Source: a virus. Taken from it: 63,483 nucleotides of DNA. The stretch lies in the IMG/VR virus record IMGVR_UViG_3300034013_000310, positions 1-63,483 of that record. One strand, written 5' to 3'. Shown piece after piece: positions 1 to 63,483 of this stretch. The translations under genes and the position numbers were made by a program. A model generated the notes under the pieces. It was given only the letters and a program-made list of their open reading frames with translations, was not told where the DNA came from and searched no databases. Position 1 is the stretch's first letter, and every line of letters begins with the position of its first letter.

Positions 1-30
1 GTATAAATCTTGGATATATTTTTTGTCCAT
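1..30 (-). CDS. 5' end of giant virion protein gene (partial, window edge)
   Basis: The first ten codons of the 2546-aa giant protein that is complete at 55376-63016 are repeated here and run off the left edge. They sit just downstream of the 624-aa gene, as at the right end of the window, which shows that the map closes into a circle. Confidence 0.85.
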   Translation of the reverse strand, partial: MDKKYIQDLY

Positions 31-497
31 TTTTTAAGATTTTATTATTTACCTCTTCTTTGACTAGCATTTAAGTTCGCTCCCGATCCGGAACCACTCT
101 TAGGTTTTTCTCCTCCTAAGAGCTTTTTGGCATCTAATGTTTCCACAAATTTAACCAACTCTTTGTATTGAGCACCTGCCGCGTCTCCGCTCTCATCAGA
201 ATTTAGTTTCTTTATAAGCTTGTCTCCTTTAAATATAGAGATATTGTCTGTGATACCGGTATCGTACATTACCCTGATCTTTTCATTTTTTCCTGCCGTT
301 CTATTATATTCATCAAATAGACTTAATATTTTTTTAGCAGTATCTTTTGAGCTTTTGTCTGAGAAATCATCAGGAGAGATGTTACTGTCTTTAATCTTCT
401 GACTCACCTCCGTTTTTAAGTTTCTTTCATATCCTTTAGCTTGAGCTTTTGTATTTACCTTCGCACCAGGCTTATTAAGTCTAATCAACTCTTTATC
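1..497. repeat. Left copy of the 497-bp end overlap (variant allele)
   Basis: This segment aligns without indels to 62987-63483. Bases 1-77 and 421-497 are identical to the other copy; bases 78-420 differ at many sites. The flank length of exactly 77 bp on both sides fits a de Bruijn k-mer boundary around a polymorphic bubble. It is best read as two alleles of one locus at the point where the circular contig closes. Confidence 0.8.
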
Positions 498-1919
498 TAT
501 AACATCAGAATTTAATCCCTTAACATTTAAAGCAGACTCAATCTGTCTTTGTAACTCTAAAGGATTCTGTAATTTTCCATTAACATCATATTTGAATGTA
601 ACTTTTTCTCCACCAGAGTTGGTTATAGTGATACCCTCATCCGTTCTTTCTATTTGTGGTTTAGTATCGACATCAAGAAGGTCAAATAAGGATTGGAAGT
701 ATTTAACTGAGTTTTCCGCATCTACATCATTTCCTGCTGTCACATTAAACAATTGTCTTGCAAATGCTTTTGCTTCTTGAGCCTCTTTCTCTTCATCAAT
801 CTCTGATTGTGTTTTGGCTCTTGGTTCATTAAGACTTAATTGAGAAGTAGTTTTAATATCAATCTTTCTATCCATTTTGGATAAGATGTCTTTTCTCATC
901 CACTCTGAAGCCTCTTTGAATTGAGCATCGTAGTGTGGCGCATCTGTATCCATAATAGGCTGAGTAGTGCTTGGATCGATTTTTAGCAATATTTTACTAG
1001 GATCTTTTCTAGCCTCCTCTCTATCGTACGTGAAAGATGATGAGTTATATTTTCCTGTGTCTTGAGCCAATACTGATGTCAGATTATACGGATTGCTAAG
1101 ACTGGCTTTTATTTGTCCATCTATAGCTTCGTTTGTGGCATCTATAACTCCTTTAAAGGTCTCGTATTGAGTACCCATAGCTTCGATGCCAAGGAAATTT
1201 GTTATGGTACCGGCGCCGGATGTGGTAGCCGCTTTATATAAAGCACCTTCTTTAACTCCTAAAGAGTCAGCTATTCTTGTGGTAGCTGCATCTGTTTTGA
1301 ACTTTTTAGGTCGGCTCATAATTTTGCCCTCAATCACATTTACCGGAGCCATGTTTTTAGATAGTACCTTCATCGGTTTTCCATCTATAATCTTATTCTC
1401 ATACAAGGCCATTCCTATCTTTCCATCTCCGAGACTGTCAATAGTGGCTTTGGAGTTATTGAAGTCAGCATATCCCTCGACAGATTTCATATTAAAAAAT
1501 GTCAACTCAGACTGTATCTCGTCGGCATCTATTTCGTCCATTATTTTTTGAGCATTCTCTTGATACAGTTTTTGAAGATTATATAAACGCTTTGTCCCAT
1601 CTATATAGTTGTTTCTCCTTAGCATATAGGTGTTTAAGTCCATCTGCCCTGATTTAAGTAGCTTTTCATCAATCATCGCCTGCTTCATCATGTCACTCGT
1701 AAAGTTGTTTGTGAAGTTATTAGCGTCCTGATTGATTCCTTGAGGAGCATTGTTTAGTGTTTCCATAAACTCCCTTGTAGCGGTGTCTATAGCTGCTTTT
1801 TCCTCTTTTCTTCTTTTATCGTTCTCTAATATTACATTAGAGACTTGTTGACCAATCTCAAACCAATTGAGCGTGGTATCTACATCTCTTTCCTTGTATC
1901 CGTAAAACGTCTTTGCCAT
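45..1919 (-). CDS. Hypothetical virion-associated protein, 624 aa
   Basis: No family was recognised. The protein is hydrophilic and largely helical in character, begins MAKTFYGYKERDVD and ends in a Gly/Ser-rich, basic tail (KSGSGSGANLNASQRRGK). No signal peptide or membrane segment is visible. It lies between a 260-aa coiled-coil protein and the 2546-aa giant protein, the usual place for internal or ejected virion proteins in podoviruses, so such a role is inferred from context. Its C-terminal 150 residues exist in a second, about 80% identical allele at the right edge of the window. Confidence 0.7.
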   Translation of the reverse strand: MAKTFYGYKERDVDTTLNWFEIGQQVSNVILENDKRRKEEKAAIDTATREFMETLNNAPQGINQDANNFTNNFTSDMMKQAMIDEKLLKSGQMDLNTYMLRRNNYIDGTKRLYNLQKLYQENAQKIMDEIDADEIQSELTFFNMKSVEGYADFNNSKATIDSLGDGKIGMALYENKIIDGKPMKVLSKNMAPVNVIEGKIMSRPKKFKTDAATTRIADSLGVKEGALYKAATTSGAGTITNFLGIEAMGTQYETFKGVIDATNEAIDGQIKASLSNPYNLTSVLAQDTGKYNSSSFTYDREEARKDPSKILLKIDPSTTQPIMDTDAPHYDAQFKEASEWMRKDILSKMDRKIDIKTTSQLSLNEPRAKTQSEIDEEKEAQEAKAFARQLFNVTAGNDVDAENSVKYFQSLFDLLDVDTKPQIERTDEGITITNSGGEKVTFKYDVNGKLQNPLELQRQIESALNVKGLNSDVIDKELIRLNKPGAKVNTKAQAKGYERNLKTEVSQKIKDSNISPDDFSDKSSKDTAKKILSLFDEYNRTAGKNEKIRVMYDTGITDNISIFKGDKLIKKLNSDESGDAAGAQYKELVKFVETLDAKKLLGGEKPKSGSGSGANLNASQRRGK

Positions 1920-1931
1920 TATTGTATATTA

Positions 1932-2714
1932 TTAAAAAGCAAAAGGATTATAATTCTCTGCCGATTTAGAATATTCTTGTAATAATTGTGATTGTTTTGG
2001 AGTTAACCCTCTTCTGAATTTTCTAAAATCTTTCTTATTCATACCTTTTATTTTGTCGAAATCTAAAGATTCGCTTGTGCCTGGAGTTTTTCCTAATGAG
2101 TCAAATTTTTCAAACTGTCCTTGATTCAATTGCATGTCAGACAGCGTGGATTGTTCTAAATCATTTTTTCCAAACAAAGACAAAGCTCCAAGCCCTTGTT
2201 CCAGTGTGCTTATAGCTCCAGATATTCCCTCTGCTTGAGCTTCTGCCGCTCTTTGCTCTGCCTCTCTTGCTGCGAGTTGAGCGCCTTCTGCTTCTCCTAA
2301 ATCAAGCTGAACATTCAAATCTCTTAGTCTTGAATCTTCATCAGCTATCTTCTGTTCGATATCCATCATCTCTTTACCCATTTGAGACCTAATATCTGCT
2401 TGAGCTTGGTTTTGAGCCATTTGTATTTTTCCAGCTGTAGCTTCTGCGCCTCTGTCGCTTTCTTGACCGGCTTGAAGAGCTAATGCTCCTTGAGAAAGCA
2501 TAGCTTCTCTTTGTAGTTCGTATGGTTCTTTTTGAATAGATAAATTCTCCATGTAATTTACACCGAGTCTTTGTCTTGCTGCTTCCATCGCTTGTTTTGC
2601 TGCGACTTCAGCTTTTCTTTGCTCTCTTTTTTGTTTGTCTGCTTGTAAAAAAGACATACCGGTAGAAAGTGCTGTCGATCCTAATGATATAGCGGCTGCT
2701 GTTCCTATTGCCAT
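1932..2714 (-). CDS. Coiled-coil protein, internal virion candidate, 260 aa
   Basis: The N-terminus is small-residue rich and weakly hydrophobic (MAIGTAAAISLGSTALSTG). Residues 25-170 are rich in Ala, Gln, Glu and Lys and look like a long coiled coil. The C-terminus is basic and polar. This architecture recalls the small internal virion (ejection) proteins of podoviruses. It follows the acetyltransferase gene by one base and precedes the 624-aa gene. The ejection role is inferred from shape and position only. Confidence 0.65.
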   Translation of the reverse strand: MAIGTAAAISLGSTALSTGMSFLQADKQKREQRKAEVAAKQAMEAARQRLGVNYMENLSIQKEPYELQREAMLSQGALALQAGQESDRGAEATAGKIQMAQNQAQADIRSQMGKEMMDIEQKIADEDSRLRDLNVQLDLGEAEGAQLAAREAEQRAAEAQAEGISGAISTLEQGLGALSLFGKNDLEQSTLSDMQLNQGQFEKFDSLGKTPGTSESLDFDKIKGMNKKDFRKFRRGLTPKQSQLLQEYSKSAENYNPFAF

Positions 2715-2715
2715 G

Positions 2716-3120
2716 TTATAATAGTTTTATCATTTCACTTGTGTATGATTCGCTTTTGATGTATCCAAGCTCTTCGTACACCTTTATTAAACTTTGGTTC
2801 TTTATAAGAGCGTAGGCATATTTACTGCCTGATTGCTCACTGATATTTGTAAGGGAATCCACAAGCATAGTCAATGCTTTTTTTCTTTCTCCTCTATACT
2901 CTTTATTCGATATTATCCAATCTACCCAAGAAACTCTTGAGTTTGTCAAATACACAAATCCTGCACATACAGGAGTGTCTCCATCAAAAACAATCAAACC
3001 TCCGGTACCATCTCCGGGAAGAAAATCTCTTGTTGGAGCCTCCCAACCCCATTGTTTCCACCACTCAACAAGAATATCTGAGTAGTCATTTTCGTTAAGA
3101 AGTCTGATTTTGAATTCCAT
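2716..3120 (-). CDS. GNAT-family N-acetyltransferase
   Basis: A 134-aa protein with the GNAT plan: an N-terminal beta-alpha start (MEFKIRLLNENDY), a central strand pair around VCAGFVYLTN, a YRGERKKALTMLVDSL helix in the acetyl-CoA binding position, and a C-terminal KVYEELGY motif typical of the fold. Length is normal for a single GNAT domain. The pyrophosphate loop is degenerate (YRGERKKAL rather than Q/RxxGxG/A), so activity should be checked. It sits among virion genes and has its own promoter-like element at 3128-3135. The substrate is unknown. Confidence 0.75.
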   Translation of the reverse strand: MEFKIRLLNENDYSDILVEWWKQWGWEAPTRDFLPGDGTGGLIVFDGDTPVCAGFVYLTNSRVSWVDWIISNKEYRGERKKALTMLVDSLTNISEQSGSKYAYALIKNQSLIKVYEELGYIKSESYTSEMIKLL

Positions 3121-3127
3121 ATTGACA

Positions 3128-3135
3128 CAAAGATA
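3128..3135 (-). promoter_or_regulatory. TAnnTTTG promoter element for the acetyltransferase
   Basis: On the minus strand this reads TATCTTTG, matching the Bacteroidota -7 consensus TAnnTTTG. Transcription would start about 4 nt before the ATG at 3120, giving an almost leaderless message. No clear -33 TTG is visible. Confidence 0.4.
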
Positions 3136-3141
3136 TTAAAT

Positions 3142-3957
3142 TTAAGGGAAACTTTTCATTACACTTGACTCAACTGCGAATAATTCTACTTTACTAGAAG
3201 ATTGATTCGTAAGAACAAATGTACAATAATGTCCTAAAACTCCATGAGACTCTGCTACTGAGTTCTTAATGAAGAAAAAGAAGTTCACATCACTTGGTAT
3301 TGGAGTAGTTAGAGGAGTAAGCATATTGTTGTTTACTACTATTTGATTTACACCATTTGGATAATCTACATTCACCGCCAATACTTGACCGGCAAACTGA
3401 GGAATGGGATGTCCAAAATATAAATAGTCACCTACACTGATAATATTCCCTATTGCAACAAGTGGATTTATACTAAAGTTTACCTCGGCAGAGTTTGTTC
3501 CTGCGTTGTCTACAGTTAAGCTATTTCCTATACCATTCAAACTCCTTAAAACTCTTTCTCCGTTTGAGTTATTTCTAACAAACGCATAATAAGACGCTTC
3601 TTTTAACTCAAACCAATTAGCTAAAATGTATCCGGAGTTTTGTAGGTCGGTTTCTAATGTTACGCCCCAAGCTGCATCACCCTCTAAATTTATGGTTTTG
3701 AATAACTTATTCTCAAGTGGAGATGTATTAAACACACTTGTCAATGTAGATGGTTTAAATGCCATGGTCGGTTGCATCATCTTATTCCACCAATCTTGAT
3801 AAAATGTATTCCTTGAGTCGTTCACATTGTGTCGGTATAAATCACCTCCTTTGAATGTGTAGAAATAGTTGTTCATCCCTATCATCCAATCGGGATCGAA
3901 AGAGTAAAATGACACCCAACCTTGAACAGACTCGCTATATGATAATGTGTATTCCAT
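3142..3957 (-). CDS. Phage structural protein, tail-associated, 271 aa
   Basis: The chosen start is the ATG giving MEYTLSYSESVQGWVSFY; an upstream extension in the same frame lies inside the preceding gene. The N-terminus (W..FYSFDPDWMIGMNNYFYTF followed by a Tyr/Trp-rich stretch) resembles a structural protein that in related phages lies next to, or fused with, the tail stabilisation protein. It is beta-rich with no membrane segment. It follows the 157-aa tail protein by one base. The exact virion location is unknown. Confidence 0.65.
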   Translation of the reverse strand: MEYTLSYSESVQGWVSFYSFDPDWMIGMNNYFYTFKGGDLYRHNVNDSRNTFYQDWWNKMMQPTMAFKPSTLTSVFNTSPLENKLFKTINLEGDAAWGVTLETDLQNSGYILANWFELKEASYYAFVRNNSNGERVLRSLNGIGNSLTVDNAGTNSAEVNFSINPLVAIGNIISVGDYLYFGHPIPQFAGQVLAVNVDYPNGVNQIVVNNNMLTPLTTPIPSDVNFFFFIKNSVAESHGVLGHYCTFVLTNQSSSKVELFAVESSVMKSFP

Positions 3958-3958
3958 G

Positions 3959-4432
3959 TTATACTCCAGAAGGACATGCGCCTCCAATTACAGTTATTAC
4001 TCCGTTTGAATCTATTTGGCATATATACTCGTATCCAGTAAAGCATATCCCTATATAAGCCTTGTAGAATTTGTTTCCCCCATTAAACCTATCTGTTATG
4101 TCATTGGTGTTACAAGCTATGTTTCCTGTTTCTATAATACAAGAGTCATTGCCAAAAACGTAAAACAGCTCGGTTGCATTTAAGTCTTCGCACAAAGTAC
4201 CCGGATTTGTAGTTTGACCAGGATCACTTCTGTAAGCAAGCTCTAATGGAGGACAATCTACTCCATCACAGTTTTGAGCCTCTAAAAGAACACCTCCTGA
4301 TTGTTCTCTAGCTATAGCCCCTTCTCTATAAAATCCGTCCGGGGCTAAAATCGATAAAGAAATGTCTAGATACACAGCAGTAGCTGATGCTAGATTTGCT
4401 GCGTCTAAATAATATATAGCTGTTGTTGCCAT
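3959..4432 (-). CDS. Stand-alone paralogue of the tail protein C-terminal domain, 157 aa
   Basis: This protein repeats the last 150 or so residues of the neighbouring 1659-aa protein. Both contain a YYLDA start, then APDGFYREG/APNGFYSQSG, VLL, RSDPG, C-E-D-L, and the block GNIACNTNDITDRFNGG versus GDIACNSNDINDTFDGG, followed by KYYK/KFYKA. Cysteines are frequent. It is a tandem domain duplication, one copy fused and one free. A surface or tail-tip role, perhaps binding, is inferred from position. Confidence 0.75.
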   Translation of the reverse strand: MATTAIYYLDAANLASATAVYLDISLSILAPDGFYREGAIAREQSGGVLLEAQNCDGVDCPPLELAYRSDPGQTTNPGTLCEDLNATELFYVFGNDSCIIETGNIACNTNDITDRFNGGNKFYKAYIGICFTGYEYICQIDSNGVITVIGGACPSGV

Positions 4433-4446
4433 TCTATTTTATTGTT

Positions 4447-7400
4447 TTATATTTCTGTACATAATCCGATAATAAATATCTCCCCTCCATTTCGTATTTC
4501 ACAAATATGAATATCCGTTGTCGGGTTGGCTCCATTTAATAGTACTTTGTAGTACTTGCCTCCACCATCAAAAGTATCATTGATATCATTTGAATTACAC
4601 GCAATATCACCATCTGAAATATAAGGGAATGGTTGACTGGTAGATATCCAAACATTCACAAGGAGGTCTTCTATACAGACACTCACAGGAGAGTCTAGTC
4701 CGGGATCACTTCTAAGTCCTTTAGTAAGATTTCCACAAACACAACAAACATCTTCTACACTAGGACCAAAACACAAGGACACCTCTGTCACGCAGGTAGG
4801 ACATATTTGTTGTGGAAGCAACACGCCGTCTACCAACTCTCTAACTATCCCCGATTGAGAATAGAATCCATTTGGAGCAAAATTAGTTAAGTTGATATCC
4901 GTAAACACAGATGTTGCGTCTTCGAAAGGTGCGTCTAAGTAATAACTTCCATTTTCGCAATCACAACAAGCTAATTCATAGGTTTCAGAATAGCATAAGT
5001 CTACTAAATCAGCATCTCTAAAGTCCCATATCAAATATAGGTACTCTCCATTAGAGCTAGCCGGAACAGTAAAGTCTGAATAGAATACAGGACTCGCTCC
5101 GGATATAGGAGTAGCTGTTGTTGCCGCAGCCAATAAAGCTTGTATGTCTGTATCATTATTAGCATAAAGCGTAGACGATCTTAGATACTTGAACTTGTCT
5201 TGTGCTACATCAAAGTTATAGGTATCAGGAACGATTTTATTCGAATACATTCTCATAGTGCTTGACTCAGGAGGGAATCCTCCAAGACCAACGCTTCCAG
5301 TTGTGGCATTATATCTAGACACGAAAGGAACACCTGGGCCATCTCCGAATACCACCAACTCTGACAATAACGGCCCTGTGTAAGTTCCATCTGTGTATCG
5401 GTGCTGTATGTGTATGGTTTCGCCTTCTTCCGCTGTGTTTGTCAATACTACTTCTATTATCGTAATAGACTCTGTATTAACGCATTTTGCTATAACAGAC
5501 ACAATCATATCACCGGTAGCCTCCAATGTAATGTAAGCCACTTCATCGGTGATTAAGTCCTTGTCGAATGATATACTTCCATTTTCATCAACCGGGCCTG
5601 ATGATGTTGTAATGTTATTGTATTCAACACCAATGTCAAGCGTAGCTCCTTCGTCTATACTTGTAAATACCCACTCTATCTCAGATGTTCCAATATATGG
5701 TCCAAGATTTACACAGTACCTTTTTATGGTAGAGTTTTCTGGAGTTGCAGAGATGGTAAACGTTTGTGTTATACCGCAATTTAAGCACTGAGGATTTAAA
5801 GGTAGAAGTATGTCGTTTGTTGTTAAAACATACTCGTTCATATAAGGATCAAACCCTCCCAGTTTTTGAGTATTGAAAGACGAATTGAACACATCTCTAA
5901 ACCAAGTTCTCATTCCGCTCTCAGACACAACAACAAGTTGTTCGTTTTGGAATGAGTTACCTTTTAGTTGAATAACCGCACCTCTCTTCGCGTCAGTAAA
6001 GTACCTGTCGTATCCCCATTGAACATAGCTCTCGGGATTAAAACTTATACCGTACTTTTCAGGTCTTGCTATTTGAGTTCCTAAAACCTCCGGTGTAGCT
6101 GTAATAACATTGCCGGCACTTGCATCTGACAATAAATTTTTACCGGCTAAAACATAAGATATTTTATCCTCTTGTAAAACGAGAACGTCTGTCTCTCTTC
6201 CATCGAGAAGAGATATTTCTCCAAACGAAACTTCGCAGTTTTTGTAATTAGAAAGTCCTTTGTTGAACTCATTAAGTCTATTTACGTTTGACTCTAAATT
6301 ATAGTTACCGCTATACGTGATGTCAGCGAATCTATCGGCCTCTCTGTAGTCTTGTTCAGAAACAGTAGTAACTCTTTCTCCAAGATTAAAAGTCTTTCCA
6401 ATTATAGAGTCTCTTATTTTGTAGCTTTCTGCGCCATTACCAAAAGAGAAACAGTTAAAGAATCCGGTATCGATAATAGCCGGAGTACTTGTGGATATGT
6501 TTTGATCTTGAACATTACCCAAATGGTTTCCACTGTCGTCTATACCAAATGACAAATTGTTCTCAAAGAACACATCCGGCAACGCGTCTTGTGGCTCTGT
6601 CTCGAAGACAACTAAACTTACAGCTCTAAATATCTCAATATCAGCTTTTACACAATACTTTCTTGAGTTTGGATAACCTGTTCCGGTACAACTTTTACCG
6701 GTAGTCATCTGTAATATACGCTGATTTGTAGTAGGATTTCTGTAAAATCTAAGTCTATTTTTAGAGAATGAATAATATTCTGGACATGGAGGATTTGGAA
6801 ACACACAACTAGAGTAGTCAGGTATTAATCCATTTGTCGCTATATATTCTAATTCAGTATCGCCATCCTTAGATACACCGGTGTCAAGTAGAGCATTTAT
6901 ATTATCTCCATTCCACCAATCCTCAAAGTTGTCATAATCAGAAGAAGATGTTAGTCTTCTCTCAAAAAGATAACCTCTTCTCTCGCATGAATTACCTACA
7001 CCACTTCTGTTCCAGTCAATCTTAATATTTATGATACTACCCGCCGGTATTGAAAAGTCTTCATATTCCCATGTAGGGTTTAACGGATCAAATCCTACGG
7101 TTCTTTTTAGGTTTACCGTATAGTCTAGCTTTCTGTAAGTACCTCCTCTTGGAGCGCATTTTCTATGCTCGCCTAAAGCTATAACTGCATCAGGATCCAG
7201 TACAGCAGCAAAGCTCGTTGGATTTATTCTAATGTATACTCCTCCGGGAACTACAACATCCTCAAATGGCTCTATAAAACCTGCTGCCTTAGCTTCTTTC
7301 TCTAAAACGGTAGCGTATGCACAATTGTCTTTCGGCCCATCAGTGTCAGACTTCACTATAAGTCTATCTCCAACTTGAACCTTTTTTGTGTTCTCTCCTT

Positions 7401-9426
7401 CCAAATAAAACCACATTGAATTTGTATTAGGATCGGTAAAGAATAAATTGGTGTAGATGGTGTCATAGTTCTCCTCATCAGGCTTTATGACAAACTTGTA
7501 TCTCTTAGCCCAATACGGAGCTTTCTGTGTAGGAGGTATAACTACTTGTATTGAATTTTTATTCGCGGAAAACCCACAAGGTACATGAACCGTGTTGTTC
7601 TCACTCACAAGCGCTGTTGTTGAGCGATTAAAGTCATCCATATAAACTATACCTATCTCATAACCTCTATTACTATGTAAGCTTCTTGGATTTCCTATCT
7701 CTTGGAATATTACATCTGCAAATATAACAGTGTAGTACTCAAACACATAGCCTGTTGGTGCAGAAGGATTATCCACATATTTCATGGCGCAAAACTGCAA
7801 TCCAATCTCTGTGCTTGATGGACTCGTTATAATTGCTATCGGTTGGTCTATCGCTGTTATACCACTACCTACTTTTTGAAGTGATCCTAAGTTGTTTGGT
7901 AGTAAACAGTTAACTGTATCCGTGAATGTTATACCATCACAAGATGTTTCTGCTCCCGGAGTTGGATCGTACACCGGAAGTATTGTCGCGGCAGTTCCAA
8001 CAGCTTCCTGAAACTCAATGCTTGTTGCCATTTCATAAACAGAGCTATAATCTCTATTTAAGAAAAAGTCAAAAGACAATTCGTTGTTATCTGTTTCCTC
8101 TGAAGGGAATGGTAATGTTCCGGTAAATGAACTGTGGGTTATCGTTACGTTTACACTAACAAATGAGCCAGCCTTTAAGTCAACTCCTGCCAAATCAAAG
8201 TATACTATTGAATCATCTATTGTTTCGGCGCCATCTATCGTGTATTCTCCATTACCTAAAGCATCCGGTATATTTATTGAGCCTATCTCTTCTGTTATCA
8301 AATTAGCTTCGTACTCAAGTATAACCGATTGACCATTTACATCAACCATATCGTATCCTTCGACATAGTTTCCGTACAATAATCTATTACCCATTATGGT
8401 TTGAGCTTTCGCGAACAATGGTACGTTGTCATACAATCTCAATATTTCAGCCTCGTTAAGTACGGTGAATATTTTGCTATTGTTGAAACTATATTGGTAA
8501 TCAGTGTCATCAGCAAGACCGGCGTTAGCCTTGTCTATTTTCTCTATAACCTTGATTATGTTGCTGTTAGATTCTTTGAATAATAAGTCTATACCAACTA
8601 CTAATGGGCCGCCTGAATTGTATGTAATCAATGCTGTATTTCCGAAGTTTTGCATTCCATCATTCAGCATGCTGTTTACATCAAACTCAAAAGGTCTTGG
8701 AATAAAAGCAATGTCAGACCACTGAGATGTGGCTGAATATTGTCCATTCTCGTACTCGTATCTGTAAGCGAAAGAAATAAATCTATCCTCTAAAAAATTC
8801 TCTTGGCCGCTAGTCGTTATGAGCTCTACAGTCGGAGACTCAGTAGGAGGTCTCTTAATAACCATAACAGACTCATAGCTGAATTGGTCTACATCAGCAA
8901 TAGGGTTAGCATAGTTCTTCTTTACATCTATACATCTCGGAGGATTGTAGTCATCGGTAAAGAAAAGTTGATTCTCAATCAAGCTAACACCGGTTATTAA
9001 ATAGTTAGGATTGAAGTTTAGAGTGGTATTTGCATTGTCACCATCATTTATACTAACAACGTGATACTTTAATAGTCCGGTAAATACATTGAATGAAACT
9101 ATTAAGTCCAACAGACCGGTGGCGTTAGCTCCAAGTGTAGTACTCTCAAAGGATGGATCGTGAACAAACCAATAAATAGTCTCGTTGGCGCTGTCATCTA
9201 TAGCTCCTATACATCTAGCATTAACACTAAGAGTTGTGCCATCTATATAGCATAACTGAGTCAGAGATGAATTACCTTTAGTGTTCTCTATAACTCCTAT
9301 CTCAGAGTCTTCGGTAGAACCCATTCTCACGTTCATAGCATCAACGTATTCACCTTCAGGTAGAATTCGTTGGTCGACAACCTTATTCATCCTTCCGGAT
9401 ATAAAGTTTCTTGTGATGTTAGCCAT
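4447..9426 (-). CDS. Tail stabilisation protein (crAss-like type), 1659 aa
   Basis: The N-terminus (MANITRNFISGRMNKVVDQR, then GEYVDAMNVRMGSTEDSEIG) matches the opening of stabilisation/tail tubular proteins of crAss-like and related podoviruses. The body is long, beta-rich and low in charge, as expected for a tail hub or nozzle. The C-terminal 300 residues are Cys-rich and end in a domain also present as the free 157-aa protein at 3959-4432. It directly follows the two ring proteins, the standard order for portal-distal tail components. Assignment rests on N-terminal resemblance and context. Confidence 0.8.
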   Translation of the reverse strand: MANITRNFISGRMNKVVDQRILPEGEYVDAMNVRMGSTEDSEIGVIENTKGNSSLTQLCYIDGTTLSVNARCIGAIDDSANETIYWFVHDPSFESTTLGANATGLLDLIVSFNVFTGLLKYHVVSINDGDNANTTLNFNPNYLITGVSLIENQLFFTDDYNPPRCIDVKKNYANPIADVDQFSYESVMVIKRPPTESPTVELITTSGQENFLEDRFISFAYRYEYENGQYSATSQWSDIAFIPRPFEFDVNSMLNDGMQNFGNTALITYNSGGPLVVGIDLLFKESNSNIIKVIEKIDKANAGLADDTDYQYSFNNSKIFTVLNEAEILRLYDNVPLFAKAQTIMGNRLLYGNYVEGYDMVDVNGQSVILEYEANLITEEIGSINIPDALGNGEYTIDGAETIDDSIVYFDLAGVDLKAGSFVSVNVTITHSSFTGTLPFPSEETDNNELSFDFFLNRDYSSVYEMATSIEFQEAVGTAATILPVYDPTPGAETSCDGITFTDTVNCLLPNNLGSLQKVGSGITAIDQPIAIITSPSSTEIGLQFCAMKYVDNPSAPTGYVFEYYTVIFADVIFQEIGNPRSLHSNRGYEIGIVYMDDFNRSTTALVSENNTVHVPCGFSANKNSIQVVIPPTQKAPYWAKRYKFVIKPDEENYDTIYTNLFFTDPNTNSMWFYLEGENTKKVQVGDRLIVKSDTDGPKDNCAYATVLEKEAKAAGFIEPFEDVVVPGGVYIRINPTSFAAVLDPDAVIALGEHRKCAPRGGTYRKLDYTVNLKRTVGFDPLNPTWEYEDFSIPAGSIINIKIDWNRSGVGNSCERRGYLFERRLTSSSDYDNFEDWWNGDNINALLDTGVSKDGDTELEYIATNGLIPDYSSCVFPNPPCPEYYSFSKNRLRFYRNPTTNQRILQMTTGKSCTGTGYPNSRKYCVKADIEIFRAVSLVVFETEPQDALPDVFFENNLSFGIDDSGNHLGNVQDQNISTSTPAIIDTGFFNCFSFGNGAESYKIRDSIIGKTFNLGERVTTVSEQDYREADRFADITYSGNYNLESNVNRLNEFNKGLSNYKNCEVSFGEISLLDGRETDVLVLQEDKISYVLAGKNLLSDASAGNVITATPEVLGTQIARPEKYGISFNPESYVQWGYDRYFTDAKRGAVIQLKGNSFQNEQLVVVSESGMRTWFRDVFNSSFNTQKLGGFDPYMNEYVLTTNDILLPLNPQCLNCGITQTFTISATPENSTIKRYCVNLGPYIGTSEIEWVFTSIDEGATLDIGVEYNNITTSSGPVDENGSISFDKDLITDEVAYITLEATGDMIVSVIAKCVNTESITIIEVVLTNTAEEGETIHIQHRYTDGTYTGPLLSELVVFGDGPGVPFVSRYNATTGSVGLGGFPPESSTMRMYSNKIVPDTYNFDVAQDKFKYLRSSTLYANNDTDIQALLAAATTATPISGASPVFYSDFTVPASSNGEYLYLIWDFRDADLVDLCYSETYELACCDCENGSYYLDAPFEDATSVFTDINLTNFAPNGFYSQSGIVRELVDGVLLPQQICPTCVTEVSLCFGPSVEDVCCVCGNLTKGLRSDPGLDSPVSVCIEDLLVNVWISTSQPFPYISDGDIACNSNDINDTFDGGGKYYKVLLNGANPTTDIHICEIRNGGEIFIIGLCTEI

Positions 9427-9427
9427 A

Positions 9428-10351
9428 TTATTTTATTGTCTTATCCATTCCTCTTAAATTCATTAAGAGTCTTCCTGGATGAATGTTACTGATTCTTATT
9501 TTAGCATTTCTAAGTAGAGCTGTTCTTTCTTTTCTCGCTCTATTGACAATGTACTCTTGAACTCCAAATTTAGAGTTTAGTATCTCATACTTTATAGCAG
9601 CATAAACATACTGCTCAAAAAGCTTATTCACTGTAATCAAAGAGTCGTTACCGCCTTCCATTCCATCACTTATGTATTCTAAAATACAAAGCTCTCCGGA
9701 CATTCCCGAGTCAAAGTTTATCACGCCGGCTTTATTATCTATTCTGAAAGTAGGGTTAAAGTTAGCGGTCTCTGTATTAAGACCGTATCTCGCACCTATA
9801 CCATAGTCAAAATACCAACACCCATCAACACACCATCCTTCTTCACCATCAAACTGATGGCCTTGGTTTAAGTATATACTTTTCTTGGTCTTTTTCAGTC
9901 TGTCGTAGTCTATACCGGAATACTGAGGTCTCAAGATATTTCCATCTTGGTCAAATAGAATGTTTCCTTGCTGATCTTGAAGATACGCATTAGAGGATAA
10001 AGTCTGAATGTTCTCTGTAAGAGGTCTTAATAAACCATCTTTATATAAAGAAATCCTAACCCAATTTACATAGTCAGGAGGTAAAACAAATCTAAGTGTT
10101 TCAGTAACGCTCAACTCTAAAACCTTTACCTCTTTAAATGCGTCATAATTAAGCTCTTGCACAGCTCTTTTAGCATGAAACAAAACCTTATACCTCTCTT
10201 CGTTGTTTATCAAAGAGTGGTTTCCGGTATGCATCAACATGAAGTTGTTGACTATATCTTCAAGGCTGACATATTGATAAGAACCCCAATTGGCGTTCTC
10301 AGGAGAATTTCCTGAATTCTCATAATACTGATATTCTGATAAGTATGCCAT
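9428..10351 (-). CDS. Ring/neck protein, 307 aa
   Basis: A soluble mixed alpha/beta protein starting MAYLSEYQYYENSG. It contains the block YVNWVRISLYKDGLLRPL and a C-terminal helical part with RARKERTALLRNAKIRISN and HPGRLLMNLRGMDK, features I associate with head-tail connector (ring) proteins of crAss-like phages. It sits one base from the stabilisation protein gene and three bases from the second ring protein gene. Role inferred from order and general resemblance. Confidence 0.65.
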   Translation of the reverse strand: MAYLSEYQYYENSGNSPENANWGSYQYVSLEDIVNNFMLMHTGNHSLINNEERYKVLFHAKRAVQELNYDAFKEVKVLELSVTETLRFVLPPDYVNWVRISLYKDGLLRPLTENIQTLSSNAYLQDQQGNILFDQDGNILRPQYSGIDYDRLKKTKKSIYLNQGHQFDGEEGWCVDGCWYFDYGIGARYGLNTETANFNPTFRIDNKAGVINFDSGMSGELCILEYISDGMEGGNDSLITVNKLFEQYVYAAIKYEILNSKFGVQEYIVNRARKERTALLRNAKIRISNIHPGRLLMNLRGMDKTIK

Positions 10352-10354
10352 TTA

Positions 10355-11305
10355 TTATTGTTTAGGACTAAATGTTGCTTCTTGAGCGGCTTCTTGAGCT
10401 ATTGCAAATTGAGCCACTTCTGTTTCTCTAATTGAAACTCCACAGTATTGTAGAATTTTTGTAACCAAAACATACAATTCCTCTTGAGGTAGTTCAAAAT
10501 CTTGGTAGTCAGACTGTGATTGGTCGAATACAGGTTCTCCGTTAGCAAGGGTAATGTAAGTCCATTTCGGAACTTTTGGAAACCTAAAATACACTGCTTG
10601 AACTTGACCGGCAGTATCTATTGTGTTTGGATAAACCTTTATGTTTTGACCTTCTAAAGTATATGCCGGAAAAGAATTGTTAGGCTGCGTAAGGTTGGAA
10701 GAGTTCAACATTCCTATCTTACCAACACTTACTTTTTCCGCTTCTTTAGATGTGTTTGAAAATATTTTGTAGTCAGCTCCGTTGGCTGGAAATATATTTG
10801 AACTCAATAAAATCGAAGTTTGAGAAGTAACAGACAATACCGTAGATACGGTCCCGGTATCTACATTTGTAACTATGTAACCTGCTGATATTCCATCTGT
10901 TATAAATGTAGCAGAAGAATCGTTAAGTTGATTCGATGCTGCTGATGTAATCTGTCCTGATGTAATCAACTCTGTAAAACAAAGTACTTTTAAAATGTAG
11001 TAAGCTTCATTTCCAACAGTAGTCAAAGTAGGTACAGAGAATATGTTTCCGGCAATATTAGCAAGATAGTTGTCTACTAGAAAAGATTCTAGTGTTTCCG
11101 CCAATGGACTTTCTATATCCGCATAATCTGTACCGGACACTCTAGCATTTTCAGCATTTATTATCTTATTGTAATCGGAATAATACTGTTTGTACACTTC
11201 CATTTGAGCATTCATAGCGTACAAATTGAAGTCCGATGGAGATATGTATCCATAGTTATTTTTATTAAGTATGGATAACACCGTATTTCTAACTTCGTTT
11301 ATCAT
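10355..11305 (-). CDS. Ring/neck protein, 316 aa
   Basis: The start is the ATG giving MINEVRNTVLSILNKNNYGY; the longer reading would need TTG. The protein has an N-terminal helical block with YISPSDFNLYAMNAQMEVYK, a motif common in phage neck proteins, then a beta-rich middle and a conserved-looking VQAVYFRFPKVPKWTYI stretch. It begins a new transcription segment, with a terminator at 11330-11358 and a promoter-like element at 11321-11328. Head-tail connector role is inferred from order. Confidence 0.65.
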   Translation of the reverse strand: MINEVRNTVLSILNKNNYGYISPSDFNLYAMNAQMEVYKQYYSDYNKIINAENARVSGTDYADIESPLAETLESFLVDNYLANIAGNIFSVPTLTTVGNEAYYILKVLCFTELITSGQITSAASNQLNDSSATFITDGISAGYIVTNVDTGTVSTVLSVTSQTSILLSSNIFPANGADYKIFSNTSKEAEKVSVGKIGMLNSSNLTQPNNSFPAYTLEGQNIKVYPNTIDTAGQVQAVYFRFPKVPKWTYITLANGEPVFDQSQSDYQDFELPQEELYVLVTKILQYCGVSIRETEVAQFAIAQEAAQEATFSPKQ

Positions 11306-11320
11306 TTTCAAATGTTTTTA

Positions 11321-11328
11321 CAAATATA
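11321..11328 (-). promoter_or_regulatory. TAnnTTTG promoter element for ring/tail genes
   Basis: The minus strand reads TATATTTG 16 nt before the ATG at 11305, immediately after a terminator, so it could restart transcription of the neck and tail genes. A -33 TTG is not evident. Confidence 0.5.
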
Positions 11329-11329
11329 A

Positions 11330-11358
11330 TAAAAAAAGCACAGAAATTAATCTGTGCT
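11330..11358 (-). terminator. Rho-independent terminator inside the late region
   Basis: Minus strand: stem AGCACAG / CTGTGCT (7 bp) with an 8-nt loop followed by a run of seven T. It lies after the 247-aa head protein gene and before the first ring protein gene. Confidence 0.7.
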
Positions 11359-11403
11359 ATTTTCGGCCAGGGATACCGCAAACCTTTATACAAACTGAAA
11401 AAA

Positions 11404-12147
11404 TTAACCTTCTAGATAGGTTTCAAGCATTTTCAATGCATCAAGACCTTCATCACTTGATAGAAAATGACCGGCTACATCATAAGGATCCTCTCCGTAT
11501 GGTACGGAAACCATTTTCTTTTTATTTGAAGGTGTGTTAAACCATATCTCTTTATCGTTGTTGCGTAACGTCAAAAACTTCTCTTCAAAGAATCTTGCTA
11601 CCTTCCCTTGAAATTGTAGCTCAGGATCGTTTATCGTGGCTAAAAAGGCCTCCGGATTAGTTTTCGCGAACACTAAGATGTCTCTTTTTAATTCAGAAGT
11701 AGAAATTAATGAAGGATCTTTACCGAACATAACTCTCGTCAATGTTTCGATTTGGTCTGTAGATAAACTTCTCGCTTGAATCAAGGCATCGATTTCAATA
11801 TCAATGTCTTTTACAATTTCTTCTGCTTCTTTTTCTTCATCCACCTCAACAAACACTTTTCCATTTAATGGATGGTAATGCAAGAAAGATTGTAATACCG
11901 GGTTTGTTCTTGGAACGCTCAAGAATCCATCTTCAAAAATGATAGGTTCTAAGATAGCATTTCCATCTTGCTCGTCTTCAAAAGGGGATTTTTGATTTAC
12001 CGCATATCTAAGTGGGCGGTTTTGATTTCTTGCTTCATCAAAGTACATCAAAGGAAATCTTTGGTGGTTTCTTGATGCTAAGACATATTCTAACGGACTT
12101 CCGTTTAAGAGCTTGTAGACCTTGTCTACTGTTTTTTGTTTTTCCAT
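11404..12147 (-). CDS. Head-associated protein, 247 aa
   Basis: An acidic soluble protein that follows the capsid gene. Visible features are LEYVLASRNHQRFPLMYFDE, a Phe-Leu-His-Tyr-His-Pro segment, an acidic helix EVDEEKEAEEIVKDIDIEID and a C-terminal region with HFLSSDEGLDALKMLETYLE. A protein of this size follows the major capsid gene in several podovirus-like Bacteroidota phages, but I know no function for it. It is separated from the capsid gene by a strong hairpin. Confidence 0.6.
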   Translation of the reverse strand: MEKQKTVDKVYKLLNGSPLEYVLASRNHQRFPLMYFDEARNQNRPLRYAVNQKSPFEDEQDGNAILEPIIFEDGFLSVPRTNPVLQSFLHYHPLNGKVFVEVDEEKEAEEIVKDIDIEIDALIQARSLSTDQIETLTRVMFGKDPSLISTSELKRDILVFAKTNPEAFLATINDPELQFQGKVARFFEEKFLTLRNNDKEIWFNTPSNKKKMVSVPYGEDPYDVAGHFLSSDEGLDALKMLETYLEG

Positions 12148-12188
12148 TTTAATAATATGATTTAATTCGATTCACTTTTTTTAAATAT

Positions 12189-12214
12189 ACAGAGCCTCAC
12201 TGAAGAGGCTCTGT
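12189..12214 (-). promoter_or_regulatory. Strong hairpin between capsid gene and next gene
   Basis: A perfect 10-bp stem, ACAGAGCCTC with GAGGCTCTGT, and a 6-nt loop, 18 bp after the capsid stop. No U-run follows on the minus strand, so it is more likely an RNA-stabilising or processing hairpin, or a partial terminator, than a full terminator. Confidence 0.6.
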
Positions 12215-12231
12215 AGTATTTGAACTATATA

Positions 12232-13650
12232 TTAACCGTAACGGAATAATACAAAGTTGTTAGCACCTAAAGTACAAACACATCTTTCAGATAAGAAGTT
12301 AACCTCCATTGCATCCAAGTCAGATGTTTGGGCGCCTCCGGCAGAACCTGTGATCCAAGTTTTGTAACGTCTGTCCTCAGCCTCAGAAGCACGGTATCTT
12401 ACGTGCAAGAATGGTCTCTTAGCGTTTTTACCCATGATTTGGTCGTAAACAGATGTAGAACCGGCAGGAACCAATAAACCGGTGATTGTACCGGTAGCAG
12501 TACCAGCAGTAGCATTTAAACCACCTCTCATAGTAGGATCGTTCAAGTACTTCCAATCAGACTTGTAGAAGTCATAACCTCTACGGAATCCGGTGAATCC
12601 TAAGTTCAACGCCATATTGATGTCGTTGTCGAATAAACCGAATGAAGCAGACTGAGCCACACCACCTGAAGTGTAACCGTTCAATGTTGCTAACATGTTG
12701 TCGATGTCGAAAGACAATCCACGGTTAACAAACAAAGCGTTCTCTTCGATAGCACCTTGCTTATCTAAACGAGACACGATAGTATCCCAATCAGATAAAG
12801 TTGTAGGAGTACCGCCTCCCCAAACGTTTCCTCTTCCGTTTACAACGTAGAAGATACCTTCAGAACCAATGAAACCGGCAGTAGCAGCTCCAGAGCCTGA
12901 AGCAGCAGGAACAGCTTCAATCATTGCAGTTTCCAAGTAGTCTTCGAAACGCAAACGAGTTTCATGCTCTGATTTCAAGTACCATAAGTACCCGGTAGCA
13001 CCATTCTCAGTAGTAACCTCAACCCATCCGATTTGAGCCATGTCAGAACCGTTTACTGCATACTTATCTTTGATGATAATAGGGTTGTTAGAGAAGATTG
13101 TATCTTCAGCTTCCAAAGAGCCTTGCATTCCAAAAGATCCTTTTTTGAACTCAGAACCATAGATGAATACGGTACAAGCAGTAGACACAGCAAAAGCTTG
13201 TCCGGTTGCTTCGTAGTAAGCTACTGTAAAAGTAGTAGCAGAAGGAACAGCAGTAACGATACCTTTATTGAAAACACCAGAAGTGTTGTTCTGAATCATT
13301 ACAGTTTGTCCAACGCGAATTGCGATGTAAGTAACACCTGAATCAGCAACTGTTAAAGTAGCAGTGTTTGAACCTGCTGCTGCTGCTGAAGTTACGCTTG
13401 TGTACTTAATGTGAAGACGACCTTGTTCTGCCCATTTGATTTGGTCAGAGTTAGAAGGCATCTCAGCACCGACCATTCTCAAGAATGATGCGATGGTTCT
13501 ATTACCATAACGCTCAAATTCTTTCTCGTAAGTATCAGGAAGATACTGATTCAAGAAATTGAAGTTAGTAATGTAGTTTGTTTGTAAAGCTACTTGCTCC
13601 GCTGCCGGTTGTAATGCAAAAGTAGGATTACTTAATAATGAACCTGCCAT
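12232..13650 (-). CDS. Major capsid protein
   Basis: A 472-aa protein starting MAGSLLSNPTFALQPAAEQV, followed by YLPDTYEKEFERYGNRT near residue 40, and ending with NFVLFRYG. Size, low charge and a position directly after the scaffold-like gene and near the portal fit an HK97-fold major capsid protein; the N-terminal segment resembles capsid proteins of crAss-like phages. A threonine-rich beta insert (residues 85-165) may be a surface domain. The gene is GC-richer, with more regular codon use than its neighbours, as expected for the most abundant virion protein. Confidence 0.85.
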   Translation of the reverse strand: MAGSLLSNPTFALQPAAEQVALQTNYITNFNFLNQYLPDTYEKEFERYGNRTIASFLRMVGAEMPSNSDQIKWAEQGRLHIKYTSVTSAAAAGSNTATLTVADSGVTYIAIRVGQTVMIQNNTSGVFNKGIVTAVPSATTFTVAYYEATGQAFAVSTACTVFIYGSEFKKGSFGMQGSLEAEDTIFSNNPIIIKDKYAVNGSDMAQIGWVEVTTENGATGYLWYLKSEHETRLRFEDYLETAMIEAVPAASGSGAATAGFIGSEGIFYVVNGRGNVWGGGTPTTLSDWDTIVSRLDKQGAIEENALFVNRGLSFDIDNMLATLNGYTSGGVAQSASFGLFDNDINMALNLGFTGFRRGYDFYKSDWKYLNDPTMRGGLNATAGTATGTITGLLVPAGSTSVYDQIMGKNAKRPFLHVRYRASEAEDRRYKTWITGSAGGAQTSDLDAMEVNFLSERCVCTLGANNFVLFRYG

Positions 13651-13668
13651 TTTTTTAATTTTTAAGTT

Positions 13669-14754
13669 TTAAAGTTTTTTAATACTGCGGATTTTTAAGC
13701 CTCTACCCGAGTCAGGATTTACCGCTTTCACCTGAATTCCTTCTGTAGATTTGCTAATTTGAGGAACCTTAACCTCAGACATATTGATATTCTTGATATT
13801 TCTAAGAGTACCTTCTGTGGCATCAGACTTACCTTGCTCATAAAAGAACTTAGCAAACTTCTCCGGATTTAAAGCCACAGCTAAAGCTTTATGATAACCA
13901 ACTGCATCTTTGACTAATCCTTGCTCATCCAAAAACTTATTGATAAAGTTTGATGGATTGGATTGAATCTTTTTTAATTCAGCAGCTTCTCCAGGATTGA
14001 AAGTAATTTTTTTGTCAGCTACATCGAATTCAAAACCTTTGAACTCTCCGCTAAACAACTCATCGGTCTTTTGTAAAAACCAATTTCTTTTTCTTTCGTT
14101 CTCCTCCTCAATAGTTTTAGCTTGCTTGGTATATTGCTTGTAGCTTTCGTAAATCTCCTTCTCTTCTTCAGAAATTTGCGGAACACTTGACTCAAGTGGC
14201 GCTTTATATTTCTCTTTCTGAGAATTGAAATATCGCTTAGCCTCAGCAACAGCTTTTTTCGTTTCTAATTTGACTTTTTTGATTGCGGAATCATCATCCT
14301 CATCTTCGTCATATCTGTAGGCGTCCATTAACACCTCAATATCTTCTTCATCCAAATCTTGTTGAGTCTCTGATAAATAGCTTCTCAACAAAGTTTCGGG
14401 ATCAACTGAATCGTAGTCTTTGTTTAGCTTTAAATAATCTTCAAGACCACGCCCGGTTTCTTTTTTGTACTTCATATAAGCAGCGACATCTTCCGGTAAA
14501 ACTTCTTCATTACCTCTCTCTGTCATAAGCTCTTCAAAAGAACTTATTTGCTTATTGTACTTTTTCTCAATAAAAGAAAGAACTTTTTCTTCTGTCAAAT
14601 CGTCTTCCGGTTCAGGAATTGGATCTGGTTCAGGAATTGGATCTGGTTGCGGATCATCATTTAACCCTTGTTCGTGCTTTTCTAAAAGCTCTTGTTCAAC
14701 TTGAGCAATGCCTTTTTCTTCGACACCATCTAATAATCTTACTTTAATTTCCAT
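13669..14754 (-). CDS. Scaffolding protein (head assembly)
   Basis: A 361-aa, highly charged, helix-rich protein. After a short N-terminal segment it has a Pro-Glu-Asp repeat (PDPIPEPDPIPEPE), several acidic blocks, coiled-coil-like stretches (residues 120-220) and a basic C-terminus with SGRGLKIRSIKKL. Acidic coiled coil plus basic C-terminal tail, immediately upstream of the capsid gene, is the classic scaffold plan; the basic tail normally contacts the capsid shell. No protease motif is visible. Confidence 0.75.
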   Translation of the reverse strand: MEIKVRLLDGVEEKGIAQVEQELLEKHEQGLNDDPQPDPIPEPDPIPEPEDDLTEEKVLSFIEKKYNKQISSFEELMTERGNEEVLPEDVAAYMKYKKETGRGLEDYLKLNKDYDSVDPETLLRSYLSETQQDLDEEDIEVLMDAYRYDEDEDDDSAIKKVKLETKKAVAEAKRYFNSQKEKYKAPLESSVPQISEEEKEIYESYKQYTKQAKTIEEENERKRNWFLQKTDELFSGEFKGFEFDVADKKITFNPGEAAELKKIQSNPSNFINKFLDEQGLVKDAVGYHKALAVALNPEKFAKFFYEQGKSDATEGTLRNIKNINMSEVKVPQISKSTEGIQVKAVNPDSGRGLKIRSIKKL

Positions 14755-14769
14755 TTGATTTAATTTTTA

Positions 14770-14777
14770 CAAATTTA
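14770..14777 (-). promoter_or_regulatory. TAnnTTTG promoter element for scaffold-capsid genes
   Basis: Minus strand TAAATTTG, 16 nt before the ATG at 14754, in the only sizeable gap between portal and scaffold. It would allow separate, higher expression of scaffold and capsid. Confidence 0.4.
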
Positions 14778-14796
14778 TACAAAAATTCTTAATATT

Positions 14797-17232
14797 TTAA
14801 CGAGGCTCAAATTCTCCTAAATCAAAACCATCTAAGCTATCTTCATTCGATTCGAAGTTCAATGGAGGAAGGTTATTTTTTCTTTGCTCAATTAACTTCG
14901 ATTGCTCTGTATTTTGTTGGCTTATTCTTTTTGACTTAGCATCTTCTTTCTCTTTCTCTCTTTGGCTTAAGCTAGAAACCTCCATACCTCTTAACTGCAA
15001 GTTATAGTTGAACTCTTCGGCCATCAATTGAGATTTGTATTTAGCTTCAGCTTCCATGTTCATGATATTGTAAGTCACCTCAGCTTCTTTCAATTTCATC
15101 TTCATCTCTAACTCTATTTGCATTTTTTGCATTGCTGTTTGAGACGCGAGTTGCTGCGCTTGTATTTGTTGCTGAGATAGGATAGCTTGTTTTTGCATCT
15201 CCATTCTCTCTTCTCTTTCTTGTTTTTTAACTCTTTTGAGTTTCAATAATTGATTAGCCAATTTGATGTTCTTAATCTCTCTGATGTCAATAGCATCTTC
15301 AAGATTTATATCTCCTTTGGATAATGCCATTTGAATATTAGCCTCTAATTGAGCTTTCTCCTCTTCATCAGGAGCAACTTCTATAAATATTCCGAAATCG
15401 TAAATATACAAATCAGATATGTCTTCCAATATAGAGACATTGAATCTTCCTATCCTATTGATAAATCCTTCTTTGAAATCTGAAAACTCAAGTATGTCGG
15501 ATATTCTGTAGGTCAAAGCCTCAGCGAATGATCTATACATAAATAAGCTTCCATCAAGGATATGTCTTGTAGCAGTATTGGAATTTAAAGAAGCAAGCTT
15601 TTGTAGCCCTACTAGCGAATTAGGATCCGGAGTAGAGGCATCTCTAGCCTCGTTAAGACCGGTTACAGTCCTAATCATATCCATATAGTGGTTGTAGTTA
15701 TAGATAAGCATTTGAGCTTTACTTAACCCTGAATTAGATGTAAGCTGCTGAATAGGAACCCTAGCATTATTAAACTCTCCATCTTGTGTAAAGCTTCGTC
15801 CAATAACACTACCTGTTTGGAAGTATAACCTAAGAGCGTCTTCAGGATTGTAGGCCGCACCAGTACCAAGATCTACTTCATTGATACCATCAGCATCGAT
15901 GAATACACCATCCGGCACTACTCGGTTAATTACTTGTTGTAACTTCAAGTGGGTTATTTGAATAAGGTCTGCAAAAGGAATCATTCTTCGAACTATCGAC
16001 TCTATACTTCCTTTGTACATACGAGGTGCGCAAGCAATGTAGTTTGGTATAGCGTGTTGTGCGGCAGACTTAGGTCTAACCATATTCTCTGACATTTCCC
16101 ACTTCAATAAGATATTTGTACCCATAACCATAATACCTTCGTACCAAACGTCTATGGTTTTTTCTATCTTCTCAAAGTTTCCTTCCTGCATCATTTCGGC
16201 AGGAGGGTTAAATGTATCGTTTTTCTCTATAACTCTACTACCTCCATTGTCTAAATTCTTCTTCTTATAGACAATCTTCTTGGTTGTCTTATAGTTGAAG
16301 TAAAGCAGTGTGCATGTGTCTCTCGCGAACATGCTATCTTCGTAGAACTGAGCTACATTGTAATAGTCATACCAACTTTGACTATACTGACTAATCTCTT
16401 TCAAATCTTCTTTAGTCAGTGATTGGTCTATTTTCATTAATTCAGAGATAGGAAGAGTTTTGATTTCTCCCCAATAAAAACAATCTCTAAAATATGGATC
16501 TTCTGTATAGCTGTAGACCACATTAGCAGGATCTACATAAGAAATTTTAACTCCGGCACCAGGAAGAAACTCTTGTTTACCAACGGATATTCCTATGGTG
16601 GTTGCGTCATAGTTCAATCTCTTTCTGATTTCATCATAGTGATTCTCCTCGAAAATAGTATTAATAGCCTCTTCTTCAGCTATTTCTATTGCAGGCTTAT
16701 AATTAAGCTGCATGTATAATGAAAGTTCTTCGTCGTTTTCAGGTAACTGTTCTGGATCCATAGCGAATGGATCGTATCCGGTCATGTCTCTAACAATTTC
16801 AAGCATAGGCTTTGCAGACATCTGCATCTCAATTTGTTCCTGATACTTGTTTTTCTTGGCTTGAGACATAGCATCTTGAGCTACTGCCTTAACCTTGAAT
16901 AATCTGTCCGACATTCCGTTTACTATGATGTCTACAAACTTAGGTATAACCGGAACAGGAGTCCAATCCAAATTCAAATAAGACAAATCTCCATTTACAG
17001 AGATTTCATTCTTGTATTTAGCAATAGGCTGTTCACCTCTAGCATACAATCTTAATCTATGGAATTCTCTCCATTGACCGTAGTATCTGCACGTATTTCC
17101 ATCCTTTCTAAACCATTCATATTGAATAGCTTGTCCTACTTGTAATCCGAACTCTTTAGAGGTTTTCTCTGCATCCGTAGCTGTTTGACTAGGAAATACA
17201 GATGAGGTTATATCTATTTTTATATCTTTCAT
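14797..17232 (-). CDS. Portal protein, 811 aa
   Basis: The N-terminal region has W-rich and basic segments (QWREFHRLRLYARGEQPIAK), as in portal proteins of crAss-like podoviruses. The middle carries the helix-rich stem region, with blocks LVGLQKLASLNSNTATRHIL and YRSFAEALTYRISDI. The last 170 residues form a long Gln/Glu/Lys-rich coiled coil (barrel). It overlaps the terminase gene by 4 bp and precedes the scaffold. Length is at the upper end for portals but normal for this group. Confidence 0.85.
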   Translation of the reverse strand: MKDIKIDITSSVFPSQTATDAEKTSKEFGLQVGQAIQYEWFRKDGNTCRYYGQWREFHRLRLYARGEQPIAKYKNEISVNGDLSYLNLDWTPVPVIPKFVDIIVNGMSDRLFKVKAVAQDAMSQAKKNKYQEQIEMQMSAKPMLEIVRDMTGYDPFAMDPEQLPENDEELSLYMQLNYKPAIEIAEEEAINTIFEENHYDEIRKRLNYDATTIGISVGKQEFLPGAGVKISYVDPANVVYSYTEDPYFRDCFYWGEIKTLPISELMKIDQSLTKEDLKEISQYSQSWYDYYNVAQFYEDSMFARDTCTLLYFNYKTTKKIVYKKKNLDNGGSRVIEKNDTFNPPAEMMQEGNFEKIEKTIDVWYEGIMVMGTNILLKWEMSENMVRPKSAAQHAIPNYIACAPRMYKGSIESIVRRMIPFADLIQITHLKLQQVINRVVPDGVFIDADGINEVDLGTGAAYNPEDALRLYFQTGSVIGRSFTQDGEFNNARVPIQQLTSNSGLSKAQMLIYNYNHYMDMIRTVTGLNEARDASTPDPNSLVGLQKLASLNSNTATRHILDGSLFMYRSFAEALTYRISDILEFSDFKEGFINRIGRFNVSILEDISDLYIYDFGIFIEVAPDEEEKAQLEANIQMALSKGDINLEDAIDIREIKNIKLANQLLKLKRVKKQEREERMEMQKQAILSQQQIQAQQLASQTAMQKMQIELEMKMKLKEAEVTYNIMNMEAEAKYKSQLMAEEFNYNLQLRGMEVSSLSQREKEKEDAKSKRISQQNTEQSKLIEQRKNNLPPLNFESNEDSLDGFDLGEFEPR

Positions 17233-19475
17233 GTAATCAACTTACTTAATGTTCCTTCGTTAGAATACCTTGCGAAGTTAATAATAATTTTTGAATCTTT
17301 TTTTTCAGGCACATACAAATGCTTTTGATTGGCCATTATAGCCAATCCCGAACTAATTGAGGCATCATGCTTTGTTCTGTCGTTGATGTCAAATTTAGCC
17401 CAATCCTCAAGAGTTCTTGTGAAAGGCATTGTACCCATACAGTCCGGATCTCTATATGTTCCGGTCATGTCAATTCCAACATATTTCTCTATGTATGACT
17501 CTATCGCCGAAGCATGAGATTGCTTCACATCTTCTGAAGTGTTAGGTATACCTCCCAATTCGCGCTCTGTCTTTGACAACTTACTAAGCGGCTTATCCGG
17601 TCTGTTTAAAGCAAATCCTCTGTACCCTCTGTTTTTAAAGTGGTATAACAATCGAGGTTTATTGTTTTCGGCAAGCACCGGCATACCGTAAAATATGCAA
17701 GCCATCAATACATCTTCAAAGAATATCTCTGCGGTCTGAGGCCTTGCTATGTATTCAAGGAAAAACTCATTACTTGGAGCTTCATCCATGTTAAATTTAG
17801 TTAGACCATGGAGGGAACCGTTTGAACCTCTGCCTCCGACAACCGCCGATATGTCGTATGGATCACACCCGAAAGAACCTATGTGTTCATTCCCGGGATA
17901 TTTCGAACCATTCCTTGTATGAATATTGTTTTGTAGATGTCTTTGAGGAATCCAACTAACCAAAAATCTACCTCTTTGGTCAGGAGTCCAAACTACCTGA
18001 GTGTCCTTGATGCCATCCTTCCAATGAAAAGAACCTCTTGTTAAGTAATGCTCTTTTATAAGTCCATCGTTGTAGTCTATCTGTTGATATATTTTGGTGA
18101 GGTTAAAGATAGATGACTTACTCTCATCTCTAAAAGCGTGAGAAGTAGTTCTTGGGAACTGTCTGTAAAACTCATTCAACGCATCTGCATCCCTCTTCAA
18201 AGAATCAACCTCTGCTTCCCAATAGTCTATGGCTCCATTTTTTATCCAAGCTCCATCTATACCTTTTATCGGTTCTTCAGGCTTTCTAAATACCGGCATG
18301 CCATACATATCTATAAACCCCTCCATATTCCATTCCATAGGAATAAACAAGGCGTACAATCCACTCTTTGTTTGGCCGTTTGCATTTCGTTTTGCAACTA
18401 TTGAATCTTCGTAAATATCCTTGTAGTTTTGACCTCCTTTTGACAAGGCATTTGAGGTTGAACCCATCATACATTTACCTATGATTCTAGAACCTAATCG
18501 CAAACACGTTTTAGTAACCCTCCAATTCTCCTTTATGTTATTTGGTTTAGTCCACTTACCGGACTCATCATGAGCCAAGAACAATAATTTTTCACCATCG
18601 TAAGAGTTGTCATCTGTATTTTTCCAGTCAATAGAGGTATCAAGACCTTCGATGATTTCTTCATTAATGTCATACATATTTTTCTTAGTGATTTTTGATG
18701 CCGGAACCCTAAATGCCAACTCTGTTTTTGGCTTGTCCATACCATCCATAATAGGTCTGAAGAAAAATGGAAGTCTGCTGTTTATCGGAACAACTTTGTC
18801 AGTAAACATCTTTTTAGCATCCTGACCTGTCTTGGATAGAATACCTATCCTTGAATCTCTTGCTAATGTACCGACATTAACAGCTTCGGAAGATGCCATA
18901 AAAGAAAATCCTGAACGTCTTATCTTTAAATATATCATCCCGAAACATCTTTCGTCAGCCCTACATGCTTCCCAAAAAATCCAATATATTCTGTTTGCTT
19001 CACGAAAGTCCGGATATCCAACATCTATACTAGACCATTGTAAATACATCCAGTGTGAGCCGGTTATGTAGGTCTTCTTTCCGTTGTTCATAAACCAAAA
19101 TCCATATTCTCTATGGTCGAACTGTCTTTCGATATAATCTACCCATCTGTTTTTAAATTCAGAAGGCATTTGGTTCCACTGAAATATTGACTGTATTTTG
19201 GCAAGCTCTTTTGGTATATTCTCCCTTTCCCAATACTGCTCTTGTCTACTAAAAGTTCTTTTGTAACAGTCTTTAGGTTCTGCCGGAAGGGCAATATAAA
19301 GCCCGGCGATATTGTATATATCACCTATCTGACCGGTCTTTGAGATAATAACCATGTCGTACTTATCATCATAGCCGTATATCCAAGACCTATTAAGGTT
19401 TTTCTTTGCTATGGTGTTTTTTGGAACATGGTCTTTTACTACCGTGTATAGACTATTTAGATCTTCTTTCTGCAA
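17229..19475 (-). CDS. terL: Terminase large subunit
   Basis: A 748-aa packaging motor. A degenerate Walker A-like segment KIRRSGFSF lies near residues 184-192, a Walker B LLFLAHDE near 297-304 with the catalytic Glu, and a GSTSN coupling motif near 338. The nuclease domain begins near 530 with GSFGCDPYD, whose Asp would be the first metal ligand. The start appears to be TTG overlapping the small upstream gene by 23 bp; no ATG occurs in frame for 40 codons. It precedes the portal with a 4-bp overlap. Confidence 0.88.
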   Translation of the reverse strand: MQKEDLNSLYTVVKDHVPKNTIAKKNLNRSWIYGYDDKYDMVIISKTGQIGDIYNIAGLYIALPAEPKDCYKRTFSRQEQYWERENIPKELAKIQSIFQWNQMPSEFKNRWVDYIERQFDHREYGFWFMNNGKKTYITGSHWMYLQWSSIDVGYPDFREANRIYWIFWEACRADERCFGMIYLKIRRSGFSFMASSEAVNVGTLARDSRIGILSKTGQDAKKMFTDKVVPINSRLPFFFRPIMDGMDKPKTELAFRVPASKITKKNMYDINEEIIEGLDTSIDWKNTDDNSYDGEKLLFLAHDESGKWTKPNNIKENWRVTKTCLRLGSRIIGKCMMGSTSNALSKGGQNYKDIYEDSIVAKRNANGQTKSGLYALFIPMEWNMEGFIDMYGMPVFRKPEEPIKGIDGAWIKNGAIDYWEAEVDSLKRDADALNEFYRQFPRTTSHAFRDESKSSIFNLTKIYQQIDYNDGLIKEHYLTRGSFHWKDGIKDTQVVWTPDQRGRFLVSWIPQRHLQNNIHTRNGSKYPGNEHIGSFGCDPYDISAVVGGRGSNGSLHGLTKFNMDEAPSNEFFLEYIARPQTAEIFFEDVLMACIFYGMPVLAENNKPRLLYHFKNRGYRGFALNRPDKPLSKLSKTERELGGIPNTSEDVKQSHASAIESYIEKYVGIDMTGTYRDPDCMGTMPFTRTLEDWAKFDINDRTKHDASISSGLAIMANQKHLYVPEKKDSKIIINFARYSNEGTLSKLIT

Positions 19476-19731
19476 AACCTTGTTTTGTATCGTTTAAACT
19501 TGTTCCTCTTTGAGTCAACATAATGCTTTCTTTTTCAGTTTCTATTCTATTAAGAATCTCAAAAGCATCTAATATCGCTAGTTTTTTTGTGGCAGCAGCA
19601 TTCTTCAACTTGTCGGCAGACAAGTCATCATCGTCCTTATTTATTATAGGCTCTTCGGCCACTTTAATAAGTTCGTCTACTGCTTTATGGCCAGCCTCAA
19701 TTATTCTTAATTTTATTTGTTCAGAATTCAT
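19453..19731 (-). CDS. Small protein upstream of terminase, small-terminase candidate
   Basis: A 92-aa helical protein (EAGHKAVDELIKVAEE, then an Asp-rich linker, then KKLAILDAFEILNRIE). A small helical protein directly upstream of and overlapping terL is the usual place and size for a small terminase subunit in podovirus-like phages, but no DNA-binding motif is clearly seen. Function inferred from position. Confidence 0.5.
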   Translation of the reverse strand: MNSEQIKLRIIEAGHKAVDELIKVAEEPIINKDDDDLSADKLKNAAATKKLAILDAFEILNRIETEKESIMLTQRGTSLNDTKQGFAERRSK

Positions 19732-20291
19732 AATTTGATTGTTATTTGATGATCGAACATTCTGTATAATTTTTGCCCATCCACTTCGAATTCATATTCG
19801 CTGTCCGGAGCAAAACAAACTAAATCCCCTTTATTTATACCTTTTTCTAAAAGATATTCATTCGGGTAAACCATTTCACCAATAAGTGGTTCATTTGCAA
19901 ATGGCTTGTCAATGTATGTTTTTAATGCCGGCACAGGACTAACGAAGCAATATCTGTCATAAGCAATCCACTGCCCATTTCTTTTATGCATAAAGAATTG
20001 ATCCGGCTCTATGAAAAACAAATCGTCTTTGAAAAAACTTTTTCCGCTTTTTTGCCTTCCCCTTATGTCGTTATAGTATTTGAAAACATTATGATGAACA
20101 AGCAATATGTCTCCAACTTGAACTTGACCGTTGTAGTTTAAAGGAAGCTCAATAACCTCGGCAAACCTATTTGAAAACTTATGGTCTTCCTCGGAGGTGC
20201 TTATTATTAAATCTATTCCTTCTACCTGTTTCGTATTGGAATATCTTTTTCCTGATACCGGTTTTGCTATAAAATAAAAAGGTGATTTCAT
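19728..20291 (-). CDS. GroES-like (co-chaperonin fold) protein, 187 aa
   Basis: Two segments resemble the GroES beta-barrel. One is near residues 40-70 (RFAEVIELPL then VQVGDILLVHHNVFKYY, like the GroES A-V-G-x-G...GD-x-V-L). The other is at the C-terminus (KGDLVCFAPDSEYEFEVDGQ then LYRMFDHQITI, like GD-x-V-L-F...E-x-L-x-R-E-x-D-I). Head-assembly co-chaperonins such as T4 gp31 have this fold, and this gene lies two genes upstream of terminase. The assignment is by pattern only; a mobile loop is not obvious. Confidence 0.45.
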   Translation of the reverse strand: MKSPFYFIAKPVSGKRYSNTKQVEGIDLIISTSEEDHKFSNRFAEVIELPLNYNGQVQVGDILLVHHNVFKYYNDIRGRQKSGKSFFKDDLFFIEPDQFFMHKRNGQWIAYDRYCFVSPVPALKTYIDKPFANEPLIGEMVYPNEYLLEKGINKGDLVCFAPDSEYEFEVDGQKLYRMFDHQITIKL

Positions 20292-20518
20292 TAAAAATCT
20301 ATATTAAATTCAATTGAACAAGGTACTGAATGGTTAAATTCTTTCCATAAAAGTACTTCTTCTTTTTCATTAATAACGAATATTTTAATAGATTTTGTTT
20401 TTTTATCTTGTCTTATGCAATGAATTTCACTGCTATTACTTAGGACTTTTTGTCCAACTATGTAGTGCATAGCGCCGTTCTTATAGTCAGGCCCTATTGC
20501 TATTTTCCTGATGTCCAT
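20291..20518 (-). CDS. Hypothetical protein, 75 aa
   Basis: A small mixed alpha/beta protein (MDIRKIAIGPDYKNGAMHY...). The ATG at 20518 is preferred because the longer reading runs into the upstream membrane protein gene. It overlaps the following GroES-like gene by one base. No family recognised. Confidence 0.6.
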   Translation of the reverse strand: MDIRKIAIGPDYKNGAMHYIVGQKVLSNSSEIHCIRQDKKTKSIKIFVINEKEEVLLWKEFNHSVPCSIEFNIDF

Positions 20519-20520
20519 AA

Positions 20521-20871
20521 TTAAAAGATTGAATTGTAAACAAAAGAGGCAAAAAGCCCTCCGTAGCATCCGGCCCAAATATCAAGCCAATCCCATTTGT
20601 ATCCTAACTTAATTTCTCTGTACCATTCTCTAGCAAAGTTTCCCATCCATGCTCCAAACCATCCAAATAGTATTACTACCCAAAAAGGAGCATCATCAAA
20701 CTTCATAAAAAAGTGAGCAAAAGCAAACAACCCTAACAATATAAATGCAGAGTAATTAAAGTGTTTATCTCTTCTTTGTTTTTTAAAATCTTTATTAAAG
20801 ATGTTTTTAAAATTCTTAAAAGGATTCCACAATGATTGTAAAAGATTTTCAAATGGTGTTGGTTGTTTCAT
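20521..20871 (-). CDS. Small membrane protein, 116 aa
   Basis: Two or three hydrophobic segments are visible, around YSAFILLGLFAFAHFFM, FWVVILFGWFGAWMG and the C-terminal WAGCYGGLFASFVYNSIF, after a basic N-terminal region. Topology fits a small inner-membrane protein of unknown role; it lies among virion genes downstream of the tail fibre. Holin function is possible but unsupported. Confidence 0.6.
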   Translation of the reverse strand: MKQPTPFENLLQSLWNPFKNFKNIFNKDFKKQRRDKHFNYSAFILLGLFAFAHFFMKFDDAPFWVVILFGWFGAWMGNFAREWYREIKLGYKWDWLDIWAGCYGGLFASFVYNSIF

Positions 20872-21290
20872 AACGTTATTGAATTTGATTGAATAAATAT
20901 TTCGTTTACCTGCGTATCGGTAAGTCCTAATTGCTGTTGTAAAAACATAATTGTAGGAGAATGTTTATCAATAGTATTTCCATAATTCCAAATATAGTTT
21001 GCTGCTGTCTTCTGAGGCTCTGGAAGGCTATTTAAAGCATCTGACACAGCCTGCTCTAAATTCATCTGAGACAGTATAAATCTAAGCTTCCAAAGAGCTA
21101 CTTCTAATGGTGTATTGAGTGATATTTCTTCTTCAGGTGTAAACAATTCACTTGGCTCTACAGTTCCTCCTGCAATAAGAAATTGTAAATACTGTTGATA
21201 CTCAATAGATGATTCGTCCATAGGAACTAATGTTACTATTCCTAAATCTTCTTTAATAATATTTCCGTATTTTGATATATAATAACTCAT
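20868..21290 (-). CDS. Hypothetical protein, 140 aa
   Basis: Begins MSYYISKYGNIIKEDLG and contains a C-terminal helical part with LPEPQKTAANYIWNYGNTID and LQQQLGLTDTQVNEIFIQS. It sits directly after the tail fibre gene and resembles small proteins often found there (fibre partners or assembly factors) in Bacteroidota phages, but no specific family was recognised. Confidence 0.55.
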   Translation of the reverse strand: MSYYISKYGNIIKEDLGIVTLVPMDESSIEYQQYLQFLIAGGTVEPSELFTPEEEISLNTPLEVALWKLRFILSQMNLEQAVSDALNSLPEPQKTAANYIWNYGNTIDKHSPTIMFLQQQLGLTDTQVNEIFIQSNSITL

Positions 21291-21294
21291 ACTA

Positions 21295-23835
21295 TTAAAC
21301 TTTTATATATGTTCCATACCAATCAAAACCAGTATTTACTGAAGCACCTGTTGTATCTACAATATAAGCTCCAAAATTTAATCCAGTGGATCCACTAGGT
21401 ATATCGGTAGTTAATGTTGTTGAATAACTAAATGCTGTACCCATTCTATCTATTTGAATATATACTCCTGTTGATACTGTCTTTATGATTAAACAATACT
21501 TATCTAAAGAATCTGTATTAGCTGGAAAGTTACTTCCTAAATCTATTGTTGTAGCAGTACCAGAATTGTCATTATGTATTACATGTAAATTATTAGAAGT
21601 AGATAATCTACATATTCCAACAACATTTAATAGTGTATTAGGCTCAACATTAGAAAAAGGCCCAGTGTTAGTAGCATGTCCAATAAAAAACCTTATTGCA
21701 GTATCACCAGCGTTTTCTGCCATGTTAAAATAAGTAGTAGTATCAAAACCACCATTTCTACTTAAATAAACTTGGCTTTGTCTTATTTGTGCTAAGTTAC
21801 CAGTTGTTACACTGACAAGACCTACTCTTTGACTTCTTGTTATAGAATTAGTGTCACTCCAACTTCTAGAAGTTGCGCCAGAAAGAATATAAGCCACTCC
21901 TTCAACATTATTTATACCCGCTGCACCAAATGTAGGTATATTAACATGTTTTTGATTTACAATTGGTTTAGCATCAAAATAATCAAATGGATTTTTATTT
22001 TCCCACAGAGCATCTGTGTTGTCGTACATCAGCACATCATTGTTCTGTGGCGATGTAATCTTTACATTGTGTAGTTCATCAAGCTCCCAGCCATTCATTA
22101 TTTTTACATACAACTTACCATTTATCGCGTGAGCATATTCAACATACCCTATTACAACAATGTGTCCTGGAGCTGATGGTTTAATGTTTGTAAGACTGCC
22201 AGGTGTTGTCGGACTAAGATACAATACATCACCATCTGCCCAAGTTTCACCCTGCAAGCTTCCAGTAGTATTAATGTTTTCGAGCTGACCAACAGTCATG
22301 ATAAAACCTTCTTGGTTAGTTGCAATATTCTCACAAACAAGCCCTATTGTGTCTGCCGAATTGTTATCGTTATTTGCTTGAGCATACGCTACGGCTAACC
22401 TTTGGCCTTGAGCACCACTAACTCTAACTGCTTGATAATTTGTTCTTAGCAATGTTGCGTTAGGTGTCACCTTATTTACAACTCTAGCTACTAAGTCAAC
22501 TCCATTTTTTAGTATAACATTACCTCCCTTTAAAGTGGTTTCAGAACTACCTATAGTATTATTCCACCTTGTAGTTCCTACAGCAGCAGTTCCTGTTGGA
22601 GATACATCTAAAGTAAGCTGACCTGCCTTTAGTTCAAATTCACCCAAGTCAACATTTTGAGTGGCTCCGGTGTAAGGAACATATCCGGATAGCGATGGTA
22701 TAGTTGGATAAGCTATTTGTTTGATGTTACCTGAAGTATCCCTCATTAAAAGAAAGTCAGATGTTGTTCCGGTATCAGGAGCCTGAGTAAATTGCAGCTT
22801 ACCTGAAGATAAAACCCTTAAACCTTCTGTAGCAGAAGTTCCGACTTTTAAAGATATATATGCAGACGCACCTGTAGCAATAAGCTCAAGTCCTAATGCG
22901 TTATTTGTAGTTATGTCAGCAGCCTGACCAATTCCTGGAGCACCCAAACCAAACTCCATCCTGTTGTTTGAAGCTCTGTGTAGTCTTAAAAAAGTGTTTC
23001 CGCCTGTCATAAGAGAAACATAGGACGTGCCTATTGTGTATCTTCCATTAAGGCCATCATCACTAAAGTTACTACTGCCTAATGTAGTACCATTAGGTGT
23101 GAATTTAGGCAATCTATTTATAATACCTCCTCCAGTAATACCAGTGTCCGGAGCAGCAGATAAGATATATGTACTGCCATTCCAAGTATAAAATAAACCA
23201 GTGTTTAATGCGATGTATATAGTTCCAATAGTTCCAGTTGCCGGGAATGACGCTAAGCCAGGATACTCTTCTACTTCTTCTTGAGTTAAATATCCTGCCG
23301 GGTTTGAATCTAATGGATAGTAATTTTCCTCTAGGTAAGTTATCAAATCACTTTGATCTAACAAATCACCGGATATATTACCCCACTCTATGCCGGTCGC
23401 TTCAACAGTCCAACTCCTATTTTGAGACAAATCGTAAGTTACTCCATTTATCGTTAATGTTCTTGTAGAAGGCACATAATCTGATGGATTAGGTATGTCT
23501 ATCCAACATATACCTCCTACTCCTTTACTTAAAACTTGCAAAGGCGTACCGGTGCTGTTAAGCATGTCTATTATTTCACCCGGCTTTATGGATGAAGTGT
23601 AAATTGTACCGGTAAGGTTTATGTCTTGAGTGGCTGAATTACTTGTGTTTAAAACACCTTGTAATCCCGGGGCAGGAAAGTTTGATGAAAACAAATCCAA
23701 CAACTCTTGCAACGAGAAGTTTTTTGTCGCAAGAGGCGTGGATGTTGGCGTTGGTCGAGGAGCTTCTGTACCTATTAACCTATCGCTTAGTTGTAAAGGG
23801 GTATCCGCTAAAGAGTAAGTAGCTATTTTCGACAT
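21295..23835 (-). CDS. Tail fibre / receptor-binding protein, 846 aa
   Basis: Long, beta-rich and low in Cys, with repeats typical of fibres, for example YVPYTGATQNVDLGEFELKA near residue 385 and a Thr/Ser/Gly/Asn-rich shaft. The C-terminal 200 residues look like a globular tip. The N-terminal 50 residues (LSDRLIGTEAP, then ATKNFSLQELLDLF) share a short pattern with the 87-aa protein at 23853-24116, suggesting a common virion-anchoring segment. Host attachment is the likely role. Confidence 0.75.
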   Translation of the reverse strand: MSKIATYSLADTPLQLSDRLIGTEAPRPTPTSTPLATKNFSLQELLDLFSSNFPAPGLQGVLNTSNSATQDINLTGTIYTSSIKPGEIIDMLNSTGTPLQVLSKGVGGICWIDIPNPSDYVPSTRTLTINGVTYDLSQNRSWTVEATGIEWGNISGDLLDQSDLITYLEENYYPLDSNPAGYLTQEEVEEYPGLASFPATGTIGTIYIALNTGLFYTWNGSTYILSAAPDTGITGGGIINRLPKFTPNGTTLGSSNFSDDGLNGRYTIGTSYVSLMTGGNTFLRLHRASNNRMEFGLGAPGIGQAADITTNNALGLELIATGASAYISLKVGTSATEGLRVLSSGKLQFTQAPDTGTTSDFLLMRDTSGNIKQIAYPTIPSLSGYVPYTGATQNVDLGEFELKAGQLTLDVSPTGTAAVGTTRWNNTIGSSETTLKGGNVILKNGVDLVARVVNKVTPNATLLRTNYQAVRVSGAQGQRLAVAYAQANNDNNSADTIGLVCENIATNQEGFIMTVGQLENINTTGSLQGETWADGDVLYLSPTTPGSLTNIKPSAPGHIVVIGYVEYAHAINGKLYVKIMNGWELDELHNVKITSPQNNDVLMYDNTDALWENKNPFDYFDAKPIVNQKHVNIPTFGAAGINNVEGVAYILSGATSRSWSDTNSITRSQRVGLVSVTTGNLAQIRQSQVYLSRNGGFDTTTYFNMAENAGDTAIRFFIGHATNTGPFSNVEPNTLLNVVGICRLSTSNNLHVIHNDNSGTATTIDLGSNFPANTDSLDKYCLIIKTVSTGVYIQIDRMGTAFSYSTTLTTDIPSGSTGLNFGAYIVDTTGASVNTGFDWYGTYIKV

Positions 23836-23852
23836 TTGGGAATTATTTTGTA

Positions 23853-24116
23853 TTAAACAACGATTCTAACTTCTCCGGTAGCAGTCTTGTATATTGAATT
23901 GACAGCCAAACCACCAGAAATAGCAGCAGAATTATTAGCGTAAGTAGGCAAAACACAGTTCTCCTTTGTAACGAAAGTACCTTCATCGGCCACGAAAGTG
24001 ATAAAGTCTGCAATCTCAAAGTTTTTTGTAGCAGAAGAACTATCGGCATCCGTGCCAAGTAATTTATCTGTCAAAGAAATATTCAAATCTTTTGGATATG
24101 TACTAATAAGTCCCAT
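23853..24116 (-). CDS. Short fibre-like protein, 87 aa
   Basis: Begins MGLISTYPKDLNISLTDKLL and contains GTDADSSSATKNFEIADFI, matching the N-terminal pattern D-x-L-x-G-T...TKNF of the 846-aa tail fibre next to it. The rest is short and beta-like (NSIYKTATGEVRIVV). It may be a free copy of the fibre anchoring module, or a decoration protein. Confidence 0.6.
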   Translation of the reverse strand: MGLISTYPKDLNISLTDKLLGTDADSSSATKNFEIADFITFVADEGTFVTKENCVLPTYANNSAAISGGLAVNSIYKTATGEVRIVV

Positions 24117-24140
24117 TTTTTAATAATTAGTAAGTTACAC

Positions 24141-24398
24141 TTACTGAGCTTCTTTTTGTGTGACCTCTCCTGTCTGAATATTAATAACGGCGTCTTTACC
24201 GTATTTTTCAGCAAGAGCCTTTTCATGAATAGAAAACTCAGCTTTAATTTGTTCAACCACTCTGATTAAGTTCCACTTTTGAAGCTCTACATCAGCAATA
24301 GCCATTTTAGCTTTGTTGAACTCGTTGTTTAATTGGTTGATTTTTTCTAACTCTTCCTTAGTAAGAGTTTGGTTTGTGAATTTGTTTTTGTTTTTCAT
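24141..24398 (-). CDS. Coiled-coil small protein, 85 aa
   Basis: Almost entirely helical: Lys/Glu/Gln-rich heptads from residue 10 to 65, then a short C-terminal part with YGKDAVINIQTGEVTQ. No membrane segment. It lies between the spanin-like pair and the fibre genes, with a promoter-like element upstream at 24414-24421. Similar small coiled-coil proteins occur in lysis/tail regions of Bacteroidota phages; function unknown. Confidence 0.55.
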   Translation of the reverse strand: MKNKNKFTNQTLTKEELEKINQLNNEFNKAKMAIADVELQKWNLIRVVEQIKAEFSIHEKALAEKYGKDAVINIQTGEVTQKEAQ

Positions 24399-24413
24399 TG
24401 GATTAAATTTTTA

Positions 24414-24421
24414 CAAATATA
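24414..24421 (-). promoter_or_regulatory. TAnnTTTG promoter element before coiled-coil/fibre genes
   Basis: Minus strand TATATTTG, 16 nt before the ATG at 24398, with a TTG 22 nt further upstream. It could drive the fibre genes. Confidence 0.45.
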
Positions 24422-24422
24422 G

Positions 24423-24809
24423 TTAATTTATGATTAAAACACACAAGGCCGAAACAGCCACAATAGATGTGATCTTATAAAAGTTCTTTTTATTTTTCTC
24501 TCTCCTAATAGCTTTCTCTTGTATCTCAATAGCCTTCTTGTACTTATCTGCTTCTGCTTGTTTTTCCTCAAAAGCCTTCAATAAGTTAAAATTAGCCTCT
24601 TTAAGCGACTTTATCCTTTGAATGGATATGCTATCGCTTTTTTTATAGTTCTTCAATTCTGCCTTAGCAAAATCACCTTGAACGAGTTGATTTATGATTT
24701 TAACAGACTGAACGCTATCTAAGACTACAACTTTCTTATTTTGTGCGCTCGTCAAAGTACTGTTGCATATCAGAAACAGTATACTTATCAATAAGTTTAA
24801 TTTTTTCAC
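24423..24809 (-). CDS. Exported coiled-coil protein, outer spanin-like candidate, 128 aa
   Basis: With a GTG start at 24809 the protein begins (M/V)KKLNLLISILFLICNSTLTSAQ, a clear signal peptide. A coiled coil follows, then a basic patch (AIRREKNKKNF) and a C-terminal hydrophobic segment ITSIVAVSALCVLII. The gene starts inside the preceding inner-spanin-like gene in another frame, as in Rz/Rz1 pairs, but it is longer than Rz1, no good lipobox is seen, and the C-terminal membrane segment is unusual. Role inferred from arrangement. Confidence 0.5.
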   Translation of the reverse strand: MKKLNLLISILFLICNSTLTSAQNKKVVVLDSVQSVKIINQLVQGDFAKAELKNYKKSDSISIQRIKSLKEANFNLLKAFEEKQAEADKYKKAIEIQEKAIRREKNKKNFYKITSIVAVSALCVLIIN

Positions 24810-25077
24810 GGTATTCAATTTTGATTTTTTCTCTTTCAGTAACAAGGCTGTCGTATTTTAATTGCAATTCATTATCCTTCTCCATAAGCTTGTCATATAT
24901 GCTTTTGTAGAACTTTGCCTTTATCTCATGGTCTTTTGCTTGAATTTTTAAATCATTAACAGAAGACTCTAAATGTTTTGTTCTATTAAACAAGAAGTAA
25001 ATTACCACAAGAAGCCCTATCAATATAGCGTATCTCCAGTACTTTTTAATGAATGCTTTTATTATAGCTTTATCCAT
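24736..25077 (-). CDS. Inner spanin-like protein (Rz type), 113 aa
   Basis: An N-terminal transmembrane anchor (WRYAILIGLLVVIYFLF, residues 14-30) is followed by a continuous coiled coil to the C-terminus, the architecture of inner spanins. It lies immediately downstream of the M15 peptidase endolysin (3-bp gap) and overlaps the next, exported gene by 74 bp, the classical spanin arrangement. Confidence 0.6.
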   Translation of the reverse strand: MDKAIIKAFIKKYWRYAILIGLLVVIYFLFNRTKHLESSVNDLKIQAKDHEIKAKFYKSIYDKLMEKDNELQLKYDSLVTEREKIKIEYREKIKLIDKYTVSDMQQYFDERTK

Positions 25078-25080
25078 AAC

Positions 25081-25581
25081 TTATATTTTTGGATACACAA
25101 TTCCGTTATCTGTAACGGTTATTTCTCTATCAACTCTTTGCTTTAAAACTTTCCAATCAAATCCAAATGTCATCTGAAAATGAGGAGCGTCTTTAAACCT
25201 TTTCCAATCACCACCCCATTCCCAGCCTCTCGATTTGAATAGGTTTGTAACTTCCATCCAATCAGCTTTTGAGTCCTTGTCAAAGTCTCTGATCATAGAC
25301 CAACTTGCTTCTTCAAATTTTCCATCTCCATTGTTGTCATATAGCAAAACGATGTCAAAAGCCAATCCATAATTATGAATAGACTGCCAACCCTTAGCGT
25401 TGGTCACTTTTGGTCTTTTATTAAAAAGAGCATCTTGTTCTTCCGGTGCTCTGTAAACATAGGCTAGTCTAAGTCTAGCTCCTTTTCCAAGTAAGTTATT
25501 GGCGTCGATGTAATCTTTCATCAGTTGTTCTCTGATTCTTGGATGCGCCTTTTTTATTCTTTCTATTGATAATTGATCCAT
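25081..25581 (-). CDS. M15-family peptidase endolysin (L,D-endopeptidase type)
   Basis: A 166-aa cell-wall peptidase of the VanY / L-alanoyl-D-glutamate peptidase type. The zinc-site pattern is visible: SIHNYGLAFDI (His and Asp ligands, near residues 67-77) and DAPHFQM near 132-138 (second His), with YRAPEEQDALF upstream. There is no signal peptide, so export would depend on the holin-like membrane proteins just upstream. It lies in the lysis cluster before the spanin-like genes. Confidence 0.85.
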   Translation of the reverse strand: MDQLSIERIKKAHPRIREQLMKDYIDANNLLGKGARLRLAYVYRAPEEQDALFNKRPKVTNAKGWQSIHNYGLAFDIVLLYDNNGDGKFEEASWSMIRDFDKDSKADWMEVTNLFKSRGWEWGGDWKRFKDAPHFQMTFGFDWKVLKQRVDREITVTDNGIVYPKI

Positions 25582-25583
25582 AA

Positions 25584-25916
25584 TTAACGAATAAATAGTT
25601 TTAGTAAAGCAGTTATTAATCCTCCGGACAATAAGACTATAGCTGTAGCTAGTTGCTTAAAGTACAAATCGTATTTTATAGACTTTACTTCTAACTCAAA
25701 AACCTTTTGCTTTAAGATTTTGTTTTCCTGAACGATTCCATTATTGCCATTCATATCGCTACCAATAACTGCTGTTTTGATAGCTTTTATATCATCTGAA
25801 AAACCTTCGATTTGTTCTTTCAATTCTCCGTAGTGGCGTTCTGTTTTTTCTTCTCCGTATTCAAGGGCTAGAACCCTATCTTCAATACTAGCCGGCTTAT
25901 TCTGTTGTGTTCTCAT
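25584..25916 (-). CDS. C-terminally anchored coiled-coil protein, 110 aa
   Basis: With the ATG at 25916 the protein starts MRTQQNKPASIEDRVLALEY. It is helical and coiled-coil-like through residue 80 and ends in a membrane segment (QLATAIVLLSGGLITALLKL). Its place between a two-TM protein and the endolysin suggests a lysis-related membrane protein such as a holin partner. A longer reading with a GTG start overlaps the upstream gene more. Confidence 0.55.
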   Translation of the reverse strand: MRTQQNKPASIEDRVLALEYGEEKTERHYGELKEQIEGFSDDIKAIKTAVIGSDMNGNNGIVQENKILKQKVFELEVKSIKYDLYFKQLATAIVLLSGGLITALLKLFIR

Positions 25917-26115
25917 TCTTTTTCTGAATTCTGTATATAGCATAGGCTGTTCCACCCATAAATCCTAAAAAAACAAATTCAAGAACCTTAAAATCCTTGA
26001 ATATAGTTGGCAAAAAAGCATAAATAGCAGCCACCCAAAAAGAAGAGAAGGAAGCTAGTCTTTTATGACTAAACCTTCCATTTACCATCAAAGTGTCTTC
26101 TATTAACTTTTTCAT
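25897..26115 (-). CDS. Holin-like membrane protein, 72 aa
   Basis: A basic N-terminus (RFSHKRLASFSS) followed by two hydrophobic segments, WVAAIYAFLPTIF and VLEFVFLGFMGGTAYAIY, then a charged C-terminal tail (RIQKKNENTTE). Two TM spans with a charged tail and a position upstream of the endolysin fit a holin. This plan (RFS...R-small residues) is common in holin-like proteins of Bacteroidota phages. Confidence 0.6.
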   Translation of the reverse strand: MKKLIEDTLMVNGRFSHKRLASFSSFWVAAIYAFLPTIFKDFKVLEFVFLGFMGGTAYAIYRIQKKNENTTE

Positions 26116-26246
26116 CGTCCTTGTCCTCTATATGGTTTAACGTATTTTTTACTTGTCTTTGACGAACTCATTTTCGTTTTGGCCGCCTTTCCTTTTTTCT
26201 TCTCCGTAGCAATGTAAGTGCTGTCTTGTTGCTTTAGTTTTGCCAT
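26112..26246 (-). CDS. Small basic protein, 44 aa
   Basis: A short Lys-rich protein (MAKLKQQDSTYIATEKKKGK...PYRGQGR). The start overlaps the stop of the upstream gene as TAATG, and its stop overlaps the next start as ATGA, which supports a real gene in the chain. Function unknown; one of a series of small basic proteins. Confidence 0.55.
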   Translation of the reverse strand: MAKLKQQDSTYIATEKKKGKAAKTKMSSSKTSKKYVKPYRGQGR

Positions 26247-26770
26247 TACCAAAGAGCGTAATATTTTGCAGAAACAGAAGTTCCTGCTGCATTCACCTTA
26301 ATGATTTGAAAAGGAAGAATTCCTCCCAATACGTCAGACAGATCGACAGCATCATTTCCTGGAGTTACAACACTTAAAGATGCAGATGTTCCGATTGTCA
26401 GGTCAATATATAATCCACACCCTTGATTTTGAAGTCCTGTAATTGGAGATTGTTGGTATATCTCGTAAGAGTCTCCATTCACAACGCCTCCAGCGGAACT
26501 TAAAGACAAAGTATTTTCGTCTATTACCTCGGTGATGTAAACTCCGACGTTTGTATCATAAAAATACACAACATCTCCTACGTTTACCTTGTACTCTACA
26601 TTTCCTTGGTCGTTAGTTACGATAAACTCAGCAGATGAATCTACCAAAATTGTACCTGATGTATCATCTGTTACTGTTCCGGATGCTAACAGATTTGGCA
26701 ACGGAATGTTGCAGTCATCTGAAGGAATTACTTTCAAAACTCTTGTTGGGAATTGTTTTATGTTTGACAT
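26246..26770 (-). CDS. Beta-rich structural protein candidate, 174 aa
   Basis: Low-charge, beta-rich protein with repeats of short strands (ASGTVTDDTSGTILVDSS, VNVGDVVYFYDTNVGVYIT, ENTLSLSSAGG) and two Cys. The NTLSLS and GD-x-V motifs are often seen in small phage head-decoration or fibre proteins. It lies at the junction between the small basic proteins and the lysis genes. Virion role is inferred, not shown. Confidence 0.55.
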   Translation of the reverse strand: MSNIKQFPTRVLKVIPSDDCNIPLPNLLASGTVTDDTSGTILVDSSAEFIVTNDQGNVEYKVNVGDVVYFYDTNVGVYITEVIDENTLSLSSAGGVVNGDSYEIYQQSPITGLQNQGCGLYIDLTIGTSASLSVVTPGNDAVDLSDVLGGILPFQIIKVNAAGTSVSAKYYALW

Positions 26771-26775
26771 TTTTT

Positions 26776-26967
26776 TTAGTTATTTGTTGTTTTGTAAAAT
26801 ACTTTGTTCACTAATAGCTTGGGATCATTTAAAGCTTCTTGTCTTTTAGAACATCCACAATCTTCTACCCCAACTACTTTGGTTACTTTTTTAACCAATC
26901 TTTTTACTCCGGTGGCAGCAGTAACTTTAGCTACTGTATCGCCAAATCCTCTTGATCTTGATAACAT
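26776..26967 (-). CDS. Small conserved-type protein with CGC motif, 63 aa
   Basis: Starts MLSRSRGFGDTVAKVTAATG and has VEDCGCSKRQEALNDP. Proteins with the GFGDTVAKVT...DCGC-x-K-R-x-E-x-L-N pattern are frequent small unknowns in phages of Bacteroidota and in marine phages. The Cys pair might bind metal. No function known. Confidence 0.6.
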   Translation of the reverse strand: MLSRSRGFGDTVAKVTAATGVKRLVKKVTKVVGVEDCGCSKRQEALNDPKLLVNKVFYKTTNN

Positions 26968-26973
26968 CTTTTG

Positions 26974-27309
26974 CTATATTTTAGAAACCCTTTTACCCAT
27001 ACCAACTCTTGACTTCTCAGCTTTCTTTGAAGCCAATTTAGATTTACTTATCTCTGATACGGTCTTAGGAGTTTTGGATGAAACTTTTACTTTTGGTCTG
27101 CAATATTCATTCTTGCCACCGGCGCCACACGGCTTACCAGTTCTTGTATCAGTCCACTTCTCTTTCTCCCATCTCTTCAAAGAAGTTCCTTCCTCAGACT
27201 TTCTTACTGATCCGGAACTCTTTCGGCATTTAGCAATAGCTTGAGAAGCTCTCGCTGATGGGAAAACTTTATATTGTGCTTTTACTTTTTTATAGCAAGA
27301 ATCTTTCAT
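26974..27309 (-). CDS. Small basic Cys-containing protein (DUF5872-like), 111 aa
   Basis: The pattern CYKKVKAQYKVFPSARASQA followed by KCRKSSGSV, SLKRWEKEKWTD, TGKPCGAGG, EYCRPKVKVSSKTPKT resembles a small basic family (DUF5872-like) found in marine phages and giant viruses. Conserved Cys and high basicity suggest nucleic acid or structural binding. It overlaps the upstream gene by 4 bp. Family name from memory, unverified. Confidence 0.6.
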   Translation of the reverse strand: MKDSCYKKVKAQYKVFPSARASQAIAKCRKSSGSVRKSEEGTSLKRWEKEKWTDTRTGKPCGAGGKNEYCRPKVKVSSKTPKTVSEISKSKLASKKAEKSRVGMGKRVSKI

Positions 27310-27566
27310 TTCTTTCTAACAGTGTTTGTTTTTGGATTGTACTTAAAGTTCTCCGGGGATAAGCCTGATTTTTTAGAAGCTCTGTCTTTAGCTCTCTCTT
27401 CAGCAGTCATCATGTTTCTCATCATTCCGGTAGAGGTATACGACTTTCCATCTTTTGTGAGATGTCCTCTCTTTTTAAGTATCGCAATAGCTAATGACTT
27501 ACTTCCTACTTGAGCAGAAAGCCTATCAATAAGCTGTCCTTTTCCCATGAATTTTTGAGTTGCCAT
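27306..27566 (-). CDS. Small basic protein with MGKGQLIDRL motif, 86 aa
   Basis: Contains FMGKGQLIDRLSAQVGSKSL, AIAILKKRGHLTKDGKSYT, MTAEERAKDRASKKSG and YNPKTNTVRKK. The pattern is one I recognise from small unknown proteins of marine phages, often beside the Cys-containing neighbour at 26974-27309. The first half could form a SAP-like helix-turn-helix. Function unknown. Confidence 0.6.
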   Translation of the reverse strand: MATQKFMGKGQLIDRLSAQVGSKSLAIAILKKRGHLTKDGKSYTSTGMMRNMMTAEERAKDRASKKSGLSPENFKYNPKTNTVRKK

Positions 27567-27568
27567 GA

Positions 27569-27859
27569 CTAATACTTTCCTCTTCTACTTTTTGGGCTAG
27601 AAGCAGTTGAACCTCCGGAGCCGGCCCAAAGATTCTTACAAGCCCAGTATCTCGCACTGAGCTTATCATTTGCTTCAGAACACTTGTGACGAGCCTTAAA
27701 ACTTTTTCTAGCAGCGTCCGAATAATTATGACCGTAACCCTTGGCGCCAAAGTGGATAAGTTTCTCTTGTCCATTAGCGCAAGCTTTTACCATCTTCTTC
27801 TTACCGGCTCTATCAGAAGGAACCGGACGATTGCATTTCATTTTAGACTTGTCTGCCAT
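27569..27859 (-). CDS. Small basic Cys-rich protein, 96 aa
   Basis: Contains MVKACANGQEKLIHFGAKGY, SFKARHKCSEANDKLSARYW and CKNLWAG. The block G-x-x-K-L-I-x-F-G-x-K-G-Y...K-x-x-x-A-R-H is a recurrent small protein in marine phages and large viruses. Four Cys may form a metal site. It forms a set with the two following genes. Function unknown. Confidence 0.6.
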   Translation of the reverse strand: MADKSKMKCNRPVPSDRAGKKKMVKACANGQEKLIHFGAKGYGHNYSDAARKSFKARHKCSEANDKLSARYWACKNLWAGSGGSTASSPKSRRGKY

Positions 27860-27863
27860 AACT

Positions 27864-27986
27864 TTAATTTCTAAAAGCTCTTGTTTTGTGTCCCGGATCT
27901 TGAGCCACCACAGTTTCCTCGGCAGCAGTCTCTTGAACTACAGTCTCTTCAACTATAGTTTCTTCGATTTCTTTTTTCTTTGCCAT
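27864..27986 (-). CDS. Small acidic protein, 40 aa
   Basis: MAKKK followed by a Glu/Thr/Val repeat (EETIVEETVVQETAAEETVV) and a short basic tail. It is tightly packed between neighbours (1 bp and 4 bp gaps). Low complexity makes it a weak but plausible gene. Confidence 0.45.
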   Translation of the reverse strand: MAKKKEIEETIVEETVVQETAAEETVVAQDPGHKTRAFRN

Positions 27987-27987
27987 C

Positions 27988-28098
27988 TTAGTAAGGTTTT
28001 TTAGTTTTGATACCCTTAGCCGAAGCCATTACTTTTTTAGCGACTGGTTTTGACGCAGAACCTTTTTTCATTGTTCCGCAACTTGATTTTGCTTTCAT
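27988..28098 (-). CDS. Small basic protein, 36 aa
   Basis: MKAKSSCGTMKKGSASKPVA... ending KGIKTKKPY. The start overlaps the previous stop as TAATG. Very basic; the nucleic-acid-binding idea is inference. Confidence 0.45.
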   Translation of the reverse strand: MKAKSSCGTMKKGSASKPVAKKVMASAKGIKTKKPY

Positions 28099-28229
28099 TA
28101 CTTTTTCTTTTTTTGGTTTTTCATTGCCGCTTGAGCGTTCATAGCATAATGCTTTCTCGCGCCGGCCTTTAATTTCGGATTGCTTGCCTCTTTGATATCG
28201 AAGGCAGTCTTTTTGGTTACTTTTTTCAT
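28098..28229 (-). CDS. Small basic protein, 43 aa
   Basis: MKKVTKKTAFDIKEASNPKL with the segment KAGARKHYAMNAQAAMK and a Lys-rich end. Coupled by overlap to the next gene and by a 1-bp gap to the previous one. Function unknown. Confidence 0.5.
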   Translation of the reverse strand: MKKVTKKTAFDIKEASNPKLKAGARKHYAMNAQAAMKNQKKKK

Positions 28230-28230
28230 T

Positions 28231-28428
28231 TTAAAAACTTTTTAATTTTGATAATCCTTTCAGCTTATTGTACCCAACAGAAGAAGATTTTGCTGATGCT
28301 TGTCTTTTCCCTGACAATATCTTTTGAGACTCTACTCTCTTTTTCGCTTTTTCTTTATACTTAGTCTTGATACCGGATAAAGTTTCCGGTAAACTAGTAG
28401 GAGCTAATGGTATATCCAATCTATTCAT
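28231..28428 (-). CDS. Small basic protein, RPDTPLA family member, 65 aa
   Basis: Starts MNRLDIPLAPTSLPETLSGI, a divergent copy of the RPDTPLAxTP motif, followed by a Lys/Arg/Ser-rich tail. The ATG overlaps the previous stop as ATGA. It is the last of four tandem members of a motif family (see 28428-29242). Confidence 0.55.
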   Translation of the reverse strand: MNRLDIPLAPTSLPETLSGIKTKYKEKAKKRVESQKILSGKRQASAKSSSVGYNKLKGLSKLKSF

Positions 28429-28781
28429 CACGAATTATCTTTTAAGCATTCACCTTTGTTTGTCTGTCCGGTAGTGCAAGATCCTTTAGACTTTCCACGC
28501 TTATTTGCTTTGTCAGTCTCAAGACCAGGTAGTGCGGCATCCGGTTTTTTCTTATCCCTTTCTTGTTGAGCTCTCACTTGCTCTCTTGTCATGCCTTTTG
28601 CAGCGGCGTTCCTGTTTAGGATAGAATCTTTCTTTCTAGTTATCTCTTCTCTTTTGAGTCTTGCCGCTTCTCTCTGCTCAGGTGTAACCCTTCCAGGAAT
28701 TTGAGCCTTCTTAACGCTGTCTCTCGAAACTGCGTATTTTGGAGTAGGACTCGTTGCTAATGGAGTGTCAGGTCTTTTCAT
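28428..28781 (-). CDS. Basic protein, RPDTPLA family member, 117 aa
   Basis: Starts MKRPDTPLATSPTPKYAVSR. The rest is a highly charged helix (EQREAARLKREEITRKKDSI, then REQVRAQQERDKKK) ending in a Cys-containing segment with TTGQTNKGECLKD. The N-terminal motif is shared with three neighbours. Possible DNA-condensing or internal head protein, by charge only. Confidence 0.55.
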   Translation of the reverse strand: MKRPDTPLATSPTPKYAVSRDSVKKAQIPGRVTPEQREAARLKREEITRKKDSILNRNAAAKGMTREQVRAQQERDKKKPDAALPGLETDKANKRGKSKGSCTTGQTNKGECLKDNS

Positions 28782-28793
28782 GATAATCTCTTA

Positions 28794-29066
28794 TTAAAAA
28801 CCTCTTAAAGAGTCTTTTCCTTTTTTCAAAGCTTTTTCTGCATCTTTTTTAAGAGCAGCTTTTCTTGCTTCAAATTTAGATGTTGATAATTGAGAGTCTG
28901 GAGTTGCGGCCAGAGGAGTATCCGGTCTATTGTGCTTCAACTTGGACTTTCCTCCTGATAAGAACCTTTCTTCTCTGGTATTCATTCTTTGCTCAACTCT
29001 CTTTGCTCTCTCAGGATTTGTCTTAGAAATTCTGTCAAGTCTTTTTTGTTGTCTTTGATCTGGCAC
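28794..29066 (-). CDS. Basic protein, RPDTPLA family member, 90 aa
   Basis: Starts MPDQRQQKRLDRISKTNPER, with the internal motif NRPDTPLAATPDSQLS near residue 45 and a Lys-rich C-terminal helix. Here the motif is central instead of N-terminal. Shares MPD at the start with the 57-aa gene upstream. Confidence 0.55.
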   Translation of the reverse strand: MPDQRQQKRLDRISKTNPERAKRVEQRMNTREERFLSGGKSKLKHNRPDTPLAATPDSQLSTSKFEARKAALKKDAEKALKKGKDSLRGF

Positions 29067-29068
29067 AA

Positions 29069-29242
29069 CTATTTTGTTTTTTTAGTTTTTGGAGCTGGAG
29101 TTGGAGCTAACGGAGTGTCAGGTCTTTTCGTTGGTATCAAATATGAATTAGGCCCTTTGAAAACAGGTCTCATATTCTTCATTTCCATAGCATCTTTTAA
29201 GTTCTGCTCTTGCTTGGTTAATTTCTTCTTTGAATCCGGCAT
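29069..29242 (-). CDS. Basic protein, RPDTPLA family member, 57 aa
   Basis: First gene of the late region. MPDSKKKLTKQEQNLKDAME, then KRPDTPLAPTPAPKTKKTK at the C-terminus. The motif is at the end here, so the four proteins carry it N-terminally, centrally or C-terminally. Preceded by a promoter-like element at 29276-29283 (leader about 30 nt). Confidence 0.55.
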   Translation of the reverse strand: MPDSKKKLTKQEQNLKDAMEMKNMRPVFKGPNSYLIPTKRPDTPLAPTPAPKTKKTK

Positions 29243-29264
29243 AACTATGTCATTTAAAAATTAA

Positions 29265-29272
29265 TAACTTTG
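29265..29272 (+). promoter_or_regulatory. TAnnTTTG promoter element for the winged-helix gene
   Basis: TAACTTTG, 26 nt before the ATG at 29299. Faces away from, and lies back to back within a few bases of, the leftward element at 29276-29283. Confidence 0.5.
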
Positions 29273-29275
29273 TAG

Positions 29276-29283
29276 CAAATATA
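29276..29283 (-). promoter_or_regulatory. TAnnTTTG promoter element for the late region
   Basis: Minus strand TATATTTG. The predicted start lies near 29272, inside the opposing promoter, so RNA polymerase probably cannot occupy both at once. Confidence 0.5.
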
Positions 29284-29298
29284 ATTAAATTTTTTTAA

Positions 29299-29742
29299 AT
29301 GAAAGCGAACACCCCTGATTACCTAAAATACTGGAGAATCATACGCCAGTACATGAAAGTTAAACACGGAGTATCTCAAGCAGATTTAGATATGCTGCTA
29401 TTCCTCCACTCCGAAAAATACTTTAGCGGCGCGAAGTTCGCCGAGTTCGAAGCAGTGCTACCTTGGGACAAGTTTAGACTTGCAAGGCTCAAACAAAATG
29501 GATGGATAGAAATCTTCAAAGGAAGAAGAGAGAAGGGAAAAGTGGTTTATAAGCTATCCCACAAAGCTGTTTTGATGATTAGAGACATCTACAGAAAGCT
29601 CGGCGGAGAAGAAATCCCCACCGGCACTCTGCATAATAAGATGTTCAAGAAGAATGTGTCCTACACCGACAAGGTTTATAGGCACATGATTTTGAAGATG
29701 AATGAGGCTATAAGACAACAACGACGTCAGACTCCCGAATAA
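29299..29742 (+). CDS. Winged-helix DNA-binding protein, regulator candidate, 147 aa
   Basis: The middle fits a winged helix: SQADLDMLLFLHSEKYF, then LPWDKFRLARLKQNGWIEIF in place of a recognition helix, a basic wing GRREKGKVVYKLS and a long C-terminal helix. This MarR-like layout in a lone rightward gene divergent from the late region suggests control of the early/late switch. Its end overlaps the convergent groES gene by 35 bp. Regulatory role is inference. Confidence 0.6.
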   Translation: MKANTPDYLKYWRIIRQYMKVKHGVSQADLDMLLFLHSEKYFSGAKFAEFEAVLPWDKFRLARLKQNGWIEIFKGRREKGKVVYKLSHKAVLMIRDIYRKLGGEEIPTGTLHNKMFKKNVSYTDKVYRHMILKMNEAIRQQRRQTPE

Positions 29743-29965
29743 TGGTCATAGGCTGTTCGTTTATGATCATCGTAAACGAATGGCTTTTGTCATAGTAAAT
29801 TTCGTCATCGGCCTTTATCGCAGCAACCTCTGTTCCGGAAGCCACTACTACGCCTTTTTTATACCTGAAGTTGTTCGCGTCGTCAGCGGATAACAATAAC
29901 CCTGACTGCGTTTTTATCTCCTGCTCTACTGTCTTGATAACAATATATTTTCCGATGGGTGTCAT
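29708..29965 (-). CDS. groS: GroES-type co-chaperonin, 85 aa
   Basis: Short GroES/Cpn10-like chain: MTPIGKYIVIKTVEQEIKTQ, then SGLLLSADDANNFRYKKGVV (mobile loop region and start of the barrel), VVASGTEVAAIKADDEIYYD and the terminal IIRESDVVVVL, matching the GroES pattern of G-x-V, D-x-V-x-Y and R-E-x-D-I. It would cap the phage GroEL encoded upstream in the same operon and help fold virion proteins. Slightly shorter than the usual 95-100 aa. Confidence 0.75.
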   Translation of the reverse strand: MTPIGKYIVIKTVEQEIKTQSGLLLSADDANNFRYKKGVVVASGTEVAAIKADDEIYYDKSHSFTMIINEQPMTIIRESDVVVVL

Positions 29966-30204
29966 AATGTTTGAATGAATATTGGAGCGCCGACACCGAC
30001 ATACATCGCGTCTAGCTCGTTATAAAAATGCTCAACTGCCTCCTCGTGACTGAAGCCACTTTGTTGTAGTATCTCGATGCACTTGTCGATGGAGTAGACA
30101 AGATTGCTCCTGCTACTCACACCGATAATTGCCTGGTCGAATCCGGCCACTTTGTTGTAGCCTTCATTTGGGAATTGGTCTAATATTTTATTAAGAATGC
30201 TCAT
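29962..30204 (-). CDS. Hypothetical protein in chaperonin operon, 80 aa
   Basis: The ATG at 30204 is preferred (MSILNKILDQFPNEGYNKVA). Contains CIEILQQSGFSHEEAVEHFY, a small helical pattern often seen in phage unknowns. It overlaps groEL by 14 bp and groES by 4 bp, so it is co-expressed with both; whether it works with them is unknown. Confidence 0.6.
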   Translation of the reverse strand: MSILNKILDQFPNEGYNKVAGFDQAIIGVSSRSNLVYSIDKCIEILQQSGFSHEEAVEHFYNELDAMYVGVGAPIFIQTL

Positions 30205-31798
30205 ACGTTCTCGCCATTGTAACGATAGCATTTGTGCTCAAGATTGTAACGGCCACACTTATCGCGTTTTGTAAAGCGCTTCGCGTCACCTTCACCGGAT
30301 CAATCACCCCCATCTTGATGAGGTCTCCCATCTCTCCGGTTTTTAGATTGTACCCATACCCCGGTGCAACACCCTCCGGATACACGTCGCTAGCCTTTAG
30401 GCCGGCATTGTCAAGTATTTGAAGGAACGGCTCCATAAGCGCATGCTTTACAATGTCGATAGCAAGGTTGTACTCATCCGATTTTGACTCGTCTTGTGAA
30501 AGTTTTAAAGCCTCCTCAAGCAAAGTCTTACCTGCACCCGGTAGAATACCCTCCTCAAGCGCGCTTCTAACAGCACACACCGCGTCATCCACACGGTCAT
30601 AAAGCTCTTTTTGCTCCAGGTCAGTATGCCCACCAACAAAAATTACCCCTATACCACCAGTAAGCGAGGCAATTCGCTCCAAAATGAAGTCCTTGTCCGC
30701 TTTTCTCACCGCATTTTTGTGTGCTACCCACAATTGCTCAACCCTCTCCTTCACCTCTGCCTCATCTGCTCGCGCGTCAGACTTGATAATGATGGTTTTG
30801 TCCTTGCTCACGATGACTTTTGCCGCGTGTCCAAGGTCTCCGAAGTTGATAAGGCTCAAATCGTCACCGGTCTTTTCACTGAAGTAGGTCGCACCCACGC
30901 TAATAGCGATGTCATGCATCAGCTCGTGCTGCTTATACCCGAATCCCGGTGGCGCAACAGCGCAAACCTTTAAGTTTCCTTTTACAGCATTGGCCGCCAA
31001 GGTATTTACAACGTTAGTATTGCATGGAGAAATGATTAAAAGCTTTTTACCCTCACTGATAATTGGCTTTAACACGCTCTCAATTTGCAAAATATTTGCT
31101 ATCTCCACATCAGCTACCAACACCATCACATCGTCCATAACACATTCGTCCTTTTTTTGGTCGTTGATGAACATAGAGCTTAAATACCCTCTGTCAAATT
31201 TTAAACCTTGAGTGGTCTCAGCATACGTCTCGTCGGTCTGACTCTTCTCCACCGTTACGATACCATTTTTACCAACGTCTTTGTATACCTCAGCAATGAT
31301 TCGCCCGGTCTCTCTGTCGTTGTTTGCCGAGATTGTCGCCACGTCGCTTATCATCGAAGCAGTAACTTTTTTGGCGCGCTTTTTTAAGTTGTCCACCACC
31401 TTGTCGCTTATCTCCACCATGCTGCGAAGCACCTCGGTACGATTAGTCTCAGGAGTGATCTTGTCAGCACCACGCAATACCAATGCCTCAGTGAGTACAA
31501 TGGCCGTAGTAGTACCATCACCGGCACTTGTCGCCGTTCTATCGGCAGCCTCTTTCATCATTCGAACCGCAAGGTTCTCAGACGCGTCAAAAAGATTGAT
31601 TGATTTTGCTACAGTAACACCATCTTTGGTCACTGTGATACCATGAGTATGGTCAGGAGATTCAATAAGAACTGTGTTTCCGGAAGGCCCAAGAGTGCTC
31701 TTTACAGCTTTGGATAGCTTTACGACACCACTTACAAGTTTTTTCCTTCCATCTTCCCCGAAATGTAAATCTTTTGGAGAGTAACCATTTTCTATCAT
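30191..31798 (-). CDS. groL: GroEL-type chaperonin (Cpn60), 535 aa
   Basis: A full-length group I chaperonin. ATP-site motifs are present: GPSGNTVLIE near residue 30, TVTKDGVTVAKSI, and DGTTTAIVLTEAL near 75. The apical and second equatorial parts are intact (EEGILPGAGKTLLEEALKL). The Gly-Gly-Met C-terminal tail typical of bacterial GroEL is missing. The start is ATG 31798; an upstream TTG reading would extend into the promoter element. Codon use is GC-richer than surrounding genes. A phage-encoded folding chamber for its own capsid or replication proteins is the probable role. Confidence 0.92.
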   Translation of the reverse strand: MIENGYSPKDLHFGEDGRKKLVSGVVKLSKAVKSTLGPSGNTVLIESPDHTHGITVTKDGVTVAKSINLFDASENLAVRMMKEAADRTATSAGDGTTTAIVLTEALVLRGADKITPETNRTEVLRSMVEISDKVVDNLKKRAKKVTASMISDVATISANNDRETGRIIAEVYKDVGKNGIVTVEKSQTDETYAETTQGLKFDRGYLSSMFINDQKKDECVMDDVMVLVADVEIANILQIESVLKPIISEGKKLLIISPCNTNVVNTLAANAVKGNLKVCAVAPPGFGYKQHELMHDIAISVGATYFSEKTGDDLSLINFGDLGHAAKVIVSKDKTIIIKSDARADEAEVKERVEQLWVAHKNAVRKADKDFILERIASLTGGIGVIFVGGHTDLEQKELYDRVDDAVCAVRSALEEGILPGAGKTLLEEALKLSQDESKSDEYNLAIDIVKHALMEPFLQILDNAGLKASDVYPEGVAPGYGYNLKTGEMGDLIKMGVIDPVKVTRSALQNAISVAVTILSTNAIVTMARTYEHS

Positions 31799-31822
31799 TG
31801 GATTGAATTTAAAATTGATAGG

Positions 31823-31830
31823 CAAATATA
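31823..31830 (-). promoter_or_regulatory. Promoter of the chaperonin operon
   Basis: Minus strand TATATTTG with a TTG exactly 19 nt upstream, the best match in the window to the Bacteroidota TTG-N19-TAnnTTTG promoter. Predicted start about 20 nt before the groEL ATG. Confidence 0.65.
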
Positions 31831-32061
31831 ACTAAAATTTTGATTAAGCCAAATAAAAAAGATTTCCGTGTCGATTGTCGATTTTTGGTCTTTCTATATA
31901 TATATATATATTTCCCTTTCTTTATTATTTTTTATTAATACAGTTTCCTTTTTTTTTCGACATTTTCGACATAAAAGAAATAATATATTAATAATCAATT
32001 AGTTACAAAAATAAAAACGACAGAAAAACGTCGTAAAATCTATCCTAATATGTCGATTATA
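31831..32061. promoter_or_regulatory. AT-rich intergenic region with TGTCGA motifs and shared 18-mer
   Basis: No gene seen. The region holds a run of TA dinucleotides, several TGTCGA/TCGACA motifs in both orientations (about 31871-31885, 31958-31971 and 32050-32056), and TTAATAATCAATTAGTTA at 31988-32005. The same 18-mer recurs at 46402-46419 beside further TCGACAT motifs, directly before the primase-helicase gene. Candidate replication origin or operator. Confidence 0.45.
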
Positions 32062-32099
32062 TAAAAAAAAGAAGGGAACTAAGCCCTTCTCATTTTTTT
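32062..32099. terminator. Bidirectional terminator
   Basis: Stem AGAAGGG / CCCTTCT with a 7-nt loop and T-runs on both strands. On the minus strand it follows the 71-aa gene directly. Confidence 0.75.
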
Positions 32100-32111
32100 G
32101 GTGTGTCAATT

Positions 32112-32327
32112 TTAGCGACCACACCCACCTTCATTCATGTCAGAGATTGCTTCACCGATCATAAATGCCTCACTCATTGTGGCTATTTTCTCAGCTTTTT
32201 TCATGGCTTTTTTTACCTCGATAGCTTGAGAAATACCAGTTTGACCATCAGGGCGATTATTGACTAACCGACCTCCACGTACACTAAGTCCGCTGTACTT
32301 AGCTTGAGAATATAAACTTTTTTTCAT
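32112..32327 (-). CDS. Hypothetical protein, 71 aa
   Basis: MKKSLYSQAKYSGLSVRGGR, then VNNRPDGQTGISQAIEVKKA and a short C-terminal GGCGR. No family recognised. It forms its own unit, with a promoter-like element that would start transcription at the ATG, and a terminator after the stop. Its isolated place between the chaperonin operon and the early region suggests a separately regulated early or immune-type function, but nothing in the sequence shows which. Confidence 0.6.
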   Translation of the reverse strand: MKKSLYSQAKYSGLSVRGGRLVNNRPDGQTGISQAIEVKKAMKKAEKIATMSEAFMIGEAISDMNEGGCGR

Positions 32328-32330
32328 GCT

Positions 32331-32361
32331 CAAATATAAGTATTATTTGGGTAATATACCC
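32331..32361 (-). promoter_or_regulatory. Leaderless promoter with adjoining palindrome
   Basis: Minus strand TATATTTG at 32331-32338 ends 3 nt before the ATG, so the message would be leaderless. Just upstream lies the palindrome GGGTAATATACCC (32349-32361), well placed for a repressor. Confidence 0.45.
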
Positions 32362-32848
32362 ATTTCGCGTAAAGCCCCCCGATCCGGAAACCGATTTTTT
32401 TTCGCCCTACCCCTTGCCAAATCAGAAAATACTTATAGATTTTTTTGGCTTTTCCCTTCCCTTCTGCTTGTGGCTTTACTCCTACAAATTCACTTTGTTG
32501 CCCTACTTACTTTGTGTTTCAAAGTACTTTGTGCATAGAATTTTGGCCCTTGGTTTTGTAGCCGGATCCCTACATTTCGGAGTGAATTTTATATATATCA
32601 ATTTAGCAAATATATACGTTTACTTTGCCGTTCAAAGTACTTTGTATCCCCTTTTTTAGAATAGTAATGTAAAATTCCTACAACTTTCTATTCTCATAAC
32701 TTACTGAATATCAATACTTTACAAAAAACTTTAAAAAAAAACATCATTTTTATCTAAAAAAATTTGCATTGCCACAAAATAACACTAATTTGGCACCGTC
32801 TTAATGAGGCAAACAAAATTTTTTATTAATATATAAATACATGCAATT
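32362..32848. promoter_or_regulatory. Non-coding early control region
   Basis: No convincing gene in about 490 bp. It contains two copies of the palindrome CAAAGTACTTTG (32520-32531, 32633-32644), several related CTTTG words, and pyrimidine-rich stretches. It leads into the first rightward early gene at 32849. Likely a promoter/operator zone; no exact TAnnTTTG match was found close to that start. Confidence 0.4.
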
Positions 32849-33199
32849 ATGAGCGCAAAAACACAAACACAAGCAAAAAAAACATTAACCGACAGACAAA
32901 ACGAGTTAATTAACAAAACCGACAAATCAACATTTGACTTTGTAAAATTGGCAAACGTTACCGACAAAATCGAAAACAAAACGGCTTCAAAGGTTTATAA
33001 AAATTGTACTGCTAATGCCTATGCAAAAAGTATTTTAGGCACAAGCAAAATGCCTTCTTTCAAGCAGTTTGTTGAAAAATTACCTATTAAAGATACTTAT
33101 TCTAATTGGGATGGTTACAAATGTTTAGCAAAATTTAACGTAAAAAATGAGACTGCTAAAAAAGTAGCTCGACAAAACAAAAAAGAAGCCACTAAATAG
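32849..33199 (+). CDS. Hypothetical early protein, 116 aa, basic
   Basis: Lys-rich protein starting MSAKTQTQAKKTLTDRQNEL, with a middle helical part (DFVKLANVTDKIENKTASKV) and the segment SFKQFVEKLPIKDTYSNWDG. No family recognised. It stands alone upstream of a long non-coding region, like an early host-takeover gene. ATG is preceded by an A/T-rich leader. Confidence 0.6.
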   Translation: MSAKTQTQAKKTLTDRQNELINKTDKSTFDFVKLANVTDKIENKTASKVYKNCTANAYAKSILGTSKMPSFKQFVEKLPIKDTYSNWDGYKCLAKFNVKNETAKKVARQNKKEATK

Positions 33200-33504
33200 A
33201 CGCAAAGGTTTTCGGTTACCCTTAAACCGTACTTACTCAACTGTAAAGGTTTGACGTACCGAGTAAGCTTATTCTTACATTTTTTGTAAGTAACTAATTT
33301 ACAGAATGTTTTTATCGTCCCGCGCTTATGCCTATTAATTTGCGAAATGCAAAGGGCTTAAGATTTGCGAAATGCAAAGGGATTTTAAAAATCGTACTTT
33401 GACATATTGTAAAAAAATGCACTAATCAAAATTGGCAAATTTGGTTATAAATGTACTATTTAAAGGTATAGTATAGACGTGATTTTTTGTGTATTTTTTA
33501 TTCA
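33200..33504. promoter_or_regulatory. Non-coding region with hairpins and two 19-bp direct repeats
   Basis: Hairpins are seen as CGGTT/AACCG (about 33211-33227), CTTACTC/GAGTAAG (about 33230-33268) and CTTAC/GTAAG (about 33274-33290). Two exact copies of ATTTGCGAAATGCAAAGGG lie at 33338-33356 and 33363-33381 (25-bp spacing). A TTGACA hexamer follows at about 33399. Could be binding sites for a phage initiator or repressor, or the start of the structured RNA downstream. Confidence 0.45.
33338..33381. repeat. Two tandem 19-bp direct repeats
   Basis: ATTTGCGAAATGCAAAGGG occurs twice, exactly, separated by 6 bp. Iteron-like. Confidence 0.8.
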
Positions 33505-33725
33505 TAGGGTTGCACGAGGCAAAAGTATAAAGACTCGCCTAAACTAAGTTAATGACTTAATGATGCAACACACAAGGGAACTAAGAACGTATTACGTTTA
33601 GTAGTGGGCGTCCTTTGTAGTAAAAAAAGTCAAACGTTGAACGGGACATAAAATAAAAGATTGCCTATTTAGTAGGCACAAATATATACTAACTAAGCCA
33701 TGTCATTCGATGTGGCTTTTTTATT
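33505..33725 (+). ncRNA. Candidate structured non-coding RNA ending in a terminator
   Basis: A chain of nested helices with no open frame: GTTGCA/TGCAAC (about 33508-33567), AAGT/ACTT inside it, ACAAGGGA/TCCTTTGT with one G-U pair enclosing a CTAA...TTAG helix (about 33572-33618), GCCTA/TAGGC (about 33662-33676), and a final AGCCA/TGGCT hairpin followed by a run of T (about 33694-33721) that looks like a terminator. Not recognised as tmRNA or a known class. Structure judged by eye. Confidence 0.4.
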
Positions 33726-33746
33726 TAATTATAAGGTGGACAAAAT

Positions 33747-33807
33747 GCATAGCTTGTGGACAAGAGACCTATCAATAGGTTATAAGGTTCGATTCCTTAC
33801 TATGTTC
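33747..33807 (+). ncRNA. tRNA-like cloverleaf, degenerate
   Basis: Acceptor-like GCATAG/CTATGT, a D-arm-like CTTG/CAAG, an anticodon-arm-like ACCTA/TAGGT with only a 4-nt loop, and a near-perfect T-arm (AAGG-TTCGATT-CCTT). The short D and anticodon loops rule out a normal tRNA. It may be a decayed tRNA or a tRNA mimic used by the phage. Confidence 0.4.
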
Positions 33808-33826
33808 TAATTTAAAAAGCAATAAA

Positions 33827-34054
33827 ATGAACTTACAAAACTTAAAACCGATTAGCTATTACGAAAATCAAATCAATATGTTGCTTGAGCAAATCAAGGC
33901 AACGAATGGATTTTTGAGTAAGGCAACGAATGATGTTCAAAAAGAATTTGGAAATAAAATGAATGAACTTCACTCTAAAGAAATCTATCACTATCGCGAA
34001 ATAGTAATGCACCTGAGAAGTATAAACAAATTAATAGGACCATTATTAAACTAA
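33827..34054 (+). CDS. Hypothetical protein, 75 aa
   Basis: Helical, coiled-coil-like protein (ENQINMLLEQIKATNGFLSK...LHSKEIYHYREIVMHLRS). First of a long chain of small rightward genes. No family recognised. Confidence 0.6.
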   Translation: MNLQNLKPISYYENQINMLLEQIKATNGFLSKATNDVQKEFGNKMNELHSKEIYHYREIVMHLRSINKLIGPLLN

Positions 34055-34064
34055 ATTAATAGAT

Positions 34065-34289
34065 ATGAGAGTAAAAGACTTAAGAGTAGGTAATGCCATA
34101 CTTCGTAAAATGGCAAAAGAAAATGGTTTTGATATCGAAAACGTATATTTAAACCAATACTATGGATATGTACATACGGTAGATGTAAACAAACCCGATG
34201 CTGACTTTTGTGAAACTGAATACAAAGGTTCAAAATACAGAGTAGAATATATGTTAGGTTGCTTTAATCCATTTATAGTAAAAATATGA
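34065..34289 (+). CDS. Hypothetical protein, 74 aa
   Basis: MRVKDLRVGNAILRKMAKEN resembles the start of small phage proteins of the form M-K-x-x-D-L-R-I-G-N with a beta-rich remainder (VYLNQYYGYVHTVD). Function unknown. Overlaps the next small gene by 4 bp. Confidence 0.6.
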   Translation: MRVKDLRVGNAILRKMAKENGFDIENVYLNQYYGYVHTVDVNKPDADFCETEYKGSKYRVEYMLGCFNPFIVKI

Positions 34290-34462
34290 AAGCAGTTTTT
34301 ATTTCCTTAATGCTATTAATTATAGCGATGATTATCATTCCGGTAGGTGGAATGAGTGAGTCAAATCCAAACAAAGATTTCTATATCTATGGTTTTTTAA
34401 CATGCGAGATTCTATGCATAGCTTCTATGCTTAGATTTTTTATCAACTCTAAAAAGCAATAA
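34286..34462 (+). CDS. Small membrane protein, 58 aa
   Basis: MKAVFISLMLLIIAMIIIPV is a hydrophobic N-terminal segment (membrane anchor or signal), and a second hydrophobic stretch FLTCEILCIASMLRFF follows. Two-span topology is likely. Overlaps the previous gene by 4 bp. Confidence 0.55.
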   Translation: MKAVFISLMLLIIAMIIIPVGGMSESNPNKDFYIYGFLTCEILCIASMLRFFINSKKQ

Positions 34463-34463
34463 A

Positions 34464-34640
34464 ATGAGACCACGTATCAAACACAAAGTGGACGTTCAAG
34501 CAGTTATCAACGACATCGAGCGTCGAGTAAAAGTCTATTCAGAATGCATTAAAGACCTAATGCAGTCAGAAGGAATCGAGTACCAACAAGCTAAACAATT
34601 AATTAGTTCACGTACTGTGAACACAATACTATTTAAGTAA
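34464..34640 (+). CDS. Hypothetical protein, 58 aa
   Basis: MRPRIKHKVDVQAVINDIER followed by a helical stretch and SSRTVNTILFK. The stop overlaps the next start as TAATG. No family recognised. Confidence 0.55.
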   Translation: MRPRIKHKVDVQAVINDIERRVKVYSECIKDLMQSEGIEYQQAKQLISSRTVNTILFK

Positions 34641-34939
34641 TGAGTTACTATGTTAGAATGCAAATCGATAACTATATATTGGATAGATATGGTTTTGAGG
34701 CATGGATACATGCAACGGTAGAAGAAGGTAAAGAGGTCTTTTATGCCAAACTATTCAAAGGAGAATACGATGAATGTGAGGTTAGTGTGGATGATAAATT
34801 CCCAACATTCACAGAAGCAAACAACTTTTTAGAAAGTAAAGTAAAAGAGATTGTTGTGCCTTATATCGACTATGTAAGAGTCAGAGGTAATTGGGCAAAA
34901 GAAGATTTACAAACAATAGAAAACGATTTTAAATTATGA
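34640..34939 (+). CDS. Hypothetical protein, 99 aa
   Basis: Beta-rich, aromatic and acidic protein (YVRMQIDNYILDRYGFEAWI...VPYIDYVRVRGNWAKED). Overlaps the next gene by 4 bp. No family recognised. Confidence 0.6.
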   Translation: MSYYVRMQIDNYILDRYGFEAWIHATVEEGKEVFYAKLFKGEYDECEVSVDDKFPTFTEANNFLESKVKEIVVPYIDYVRVRGNWAKEDLQTIENDFKL

Positions 34940-35676
34940 AACCAACATTAGAAGAAGTTAAAGCATACTTTAAAAATGCTAAAGAAGTAAAATGTTTGAG
35001 TGAAAATAGAGTTTTTAAATTAAAAGAAAACTATTCTATTGAAAGAGGGATTTTGACTAACAGTTATTTTGCATATAAAGGAGGTAAAGCTATAATTGAT
35101 TTATGGGACGACCAAAAAGGCTACGCCGAAATTATATCCTATAAGGAGTTCACTGTCTCAAAAGAGTTCATTCTCGAGGCACATTCAGCAGCATGCTCAA
35201 CGTGGAAAACCAAAATCGAAGACAAATTCCCGGACTTATTCAACGAACTAACTCCGTTCAATTGGTATAGACCTGATGGCTTTGGCAAATGTTTGCTTTA
35301 CTTTACCGGTGAGTATGGTTATCGCAAATCACCATTTGGGTTCGACTACAACGGTAACTACACTGAGAAGTTAGGAGTGCACCGCGAAGATAGACACTCC
35401 AAAGCCACAGACGAAGAGGTGTTCGAGATGTTCGCAATTGAGGCCGACAAAAGAGGCTACAAGTCCAATACTAAAATTAAAAGTTTATTATTTAAAGGCA
35501 CAACTGTCAGTATTAACGGAACAGAGATGAGGCTTGAAGGTAATGGCAGACGAGTACATATGGGAGGATCTACCATATTCGACAACGGAGAATGGGCAGA
35601 GATTGTACCAAAAGTAGTCGAGATGACCAAAGAGGAAATTGAACAGAAGTTAGGATTTAAAATCAAAATAGTATGA
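34936..35676 (+). CDS. Hypothetical protein, 246 aa
   Basis: Soluble protein with the segments YFAYKGGKAIIDLWDDQKGY, FNWYRPDGFGKCLLYFTGEY and a C-terminal MTKEEIEQKLGFKIKIV, the last being a phrase often found at the end of small phage unknowns. No catalytic motif was identified. The chain of short overlaps continues on both sides. Confidence 0.6.
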   Translation: MKPTLEEVKAYFKNAKEVKCLSENRVFKLKENYSIERGILTNSYFAYKGGKAIIDLWDDQKGYAEIISYKEFTVSKEFILEAHSAACSTWKTKIEDKFPDLFNELTPFNWYRPDGFGKCLLYFTGEYGYRKSPFGFDYNGNYTEKLGVHREDRHSKATDEEVFEMFAIEADKRGYKSNTKIKSLLFKGTTVSINGTEMRLEGNGRRVHMGGSTIFDNGEWAEIVPKVVEMTKEEIEQKLGFKIKIV

Positions 35677-35945
35677 GAACAATTAAAGAATTATTAGAAG
35701 TAATGCTTAGGAACCAAGACATGTTCCCTTGTGGGTTATGCGTTTGGTCGCAAAGACTATACAACAGAGATGTAATATCTTATAATGAGTATTTGTTATT
35801 AAGAGAATACATAGACAAGAATAAACCTAAGTGGTATTCTAGTTTTGATGCATTGTCTCATTGTTTTTCACAGTATTATTGGGAGCCTGGCGATATAAAA
35901 CCAAGAATCAAGTGGATTCAAAAACATATTAAACTTAATTCTTAG
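35673..35945 (+). CDS. Hypothetical protein, 90 aa
   Basis: Starts MRTIKELLEVMLRNQDMFPC; contains GLCVWSQRLYNRDVISYNEY and a C-terminal WEPGDIKPRIKWIQKH. This plan is typical of small unknown proteins in Bacteroidota phages. Overlaps the previous gene by 4 bp. Confidence 0.6.
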   Translation: MRTIKELLEVMLRNQDMFPCGLCVWSQRLYNRDVISYNEYLLLREYIDKNKPKWYSSFDALSHCFSQYYWEPGDIKPRIKWIQKHIKLNS

Positions 35946-35949
35946 AAGT

Positions 35950-36132
35950 ATGAAACAAATAACTTGGGAGGTGTGGCTATACATCTCAGTATTCGTATTC
36001 TTTTCCCTATTCTTTATGGGGACAATGCCGCGGAGTGTCACAGCATTCCCCAATTTTTTATGGTACTTCATACCATCAGTAATTAACCTGGCCGTATGTT
36101 TATTCTACGGCTTAAAAGATTCAGAGAGATGA
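35950..36132 (+). CDS. Small membrane protein, 60 aa
   Basis: Two hydrophobic segments: VWLYISVFVFFSLFFMGTM and FLWYFIPSVINLAVCLFYGL. Likely an inner-membrane protein; role unknown. Confidence 0.6.
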   Translation: MKQITWEVWLYISVFVFFSLFFMGTMPRSVTAFPNFLWYFIPSVINLAVCLFYGLKDSER

Positions 36133-36458
36133 CAACAGAACAACAAAACAAAATGCTCGACAAATTTATAGGAAGTGAAGGGCAGTGGGAGTCCTACAAA
36201 AACTCTTACGGAGAAGAATGTTGGGGTAAATACAAGCCAAACTATCATCACTCGGATTGGAATGAATTGATGCGTGTGGTGGAGAAAATAAACACAATTG
36301 AACGTTTTGAAGTGGTTATTATAAGCGAACATTGCCATATAACAGATCAATTAGGGGAATTAACACTGTCTCTTCAATGTCCAAGCACAAAAATAGCAGT
36401 CTACAAAGCGTGTTGCGAATTTATAAAATGGTACAACGATGAGAACAGAGATAACTGA
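36129..36458 (+). CDS. Hypothetical protein, 109 aa
   Basis: The ATG at 36129 overlaps the previous stop as ATGA and gives MTTEQQNKMLDKFIGSEGQW. Contains a beta-alpha pattern (IERFEVVIISEHCHITDQ, then STKIAVYKACCEFIKWYN) common in small phage unknowns. No known function. Confidence 0.6.
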   Translation: MTTEQQNKMLDKFIGSEGQWESYKNSYGEECWGKYKPNYHHSDWNELMRVVEKINTIERFEVVIISEHCHITDQLGELTLSLQCPSTKIAVYKACCEFIKWYNDENRDN

Positions 36459-36594
36459 CATCCAAAAGTGGCTGAGAGTTTACCATAACCCGACATGTGA
36501 GTCAGCCTTTAAAAAAGCAGAGAGAGAACTCAAAAAAGTTCACGACAAATACGGAACAGTAGACGTAAGTATAATCAAACAGCTAATATCATGA
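36439..36594 (+). CDS. Hypothetical small protein, 51 aa
   Basis: MRTEITDIQKWLRVYHNPTC, then a helical Lys-rich part ending SIIKQLIS. It overlaps both neighbours (20 bp and 4 bp), consistent with translational coupling. Confidence 0.5.
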   Translation: MRTEITDIQKWLRVYHNPTCESAFKKAERELKKVHDKYGTVDVSIIKQLIS

Positions 36595-36788
36595 GTGAAT
36601 TAAAAGAACAAATAGAGAAAGAACTCAAATTCCTAAAGAAAGGAATTGTAAAGACTCCCGAGTCTCTCAGAGAACTTGAGATTTTTGCCAAAGCTAACAA
36701 CGGTACATCAGACGTGGTACTAATGCACATGTCTATGAACTACGGATACAAACTTGCATTAGAGAAACTTAAACAGCAAATATCATGA
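36591..36788 (+). CDS. Hypothetical small protein, 65 aa
   Basis: Helical protein (MSELKEQIEKELKFLKKGIV, LRELEIFAKANNGTSDVVLM). Directly upstream of, and overlapping by 4 bp, the amidoligase gene. Confidence 0.55.
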   Translation: MSELKEQIEKELKFLKKGIVKTPESLRELEIFAKANNGTSDVVLMHMSMNYGYKLALEKLKQQIS

Positions 36789-37987
36789 GATTATCAGAAT
36801 TACGCACTATCTATGATTGTGCAGAAGACAATCAAGAGGCACGCAACATCGTAGCCTCTATCGGTCAAAGACTCGTTTCACTAACAGAGATTGAGGACAG
36901 AGACTTCTTCGAGTACGATGGACTGTATTTTTCAAGCGAAGAGTATGTTATAACTCACGACGATGGCGTTCATCATATCGATGACACATTTTATTGCGAA
37001 GGGTACGATGCATACTTCCCGGACCAAGTTAGCAGTGTCACGGTAAATAGAGGCAGCGACCAATGGACTTGTTCGAAGGCTTATGTATTGTATGGATGCA
37101 ATATATCACTATGGTATTACGATGGAGAATACTATGATTGGGACGCATTGGATTACCGCGACCTTGTTGTGACTGAAGACACTAATGAGGTTATGTGCAG
37201 AGATGATGCCTACTACCACGAAGGGTACGGTTGGTGCAGTGAGCCTGACGACAACGAGACATACGTTAGAGACTACCACTCTGGCTCACACCATCTTAAG
37301 ATGTTCGACCACAAATCACCATACAAAATTGGATTTGAGATTGAGAAGGAAGACCAAGAGGTTAAAGAGTCTATCGAGATTGACGACTTCGAGGAAGCTA
37401 CCGACAACATTTGGCGTAAAGAGAGAGATGGCAGTCTCGATGATGTGTCCGGATTTGAGGTAATCAGTCCGACATTCGAGTTTAATATCCCAAAAATATT
37501 CAAACTCATCGAGTCCAATGACATTCTTGTAGAGCATATCAATGCCAATACAGAGCTGACTTGTGGTGGTCACATCCACTTATCAGAGGATGGTCTCAGT
37601 GGTCAAGAGATGTTTGACAAAATCAAAGGCTATACTCCTTTGTTGTATGCCTTGTACTACGGTAGAGTAGACAAGCACTACTGCCGAGGCAAGAAGAACG
37701 ACGAAATTAAAGGTGATGGTAATAAGTATCAAGCTATTAGAATACTCAGCGACCGTATCGAGTTTCGTATCATCAGTGCAGTGCGCAACGTTAAGACACT
37801 CAAGTGGCGTGCCAAGCTAATCGATATGATGCTAAAGTATCCTACCGATGACGTGGCTAAAGCCTACTACTACGTTGATACAAAGTTCACCCGACTATTG
37901 TCTGAGGTTTACTCAGCCGATAAGTTGGTGGAAGTAAAGAAAAGATTTGTGGAATTCACTAAAAGATTTGAAGATTTAGATATTTAA
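36785..37987 (+). CDS. Amidoligase (glutamine-synthetase-like COOH-NH2 ligase), 400 aa
   Basis: The C-terminal 220 residues carry the amidoligase pattern: KIGFEIEKED (near 181-190), RDGSL (near 214) followed by GFEVISP, CGGHIHLS (260-267, the conserved Gly-Gly-His-x-His) and RIEFRI (324-329). Such enzymes join a carboxylate to an amine with ATP. The N-terminal 160 residues are acidic, Tyr-rich and weakly repetitive (FYCEGYDAYFPD, YYHEGYGWCSEPDD), perhaps for substrate binding. It is followed by a class II glutamine amidotransferase, a known partner type for phage amidoligases. Substrate unknown. Confidence 0.75.
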   Translation: MRLSELRTIYDCAEDNQEARNIVASIGQRLVSLTEIEDRDFFEYDGLYFSSEEYVITHDDGVHHIDDTFYCEGYDAYFPDQVSSVTVNRGSDQWTCSKAYVLYGCNISLWYYDGEYYDWDALDYRDLVVTEDTNEVMCRDDAYYHEGYGWCSEPDDNETYVRDYHSGSHHLKMFDHKSPYKIGFEIEKEDQEVKESIEIDDFEEATDNIWRKERDGSLDDVSGFEVISPTFEFNIPKIFKLIESNDILVEHINANTELTCGGHIHLSEDGLSGQEMFDKIKGYTPLLYALYYGRVDKHYCRGKKNDEIKGDGNKYQAIRILSDRIEFRIISAVRNVKTLKWRAKLIDMMLKYPTDDVAKAYYYVDTKFTRLLSEVYSADKLVEVKKRFVEFTKRFEDLDI

Positions 37988-38014
37988 AAAATAACAATTT
38001 AAAAAAATAAAAAC

Positions 38015-38821
38015 ATGTGCATCGCAATATTAAATACCAAGAAAGCAGGTAAGTTACCAAAATCATACATCAAAAACTCATGGGAAAACAACGACATGGG
38101 CGCCGGACTATTATGGACAGAGAAAGGTAAGCTAAATACCTTCAAGACTTACGAATACGACGAGTTTGAGAAGAAGTATTATTCAATCAGAAGAAAGAAG
38201 GAGACCGGTAATATTGTCCTTCACTTCCGTATCGCCACAAGTGGCTTTGACAAATACATAAACCTTCATCCGTTCCTTGTCAATGATGACTTAGGTTTTG
38301 TTCACAACGGAGTATTGTACGGACTCGGCAACAAAAAGTACTCAGACACTTACGAGTTCAATGAGATGCTCAAGACATTCAAACACGACTTCTTATCTTG
38401 TAAGATGACGAGAATGCTTATCGAACAATACATCGACTACAGCAAACTAATCTTCCTTGCTGCCGATGACAAATACACCATCATCAACGAAAAGAAAGGG
38501 CATTGGGCCGGTAACAATTGGTACTCGAATGACTCATACAAACAAGTCAATTCATTCAAATACTACGGTAACCAAAAGGTATTCACACCCGGATACCTTG
38601 ACAAATTCGAACAGGACTTGTTTGAGGATACACCATCTTACAAACAAGAGGTCAGCGCCGACGACGAGTGGGAAATGTACGAGTACATCTGTGATGTATA
38701 CGGAGAAGATCCAGACGATCCGGGGACATGGGACACTATTGAATACTACATGTCGCTCAATAACACGTTTACTATTCCTGAGTTGTATAACATTTTAACT
38801 GAAGACTATGCAAGAAGCTAG
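38015..38821 (+). CDS. Class II glutamine amidotransferase-like protein, 268 aa
   Basis: Starts MCIAILNTKKAG, with Cys2 as the N-terminal nucleophile after Met removal, as in class II (Ntn) amidotransferases. It continues with NDMGAGLLW, VLHFRIATSG (Arg/Thr in the glutamine pocket), NLHPFLVND and GFVHNGVL, matching the R-x-A-T-x-G, HPF and F-x-H-N-G motifs. The C-terminal part is acidic and lacks a second enzyme domain. It would release ammonia from glutamine, plausibly for the adjacent amidoligase. Confidence 0.82.
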   Translation: MCIAILNTKKAGKLPKSYIKNSWENNDMGAGLLWTEKGKLNTFKTYEYDEFEKKYYSIRRKKETGNIVLHFRIATSGFDKYINLHPFLVNDDLGFVHNGVLYGLGNKKYSDTYEFNEMLKTFKHDFLSCKMTRMLIEQYIDYSKLIFLAADDKYTIINEKKGHWAGNNWYSNDSYKQVNSFKYYGNQKVFTPGYLDKFEQDLFEDTPSYKQEVSADDEWEMYEYICDVYGEDPDDPGTWDTIEYYMSLNNTFTIPELYNILTEDYARS

Positions 38822-38978
38822 CAAGTTCTACGAGTGGATGCTCAAAATAAAGAGTATCCACTTGGCCAACAACACCAAAATGAGTGAGGCCTACGAGAAG
38901 ATTATTAAAAACGAAAAAGAAACAAAAGTACCTAACAATGAGAGAGTATTTGATTTGCTATCTAGCGGAGCGCAATGA
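38808..38978 (+). CDS. Hypothetical small protein, 56 aa
   Basis: MQEASKFYEWMLKIKSIHLA, then a charged helical stretch. It overlaps the amidotransferase end (14 bp) and the next small gene (41 bp); the second overlap lowers certainty. Confidence 0.45.
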   Translation: MQEASKFYEWMLKIKSIHLANNTKMSEAYEKIIKNEKETKVPNNERVFDLLSSGAQ

Positions 38979-39096
38979 CGTATGCGCAGACCTTGAGACC
39001 ATAGTCGAGGCATCAAACATCAAAGAAGCCTTAGACGATTTCCTTAGTAATAACATTGTAAAACGAGTAACAAGTATCCAAGAAGAAAATGAATGA
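38938..39096 (+). CDS. Hypothetical small protein, 52 aa
   Basis: Start MREYLICYLAERNDVCADLE chosen at 38938; a longer reading would begin in a Lys/Arg-rich out-of-frame shadow. The pattern ETIVEASNIKEALDDFLSNN resembles small phage proteins related to DUF-type beta-alpha-beta folds. Overlaps the next gene by 8 bp. Confidence 0.55.
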   Translation: MREYLICYLAERNDVCADLETIVEASNIKEALDDFLSNNIVKRVTSIQEENE

Positions 39097-39613
39097 CATT
39101 CAAACACAAATACTACAGGACTTAAAGGATAAGTTCTGTAGTCTTTCGCAAAGCGAACTATCATCGGGCGGATTGATCGACGTGAGTTCAATCATTCAAA
39201 AAGCCAACGAAGACATCATTGCTAAAGAGTCAATAGTAGAAGCCACAAAGGCATTTACAAGACTTATGCAAGAAGACATCAGAAGACACGTCTTTATGAT
39301 ACAAAAAGACATTGAGGCACTTGGACTGTCTATCTCAATAAGTCAAGTAGGCGATTATATTGATATAAAAGCAGGCCCGATATACGGAATAAGAATACGG
39401 TATAATCATTCTACATATAAAAATGTTACCTTTGATAATTGTTCAAGGTCTTATCCGGTGGAGTATAAAATAACCCTTAAATCAGACTACCTTTATGACC
39501 TCAACTTCAAAGGAAACGATGAAGGCTTTAAAGAGTTGGTATCCAACGAAAGATTTAAACTAAAATTAAGAGAGCTATATGAACTTCTACAGAATAAAAA
39601 CGACAGCGTATAA
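39089..39613 (+). CDS. Hypothetical protein, 174 aa
   Basis: Helical N-terminal half (IQTQILQDLKDKFCSLSQSE ...) and beta-rich C-terminal half (YIDIKAGPIYGIRIRYN). No family recognised. Overlaps the next gene by 35 bp. Confidence 0.6.
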   Translation: MNDIQTQILQDLKDKFCSLSQSELSSGGLIDVSSIIQKANEDIIAKESIVEATKAFTRLMQEDIRRHVFMIQKDIEALGLSISISQVGDYIDIKAGPIYGIRIRYNHSTYKNVTFDNCSRSYPVEYKITLKSDYLYDLNFKGNDEGFKELVSNERFKLKLRELYELLQNKNDSV

Positions 39614-39803
39614 AGAAGAGGACTTCTTTTTACTGACAGACATACCGGAAGAAGACATCGTTGAGGTGATCTATCCAATTGTCAAAGAAGAACGCGATGG
39701 AGGTTATGAATACGACAATGAAATGCTATTCAAAGAACTAAAGAAACAATACCCGGACAACAACATATCAATGGTCGATGAGCCAATTGAAATAGTATTT
39801 TAG
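39579..39803 (+). CDS. Hypothetical acidic protein, 74 aa
   Basis: MNFYRIKTTAYKEEDFFLLT is followed by an acidic alpha/beta stretch. Reads like a small standalone fold frequent in phage early regions. Last gene before the tRNA region. Confidence 0.55.
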   Translation: MNFYRIKTTAYKEEDFFLLTDIPEEDIVEVIYPIVKEERDGGYEYDNEMLFKELKKQYPDNNISMVDEPIEIVF

Positions 39804-39807
39804 ATGT

Positions 39808-39882
39808 GGGTGAATATTGCAATCCTTACTTGTCGGTAATGTAGGCCGCTGTAATGCTTATGGTTAATACGCTTCTTCACCC
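39808..39882 (+). ncRNA. Possible folded RNA closed by a GGGTGAA/TTCACCC stem
   Basis: A perfect 7-bp stem GGGTGAA (39808-39814) with TTCACCC (39876-39882) closes a 61-nt interior without an open frame. tRNA-sized, but lacking a T-loop. It lies 63 bp before the tRNA. Confidence 0.3.
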
Positions 39883-39925
39883 TTAATTATCATCTCTCAT
39901 GGAGTGAAATTACAGCAAGACTGAC

Positions 39926-39943
39926 TGACCGGAAAGCCGGTCA
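39926..39943 (+). promoter_or_regulatory. Hairpin immediately 5' of the tRNA
   Basis: Perfect 7-bp stem TGACCGG/CCGGTCA with loop AAAG, ending 2 nt before the tRNA. May guide 5' processing of the tRNA precursor. Confidence 0.5.
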
Positions 39944-39945
39944 AT

Positions 39946-40019
39946 GTCCTCATAACTCAGTTGGTTAGAGTAACGGTCTCATAAACCGTAAGTCGCAGGT
40001 TCGAGCCCTGCTGGGGACA
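39946..40019 (+). tRNA. tRNA with CAT anticodon (Met or Ile2)
   Basis: 74-nt cloverleaf: acceptor GTCCTCA/TGGGGAC with one G-U pair, D-loop AGTTGGTTAG, anticodon stem ACGGT/ACCGT with loop CTCATAA (anticodon CAT at 39980-39982), T-arm GCAGG-TTCGAGC-CCTGC, discriminator A. CCA is not encoded. CAT could mean elongator Met or, if lysidine-modified, Ile reading AUA, which is common in this AT-rich genome; the sequence alone does not decide. Confidence 0.9.
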
Positions 40020-40041
40020 CTAATCTTTAAATCAAATCAAA

Positions 40042-40488
40042 ATGAAACAATTATTTATTGCACTTATGACTACATCATTGTGTTTCTCACAATGGACAAA
40101 CAAAACCATCAATAGTGATTTTGATGGTACATTCAAAAAATCCTACACAGAGACTAATAACAGAGGTTTTTTGGCAATGGAGCAAGGTATTTCATCAGAT
40201 ATGCCTTTGCTTTATCTATGCGGAAGTTATTTCTGTGACGACTCAGCAAATATCGATTTGGTATTTACGGTATCCGGGGAGTCTAAGAGATATAATCTCA
40301 GAGCCTCTAAATCAAGGGATAGCAAGTACTATTTCTTTAGCGACGACATTTGGACTGATGAGTTTATAAACGACTTTAAAACAGCCTCAAAATGCCTTAT
40401 AAGAGTTAATCAAGAATATTGCCAAGCAGACTACTACTCATTTAGCATGAGCGGATCCACATCAGCACTTAATTTTTTAAAAAGATAA
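40042..40488 (+). CDS. Secreted hypothetical protein, 148 aa
   Basis: A signal peptide is clear: MKQLFIALMTTSLCFS followed by Gln-Trp. The mature part is beta-rich with several Cys and aromatic residues (LLYLCGSYFCDDSANIDLVF). A phage protein exported by the host to the periplasm or surface; superinfection exclusion is one possibility but unproven. Confidence 0.6.
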   Translation: MKQLFIALMTTSLCFSQWTNKTINSDFDGTFKKSYTETNNRGFLAMEQGISSDMPLLYLCGSYFCDDSANIDLVFTVSGESKRYNLRASKSRDSKYYFFSDDIWTDEFINDFKTASKCLIRVNQEYCQADYYSFSMSGSTSALNFLKR

Positions 40489-40509
40489 ACGACTAAAACA
40501 ATTTGAGTT

Positions 40510-40968
40510 ATGATAAACGAAATTGAAGTAGTTGATTACGAAATAGTGTCAGCTAAGAATAGCGGCTGCTTCCCTAAAGGTCATGAGCCATGGAACAAAG
40601 GACTAAAAGGTATTCATCTTAGTCCTTCTTCAGAATTTAAGAAGGGTGAAAAGGTGATGGATAAGCACCCGAGTTGGAAAGGTGGTGTTCAAATATTCAC
40701 TAAAGACTGCGCTTATGTATCCGTAGCACCAAACAAAAGAGTGAGAAGGCCTCGTAAAGTGTACGAGGAAACTGTTGGTCCGATACCTCCTGGGTGGGTT
40801 TTATTTCATATAGATGGAGATAGGTTTAACGATGACATTGACAACTTGATAGCCATACCAAGAGCTATACTTGTAGAGGTGAATGCGGGCCGGATAGGCT
40901 CGAACTATCATCAACTGAAAATCGCGGTAGAACTTTTTAATCAAAAACAAAATGGACTTACGAATTGA
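40510..40968 (+). CDS. HNH homing endonuclease, 152 aa
   Basis: Short NUMOD-like DNA-binding repeats (PWNKGLKG, FKKGEKV, HPSWKGG) come first, then an HNH-type core: PPGWVLFHIDGDRFNDDIDN followed by L, with the central His and downstream Asn of the HNH_3 plan. Free-standing selfish endonuclease candidate. The following 112-aa gene overlaps its end by 17 bp, and the cassette-like region begins shortly after. Confidence 0.8.
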   Translation: MINEIEVVDYEIVSAKNSGCFPKGHEPWNKGLKGIHLSPSSEFKKGEKVMDKHPSWKGGVQIFTKDCAYVSVAPNKRVRRPRKVYEETVGPIPPGWVLFHIDGDRFNDDIDNLIAIPRAILVEVNAGRIGSNYHQLKIAVELFNQKQNGLTN

Positions 40969-41290
40969 ACACATTTTTAGAGAAGAAATGAAAGGAGATA
41001 CATCTTTTCAAGAAAAAGAAACTGGGTTAAGTTTGCTTTTCGGAACAAACAAATACTCTAAACAAGAAATGAGAGAAACTTGGGATAGAGGTATTAAACA
41101 CGGAATAGAAATAGGATTGCGAAAAGCAAGTTTAGAAGGGCAAAGGATTGAACTTAATCACAATACTCCAGAAGGAAAACATAAGGAGTTTCTTGAAAAG
41201 TTTTATCAATTGGCTGATGAATATAAATGTGCTGTTCAATATCATCCCGAAGTTGGAATGGTTGTAGTGGCTCGTCAAAATGGCTTATAA
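40952..41290 (+). CDS. Hypothetical protein, 112 aa
   Basis: Starts MDLRIEHIFREEMKGDTSFQ; contains YSKQEMRETWDRGIKHGIEI and EFLEKFYQLADEYKCAVQYH. No family recognised. Its stop codon lies within the first TAACG...CGTTA element of the cassette-like region, so it may be the first cassette. Confidence 0.55.
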   Translation: MDLRIEHIFREEMKGDTSFQEKETGLSLLFGTNKYSKQEMRETWDRGIKHGIEIGLRKASLEGQRIELNHNTPEGKHKEFLEKFYQLADEYKCAVQYHPEVGMVVVARQNGL

Positions 41291-41310
41291 CGGTTCGCAG
41301 CCTTGCGTTA
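41284..41310 (+). repeat. attC-like inverted element A
   Basis: CTTATAACG...TTGCGTTA: TAACG at 41288-41292 and its inverse CGTTA at 41306-41310. Follows the stop of the 112-aa gene. Shares TTATAACG with element D. Confidence 0.45.
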
Positions 41311-41359
41311 GTGCGGGCTTAAAATGCACTACACTTTGTTAAACCAAAAATGCTTAATT

Positions 41360-41683
41360 ATGGCACAAAAGAAGAATAAACCACAAACCCCCGCATTACG
41401 CAAGACTGCTGTTAGTGGCAGTTTTATGTGCGCTCATGGTGCGGAAAACAAATGCAATGAACAATGCTTTACTTGTTCAGAAGATGAAAAGTGTGATGTA
41501 AAATACAGCTACAAAGCTACTATGATACATTATTTTCAATTTACAGAATGGATTGCTGAAAGGTACAATTATATTGGTGGTGAGTGGTGTTGCTGGTGTG
41601 CGAAACAATATGATATTAAAGATACAGAACGCTACAAGAATACTGGTGAATTATGGGCGTATTGGTGGGAAAATTGCCACTAA
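41360..41683 (+). CDS. Cys-rich cassette-type protein, 107 aa
   Basis: ATG 41360 gives MAQKKNKPQTPALRKTAVSG. Cys/Trp-rich: CAHGAENKCNEQCFTC, GGEWCCWCAKQYD, WAYWWENCH. It could bind zinc. It has its own leader and is flanked by TAACG...GTTA elements, the arrangement of a gene cassette. Function unknown. Confidence 0.55.
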   Translation: MAQKKNKPQTPALRKTAVSGSFMCAHGAENKCNEQCFTCSEDEKCDVKYSYKATMIHYFQFTEWIAERYNYIGGEWCCWCAKQYDIKDTERYKNTGELWAYWWENCH

Positions 41684-41729
41684 CGTTTTGCAAATAGGCA
41701 ATCGTTTTAATGTTGCTTATTTGCTGTTA
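41681..41729 (+). repeat. attC-like inverted element B
   Basis: Begins TAACG at the stop of the preceding gene; GCAAATAGGCAA (41690-41701) pairs with TTGCTTATTTGC (41713-41724) at 11 of 12 positions, and it ends TGTTA. This is a long imperfect hairpin, as in integron attC sites. Confidence 0.5.
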
Positions 41730-41752
41730 TGTTTAGTTAAAAATTACGGATT

Positions 41753-42103
41753 ATGAAGGTAATAATTGCAGGTGGAAGAACATTTAATGATTACGATTTG
41801 CTTTGCCAAAATTGTGACAAGACATTGAGTTTGCAAAATGAAATTGAAATAGTAAGCGGAACTGCAAATGGAGCAGATAAACTTGGCGAGAAGTATGCAA
41901 ACGAAAAGGGATACCCAATAAAGCAATTCCCTGCCGATTGGGATAAATATGGTAAAAGTGCAGGATACAAACGGAATGAAGAAATGGCTAAATACGCAGA
42001 TGCTTTAATTGCTTTTTGGGATGGTAAAAGTAAAGGCACTAAGCACATGATTGATTTGGCAAAGCGTTATGAATTAAAGGTGAAGGTAGTAATTTTTAAT
42101 TGA
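41753..42103 (+). CDS. SLOG/DUF2493 (YspA-like) nucleotide-binding protein, 116 aa
   Basis: The pattern MKVIIAGGRTFNDYD, then VSGTANGADKLGEKYA, FPADWDKYGKSAGYKRNEEM and ALIAFWDGKSKGTKHMIDLA is that of the DUF2493/YspA branch of the Rossmann-like SLOG superfamily, related to DprA and to nucleotide-sensing proteins. The GGRTF loop and the G-x-A-x-G-A-D motif would bind a nucleotide ligand. Normal length. It lies in the cassette-like stretch. Confidence 0.8.
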   Translation: MKVIIAGGRTFNDYDLLCQNCDKTLSLQNEIEIVSGTANGADKLGEKYANEKGYPIKQFPADWDKYGKSAGYKRNEEMAKYADALIAFWDGKSKGTKHMIDLAKRYELKVKVVIFN

Positions 42104-42106
42104 AGC

Positions 42107-42240
42107 TAACGTTTCGCAACTACACGTCTGTTGCGTAAAAACACAAAACCATCTTTCAGTTTAACACGGAATTGAAAGGTACAAAACAATCATTAAATTA
42201 ATCACAAATGTAGCAATAGCGTGTAATTGCTGTTATAAGC
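42107..42240 (+). repeat. attC-like composite element C
   Basis: TAACG (42107), CGCAAC/GTTGCG hairpin (42115-42135), a non-coding middle, then GCAAT/ATTGC hairpin (42213-42230) and the right end CTGTTATAAGC. The right end is the inverse of AGCTTATAAC in element D, so the two bracket the 85-aa gene. Confidence 0.45.
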
Positions 42241-42249
42241 TGTTTTTTT

Positions 42250-42507
42250 ATGGACACTAAATTAAAATTCGTAAGATTAAAACAATACAATGAAGTTATA
42301 ATATTTCCTTGTGTTATAGAACATTCAAAGTTTAAACACCTAAACCCTATTTCTGCTGGATTTTGTTATGTTTTAGCTGATGAGCAAAAAGTTTCTTGTT
42401 TTGGAGAAAGTTACTCTTTAGGTTTGAAAGCAGACCAAACTCAAGACACAATAGAAGCTACTAAACAACTTTTCGGAATAGACGCTATGTTAAACGTTAT
42501 GCGTTAA
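42250..42507 (+). CDS. Cassette-type hypothetical protein, 85 aa
   Basis: MDTKLKFVRLKQYNEVIIFP, then HLNPISAGFCYVLADEQKVS and LGLKADQTQDTIEATKQLFG. A small alpha/beta protein of a type frequent in Bacteroidota chromosomes. Flanked by inverted AGCTTATAAC copies (42232-42241 and 42511-42520). Function unknown. Confidence 0.55.
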   Translation: MDTKLKFVRLKQYNEVIIFPCVIEHSKFKHLNPISAGFCYVLADEQKVSCFGESYSLGLKADQTQDTIEATKQLFGIDAMLNVMR

Positions 42508-42510
42508 AAT

Positions 42511-42547
42511 AGCTTATAACGCCCGCAGCTTGCTCGTCGTTGCGTTA
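42511..42547 (+). repeat. attC-like inverted element D
   Basis: AGCTTATAACGC...GCGTTA: TAACGC at 42517 pairs with GCGTTA ending at 42547. It follows the 85-aa gene by 3 bp. Confidence 0.5.
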
Positions 42548-42596
42548 TTCAAACACTAAAACAATAAAAAATTAATAACTTTTAAATTTAAAAATT

Positions 42597-43046
42597 ATGT
42601 TTACAAAAAATAAATTACTTAGCAATGCGTGCAAACTGCTGTTAGTAGTGATTGCTTTAACTTCTTGCGAACCTATGGTAGATAAGAATTTTAAAAGCTC
42701 AAAATTAGAATTAAGGCAATTAGTTCAAGAAACTGAAACAAAAAAATCGGCTTATGCATCTTATTTTTTAATTGCTGGAAGTTACGGACAAAGCGAAGAA
42801 AAAAATACAACTGTTAAAGTTTTTGCTAAAGTAGAAAACCGTTTCAGACTAATTGAAATGCCGATTGATGAAGTTAGAATAGCTATTGACAATAAATTAA
42901 AATCTCCTAATATTGAAATAGAATACATAAATGAAAAAAAGTATGGAGACGAAGAATTAGTTAGTAAAAAATGGGTTGACAAAGTTTATATCATAAATTG
43001 CCCTGAACAATTTCTTCCTGAAAAACTTTTACCGATTGGGCTTTAG
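42597..43046 (+). CDS. Lipoprotein, cassette-type, 149 aa
   Basis: N-terminal signal with lipobox: LLLVVIALTSC, where Cys would be lipidated, followed by EPMVDKNFKSS. The mature domain is hydrophilic alpha/beta (YFLIAGSYGQSEEKNTTVKV, EVRIAIDNKLKSPNIEIEYI). Lipoproteins of this kind are host-like cargo instead of core phage genes. It closes the cassette-like stretch. Confidence 0.65.
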   Translation: MFTKNKLLSNACKLLLVVIALTSCEPMVDKNFKSSKLELRQLVQETETKKSAYASYFLIAGSYGQSEEKNTTVKVFAKVENRFRLIEMPIDEVRIAIDNKLKSPNIEIEYINEKKYGDEELVSKKWVDKVYIINCPEQFLPEKLLPIGL

Positions 43047-43113
43047 AATCACTACTAACTTGCAGATAGTCGCTATTTTATCACGCATACCTACCCAAAA
43101 TCAATAATAGATT

Positions 43114-43419
43114 ATGAAAGATTATTTTGAATTAGAATGCCTAATAGAGAATTGGGCCAAAGAGAAAGGAATACTTGACAAAGCCACTCCTTTGAAACAA
43201 GCTATGAAGACTCAAGAAGAAGTGACTGAGCTTTGTAATGCTATAATTGACGACAATAGAGACGAAATAAAAGACGCTATTGGAGACATAGTAGTAACAC
43301 TTATTATTCAAGCTAAAATGCAAGGAATGACGATAGAGGAATGTCTCAACGCAGCATACGATGTTATTAGTAAACGCACCGGCCAAATGATAAATGGACA
43401 ATTCGTTAAAGACCAATGA
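43114..43419 (+). CDS. mazG: MazG-like nucleotide pyrophosphohydrolase
   Basis: A 101-aa all-helical protein with the MazG signature: KTQEEVTELCNAI (E-E-x-x-E), DDNRDEIKDAIGDIVVTLII (E-x-x-D metal site) and a C-terminal NAAYDVISKRTGQM helix. Such proteins hydrolyse non-canonical or excess NTPs/dNTPs, or alarmones, and are common in phages. It starts the replication-related block and overlaps the next gene by 4 bp. Confidence 0.82.
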   Translation: MKDYFELECLIENWAKEKGILDKATPLKQAMKTQEEVTELCNAIIDDNRDEIKDAIGDIVVTLIIQAKMQGMTIEECLNAAYDVISKRTGQMINGQFVKDQ

Positions 43420-43733
43420 AATCATTGAAACAGATATCGCTAGATCATGGAATTGCTAAGTCAACTCTATCTAATAGGATATACAGTATGAATATTAAGC
43501 CGGCAACAAAAGATGGTTGCTTCTTGTATAGTAAAGAGCAAGAGGAAATGATAACCAAGCCGGTGTTAGTGAAAAGCTCTTCAGCCAAACTTATAAGAGA
43601 GTTCGCGATGAGCCACACTTATTTGTCGGCTGAAGAAATAGCAAACTGTTTAGCGATAGATTTGAATTTAGTAATAAAAGCACTTAGAGAAGAATTAATA
43701 TTAGAATCGAAATTAAATGGATGGAATAGTTAA
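43416..43733 (+). CDS. Helix-turn-helix protein, 105 aa
   Basis: The N-terminus reads as an HTH (LKQISLDHGIAKSTLSNRIY), and the C-terminal half has a second HTH-like run (LSAEEIANCLAIDLNLVIKA). Likely DNA-binding; perhaps a regulator of the replication block. Overlaps neighbours on both sides (4 and 17 bp). Confidence 0.6.
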   Translation: MKSLKQISLDHGIAKSTLSNRIYSMNIKPATKDGCFLYSKEQEEMITKPVLVKSSSAKLIREFAMSHTYLSAEEIANCLAIDLNLVIKALREELILESKLNGWNS

Positions 43734-44004
43734 AAGAGTCAAGGATAAGTTTGACTCAAGATCAGAATTAGGTATCAAAAAATATGGTACAACACTACAA
43801 GACAATAATCTTCCAGCAATAGACTGGTTAAACCATCTACAAGAAGAACTTATGGACGCGATATTGTATTTGGAAAAGCTAAAATCTGAAGTGGAATCCA
43901 ATGACAATTTAGTAGTAACAAGAGAGTCGTGGGATAAAGCTGACAAAATTACAAAGGATGGATTTGTATATGTCAGATTTAATGACCTAACTATCTGTAA
44001 ATGA
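43717..44004 (+). CDS. MazG-related phage protein, 95 aa
   Basis: The N-terminus VKRVKDKFDSRSELGIKKYG, then NNLPAIDWLNHLQEELMDAI with an E-E-x-x-D-A metal-site-like motif, is a common phage pattern related to MazG-type pyrophosphohydrolases. The C-terminal 25 residues are a separate beta segment. Second such protein within 600 bp; nucleotide-pool control is plausible. Confidence 0.65.
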   Translation: MDGIVKRVKDKFDSRSELGIKKYGTTLQDNNLPAIDWLNHLQEELMDAILYLEKLKSEVESNDNLVVTRESWDKADKITKDGFVYVRFNDLTICK

Positions 44005-44087
44005 GAAGGTTATTTTTAAAAGTAGGAATTTGGGCAATAGTTTTTTTAATAATTTTTTTATGTTTATTTACACTATTTGTACAATAA
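44001..44087 (+). CDS. Single-span membrane peptide, 28 aa
   Basis: MRRLFLKVGIWAIVFLIIFL continues hydrophobic to the end. Overlaps the previous stop as ATGA. A tiny but plausible membrane peptide. Confidence 0.4.
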   Translation: MRRLFLKVGIWAIVFLIIFLCLFTLFVQ

Positions 44088-44093
44088 AATTAC

Positions 44094-44101
44094 TATATTT
44101 G
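44094..44101 (+). promoter_or_regulatory. TAnnTTTG promoter element for the replication block
   Basis: TATATTTG, 18 nt before the ATG at 44120. A TTG lies only 14 nt upstream, so the -33 fit is poor. Confidence 0.45.
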
Positions 44102-44119
44102 TGAATCAAATTTAATCAA

Positions 44120-44425
44120 ATGAAAAAGAAAATATTTAACCAATACTTAGCATTGGTATTGAAGATGTTCGGCATCACCATGGACGAATTGCTAACTAAA
44201 TCAAAGAAGAGACAAATTGTAGATGCAAAGCAATTATTAATCTACATGTGCTACAGAAGACAGATGAGGTTAGTCACAATCAAGGAGTATCTTGGTGATG
44301 TAGGCTACGTCATAGACAACAAGAATGTACTACACAGCATAAGAGCTGTAGATAAAAAAATCGAAGAAGATAGAGATCTGCAAACTATCATCAGAGATAT
44401 CGAGAATTCAGTATTCATTAATTAA
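44120..44425 (+). CDS. DnaA domain IV-like DNA-binding protein, 101 aa
   Basis: Residues 35-85 (KQLLIYMCYRRQMRLVTIKE, YLGDVGYVIDNKNVLHSIRA) resemble the DnaA C-terminal DNA-binding domain, with basic HTH and an N-K-N-V-L-H-S pattern in the place of the DHTTV-x-H signature. Lacks the AAA+ part. It may bind origin boxes or mimic DnaA. First gene behind the promoter at 44094, followed by the recombination genes. Confidence 0.6.
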   Translation: MKKKIFNQYLALVLKMFGITMDELLTKSKKRQIVDAKQLLIYMCYRRQMRLVTIKEYLGDVGYVIDNKNVLHSIRAVDKKIEEDRDLQTIIRDIENSVFIN

Positions 44426-44439
44426 ATCAAATTTTTAAA

Positions 44440-45108
44440 ATGGGACAAACAGTGTTCGAAAAATTGTCGGCTATTAACGTAAACGACAAAGTAGAAAAGA
44501 AAAACGGTCTAACTTACCTTAGTTGGATTTACGCATGGGGTGAAGTAAAGAAAGCTTTCCCGAGTGCTACCTATCAAGTTAAGGGTGATCCAACAACTCA
44601 AAAGCCATACTTCTACGATGAGAATCTTGGTTACTTAGTTATGACCGAGGTTACAATTGAAGGTCAAACCTTAGAGATGTGGCTTCCGGTTATGGATGGC
44701 GCCAATAAAGCTATGATGACAAAACCATATACCTACAAAGGTAACGCCTGGATTGGTGGTCAAAAGAAAGAAGTAGACAAAACAGTAGAGGCAGCCACTA
44801 TGTTCGACATCAACAAAACTTTAATGCGATGCCTTACTAAAAACTTAGCTATGTTCGGTCTTGGACACTACATCTATGCCGGCGAGGATATTCCTGAAAT
44901 AGAGTCAGCACCGGCGGCACCGGCTCAACCCGAGCCTAAAAAAGAGTTAGAGTTCTTGAAAAAAGGAACTACCGATTGGGACAATGTAAAGACATACATC
45001 GAGGCAAACAAAGCTTTAGGTTATGAGAAAATAGAGGCTCAAGTTAGCAGAAGATTTAAGTTATCTCCGGCAATCAAAAAAGAAATCAAAACTTTAATTG
45101 AATCATAA
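44440..45108 (+). CDS. Single-strand annealing protein, Sak3/DUF1071 type
   Basis: A 222-aa protein opening with FEKLSAINVNDKVEKKNGLT, then YLSWIYAWGEVKKAFPSATY and TMFDINKTLMRCLTKNLAMFG, the hallmark order of DUF1071/Sak3 annealing proteins. The C-terminal part after a Pro/Ala linker may recruit a partner. It acts with the exonuclease that follows (1-bp overlap) in recombination-dependent replication or repair. Confidence 0.82.
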   Translation: MGQTVFEKLSAINVNDKVEKKNGLTYLSWIYAWGEVKKAFPSATYQVKGDPTTQKPYFYDENLGYLVMTEVTIEGQTLEMWLPVMDGANKAMMTKPYTYKGNAWIGGQKKEVDKTVEAATMFDINKTLMRCLTKNLAMFGLGHYIYAGEDIPEIESAPAAPAQPEPKKELEFLKKGTTDWDNVKTYIEANKALGYEKIEAQVSRRFKLSPAIKKEIKTLIES

Positions 45109-45854
45109 TGGCACACGTAAACGAAAAAATACTTGAGTTACTCAGAGATGATAAAGAGTATTATGCCGGAGTCGGAAAAGACTTCCTATCCAATTCAGAC
45201 ATTGGAACATTATTAAGCAATCCGAAAGAGTTCGGTAAACCAAGGGAGGACAATAAAGCCTTTATGGAAGGCAGATACTTCCATCAGTTGTTATTAGAGC
45301 CGGAGAAAGCTAAAGATGTGCTATACGTTAGTGCTAGCACAAGAAATACCAATATCTACAAAGACTTCTGTAGAGAGCAAGGTATCGACATGTGTTTGCT
45401 TGAGTCAGAGGTTAAGGACGTGCAAAACCTTGTATCTATTATCAATGGAAACATTGCGTTCTTTGAGGTTATTCACAAGAAAGGTAACCAATACGAGGTT
45501 CCGGCAATTGGAGAAATCCAAGGCATGATGTGGAAAGGCAAGGCAGACATCATAACAGATGAGGCTGTTATTGATCTAAAGACTACATCAGACATCGAGA
45601 AGTTCAAATGGAACGCCAAGAAATACAACTATGACTCTCAGTGCTACATCTACCAAAAGTTATTCGGTAAGCCACTCGTGTTTTATGTTATCGACAAAGT
45701 AACCGGTGTATTAGGCATCTTCAAACCTACTGAGGAGTTTGTTGCTAGCGGAGAACTCAAAGTGGCTAGAGCTATCGATATGTACCAAAGATACTTCGGC
45801 CCATCACCATCAGACGATGTAGACAACTATTACGTTGACGAATTACTTTACTAA
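45108..45854 (+). CDS. PD-(D/E)XK exonuclease (RecE/YqaJ-like)
   Basis: A 248-aa nuclease. The active-site pattern is visible: EGRYFHQLLLEP (conserved His-containing helix), KGKADIITDEAVIDLKTT (Asp ... Asp-x-Lys, near residues 145-165), then YNYDSQCYIYQKLF (Q-x-x-x-Y). This fits phage-type exonucleases that make single-stranded ends for the annealing protein encoded just upstream. Confidence 0.85.
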   Translation: MAHVNEKILELLRDDKEYYAGVGKDFLSNSDIGTLLSNPKEFGKPREDNKAFMEGRYFHQLLLEPEKAKDVLYVSASTRNTNIYKDFCREQGIDMCLLESEVKDVQNLVSIINGNIAFFEVIHKKGNQYEVPAIGEIQGMMWKGKADIITDEAVIDLKTTSDIEKFKWNAKKYNYDSQCYIYQKLFGKPLVFYVIDKVTGVLGIFKPTEEFVASGELKVARAIDMYQRYFGPSPSDDVDNYYVDELLY

Positions 45855-45859
45855 AAAAG

Positions 45860-45895
45860 CAGAGTCAAAGCTTAGCCTTAGAGGTTTTGGCTCTG
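45860..45895 (+). promoter_or_regulatory. Hairpin between exonuclease and SSB-like genes
   Basis: CAGAGTCAAA pairs with TTTGGCTCTG (one G-U). No strong U-run; possible mRNA-stabilising or weak terminator hairpin. Confidence 0.4.
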
Positions 45896-45932
45896 TTAAA
45901 ATAGACTAAGGCATCATTTAATATTTAGTACA

Positions 45933-46241
45933 ATGGCACAAGACCAAGAAGAAAAAATTTTTGCAGATGGATTCGTCTTCAAAAGAAACGAGAAAGCACC
46001 CGAGTTTGTAATCGGTAGAATGAGTATCAAAGTAGATGAAGCTATCGCCTTTATCAAAGCCAATGAAAAGAGTGGCTGGGTAAACTTGCAAGTAAAACAA
46101 GCAAGAAGTGGTAACTACTACGTTGAGTTAGATACATTTGAAGCCAAGTCGAAAGACAGCGCTGTAGACAAATACATGAATGCTAAACAACAACCACAAC
46201 CACCGGCTGAAGATGAAGAAGGAGATGAACTTCCGTTCTGA
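45933..46241 (+). CDS. SSB-like protein, 102 aa
   Basis: A short beta-rich domain (FVIGRMSIKVDEAIAFIKAN, GWVNLQVKQARSGNYYVELD) is followed by a Pro/Gln linker and the acidic tail EDEEGDELPF. The tail mimics the D-D-D-I-P-F protein-docking tip of bacterial SSB. It may coat single strands and recruit host partners. It belongs to the recombination module. Confidence 0.65.
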   Translation: MAQDQEEKIFADGFVFKRNEKAPEFVIGRMSIKVDEAIAFIKANEKSGWVNLQVKQARSGNYYVELDTFEAKSKDSAVDKYMNAKQQPQPPAEDEEGDELPF

Positions 46242-46254
46242 TGCCACGAAAATA

Positions 46255-46277
46255 GGGAGGTTCGCCTCCCTTTTTTT
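46255..46277 (+). terminator. Rho-independent terminator
   Basis: GGGAGG-TTCG-CCTCCC followed by seven T: 6-bp stem with a stable TTCG tetraloop. It closes the recombination block. Confidence 0.85.
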
Positions 46278-46451
46278 ACCAATTATCCATGTCGGAAATG
46301 CGGTTTTTTGTGTTTCTATTAATATATATATATAATTATATAATATTATTTTTTTTTAAATTTAATTTAATAAAGTAAAATTAACATAATCGACAAACTA
46401 TTTAATAATCAATTAGTTAACAAAAAAATATCGACATAAAATCGACATAAG
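46278..46451. promoter_or_regulatory. AT-rich intergenic region before the primase-helicase
   Basis: Very AT-rich, with a TA run at about 46322-46346, the 18-mer TTAATAATCAATTAGTTA (46402-46419, also at 31988-32005) and TCGACA motifs at about 46390, 46431 and 46442. Candidate origin or primase control region. Confidence 0.45.
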
Positions 46452-48857
46452 ATGACGCACAATGTAACAATATTCAAGACAATAAAAGACACGGACACCC
46501 CATTTTACAGGGATGTAGCGATTGTTCTTGAGAGAATTAAAAACGGCACGGCCTCAACAAAGGACATCATAAAGCGAATAAGACAAGAGAAAAACAAGTC
46601 TGAGCGTAATGAGATTAAAAAAGAATTACCGGCTATATGCTTTAGTGGAACATTCAAAAAAAGATTAGACTCTGCGATAGAGCAACACTCCGGGTTAGTA
46701 TGTTTGGACTTTGATGGATACACTAAGCAAAAAGATTTACTGCAAGACAAAGAGATGCTGTGTAAAAGCAAGCATGTATTCTCTGTTTTTGTATCCCCTT
46801 CCGGAAATGGTTTAAAGGTTCTTGTAAAGATACCTGCCGATCCGGAGAATCATACAAACTACTTCAATAGCCTTGAGAAGCATTTTAACAGCCCTTATTT
46901 CGACAAAACGAGCAAAAACCTATCTAGGGTATGCTACGAGTCTTATGACCCCTTAATTTACGTTAATTTCAATTCTTCTGTTTGGGATGTTATTGAGGAG
47001 CCGGAATATGTAGAGGTTAGTAAGTTCAGAGACCAACCTACTATCGCTATTACTGACGAGAACAAAATCGTAGATATCCTAATCAAGTGGTGGCAGAAGA
47101 AGTACCCTATGAATGAGGGACAAAGAAACCACAATACTTACATCTTGGCAATGGCTTTTAATGATTTCGGTATCAATAAGAGTTTGGCCGGGTACGTTCT
47201 CAACCAGTTCGCAACCGATGACTTTACGCTGAAGGAGATATCTGCTACGATAGACTCCGCGTATAGACATACAGAGAACTTCGGAACCAAGTACTATGAG
47301 GATGAGGAGCGAATAAATCAAATCAGAGCAAAGCTTAGACGTGGTGTATCAAAAAAAGAGATACGCTATCAGATGCTTGACTCCAATCTTGATAGTGACA
47401 CCATCGATGCTGTTCTAAACAAAGTCGAGAGTGAGAACTCAAAGATGACGTTTTGGACTAAGAACGACAAGGGAGTTATAAAGATTGAGCACATACTCTT
47501 CAAACAGTTCCTTGAGGACTCAGGGTTTTATAAGTTCTGCCCGGAAGGTAGTAGAAACTATGTGTTTGTAAAAGTTACCAACAACCTAATCGATCACACA
47601 TCGGAGAAGGAGATAAAGGACTTCGTACTAAACCACTTGATAGAGCTTGACGACTACAGTGTCTACAATTATTTCGCTGACAATACAAGGTTTTTTAAAG
47701 ACGAGTTCTTAACCTTGCTTGCCACTATCGAGATATACTTTATCGCTGATACAAAGGACACAGCTTATTTGTACTACAAGAACTGCGCTGTGAAGATTAC
47801 TAAAGATGGCGTACATGCTATTGACTACCTTGACCTTGGTGGTTATGTATGGAAAGACCATGTGATTGATAGGAATTTCAACATGTGCGATGTTACCGGT
47901 GACTGCGACTTTATGCAGTTCATTTGGAATATCAATGGCAGCGATGAAAGTAGAGTAAGAACCATGGAGAGTACAATAGGATTCTTGATGCATGGATATA
48001 AAAACCTATCTTTCTGTCCGGCTGTCATATTGAACGATGAGGTTATCAGTGACAACCCGGAGGGCGGTACTGGTAAGGGCATCATTATGAATGCTCTTTC
48101 TCAAATGAAGAAGCTTGTTGTTATCGATGGTAAGTCTTTCAACTTTGAGAAGTCATTCCCTTATCAGTTAGTATCTGCCGACACTCAAATACTTTGCTTT
48201 GATGACGTTAAAAAACACTTTGACTTTGAGAGATTGTTCTCTGTCATTACAGAGGGTTTAACTCTTGAGAAGAAGAATAAAGATGCTATCAAGATACCAT
48301 TTGGTAAATCACCAAAGGTTGCAATTACTACCAACTATGCTATTAAGGGCGCCGGTAATTCATTTGCGAGACGTAAGTGGGAACTTGAGCTTCACCAGTA
48401 CTACAACATGAACTTTACCCCTAAAGATGAGTTCGGAAGAATGATGTTTGGTGATTGGAATGATGATGATTGGTGTGAGTTCGATAACTATATGATTGGA
48501 TGCTTGATGTTTTACCTGGCTAATGGTCTTGTGAAGTCTAAGTTTGTGAATCTAAAGATACGACAACTATCTGCTGAGACTTGCCACGAGTTTATTGAGT
48601 GGTGTGGTTTAGTAGACAACAACGACAAGAGTACTCCGCTACCTTCGAATGTTAGGCTCTACAAGAATGAGTTGTACAACAACTTTGTAGATGAGTATCC
48701 TGACTATGGCTCAAGAGGGAAAATGACTATAAGCAGGACTAAGTTTTACAAGTGGCTTGTAGCTTACGCTATTTACAAAGAAGGCATTATGCCGGAAGAA
48801 GACCGAGACCACATAGGAAGATGGATAATCATTAAAAAGAAACCGGATGAAAAATAG
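46452..48857 (+). CDS. Primase-helicase: BT4734/VirE-N-type primase with SF3 helicase, 801 aa
   Basis: The N-terminal 190 residues have VCLDFDGY (84-90, metal-binding Asp pair) and VSPSGNGLKVLVKI (114-127), as in BT4734/VirE-N-type primase domains. A linker and primase C-terminal-like helices follow. The C-terminal part is an SF3 helicase: Walker A EGGTGKG near 537-543, Walker B ILCFDDV near 580-586, motif C VAITTNYAI near 622-630. It would unwind and prime the phage genome; no separate replicative polymerase gene was found. Confidence 0.85.
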   Translation: MTHNVTIFKTIKDTDTPFYRDVAIVLERIKNGTASTKDIIKRIRQEKNKSERNEIKKELPAICFSGTFKKRLDSAIEQHSGLVCLDFDGYTKQKDLLQDKEMLCKSKHVFSVFVSPSGNGLKVLVKIPADPENHTNYFNSLEKHFNSPYFDKTSKNLSRVCYESYDPLIYVNFNSSVWDVIEEPEYVEVSKFRDQPTIAITDENKIVDILIKWWQKKYPMNEGQRNHNTYILAMAFNDFGINKSLAGYVLNQFATDDFTLKEISATIDSAYRHTENFGTKYYEDEERINQIRAKLRRGVSKKEIRYQMLDSNLDSDTIDAVLNKVESENSKMTFWTKNDKGVIKIEHILFKQFLEDSGFYKFCPEGSRNYVFVKVTNNLIDHTSEKEIKDFVLNHLIELDDYSVYNYFADNTRFFKDEFLTLLATIEIYFIADTKDTAYLYYKNCAVKITKDGVHAIDYLDLGGYVWKDHVIDRNFNMCDVTGDCDFMQFIWNINGSDESRVRTMESTIGFLMHGYKNLSFCPAVILNDEVISDNPEGGTGKGIIMNALSQMKKLVVIDGKSFNFEKSFPYQLVSADTQILCFDDVKKHFDFERLFSVITEGLTLEKKNKDAIKIPFGKSPKVAITTNYAIKGAGNSFARRKWELELHQYYNMNFTPKDEFGRMMFGDWNDDDWCEFDNYMIGCLMFYLANGLVKSKFVNLKIRQLSAETCHEFIEWCGLVDNNDKSTPLPSNVRLYKNELYNNFVDEYPDYGSRGKMTISRTKFYKWLVAYAIYKEGIMPEEDRDHIGRWIIIKKKPDEK

Positions 48858-49332
48858 AATCAATGAGATATTCGGTGGCGACATCGACGATACTGAATCC
48901 AAGCACAATAATTCTCTTTGTAGAATTGCTTATTGCGGATACTTAAAGTACCGACTTGGGTATAGATGCAAAGAGATTTCAGATATTACAAATTTCAAAG
49001 TAGGAACTATCCGTAAAAGACTTGATAAACACAGGTCTTTTATGGCGGTTGACAAAATCTACAGATCAAAATTCAAACAAATTATGAGTCCAAAAGAAGA
49101 GGCAGAGTGCTGCCACACAATAGCTAGCTTGGTTATTCTTTTAGCAGACAAGATGGATGAACTTATGCCGGATACAAAGATGGCTAGTGATTTCAAAGAG
49201 AAAGCAAAAGAGCTTATGCCAATAGCAGAGTCAATGATGGAAGCTGCGTTTGATGTAGAAGAGGTAAAAACCTCAACATATATCAACGATCTTTCAAATA
49301 AAATCGATACGGTAATTAGAAAAAAACTTTAA
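48847..49332 (+). CDS. HTH DNA-binding protein, 161 aa
   Basis: Residues 25-60 (RIAYCGYLKYRLGYRCKEIS followed by VGTIRKRLDKH) look like an HTH for origin or operator binding. The rest is helical, with a C-terminal coiled coil. It overlaps the primase-helicase end by 11 bp, so it may help load or regulate it. Function inferred. Confidence 0.55.
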   Translation: MKNRINEIFGGDIDDTESKHNNSLCRIAYCGYLKYRLGYRCKEISDITNFKVGTIRKRLDKHRSFMAVDKIYRSKFKQIMSPKEEAECCHTIASLVILLADKMDELMPDTKMASDFKEKAKELMPIAESMMEAAFDVEEVKTSTYINDLSNKIDTVIRKKL

Positions 49333-49341
49333 GCAAGTAGT

Positions 49342-49536
49342 ATGACTTTAAGAGAAAAATTTAGAAAAGCAGACAAGGAAAGCTTGTCTTCGGAAGATAT
49401 GGCAAATAGATGTATTGCTATATGCGATGAATTATTAATTAATTTTTTAGAGTGGATGCATAACGATAGTACTCATGCTGTTGTTCCGACTGACGTTTTA
49501 AAACTATTTAAGGAAAATTATGAAAAAGAAAAATAA
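49342..49536 (+). CDS. MTLxEKF-family small protein, 64 aa
   Basis: Starts MTLREKFRKADKESLSSEDM and has LLINFLEWMH and VLKLFKENYEKEK. It shares the M-T-L-[KR]-[DE]-K-F start, an F-x-x-W-L/M block and an E-K end with two genes at 52489-52895. A small helical family seen repeatedly in Bacteroidota phages; function unknown. Confidence 0.6.
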   Translation: MTLREKFRKADKESLSSEDMANRCIAICDELLINFLEWMHNDSTHAVVPTDVLKLFKENYEKEK

Positions 49537-49636
49537 AGAAGAGTTAGAAAGAATCAAAGCTGAAGCTAAGCTTGTTTTTATATCGATAGTTATGTTCTTT
49601 TTGTTTGTTTTATTTTTATACATTATCATAAAATGA
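49520..49636 (+). CDS. Small membrane peptide, 38 aa
   Basis: A Lys-rich N-terminus followed by a hydrophobic segment (LVFISIVMFFLFVLFLYIII). Single-span. Overlaps both neighbours. Confidence 0.45.
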   Translation: MKKKNKEELERIKAEAKLVFISIVMFFLFVLFLYIIIK

Positions 49637-49713
49637 AAAGACAGTATATAAGGGCCTTTATTGCCTTGGTTTACTTCGTAATTATATTTTTAATCTTAAT
49701 TTTTACACTATGA
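49633..49713 (+). CDS. Small membrane peptide, 26 aa
   Basis: MKRQYIRAFIALVYFVIIFL continues hydrophobic. Coupled by ATGA overlaps on both sides; tiny, so moderate confidence only. Confidence 0.4.
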   Translation: MKRQYIRAFIALVYFVIIFLILIFTL

Positions 49714-50045
49714 CAAAAGAACAAAGAATCCACGTTGGTATGGTGAATTCATTCAATATTATAACCGGTAAAGCTAATATCGATCAGATTATCGACGCTG
49801 GCATCGCTGTATTCGCGCATGAACCAAACTCAGATATAGGAAAGAAGAACATTGAGTTTATGATTTACTATTTCAGAGAGCAGGAAATGTACGAGGAATG
49901 TTCAGAGCTTTCTAAATTCGTAGAAGAAACCTTCAACGAAGATGGAACTTACAAAGAGAATTTCTGCGAATGCGAGAGGCCAAAGATTGTAGAGTACACT
50001 AAAAGAGTAAAGTGTGGAACATGCAACATGAGGATAAAAGTATAA
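49710..50045 (+). CDS. Hypothetical protein with C-terminal Cys cluster, 111 aa
   Basis: MTKEQRIHVGMVNSFNIITG, an acidic helical middle, then FCECERPKIVEYTKRVKCGT ending CNMRIKV: four Cys that could bind zinc. It overlaps the helicase N-half start by 25 bp, so it is coupled to it. Confidence 0.6.
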   Translation: MTKEQRIHVGMVNSFNIITGKANIDQIIDAGIAVFAHEPNSDIGKKNIEFMIYYFREQEMYEECSELSKFVEETFNEDGTYKENFCECERPKIVEYTKRVKCGTCNMRIKV

Positions 50046-50839
50046 TAGAGATAACCCCTGGGTTTACTTACAAGAATATGTGGGATTACTGCGAGGCCTT
50101 AAAAGAAGTCATCGATATAGAGATAGAAGTTCAAGAAGGTCGCGGAAGAAACATCATCACAAAGCAGGTTTTTAAGCACAATATTCCGGATGAGGTTAGG
50201 CAGAGAATTTACAATAGCTGCGAGTATTATAAAGGACTTTTTAAACAATCTATGAATTCAGAATCAGGTATCCAATTTAGAGATTATCAAACAAGGATAA
50301 TCTATGAAGGCTCTAAGATTATTCAGCAGCATGGCTTCGTGTACTTGGCTATGGAGGTTAGAACCGGAAAGACACTGACTAGCCTTGGAATCGCATCAAA
50401 GATTTCAAGCCACAAGGTTTTGTTTTTAACAAAAAAGAAGGCTATTAGTAGTATTCAGAGGGATTACGACCTACTTAACCCTATCTATCATTTAACAGTT
50501 ACTAACTACGAAAGTTTACACAAGGTAGAAGGATCTGATTGGGATTTGATAATTTGTGATGAAGCGCATTCCTGCTTTTTAGAAGATACTTTAATAGATG
50601 GTATAAAAATAAAAGACATAAAGTTGGGGAGTTTCCAAAAAAGTTTTAACTTTGCAAAAGGAATTTATGAATATAAAAAAGTATTAAATGTATTTAAAAA
50701 TCCTTTAACTGAAAATTTAATAAAAATAAAATGTAATGGAAAAGAAATTGTATGCACCGAAAGCCACAAAATTTTTACAAAAAGAGGATGGGTTAAAGCA
50801 GGAGAGCTGTTATCCACAGATGAACTGCAAGTTTTGTGA
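50021..50839 (+). CDS. SF2 helicase N-half fused to a split-intein N-fragment
   Basis: Residues 1-184 are the N-extein of a DEAH/SNF2-like helicase: FRDYQTRIIYEG (Q-motif region), VRTGKTLTSLG (Walker A) and ICDEAHS (motif II). Directly after Ser, at 50573, the intein starts: CFLEDTLIDG (block A), and CTESHKIFTKRGWVKAGEL is block B with the conserved T-x-x-H (here TESH). The frame then ends with TGA, so the N-fragment is 88 aa. Codon use becomes AT-rich at the junction. It should trans-splice with the product at 51401-52492. Confidence 0.85.
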   Translation: MQHEDKSIIEITPGFTYKNMWDYCEALKEVIDIEIEVQEGRGRNIITKQVFKHNIPDEVRQRIYNSCEYYKGLFKQSMNSESGIQFRDYQTRIIYEGSKIIQQHGFVYLAMEVRTGKTLTSLGIASKISSHKVLFLTKKKAISSIQRDYDLLNPIYHLTVTNYESLHKVEGSDWDLIICDEAHSCFLEDTLIDGIKIKDIKLGSFQKSFNFAKGIYEYKKVLNVFKNPLTENLIKIKCNGKEIVCTESHKIFTKRGWVKAGELLSTDELQVL

Positions 50840-51521
50840 TAAGCCTTTAACTGATTCTCAGATTTACGAATACTTAAGAGGAAAAACTAAAGGATGTTGT
50901 TCAAGATTTTGCGGTAGTCTATATTTTTATTATGAAAAAGCTATTAGCTTACCTAAGTATAAAATAAAAAATGGAAGAAAAAGAAAATTATTCAGTGGAG
51001 TCTGTACAGTTTGTAGTTCAGAATTTGAATCTACAGTAAAAGTTCAGAAAACTTGTAGTTCAAAATGTGCAGGAAATTTATCTTCTATAAGAATGACTGA
51101 AAAAAATCCAATGCTTAATAAAGAAGTGAGAGATAAGGTTTCAGAAACATTAAAAAGAATTGGTCATAAACCAATTAAGCAAGGAGGGAATGGAAGGGGA
51201 AATACAACGGAACAGCAGTTTCTATATAATGAATTGTTAAAAATTAATAAGTCATTTGTTTGTGAGTACATATTTAAAACAAAAGATTTCAATGAAGAAA
51301 AAATATATCCAAATCATTACAAAATAGATATAGCTTCAGAAGAATTAATGATAGCAATAGAAGTAGATGGAAGAAGTCATAACAGTTTAAAAGTAAAAGA
51401 ATGCGACAAGAAAAAAACAGACCTATTAATTTCGCAAGGGTGGAAAGTATTGAGGTTATCAAACTCACAGATACAGAAAGAATTAGAGAGCTGTGTCCAA
51501 GCGGTTATGTTTATGATTTAG
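50820..51521 (+). CDS. Free-standing Vsr/DUF559-like homing endonuclease between intein halves, 233 aa
   Basis: ATG 50820 gives MNCKFCDKPLTDSQIYEYLR. Two Cys-pair zinc modules (CKFC...CCSRFC; CTVC...CSSKC) precede a NUMOD3-like stretch (NPMLNKEVRDKVSETLKRIG). The C-terminal nuclease shows TTEQQF, YPNHYKIDIA, IAIEVDGRSH and KKKTDLLISQGWKVLRL, the Vsr/DUF559 (EDxHD) pattern. It lies in a different frame from both helicase halves and overlaps the start of the C-half. This arrangement is known as a fractured gene (split intein plus endonuclease). Confidence 0.82.
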   Translation: MNCKFCDKPLTDSQIYEYLRGKTKGCCSRFCGSLYFYYEKAISLPKYKIKNGRKRKLFSGVCTVCSSEFESTVKVQKTCSSKCAGNLSSIRMTEKNPMLNKEVRDKVSETLKRIGHKPIKQGGNGRGNTTEQQFLYNELLKINKSFVCEYIFKTKDFNEEKIYPNHYKIDIASEELMIAIEVDGRSHNSLKVKECDKKKTDLLISQGWKVLRLSNSQIQKELESCVQAVMFMI

Positions 51522-52492
51522 AAATAGAAGATAATCATAACTACTTAGCAGAAAATATATTAGTTCATAACTGCGGCGCATTCCCTAAGCCAAGTAATAG
51601 AGCTGTTCAAATAAAAGACTTGATAGCCAAGACTAAGGCTAAAGTGATATTGCTTTCAGGAACGCCTACTCCGGAGTCATACTCTCAAATGTATCACCAG
51701 GTTTATGGTATACCGAACAGCCCTTTCCGAGAGTTTAAAACTTTCTACAGATTTTGTGATAAATTTGTAAATGTAAAAACCAAGATAATCAACAGTTTAA
51801 AAATGAACGACTACTCTGATGGTATGTATACCATACTTGAAGAGATGGCTCCATTCACAATAAACTATACTCAAGAAGAGGCTGGCTTTATTGCTAAAAC
51901 CACTGAGGAGATTATGGAGGTTCCGCTGAAAGATTCAACCTACAAGCTTATATCTAAACTGAAGAGAGATTTAGTTGTTGAAGGCAAAGAAGAAGTGATA
52001 CTTGCTGATACACCGGTAAAGTTGATGAGTAAAGTTCATCAGCTTTTTTCCGGAACCATAAAGTTCGAGAGTGGCAAATCAATGGTATTGGATACTTCAA
52101 AGGCTGAGTTTATAAAAGAGACTTTCATGGGTTGTCAGATAGGGATATTCTACAAGTTCAAAGAAGAGCTAGAAGCATTGAAGCAGGTATTTGAAGATGA
52201 ACTTACTACAGATTTGGATGAGTTCAACTCGACTTATAAGAATATAGCCTTACAGATAGTGTCGGGCCGGGAGGGTATATCATTGAAGAAGGCTGACTAC
52301 TTAGTCTATTATAACATTGACTTTAGCGCAACAAGTTATTGGCAGTCTAAAGATAGGATGACCACCAAAGATAGACTCGAGAATCAAATATTTTGGATTT
52401 TCTCCAAAGGAGGTATCGAGCATGAGATTTACAAAGCAGTAACAAAAAAGAAAGACTATACGCTTTCTCACTTTAAAAAAGATTTTTTATGA
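51401..52492 (+). CDS. Split-intein C-fragment fused to SF2 helicase C-half
   Basis: Up to 57 residues of intein C-fragment: GYVYDLEIEDNHNYLAENIL (block F) and VHN followed by Cys at the splice junction (51571/51572, block G). The C-extein (306 aa) resumes the helicase with CGAFPKPSNRAVQIKDL, VILLSGTPTP (motif III) and YWQSKDRMTTKDR (motif VI region). ATG 51401 lies within the endonuclease gene; a GTG at 51440 would give a more usual length (44 aa). The joined helicase would be about 490 aa. Confidence 0.85.
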   Translation: MRQEKNRPINFARVESIEVIKLTDTERIRELCPSGYVYDLEIEDNHNYLAENILVHNCGAFPKPSNRAVQIKDLIAKTKAKVILLSGTPTPESYSQMYHQVYGIPNSPFREFKTFYRFCDKFVNVKTKIINSLKMNDYSDGMYTILEEMAPFTINYTQEEAGFIAKTTEEIMEVPLKDSTYKLISKLKRDLVVEGKEEVILADTPVKLMSKVHQLFSGTIKFESGKSMVLDTSKAEFIKETFMGCQIGIFYKFKEELEALKQVFEDELTTDLDEFNSTYKNIALQIVSGREGISLKKADYLVYYNIDFSATSYWQSKDRMTTKDRLENQIFWIFSKGGIEHEIYKAVTKKKDYTLSHFKKDFL

Positions 52493-52710
52493 CACTAAAA
52501 GACAAGTTTGCAAAAGCCACAAATAAAGGCAGTTATTATGTTATCCCGATTATAGAGGATGCTGAGATAATAGAGAAGATTGCTGATGAGTTCGCTATCG
52601 TGTTTGCTAAGTGGCTTAGAGAGAATGATATCCCTGAGAATGCGGAGAAGTATTTTGGTTATTCAGATTCAGATATGTTAGAAGAATTTAAAAAAGAAAA
52701 AGGATTATGA
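52489..52710 (+). CDS. MTLxEKF-family small protein, 73 aa
   Basis: Starts MTLKDKFAKATNKGSYYVIP; FAIVFAKWLREN and EFKKEKGL are shared with the next gene and with 49342-49536. Overlaps the helicase end by 4 bp. Confidence 0.6.
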   Translation: MTLKDKFAKATNKGSYYVIPIIEDAEIIEKIADEFAIVFAKWLRENDIPENAEKYFGYSDSDMLEEFKKEKGL

Positions 52711-52895
52711 CACTAAAAGAAAAGTTTTCACTAATATTAATGGAATTTTGGTCAAGTGATTGGGAAAGTAAATGCGAACAAGAAGCAGAAGATTTTGCTA
52801 TTGGTTTTGCAGAGTGGCTTATTAAAAGAGAAACAAAATATTTTGAATCACTTAAAGAACTATTAGAAATCTATAAACAAGAGAAAGGATTATGA
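52707..52895 (+). CDS. MTLxEKF-family small protein, 62 aa
   Basis: Starts MTLKEKFSLILMEFWSSDWE; FAIGFAEWLIKRE and IYKQEKGL match its neighbour, so it arose by tandem duplication. Overlaps on both sides by 4 bp. Function unknown. Confidence 0.6.
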   Translation: MTLKEKFSLILMEFWSSDWESKCEQEAEDFAIGFAEWLIKRETKYFESLKELLEIYKQEKGL

Positions 52896-53236
52896 AAACA
52901 GTTCAAGAAATAAATGTAGCGATCAGTGATAATGTTGCTCTTATGAAGAGAGATGGGACGCTGCATAGAACATATAAGCTTCTTGCGAAGAAAAATAAAT
53001 TTCTTCAAGAGATAATTATGTACCTTGAGACCAATCCAAAGCTTGAGTTTTTGCAGTCTGAAAGGGATAGGTTATCTAAGCTTATATCCTCTAAAGAAGA
53101 GCAGTATGATTATTGGTCAAGAAATATTTGCGATAAGTCATTGGAAGTGAAGAAAAGAAAAAGTACTTTTGATAGAGAATTGGGAATCACCAATTTAAAG
53201 AGACAACTCAAAACCATTAAATTCATATTGACATGA
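52892..53236 (+). CDS. Coiled-coil hypothetical protein, 114 aa
   Basis: Helical throughout (LHRTYKLLAKKNKFLQEIIM, LSKLISSKEEQYDYWS, LEVKKRKSTFDRELGI). Basic. No family recognised; overlaps neighbours by 4 bp. Confidence 0.55.
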   Translation: MKTVQEINVAISDNVALMKRDGTLHRTYKLLAKKNKFLQEIIMYLETNPKLEFLQSERDRLSKLISSKEEQYDYWSRNICDKSLEVKKRKSTFDRELGITNLKRQLKTIKFILT

Positions 53237-53517
53237 GAAACAAGTTAGCCGGCAAGCACCCTTCTTACGATAAGTTGGGTATGTCAGAGGAAAGAAAAAA
53301 GAAAAAGCTTGAGTACGACAAGAAGTATCAGGCTACAGAGAAGCGTAAAAAGTACAGAGCCGAACTCAATAAGGCTAATCGAGATGCCGGAACATACGGT
53401 AAAATGACAGATATAGGTAAAGATCGTAGTCATAAAAAAGATGGTTCAATGACTTTAGAAGATAAAAGTAAAAATCGTAGCAGAAACGGACAAAATAAAA
53501 AAAGCACAAAGAAATGA
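53233..53517 (+). CDS. Highly basic hypothetical protein, 94 aa
   Basis: Lys/Arg-rich with Tyr (EERKKKKLEYDKKYQATEKR ... ANRDAGTYGKM) and a polar C-terminus. May bind nucleic acid; the resemblance to phage proteins with K-K-Y-x-x-T-E-K-R-K-K-Y-R repeats is noted. Overlaps neighbours by 4 bp. Confidence 0.55.
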   Translation: MRNKLAGKHPSYDKLGMSEERKKKKLEYDKKYQATEKRKKYRAELNKANRDAGTYGKMTDIGKDRSHKKDGSMTLEDKSKNRSRNGQNKKSTKK

Positions 53518-53846
53518 TAAAGTGTATCTGTGTAGATGATAGAGAAAAACCAAGTCGTATACCTCAAGAAAAGTGGGTTAAAAAAGGTCAGGAGTACACT
53601 CTTGCCTTCAGTATGACTGTACATCCTCAAAAGAAATTAGCGTTTCAACTTCAAGAAATCGACCTTGATGAGAGCTGTAGTCCATATACTTGGTTTCTTG
53701 CCAGCCGATTCTCTTTCAGAGAAGAAGACTTGCCGGCGCTAATAGAGTTTATTCAAGACTGTAACAAGATCACTTTCTCAATTAACGAGTTAATGAATGT
53801 GACTAAAGTAAATGAAAGAGAGCCAAATACAAGCCAAAAAAATTAA
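53514..53846 (+). CDS. Hypothetical protein, 110 aa
   Basis: Beta-rich start IKCICVDDREKPSRIPQEKW, then WVKKGQEYTL, CSPYTWFLASRFSF and a helical end. This matches a small phage pattern (K-x-x-x-K-G-x-x-Y-T-L). It overlaps the truncated head of the VRR-NUC gene by 35 bp, which is how the original VRR-NUC start was coupled. Confidence 0.6.
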   Translation: MIKCICVDDREKPSRIPQEKWVKKGQEYTLAFSMTVHPQKKLAFQLQEIDLDESCSPYTWFLASRFSFREEDLPALIEFIQDCNKITFSINELMNVTKVNEREPNTSQKN

Positions 53847-53964
53847 AGAGCTGGAATCTCAGGGGTATTACGTTGTAAAGCTTGTAAAGACTTTATTTTT
53901 TAATTTATTTTTAATACATTTGTATTTGCAATCTCTCACTTGCAAAGAAAAATATTTAGTCTAA
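53812..53964 (+). pseudogene. Orphaned 5' end of the VRR-NUC gene
   Basis: The first 27 codons (MKESQIQAKKIKELESQGYY, VVKLVKT) match 20 of 27 residues of the intact gene at 54554. After that, AT-rich unrelated codons (LFFNLFLIHLYL...) lead to a stop. This is the native start of the VRR-NUC gene, cut off by the insertion of the HNH element. Confidence 0.75.
53915..53922 (+). promoter_or_regulatory. TAnnTTTG promoter element of the HNH insert
   Basis: TACATTTG inside the inserted DNA, 105 bp before the HNH start, giving a transcript whose leader contains the pseudoknot. No clear -33 TTG. Confidence 0.45.
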
Positions 53965-54014
53965 TGACTAACGACAAAACCTAATAGTGTGTGAGAGCCT
54001 ATTAGGTTTTTGTC
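53933..54014 (+). ncRNA. Predicted pseudoknot in the HNH leader
   Basis: Helix 1: TTAGTC-TAAT-GACTAA (53956-53971). Helix 2: GACAAAACCTAATAG (53973-53987) with CTATTAGGTTTTTGTC (53999-54014), 15 bp with one bulged T. The loop of helix 2 contains GTGAGAG (53991-53997), which is the exact complement of CTCTCAC at 53933-53939. The 3' arm also looks like a terminator. It ends 13 nt before the HNH ATG, so it may control read-through or translation. Confidence 0.6.
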
Positions 54015-54027
54015 ATTTTATAATACT

Positions 54028-54567
54028 ATGGAAATTTGGAGGTCTATTGATAATTACGAAGGTTATGAAATAAGTAATTTAGGGAATATTAAAAGTTTGA
54101 GTAAAAAAATAAAATGCAAAAATGGTTTTAGAATTACAAAAGAAAAAATACTAAAATTAAAAAAAACAAAAGGAGGATATTTATCTTTACAGTTAAAAAA
54201 TAAAGGAAAACACTTTTTAGTTCACAGGCTTGTTGCTTTAGCTTTTATTCAAAACCCTGATAATAAACCACAAATAAATCATATCAACGGAATAAAAGAT
54301 GATAATAGAGTTGATAATTTAGAATGGTGTAATCAGTCGGAGAATCAAATTCACGCTTATAAAAATAGGCTGCAAATGCCAAGTGCGCATAAAAGAGCTT
54401 TTGGAGAGAATCAAGGATGTTCAAAGCTAAAAGAAAAAGATGTTTATTTTATTTTAAAGAACTATAAAAAAGGAAGAGGTATAGAATTTGCTAAAATTTT
54501 CAATGTTTCACAAACCACAATTTTAAATATTGTTAATAAAAAAATTTGGACTCATGTTAGAATCTAA
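54028..54567 (+). CDS. NUMOD4-HNH homing endonuclease, 179 aa
   Basis: ATG 54028 gives MEIWRSIDNYEGYEISNLGN (NUMOD4), then a HNH core: VHRLVALAFI, INHINGIKDDNRVDNLEW (His, Asn and His/Asn of HNH). A C-terminal HTH follows (FAKIFNVSQTTILNIVNKK). Strongly AT-rich compared with its neighbours. The last 14 bp overlap the start of the rebuilt VRR-NUC gene. Selfish element inserted in the nuclease gene. Confidence 0.88.
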   Translation: MEIWRSIDNYEGYEISNLGNIKSLSKKIKCKNGFRITKEKILKLKKTKGGYLSLQLKNKGKHFLVHRLVALAFIQNPDNKPQINHINGIKDDNRVDNLEWCNQSENQIHAYKNRLQMPSAHKRAFGENQGCSKLKEKDVYFILKNYKKGRGIEFAKIFNVSQTTILNIVNKKIWTHVRI

Positions 54568-54796
54568 AATACAAAGAAAAAAAATAAAAGAACTTGAAAG
54601 TAAGGGTTATTATGTAATAAAACTTATTACTACAAATCGACCTGGCGTCCCTGATATTTTAGCTATACCTCCCGGCTCGGACATTCTAATGATAGAAGTT
54701 AAAGGGCCAAGCGGAAAGACATCACCATTGCAGGATTTTAGAATAAAAGAGCTGCGAGACCACGGAATAAACGTTGAAGTATATAAACCACTCTAA
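54554..54796 (+). CDS. VRR-NUC family nuclease with recoded N-terminus, 80 aa
   Basis: A minimal VRR-NUC (PD-(D/E)XK) nuclease: RKKIKELESKGYYVIKL, RPGVPDILAI (catalytic Asp), MIEVKGPSGKTSPLQ (E-x-K and conserved Gln), then HGINVEVYKPL. The first 27 codons duplicate the orphaned copy at 53812 but with 11 synonymous changes among 20 identical residues; from about 54640 onward base use returns to that of the phage. Probably a junction or flap nuclease for replication. Confidence 0.85.
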   Translation: MLESKIQRKKIKELESKGYYVIKLITTNRPGVPDILAIPPGSDILMIEVKGPSGKTSPLQDFRIKELRDHGINVEVYKPL

Positions 54797-54990
54797 TGAA
54801 TCCGTTATCAGAAAGCGAGAATGAAAGAGCAAGCAGAATAGCTCGAAGAATAGATGAGTACCATTCTCTTCTTTCTAATATCTACGAGAATATCGTGGAC
54901 AGAGATGTTAAGCTTGTCAAGAAAGACGTTCAGTTTTTGATGATGGAGTTAAGATGTGTATTAAAATCAATAGAAGAGGATGATTTTTGA
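54796..54990 (+). CDS. Hypothetical protein, 64 aa
   Basis: Helical protein (MNPLSESENERASRIARRID, LKSIEEDDF). Overlaps both neighbours (1 and 11 bp). No family recognised. Confidence 0.55.
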   Translation: MNPLSESENERASRIARRIDEYHSLLSNIYENIVDRDVKLVKKDVQFLMMELRCVLKSIEEDDF

Positions 54991-55375
54991 TAAAGATGTC
55001 GCGATAAAAGAAAAAGCGATGAACACCTTCGTGAATACTTTTGGAGGATCATTTAAAAAATTAGATCCTCTTGATGTGGACTATAAAATATTCAACAAAG
55101 ACAATGCGTTAATCGCTTATGCTGTTGTTGTTCCGGTTCCAAGAATGATAAAAGACTCGTATCCTATACCGGTGGAAGCCAAGAAAGCTGTAAAGCTTAT
55201 TGATAAAAGATTGGCGCCGGTGATTATATGGGCTTGTGAGAATGGAATAATCTACGGAAAAGCCAACAAAATAAGAGGAGATGTCAAGTGGAGTAAAATT
55301 ACCACTAACGACACCTCCGAACTTATTATCTACTATGACAAGCAGAAAGAATTGAAGTATGTAAGATACTCTTGA
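54980..55375 (+). CDS. Hypothetical alpha/beta protein, 131 aa
   Basis: MIFDKDVAIKEKAMNTFVNT; then LDPLDVDYKIFNKDNALIAY, a D-Y-x-x-...-Y-A-x-V-x-V pattern that could be a PD-(D/E)XK-like core but without a clear E-x-K; then LAPVIIWACENGIIYGKANK. Last rightward gene; its stop abuts the stop of the convergent giant gene, with no terminator visible. Confidence 0.55.
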   Translation: MIFDKDVAIKEKAMNTFVNTFGGSFKKLDPLDVDYKIFNKDNALIAYAVVVPVPRMIKDSYPIPVEAKKAVKLIDKRLAPVIIWACENGIIYGKANKIRGDVKWSKITTNDTSELIIYYDKQKELKYVRYS

Positions 55376-58300
55376 TTAGTCGGCTCCAAATTTGTATCTC
55401 TTTCTTTTAATCAAAGGAATTCTTTTAATTTTTCCATCTCCAGAGTCATAATTAAATTCCTCTTCCTCAGCCTTAGTCTCTTTATCTTTGATAATCTTTT
55501 GTACTTTCTTTTCATCTTTCGTTAAGTCATCCCACTCAGATCCCGGCCCAAAATTCTTTTTCCATAACTTTGGATTGTATTTCTTTAAATCAGTTACATT
55601 ATCGTATGTAACATCTTTTTCCTCGTCATAAAGAAGCTCTTTCTTCATTTCATTTAACTTACTCTTCTCTTCTTTGTAATCTTCAGGATTTTCCATCTTT
55701 TCAATCAATTTAGAAGCGGCTTCTTTAGTTTGTTCAGAATAATTTCCTTCTACAACTTCTTGTAAGTCTTCTATCTTAGACTGCATCTTCTGTTTTTCCT
55801 CACTTGAAATTCCTTTCTTTTTAGCTACTTTTACAGAGTTCCTAGTAAATGAAGCTACTTCAGATGGTAGCAATCCAAAACCAGTTAATATTGATGGCCC
55901 TATTAATGCTCCTAATTTTTCTCTTTTTTCTTCAGGAATCTCCCTTACATTGTCGTATTGGTCTTTATATGTTCCAGTAGCATACATATCTACTAACTCT
56001 GCAACTTCTTTTGCTCTTGTTCCGGTTATACCAAACATACCTAATTGTTGAAAGAAATCTTGACCTTTAGGGCTATATAATGAAACCTTGTCTTTTTCAG
56101 ACAACCCCATCATATCTTGTGCAAATTCTAAGCTATTTGCTGAACCCCATTGTACGAGTTTATCTGCAACCGGTATAGGAGACAACACGTCTGTAACTGC
56201 TCCTGTTACATTACCCTTAACAATTGCGTCTCTTCTTTTCTTTCTCTCTTCTTCATCATCTTCTCCCATGTAAGATAATGCCATTGAGGAAATGCCTAAT
56301 CCTATTCCGGCAGCTATAACCTTAAATACCGTGGCTTCAATAAGGAATCCTGAAAGTGATCTTATAGCAATCTTCCTATCTTCTTTTGTTGCAGAGTTCC
56401 AATAACCTAATGTTGTTAGGTCTGCCGCCAATCTTGAAGATTGGTTCATTCTAAAGCTAGCAAGAGGCATAAATATTTTAGTCAGTACTTGAGTTGACTT
56501 CTCTTTTGATGAGAATAACTTTCCGGCAAGGTCAGGATCAGATATATTTTGCTGTCTATCTACCATTCTTTGGGCATAGTTAGCAGCTTCTTTATTAACC
56601 TCATGGTCTTTGTAATTTATATCTTTATCATCTATTCCTTGTTCTCTAAGAGATTGTTCGTAATATGATTTCCAGGAAGCTCTAGCTATCGCAACATCAG
56701 GTTTAGCTAAAAACACATCCAAATAAGCCTTGTTTATTTTTTCAATATACTTTAATAGTTTTTCTCCTTTTGAACTTGCTGCTTCGTCTATAAGCTTGTT
56801 TATGGAATCAATTTGGGCTTGAGACTCAACACCTCTGTTTGATATAGCGTAACCAGCTTTGTTTAACCATGCATTAAAGTCAGCATCAAATGGTGCTTTA
56901 ACATCTAAGTATCCACCGGTATTCAATAATGTGTTGAACATAACCGGAATGACTTGCTTTATTGGCTGTAAAGGGCCGGCAAGAACCTGAGAGGCTCCAA
57001 ATGATGATATTCTATTTAAGGCATTAATAGCTTTTGATAATTCATCATCAGAGAAAGGACTTTTCTTTCTAGAATTTTGAACATAGGATTTTAATCTATT
57101 TCTAAATATTTGAGAATCATCTCCAAATATTTTCTCAAAACTCTTAGAGTCTATAAACGACTGAACTTGTCTGACAGATGCAGCGGTTTCAATATCCACT
57201 AATGCGTCATACATGGAGTTTGAATTATTCTTATCAAAAGACAAGTCAATATAAGCTGTAACATTACCTCTTCTGTTCGAAGGAAGTGTTGAAGATGGTT
57301 TTTTAGACATTAATACTCCTGTTTCTTTTTTATAAAGAACACCATCTGTGTTGTTTATAAATGCAGATTCCGAGTTTTCTAAATCCACATCACCTCTATC
57401 ATATTTTATCCTAGTGTATTTATCAGGAGTATAGTTTAAATCTCTTGACAATTCTTTGTTGTAAACATTTTTAGCTACATCAGATAGCTTGTCAAATTTA
57501 CTATCCCATTGGTCTACCCAAAATTTTACTGCTGAATTATTAACGGCATCTGTCTTAGATTGAACCTCTTGATAATTTTTAGAGTCTTTTAATATTTTGT
57601 CATAAATCTCTCTATAAACCTTAGCCTTTTCTTGTTCGGTTTTATTCCCTTCAGATAAAGCGTCTATAGATTGTTCTATAAGTCCTTTTCTTCTATTAAA
57701 TTCCTCTTGCATTTCTTGTTGAGTACCTACAATATTTCTTGTCATAAACGCATTCATTCCTCTCTCTATACTATTGAATAGAGTGTTGAATGCCTGACCA
57801 TTTGCTGTCTTTTTATAAAACTCATTAACATAATCATTGACTATGTTTGTTGCTTGTCTTTGTGCAAATGATTTTCTGTTTATGAGTTCTGAAATACCCA
57901 TTTTTTCCATCACATATCCGGCAGCATTGAATCCTTTGAATTTCTTTTCAAAAAGAATAGGAAGCGAAGTTGTTTGTTCTCCTAAAAATTTAGCAAAAGG
58001 TTTAGACCATAGTTTTCTAAGGTCTGTTTTTACTATTTTTTTATTAGACTCTACCTCTCTTGCATTTTGCTCTCCTTCGTATTCAGCTATTACCGCCTCC
58101 ATCTTTGCTGTAGATTTATTCACTAGGAAATTAACCAATGAATCAATAGCCGCTACAGAGTCTTTAATGTCCATTTTATTAGTATCCATCTTCATGAACT
58201 TCTGTATAATGGCTTTTTGCTCTCTTGTATACTCAGTATCTTCTCCGGTAAATAAATCCACTCCATCACTTATAGACTTTTTAATCATAGCCGAATAAGT

Positions 58301-61300
58301 ATCGAAAGCCTTTTTTACAGCGGCTCTAATAATTCCTTCATTATATTTGGTAACGCTAGGACTTTTCCCTTCTCCATAAACACTCAACAACGTATCTATA
58401 TCTTCAGCGCTAAATTGAGAAGCATCTACGTCAAGCAAATCTTGTATCTCCTTAATAGATTCTTCTCTCAATTTTACCTCTTGAGATTTTAATGTCTTAG
58501 CTATGTAATCTGATACCTCGTCTATGTTTATGGTATCGGCCACTGTAAAGTTTTTCACTTTAGCAGCAGTTCCTTTTATAGCGTTTTTTATTTCGGAAGC
58601 AATCTTGTTGTACTCAAAGATATTATCAACCATTGATGGATCTATCTTAGAGAACTCGGATCCAACGGTTCTTAGGTCGACGTTTTTATCTTTGTTTCTT
58701 GATAGCTTCTTTATTATTTTTCTAAGCTTATTGGCATTTCTAATGTTATCAGCATAGTCTGCATTTTCAAAAACCTTTGTCATGTAGTCTACAAACTTGT
58801 CTACTGATTTTTGACTAAACACATTTACTTTAGAAAAAGCCCTAATAACGTTTGCTGCTTGCTTGGCTGTAATACTTCCGGTTGCAGCTAACTCTTTTAC
58901 ATCTTTAGATAATTGTTCAGCTATTCTTCTAGAGGCAGAGATGGCATCTTTAGCACCTTTCGCAGTATCCTTTATCTGTTTGATAAGAGCGTCCTTCTCT
59001 GTCATTGTAATCTTCTTGATGTCTTTTATCTTGCCAAAAAGTTTACCTACTGATGGGGCAGACTTTTCTTTTAAACCAAATCTTTTGCGTACTTCTCTAA
59101 CTAAAGCCTCTCTCTGTACATCTGTGGCATCTTCATAGACTTTTGAGCCCATAACATAACTCATAACGTTATCGGCTATTTTATCGGCTGACACCCTTCT
59201 TTTTTTAGACTTCTCGATAATGCCTTCTATTTCACCCACCATTCTATTGTATCCAGGTAAATCAAACTCAGATACTCCCTCGGCTTTGTTTTCGTTGATT
59301 TTAGACACGATATTCATCGCATCGATAATTTGTTCAGGAGTTACTTTTTGTTCGGCAGAAACGCGGTTAATTGCCTCCTGAAGTGTTATACCGGCATTCA
59401 CCAAAGCCTTCAATGCTTTAATTACAGCTTTAGCCGTGGTAACGGTCATAACTCTAGTAACATCATTTAGCTCATTCGGATCAATATCCAATGCAGAGTC
59501 AAGCCTATCTAAAAAGTCAGCGACTCTTTGTAGGTTCGTCTTGTCGGTTGTGTCTAATTCAAGAAGGTCTGCTACGGCAGGAGCCTCAATAACAGGAGCC
59601 GGCTCACTAACGATATCGAACCCTTCAGGAGCAGGTGGTAAACCTAATTGCTCGGCTATATCTTGACCTAATAATACATCTTGTGGTTCAGCTACTTGTT
59701 CTGTGATGATAGTAAAAGTGGCATTTCTTCCATCTTCTTCCACCTTTGTTAGTAGTCCTTTTTCTACTGCCTTATTGTGCATTCTAACAGCGCCTTCTCC
59801 TGCTGACCGGGTATTTATTGTGGTTACTCCTTTATCTTTTAAATAAGCGATTAGTTTCTCAAACATTCTGCTTCCTTTTCCTTTACCTACTTCGTTTGCA
59901 GAAATTCCATCTATTCTAAATTCCGTTGGAGATGTCATAACTCCGGCCATTATTCCATCTTCAGTTCTAAATTCATATAGCTGACCATCTTCTACTTCTG
60001 TTATTGTAGGATTTCCTAAGTATTCAGTAACATTGGTATCGATGATAGTTTGAGGTTGAGTTGACTCAATTGTAGGAGTTACTACTTCTTTTGCGGATTC
60101 ATAGTCTGATATTTTTCTATTAAAATTATCAATAGCATCAGAATAAACAACATCAAATTCAGTAGTACCATATTCGTCTACAATACGTTGCTTATAATCA
60201 GGATCTTCGTTAATTCTTTCCTCGTGACTTTCTTTTACGTCTTTTAATTCTTGCTTGAAAAATTCAACAGGATTTTCTTTTAGAAGCTTAACCTTATTTT
60301 TATATCGATCTATCTCTTCTTTAATCCATTTCTTTTCATTTGCTGCGTCAGAAAGCCAAGAACTTAATACTCCTTTACTTTCTTCTTTTTCTAAATCTTT
60401 TTCTAAATCTTGAATAAGTCCTTCGTATTGATTAATTCTTGCATCATACTCTTGTCTATGTTGCTCCGGAATTATTACTTCTTCTTTTGTGCCCTCTTCG
60501 GTAACGACTTCAGGTTTTGGTCCGGATACTCTTTCCTCCACCGTTTCGCTAACTCCGGTTTCTGGCTGAACAGGAACCGCTGCTGTGCTTTGCTCTTGAA
60601 TGGCATTTGTTTCGCTTAATTTAGTTAATGAATCGTTTATCTCTGTGATTCTGTTTTTCTGCTTAACCACTAAGGCAGCGTCTTTTCCGTTCACATAAGT
60701 CTCTAAATCTCTTTTTTCTTTTAAGAGATTCATTGCTTCTTTCTTTTGCTCTGTAGTCAATCCATCAGGTAACTGTCTGAATAAACCAACAGAATTTCTG
60801 TAGTTGTTTAATTGTTCTTTTCCTTGGGCTACGGTTATGATTCCTTGAGCTATTTGCTGTTTTAGATTGGCGATGTATGCGCTTTGCATTTTATCGTCAT
60901 TAGCCATATTCTCAAAAGTGGTGAAAGTTATATCATCCATTTTAAGGAATCCTTTTTCTGAATAAGCAGTGCTAACTCCTGTTGGTACTCCAAGAATAAA
61001 CCCACCAACAGCTTCTTGCGCGCCGGCAACAAGAACATTCTCTAAAAGATCCATTTTAGAGTCAGGAGTATTGAACATATTCTTTTCCTTTATCTTGTTA
61101 TACACCGATTTGAAGGTGCTTTCAGATAACTCTTGAGCCGCACCGGTCTCAAACTCTGCAATACCGGCGGCGGTTACAGTTAATAGTCCTTTAGCTAATT
61201 TTGACTCAACCTCGTTTTCAACCAACTCTCTAAAAGTCCTAGCACTTGTGTTTGCTCCGGCTCTTCCTAAAACAGACATGGTTATTGAGTTTATAACCCC

Positions 61301-63016
61301 TTTACTGGCTAATACGTTTCTTAAACCATAAGCTTCAAGAACTGCACTTGTTATACCAATTGGTAAAGTCACTGCTAGCTTTTCATTCTCCGATATGTTT
61401 GCGAAGTCTGGATCCTTTTCCATTTCCTCCATTACTCCATCAGAAACCTGGGCATACATCTGCGCGGTTCTTTGCGCCCATCCAGCCGGCCCCGAACCGC
61501 CTATCATTGCAGGAAGAGATTCAGACAGCCCAAGTATAGCGCCTCCCCAAAAACTTTCTTTTTTTAGGTCTGACCATTGTTTAGTGGTTTCAGGATCTCC
61601 AAATATTTCTTCAGCACCTATCCTTACATAAGGAAGCACCCTTCCTTTTATGTCTTTTTTAATAACATCGTCTACCTCGTCTTCCCATTGATCTAATTGA
61701 TCCTCTGTAAGAGTTTTCTTCCATTCTTCAACACTTTGCTTTTCCGATGGTGGTGTAACTCCTATTTTTTTAGCTATATCAATCGATACATTTTTTAAGT
61801 CTTTTGGACTCATACCATATCCAGCCGGCATAATTTCTGTTTGAACATCAGATATTAAGCTAGTTATACCTGAAGTCATTTTTCCTATACCTCTATTAAA
61901 TGAATCCCAAATACCTCCAGACCATCCACCCTTTTTGGCTTCTGATATTCCGTATTTAGCCACTGCTGCATTTAGTCTTTGGCCTCGTGCTTTTATTTTT
62001 TCCTCCTCAGATAATAGTGATTTCATCTCTGACATCAAGGCTAATCTTTTTTTCTCTATTTCTTCGGTGTTTCCAAACTCTTCAACCTCTTTCTCTAAAG
62101 ATTCTGTCTTAGCCAAGAACTGTTTCTGTCTTTGATTCAAATCATTAACTTCTTTTGTTATTGATTTTATTGAGTTGTCAACATCTTTTTGTGAGTTGAA
62201 CTTTTTATCCTGCTCTCTTAAAGTGTTCTCCAACACAAAAAGCCCCTTGGCCGGGGCATTTGTTTTTATAAAGGATTTTAATGTTTCTGCTTGCTTTGAA
62301 GATTTTGAACTTAGGAAGTTGTCGAGAGAAACCTCGATGGTTTTTCCATTTGGAGCAGTTACTTTCATGTAGTCCCCCATGGCCCCGGTCTCTTCAAATT
62401 TAAAACCTAAATCACCAAATTGATATTCCATTTCAGGAACAACATACTCTTCTGTTTTATTAATTAGAGATGTGTTTATTGAAGCCAACCTATCGTTTAG
62501 ATATTGGCTCTCAGCAGGTTTTGGTTTTATTTTTAACTGTCTGTCAAATACGTCTGAGTATTTTTTCTTTTCAGATTCAAGAACTTTCTTTTCCTCAGAT
62601 ATTCTTGTCAGCGTTTTCTTTGCTTCTTCTTGTTTTGCTTTAGAGAATACAACTTTTCCGGACATGTCTTTTATATCCGTATTTGATATGTTCTCTAAAT
62701 CTTCTTGAGTTAGCTTTTTTTGAGGTCTAACTGTAGGAGGTGTACCCAAAGAACCATCCGCCGAAGACGATCCCATAGCTTTTGCTGGAGCTGGCTGAGA
62801 CTGTTCTGAGACCGATAAATCTTTTTTTTTTACAGGAGTAGAAACCAATGCTGTAAAGTCATTGAAGTCTCCAAGAGTTTCGCTTCCTATGCTGTTATAG
62901 AAATCCTTTTGGTAAGTTTTATCTGTAGTTATAAGGACTTGAAAGTCTTCGAATGAACCGAATTTATCTTGTCCTCCTAATTGATTGTATAAATCTTGGA
63001 TATATTTTTTGTCCAT
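55376..63016 (-). CDS. Giant polyvalent virion/ejection protein candidate, 2546 aa
   Basis: The N-terminus (KYIQDLYNQLGGQDKFGSFE, then FYNSIGSETLGDFNDFTALV) carries a short repeated pattern seen in giant phage proteins. Long coiled coils and hydrophobic patches lie at residues 480-690 (LGLSESLPAMIGG; VGGFILGVPTG). A GNAT-like segment GKGKGSRMFEKLIAYL sits near residue 1042. The C-terminal third has helical repeats, IFMPLASFRMNQSSRLAADL and a membrane segment near 2225-2250 (VFKVIAAGIGLGISSMAL). Size, mixed domains and position next to other internal-protein candidates fit a DNA-ejection protein. Specific enzymatic activity was not established. Confidence 0.7.
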   Translation of the reverse strand: MDKKYIQDLYNQLGGQDKFGSFEDFQVLITTDKTYQKDFYNSIGSETLGDFNDFTALVSTPVKKKDLSVSEQSQPAPAKAMGSSSADGSLGTPPTVRPQKKLTQEDLENISNTDIKDMSGKVVFSKAKQEEAKKTLTRISEEKKVLESEKKKYSDVFDRQLKIKPKPAESQYLNDRLASINTSLINKTEEYVVPEMEYQFGDLGFKFEETGAMGDYMKVTAPNGKTIEVSLDNFLSSKSSKQAETLKSFIKTNAPAKGLFVLENTLREQDKKFNSQKDVDNSIKSITKEVNDLNQRQKQFLAKTESLEKEVEEFGNTEEIEKKRLALMSEMKSLLSEEEKIKARGQRLNAAVAKYGISEAKKGGWSGGIWDSFNRGIGKMTSGITSLISDVQTEIMPAGYGMSPKDLKNVSIDIAKKIGVTPPSEKQSVEEWKKTLTEDQLDQWEDEVDDVIKKDIKGRVLPYVRIGAEEIFGDPETTKQWSDLKKESFWGGAILGLSESLPAMIGGSGPAGWAQRTAQMYAQVSDGVMEEMEKDPDFANISENEKLAVTLPIGITSAVLEAYGLRNVLASKGVINSITMSVLGRAGANTSARTFRELVENEVESKLAKGLLTVTAAGIAEFETGAAQELSESTFKSVYNKIKEKNMFNTPDSKMDLLENVLVAGAQEAVGGFILGVPTGVSTAYSEKGFLKMDDITFTTFENMANDDKMQSAYIANLKQQIAQGIITVAQGKEQLNNYRNSVGLFRQLPDGLTTEQKKEAMNLLKEKRDLETYVNGKDAALVVKQKNRITEINDSLTKLSETNAIQEQSTAAVPVQPETGVSETVEERVSGPKPEVVTEEGTKEEVIIPEQHRQEYDARINQYEGLIQDLEKDLEKEESKGVLSSWLSDAANEKKWIKEEIDRYKNKVKLLKENPVEFFKQELKDVKESHEERINEDPDYKQRIVDEYGTTEFDVVYSDAIDNFNRKISDYESAKEVVTPTIESTQPQTIIDTNVTEYLGNPTITEVEDGQLYEFRTEDGIMAGVMTSPTEFRIDGISANEVGKGKGSRMFEKLIAYLKDKGVTTINTRSAGEGAVRMHNKAVEKGLLTKVEEDGRNATFTIITEQVAEPQDVLLGQDIAEQLGLPPAPEGFDIVSEPAPVIEAPAVADLLELDTTDKTNLQRVADFLDRLDSALDIDPNELNDVTRVMTVTTAKAVIKALKALVNAGITLQEAINRVSAEQKVTPEQIIDAMNIVSKINENKAEGVSEFDLPGYNRMVGEIEGIIEKSKKRRVSADKIADNVMSYVMGSKVYEDATDVQREALVREVRKRFGLKEKSAPSVGKLFGKIKDIKKITMTEKDALIKQIKDTAKGAKDAISASRRIAEQLSKDVKELAATGSITAKQAANVIRAFSKVNVFSQKSVDKFVDYMTKVFENADYADNIRNANKLRKIIKKLSRNKDKNVDLRTVGSEFSKIDPSMVDNIFEYNKIASEIKNAIKGTAAKVKNFTVADTINIDEVSDYIAKTLKSQEVKLREESIKEIQDLLDVDASQFSAEDIDTLLSVYGEGKSPSVTKYNEGIIRAAVKKAFDTYSAMIKKSISDGVDLFTGEDTEYTREQKAIIQKFMKMDTNKMDIKDSVAAIDSLVNFLVNKSTAKMEAVIAEYEGEQNAREVESNKKIVKTDLRKLWSKPFAKFLGEQTTSLPILFEKKFKGFNAAGYVMEKMGISELINRKSFAQRQATNIVNDYVNEFYKKTANGQAFNTLFNSIERGMNAFMTRNIVGTQQEMQEEFNRRKGLIEQSIDALSEGNKTEQEKAKVYREIYDKILKDSKNYQEVQSKTDAVNNSAVKFWVDQWDSKFDKLSDVAKNVYNKELSRDLNYTPDKYTRIKYDRGDVDLENSESAFINNTDGVLYKKETGVLMSKKPSSTLPSNRRGNVTAYIDLSFDKNNSNSMYDALVDIETAASVRQVQSFIDSKSFEKIFGDDSQIFRNRLKSYVQNSRKKSPFSDDELSKAINALNRISSFGASQVLAGPLQPIKQVIPVMFNTLLNTGGYLDVKAPFDADFNAWLNKAGYAISNRGVESQAQIDSINKLIDEAASSKGEKLLKYIEKINKAYLDVFLAKPDVAIARASWKSYYEQSLREQGIDDKDINYKDHEVNKEAANYAQRMVDRQQNISDPDLAGKLFSSKEKSTQVLTKIFMPLASFRMNQSSRLAADLTTLGYWNSATKEDRKIAIRSLSGFLIEATVFKVIAAGIGLGISSMALSYMGEDDEEERKKRRDAIVKGNVTGAVTDVLSPIPVADKLVQWGSANSLEFAQDMMGLSEKDKVSLYSPKGQDFFQQLGMFGITGTRAKEVAELVDMYATGTYKDQYDNVREIPEEKREKLGALIGPSILTGFGLLPSEVASFTRNSVKVAKKKGISSEEKQKMQSKIEDLQEVVEGNYSEQTKEAASKLIEKMENPEDYKEEKSKLNEMKKELLYDEEKDVTYDNVTDLKKYNPKLWKKNFGPGSEWDDLTKDEKKVQKIIKDKETKAEEEEFNYDSGDGKIKRIPLIKRKRYKFGAD

Positions 63017-63483
63017 TTTTTAAGATTTTATTATTTACCTCTTCTTTGACTAGCATTTAAGTTTACTCCTGATCCGGAACCACTCTTAGGTTTTTCTCCT
63101 CCAAGGAATTTATTCGCGTCTAAAGTATTTACGAATTTAATCAATTCTTTGTATTGAGCATCTGCTGTCTCTCCTTTTTCATTAGAGTTCAATGTCTTAA
63201 TCAGTTTACCTCCTTTATATATGGATATTTTATTAGTCGGACCAGTATCATACATCACCTTTATCTTTTCATTTTTATCTGCCGTTTTATTGTATTGGTC
63301 AAATAATCCTAATACTTTTTTGGCGGTAACATCTGAGCTTTTACCTGAGAAGTCAGCGGAAGAAATATTACTATCTGTGATTTTTTGACTCACCTCCGTT
63401 TTTAAATTTCTTTCATATCCTTTAGCTTGAGCTTTTGTATTTACCTTCGCACCAGGCTTATTAAGTCTAATCAACTCTTTATC
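62987..63483. repeat. Right copy of the 497-bp end overlap (variant allele)
   Basis: Aligns base for base with 1-497. Identical at both 77-bp flanks (62987-63063 and 63407-63483), divergent between. It holds an alternative allele of the end of the 624-aa gene. Confidence 0.8.
63031..63483 (-). CDS. Alternative allele of the 624-aa virion gene, C-terminal part (partial)
   Basis: Runs off the right edge; encodes the last 150 residues of the protein at 45-1919 with about 30 substitutions (roughly 80% identity) and no indels. Start and end segments are identical (NKPGAKVNTKAQAKGYERNL; NLNASQRRGK). Confidence 0.8.
   Translation of the reverse strand, partial: DKELIRLNKPGAKVNTKAQAKGYERNLKTEVSQKITDSNISSADFSGKSSDVTAKKVLGLFDQYNKTADKNEKIKVMYDTGPTNKISIYKGGKLIKTLNSNEKGETADAQYKELIKFVNTLDANKFLGGEKPKSGSGSGVNLNASQRRGK

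Follow-up and report, generated by a model that had tools for sequence, protein, structure and literature searches.

Most descriptions of endonuclease elements that replace a gene end concern 3′ ends in the mitochondria of fungi. In Glomus mitochondria, Beaudet et al. 2013 (PMC3630166) found an endonuclease ORF together with a foreign carboxy-terminal end and a native remnant, and cited further cases from Allomyces, Rhizopus and Mortierella. The genes concerned are atp6 of Allomyces macrogynus, with which the preliminary description of the present locus had drawn a parallel, atp6, atp9, cox2 and nad3 of Glomus sp., atp9 of Rhizopus and cox2 of Mortierella (PMC3630166). Compared with a relative lacking the insert, the native ends are about 91-98% identical and the foreign ends 64-81%, while the protein is conserved (PMC3630166). 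Counterparts in phages are the Seg and Mob type endonucleases of T4 (intronless homing), mobE in nrdA of phage Aeh1 and mobA in T4 gene 60, which are treated in a review (PMC2988022). In the phage locus presented here, a homing endonuclease gene has very probably replaced the 5′ end of its own target gene, as judged from comparison with related viral contigs.

The window, i.e. the whole stretch of DNA analysed, comprises 63,483 nt (IMG/VR virus record IMGVR_UViG_3300034013_000310, positions 1 to 63,483), and all features of the locus lie on its plus strand. A gene for a 110-aa protein without known family in the profile search (53514-53846), a conserved neighbour of VRR-NUC in relatives, overlaps with its last 35 nt the native head of a VRR-NUC gene. 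Only codons 1-27 of this head are present (53812-53892, MKESQIQAKKIKELESQGYYVVKLVKT), severed directly after codon 27 by the insert proper (53893-54553, 661 bp), which is absent from uninterrupted relatives and AT-rich (GC 0.256, compared with 0.366 for the window). It contains the promoter-like element TACATTTG (53915-53922), a structured leader followed by a T-run (53925-54014, fold z = -5.08) and, except for its last 14 bp, an HNH endonuclease gene of 179 aa (54028-54567). Profile matches of this ORF to NUMOD4 (1.4e-13, 51.2 bits) and HNH_3 (7.7e-9, 35.5 bits) exceed the curated cut-offs of 23.4 and 24.8 bits, and its product is 48% identical to an HNH protein of the PinkBerry-associated phage LS06-2018-MD08. 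The last 14 bp of the HNH gene (54554-54567, ATGTTAGAATCTAA) are at the same time the first 14 nt of a second VRR-NUC head (codons 1-30, 54554-54643, MLESKIQRKKIKELESKGYYVIKLITT). It continues into the VRR-NUC body (codons 31-80 and stop, 54644-54796), which carries the G-[IV]-P-D and E-x-K residues. The resulting gene (54554-54796) matches PF08774 (6e-11, 42.8 bits, cut-off 23.8). Both the 14-bp overlap and the content of the insert thus agree with the preliminary description.

The two heads share 20 of 27 residues; a codon count gave 9 identical, 11 synonymous and 7 non-synonymous codons, exactly as had been claimed. Their match within the locus is not due to chance (blastp, E = 4.6e-10). 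The 11 synonymous changes, which had been taken as a sign of recoding, are unremarkable by themselves: between the uninterrupted native heads of two relatives, L042 and L041, synonymous differences occur at 15/28 codons. Because native heads differ synonymously just as much, the downstream head is better read as foreign than as recoded.

Searches of viral contigs returned 33 loci with the VRR-NUC query, 21 with the upstream gene and 80 with a VRR-NUC alignment, with overlapping records (L003, L036 and L087 are one contig). Nearly all of these loci contain a single uninterrupted VRR-NUC gene. When uninterrupted relatives were checked for a native downstream-type head, the closer ones were found to carry the upstream-type head MKESQIQSKKIKELEAQGYYV[IL]KL instead, usually directly 3′ of the same upstream gene, in keeping with the order of events first proposed. 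The uninterrupted state is thus the native one, which makes the downstream head of the window the newcomer. The native remnant of the window is 82-87% identical over 62 nt to the native heads of the uninterrupted L039, L041, L037, L035 and others, and the window shares only about 70-80% identity at the locus with its own closest empty-site relatives. A closer pair is formed by the empty L042 and the filled L036 (= L003), which are 92-96% identical on both flanks. Here, the upstream head of L003 matches L042 at 63/68 positions and the body at 148/159, compared with 44/68 for the downstream head. Over nt 1-90 the two contigs show 33 mismatches, compared with 6 over nt 91-243, and the same break point at nt 90/91 is seen between L004 and L007. 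This edge at codon 30/31 lies directly before the conserved G-[IV]-P-D motif.

The filled sites, all in metagenomic records, contain two kinds of endonuclease. In L003 and L048, a truncated native head is followed by a GIY-YIG + NUMOD3 gene (263 and 262 aa, respectively) and by a downstream head of the form MLESKIQ[RN]KKIKELEKEGYYVIKLI[TN]TN. Their inserts start at the same place and with the same letters, AATTTTTTATATGATAGG, and the native remnants are only 84% identical. The replacement head of the window is 90% identical over 90 nt to the heads of L003 and L004 and 82% identical to that of L048. Thus, the same head type adjoins an HNH gene in the window and a GIY-YIG + NUMOD3 gene in L003 and L048. 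In L064, a more distant phage, a relative of the L003/L048 GIY-YIG gene (70% identical) precedes a divergent VRR-NUC gene, and a short native remnant, MKEQQIQAKRI, extends as far as the upstream gene's stop codon. L064 is the weakest case because this remnant is short and its head falls outside the clade of the other four replacement heads; it may represent a separate event. An assembly artefact joining two strains could be suspected where all records are metagenomic and divergent repeats at the window ends hint at mixed strains. It has practically no likelihood in view of a layout recurring in four contigs from different metagenomes, two of them with the same left junction, and of a scar in a fifth.

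Among the loci collected, a protein-repeat scan found the double-head layout next to an endonuclease gene only in the VRR-NUC cases. At 27 other HNH/GIY-YIG loci, no clear duplicated gene start was detected, L060 giving a weak match (score 54, shuffled maximum 41). Compared with its close relative L018, L019 contains a different GIY-YIG gene and two small genes just downstream of VRR-NUC (L019:4023-4748). No duplicated ends were found at this insertion, which is plainly intergenic.

Trees of 47 DNA rows were calculated separately for heads (nt 1-90) and bodies (nt 91-216). The replacement heads of the window, L003, L048 and L004 form one clade (support 100/99), and the same four-member clade is rejected for the bodies (p-AU 0.0003). 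In the body tree, L003 groups with L042 (100/99) and L004 with L007 and L008 (94/98), i.e. with empty-site lineages. Constraining the L003 head to group with L042 is rejected (p = 0.0008), and constraining the L004 head with L007/L008 is rejected more weakly (p = 0.03). The presence of one head clade on differing bodies therefore indicates a single mobile head of 30 codons that is accompanied by either of two endonuclease families. Together with the switch at codon 30/31, the differing histories of head and body imply that some 90 nt of the target gene move along with endonucleases that can be exchanged for one another. Of the earlier proposal that the endonuclease moves with a re-written 5′ end of its target, the joint movement is upheld by this head clade on bodies of different lineages, while the re-writing gives way to a foreign homologue. 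The head tree also leads to the rejection of an origin in which the start of the gene was duplicated in tandem, the copies drifted apart and HNH was inserted between them. The direct order of both heads within one gene would fit such an origin; the downstream heads of four viruses are, however, related to each other and not to the adjoining upstream heads, the window's downstream head being 90% identical to L003/L004 compared with 71% to its own upstream copy. The probability of a duplication is accordingly close to nil.

An in-frame junction between native head and body could be made, and HNH and GIY-YIG genes are often intronic, which would be compatible with a self-splicing intron (or an intein) joining 53892 to about 54636. 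However, no Rfam match was obtained up to E = 5 for 53500-55000 or up to E = 1 for L064 and L003, and the inserts of L003 and L048, with about 20 nt outside the GIY-YIG ORF, leave no room for a ribozyme. A complete and conserved second start would moreover be pointless in an intron-containing gene, and L004 has kept this start without any insert. Splicing is thus very improbable, consistent with the original view that the locus requires neither intron nor intein.

Two heads, a chimeric gene, a sharp right junction, an exchangeable endonuclease and a scar emerge from the comparison of the contigs, and on this basis the following course is proposed. An endonuclease gene and a 30-codon foreign head of VRR-NUC would together make up the mobile unit. 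Cleavage of native VRR-NUC genes by the endonuclease presumably falls at some point within codons 11-31, and donor-templated repair would copy the unit in, with the right crossover at codon 30/31, the edge of the conserved body. The left end would join inside the native head, leaving the truncated native head behind. The target gene would be rebuilt from the foreign head and its own body, and the intact native site would be gone; neither an intron nor an intein would be needed since the gene is restored in this way. The cleavage specificity, the resistance of the replacement head and the activity of the chimeric nuclease are the parts of this course that we infer.

L004 is the only contig found with a downstream-type head and without an endonuclease gene. 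Native codons 1-11 (MTEQQIQTKKI, 30/33 nt identical to L007) are followed by WTNVRI* and then by the replacement head. WTNVRI* resembles the C-terminal end of the window HNH protein, KKIWTHVRI*, and W.H[VI] is also found at the C-terminal end of the related HNH protein of the PinkBerry-associated phage. In the simplest reading, which is based on this one contig, L004 would be a scar: a deletion between short A/T repeats in the native head and in the HNH tail took out the HNH gene, and the chimeric VRR-NUC gene was retained.

A possible source of the head is a third lineage, L169, L172 and L171, in which an HNH gene stands directly before a VRR-NUC gene that natively starts with MLESKIQ. In the sister contigs L174-L177 and L181, which lack the HNH gene, the helicase stop overlaps the VRR-NUC start. 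The HNH insertions of L169, L171 and L172 lie between the helicase gene and VRR-NUC, and in L169 and L172 the insert supplies the helicase with a short new C-terminus. There is no duplicated head in L169, L171 and L172, so head replacement is not obligatory for an HNH gene preceding VRR-NUC. Of all heads, theirs lie closest to the replacement heads, albeit weakly (90/89); both groups are low in GC, which could be the cause of this grouping. Plausibly, a MKESQ-type phage acquired from such a phage a copy of the endonuclease gene standing before VRR-NUC, together with 30 codons of the donor head. No MLES-type head pattern was found in bacterial genome contigs.

The same lineage also speaks for an ordinary intergenic homing endonuclease, placed just upstream of VRR-NUC in a donor lineage, that co-converted its donor flank, i.e. 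a one-sided recombination that left the native head dead by accident, without a dedicated unit or selection on the head. Besides the native MLESKIQ heads of L169, L171 and L172 and their weak proximity to the replacement heads, flank co-conversion is well known for T4 endonucleases (PMC2988022). A single accident does not, however, account for the recurrence of one 30-codon head and its right edge across four backgrounds and two endonuclease families. Co-conversion is thus less likely; the main difference from the replacement of the 5′ end by a mobile unit is whether that unit maintains the head as one of its parts.

If the 5′ end is replaced by such a unit, the persistence of the native remnant calls for a reason. 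In the window, L003, L064 and L004, the overlapping tail of an upstream reading frame lies within the remnant, whose loss would therefore alter the upstream gene. The remnant may be retained through this overlap and as a left homology arm for later homing. The overlap is an incomplete explanation because L048 lacks it. None of the residues that are invariant in the alignment has been lost from the chimeric protein; among them are G31, D34, E48, K50 and Q60, of which D34, E48 and K50 correspond to PD-(D/E)xK. An AlphaFold2 model of the chimera (pLDDT 85, pTM 0.62) places a helix (3-16) and a strand (20-23) in the replaced segment, so that the body alone would be predicted to lack its first helix and strand. 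By sequence, the nearest solved relative is the stand-alone VRR-NUC protein 4qbn (E 2.6e-6). A fold search of the PDB also ranked 4qbn first, with a poor superposition (TM 0.41), and weight is therefore placed on the sequence match.

The leader of the HNH gene starts behind TACATTTG, which we take to be a Bacteroidetes-like -7 promoter element (consensus TAnnTTTG). The loop of its hairpin 1, TCTCTCAC (53932-53939), contains CTCTCAC, which could pair through all 7 nt with the loop segment GTGAGAG (53991-53997) of a terminator-like hairpin in the manner of kissing loops. L064 (GTCGCTG/CAGCGAC), L169 and L172 (GTACGAC/GTCGTAC) and L171 (GTCGTCG/CGACGAC) arrange promoter, hairpin, kissing partner and endonuclease start in the same way, but their letters differ. 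Such designs are located at 53915-54014 in the window, L064:2905-2996, L169:12329, L169:5629, L172:4753 (minus strand), L171:2539, L176:2379 and perhaps L058:2867. Most of them stand before endonuclease genes; in L176 a similar leader precedes a replication gene and in L169 an unknown gene, so a wider type of phage leader is possible. A strict scan gave 13 rows, 9 of them well formed (7 distinct leaders), against 1-6 per shuffle; for the kissing loops, the shared layout weighs more than these counts. Rfam contains no match to the window and L064 regions, and a search of annotated phages for DNA similar to the window leader returned only chance-level pieces. Attenuation control of endonuclease expression is our guess at its function.

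The replication protein of the phage is 76% identical to that of a Manatee Spring podovirus and, over a partial match, 41% identical to those of Flavobacterium phages. Because of this similarity, the hosts of these phages are probably Bacteroidetes bacteria. Upstream of the locus, a helicase gene (50012-52492) is apparently interrupted by a split intein in a 'fractured gene' layout, with an endonuclease-like ORF in another frame (50736-51521) between the two halves. The helicase of L004 has the same split layout, whereas that of L003 is uninterrupted. A 544-aa ORF (30191-31825) resembles the chaperonin GroEL when its translation is inspected by eye, and is accompanied by a small GroES-like ORF (29708-29965). 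The ends of the window (1-497 and 62987-63483) are direct repeats of 497 bp with only 84% identity, which may stem from a circular genome whose two ends derive from separate strains, or from the duplication of a gene end.

If the proposed replacement is correct, a selfish endonuclease would have an additional route, beside introns, inteins and split genes, for residing inside a useful phage gene while leaving it functional, and mosaic gene starts in phages would have a possible cause. Empty sites, a scar of loss and sites occupied by either of two enzyme families are already available, and with an 80-aa nuclease and a 180-aa endonuclease the system is small enough for invasion, resistance and restored function each to be measurable. 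A more doubtful extension is that the head itself, rather than the endonuclease, is the persisting unit. A 5′ end of about 90 nt that resists cleavage might then act as an immunity allele and pass from one phage lineage to another; it would outlast the endonuclease, as in L004, and offer a landing pad to HNH or GIY-YIG endonucleases, some of them with a common kissing-loop leader RNA.

Among known systems, the T4 Seg/Mob type shares a free-standing gene beside its presumed target, the copying of donor flank and the loss of the native site. As described in the review (PMC2988022), these genes lie between genes or split them, and they have no truncated native head beside a foreign replacement head. 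The endonuclease genes mobE in nrdA and mobA in gene 60 are likewise found within an essential phage gene, with neither intron nor intein involved. They divide their targets into two polypeptides that assemble (PMC2988022), whereas here the second start restores one intact polypeptide. Split genes are listed in the passages of the review that were consulted and end replacement is not, and a search of the open-access literature found no case of 5′-end replacement in a phage. The fungal mitochondrial elements also combine an endonuclease ORF (LAGLIDADG or GIY-YIG there) and a foreign gene end fused in phase with a native remnant. In the phages, too, the foreign end is fused in frame, the VRR-NUC head and body having different histories, and the remnant is closer to uninterrupted relatives than the foreign end, as in the comparison of L003 with L042. 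Unlike the fungal cases, only the phage loci pair HNH or GIY-YIG genes with one common foreign head and include a loss scar. The 3′ (carboxy) end is replaced in fungal mitochondria and the 5′ end in these phages, which would add 5′ ends to the phenomenon. By its sequence, the phage locus thus appears to work like the fungal gene-end-replacing elements, mirrored to the 5′ end, and is classed as a variant of them because the 5′ rather than the 3′ end is replaced.
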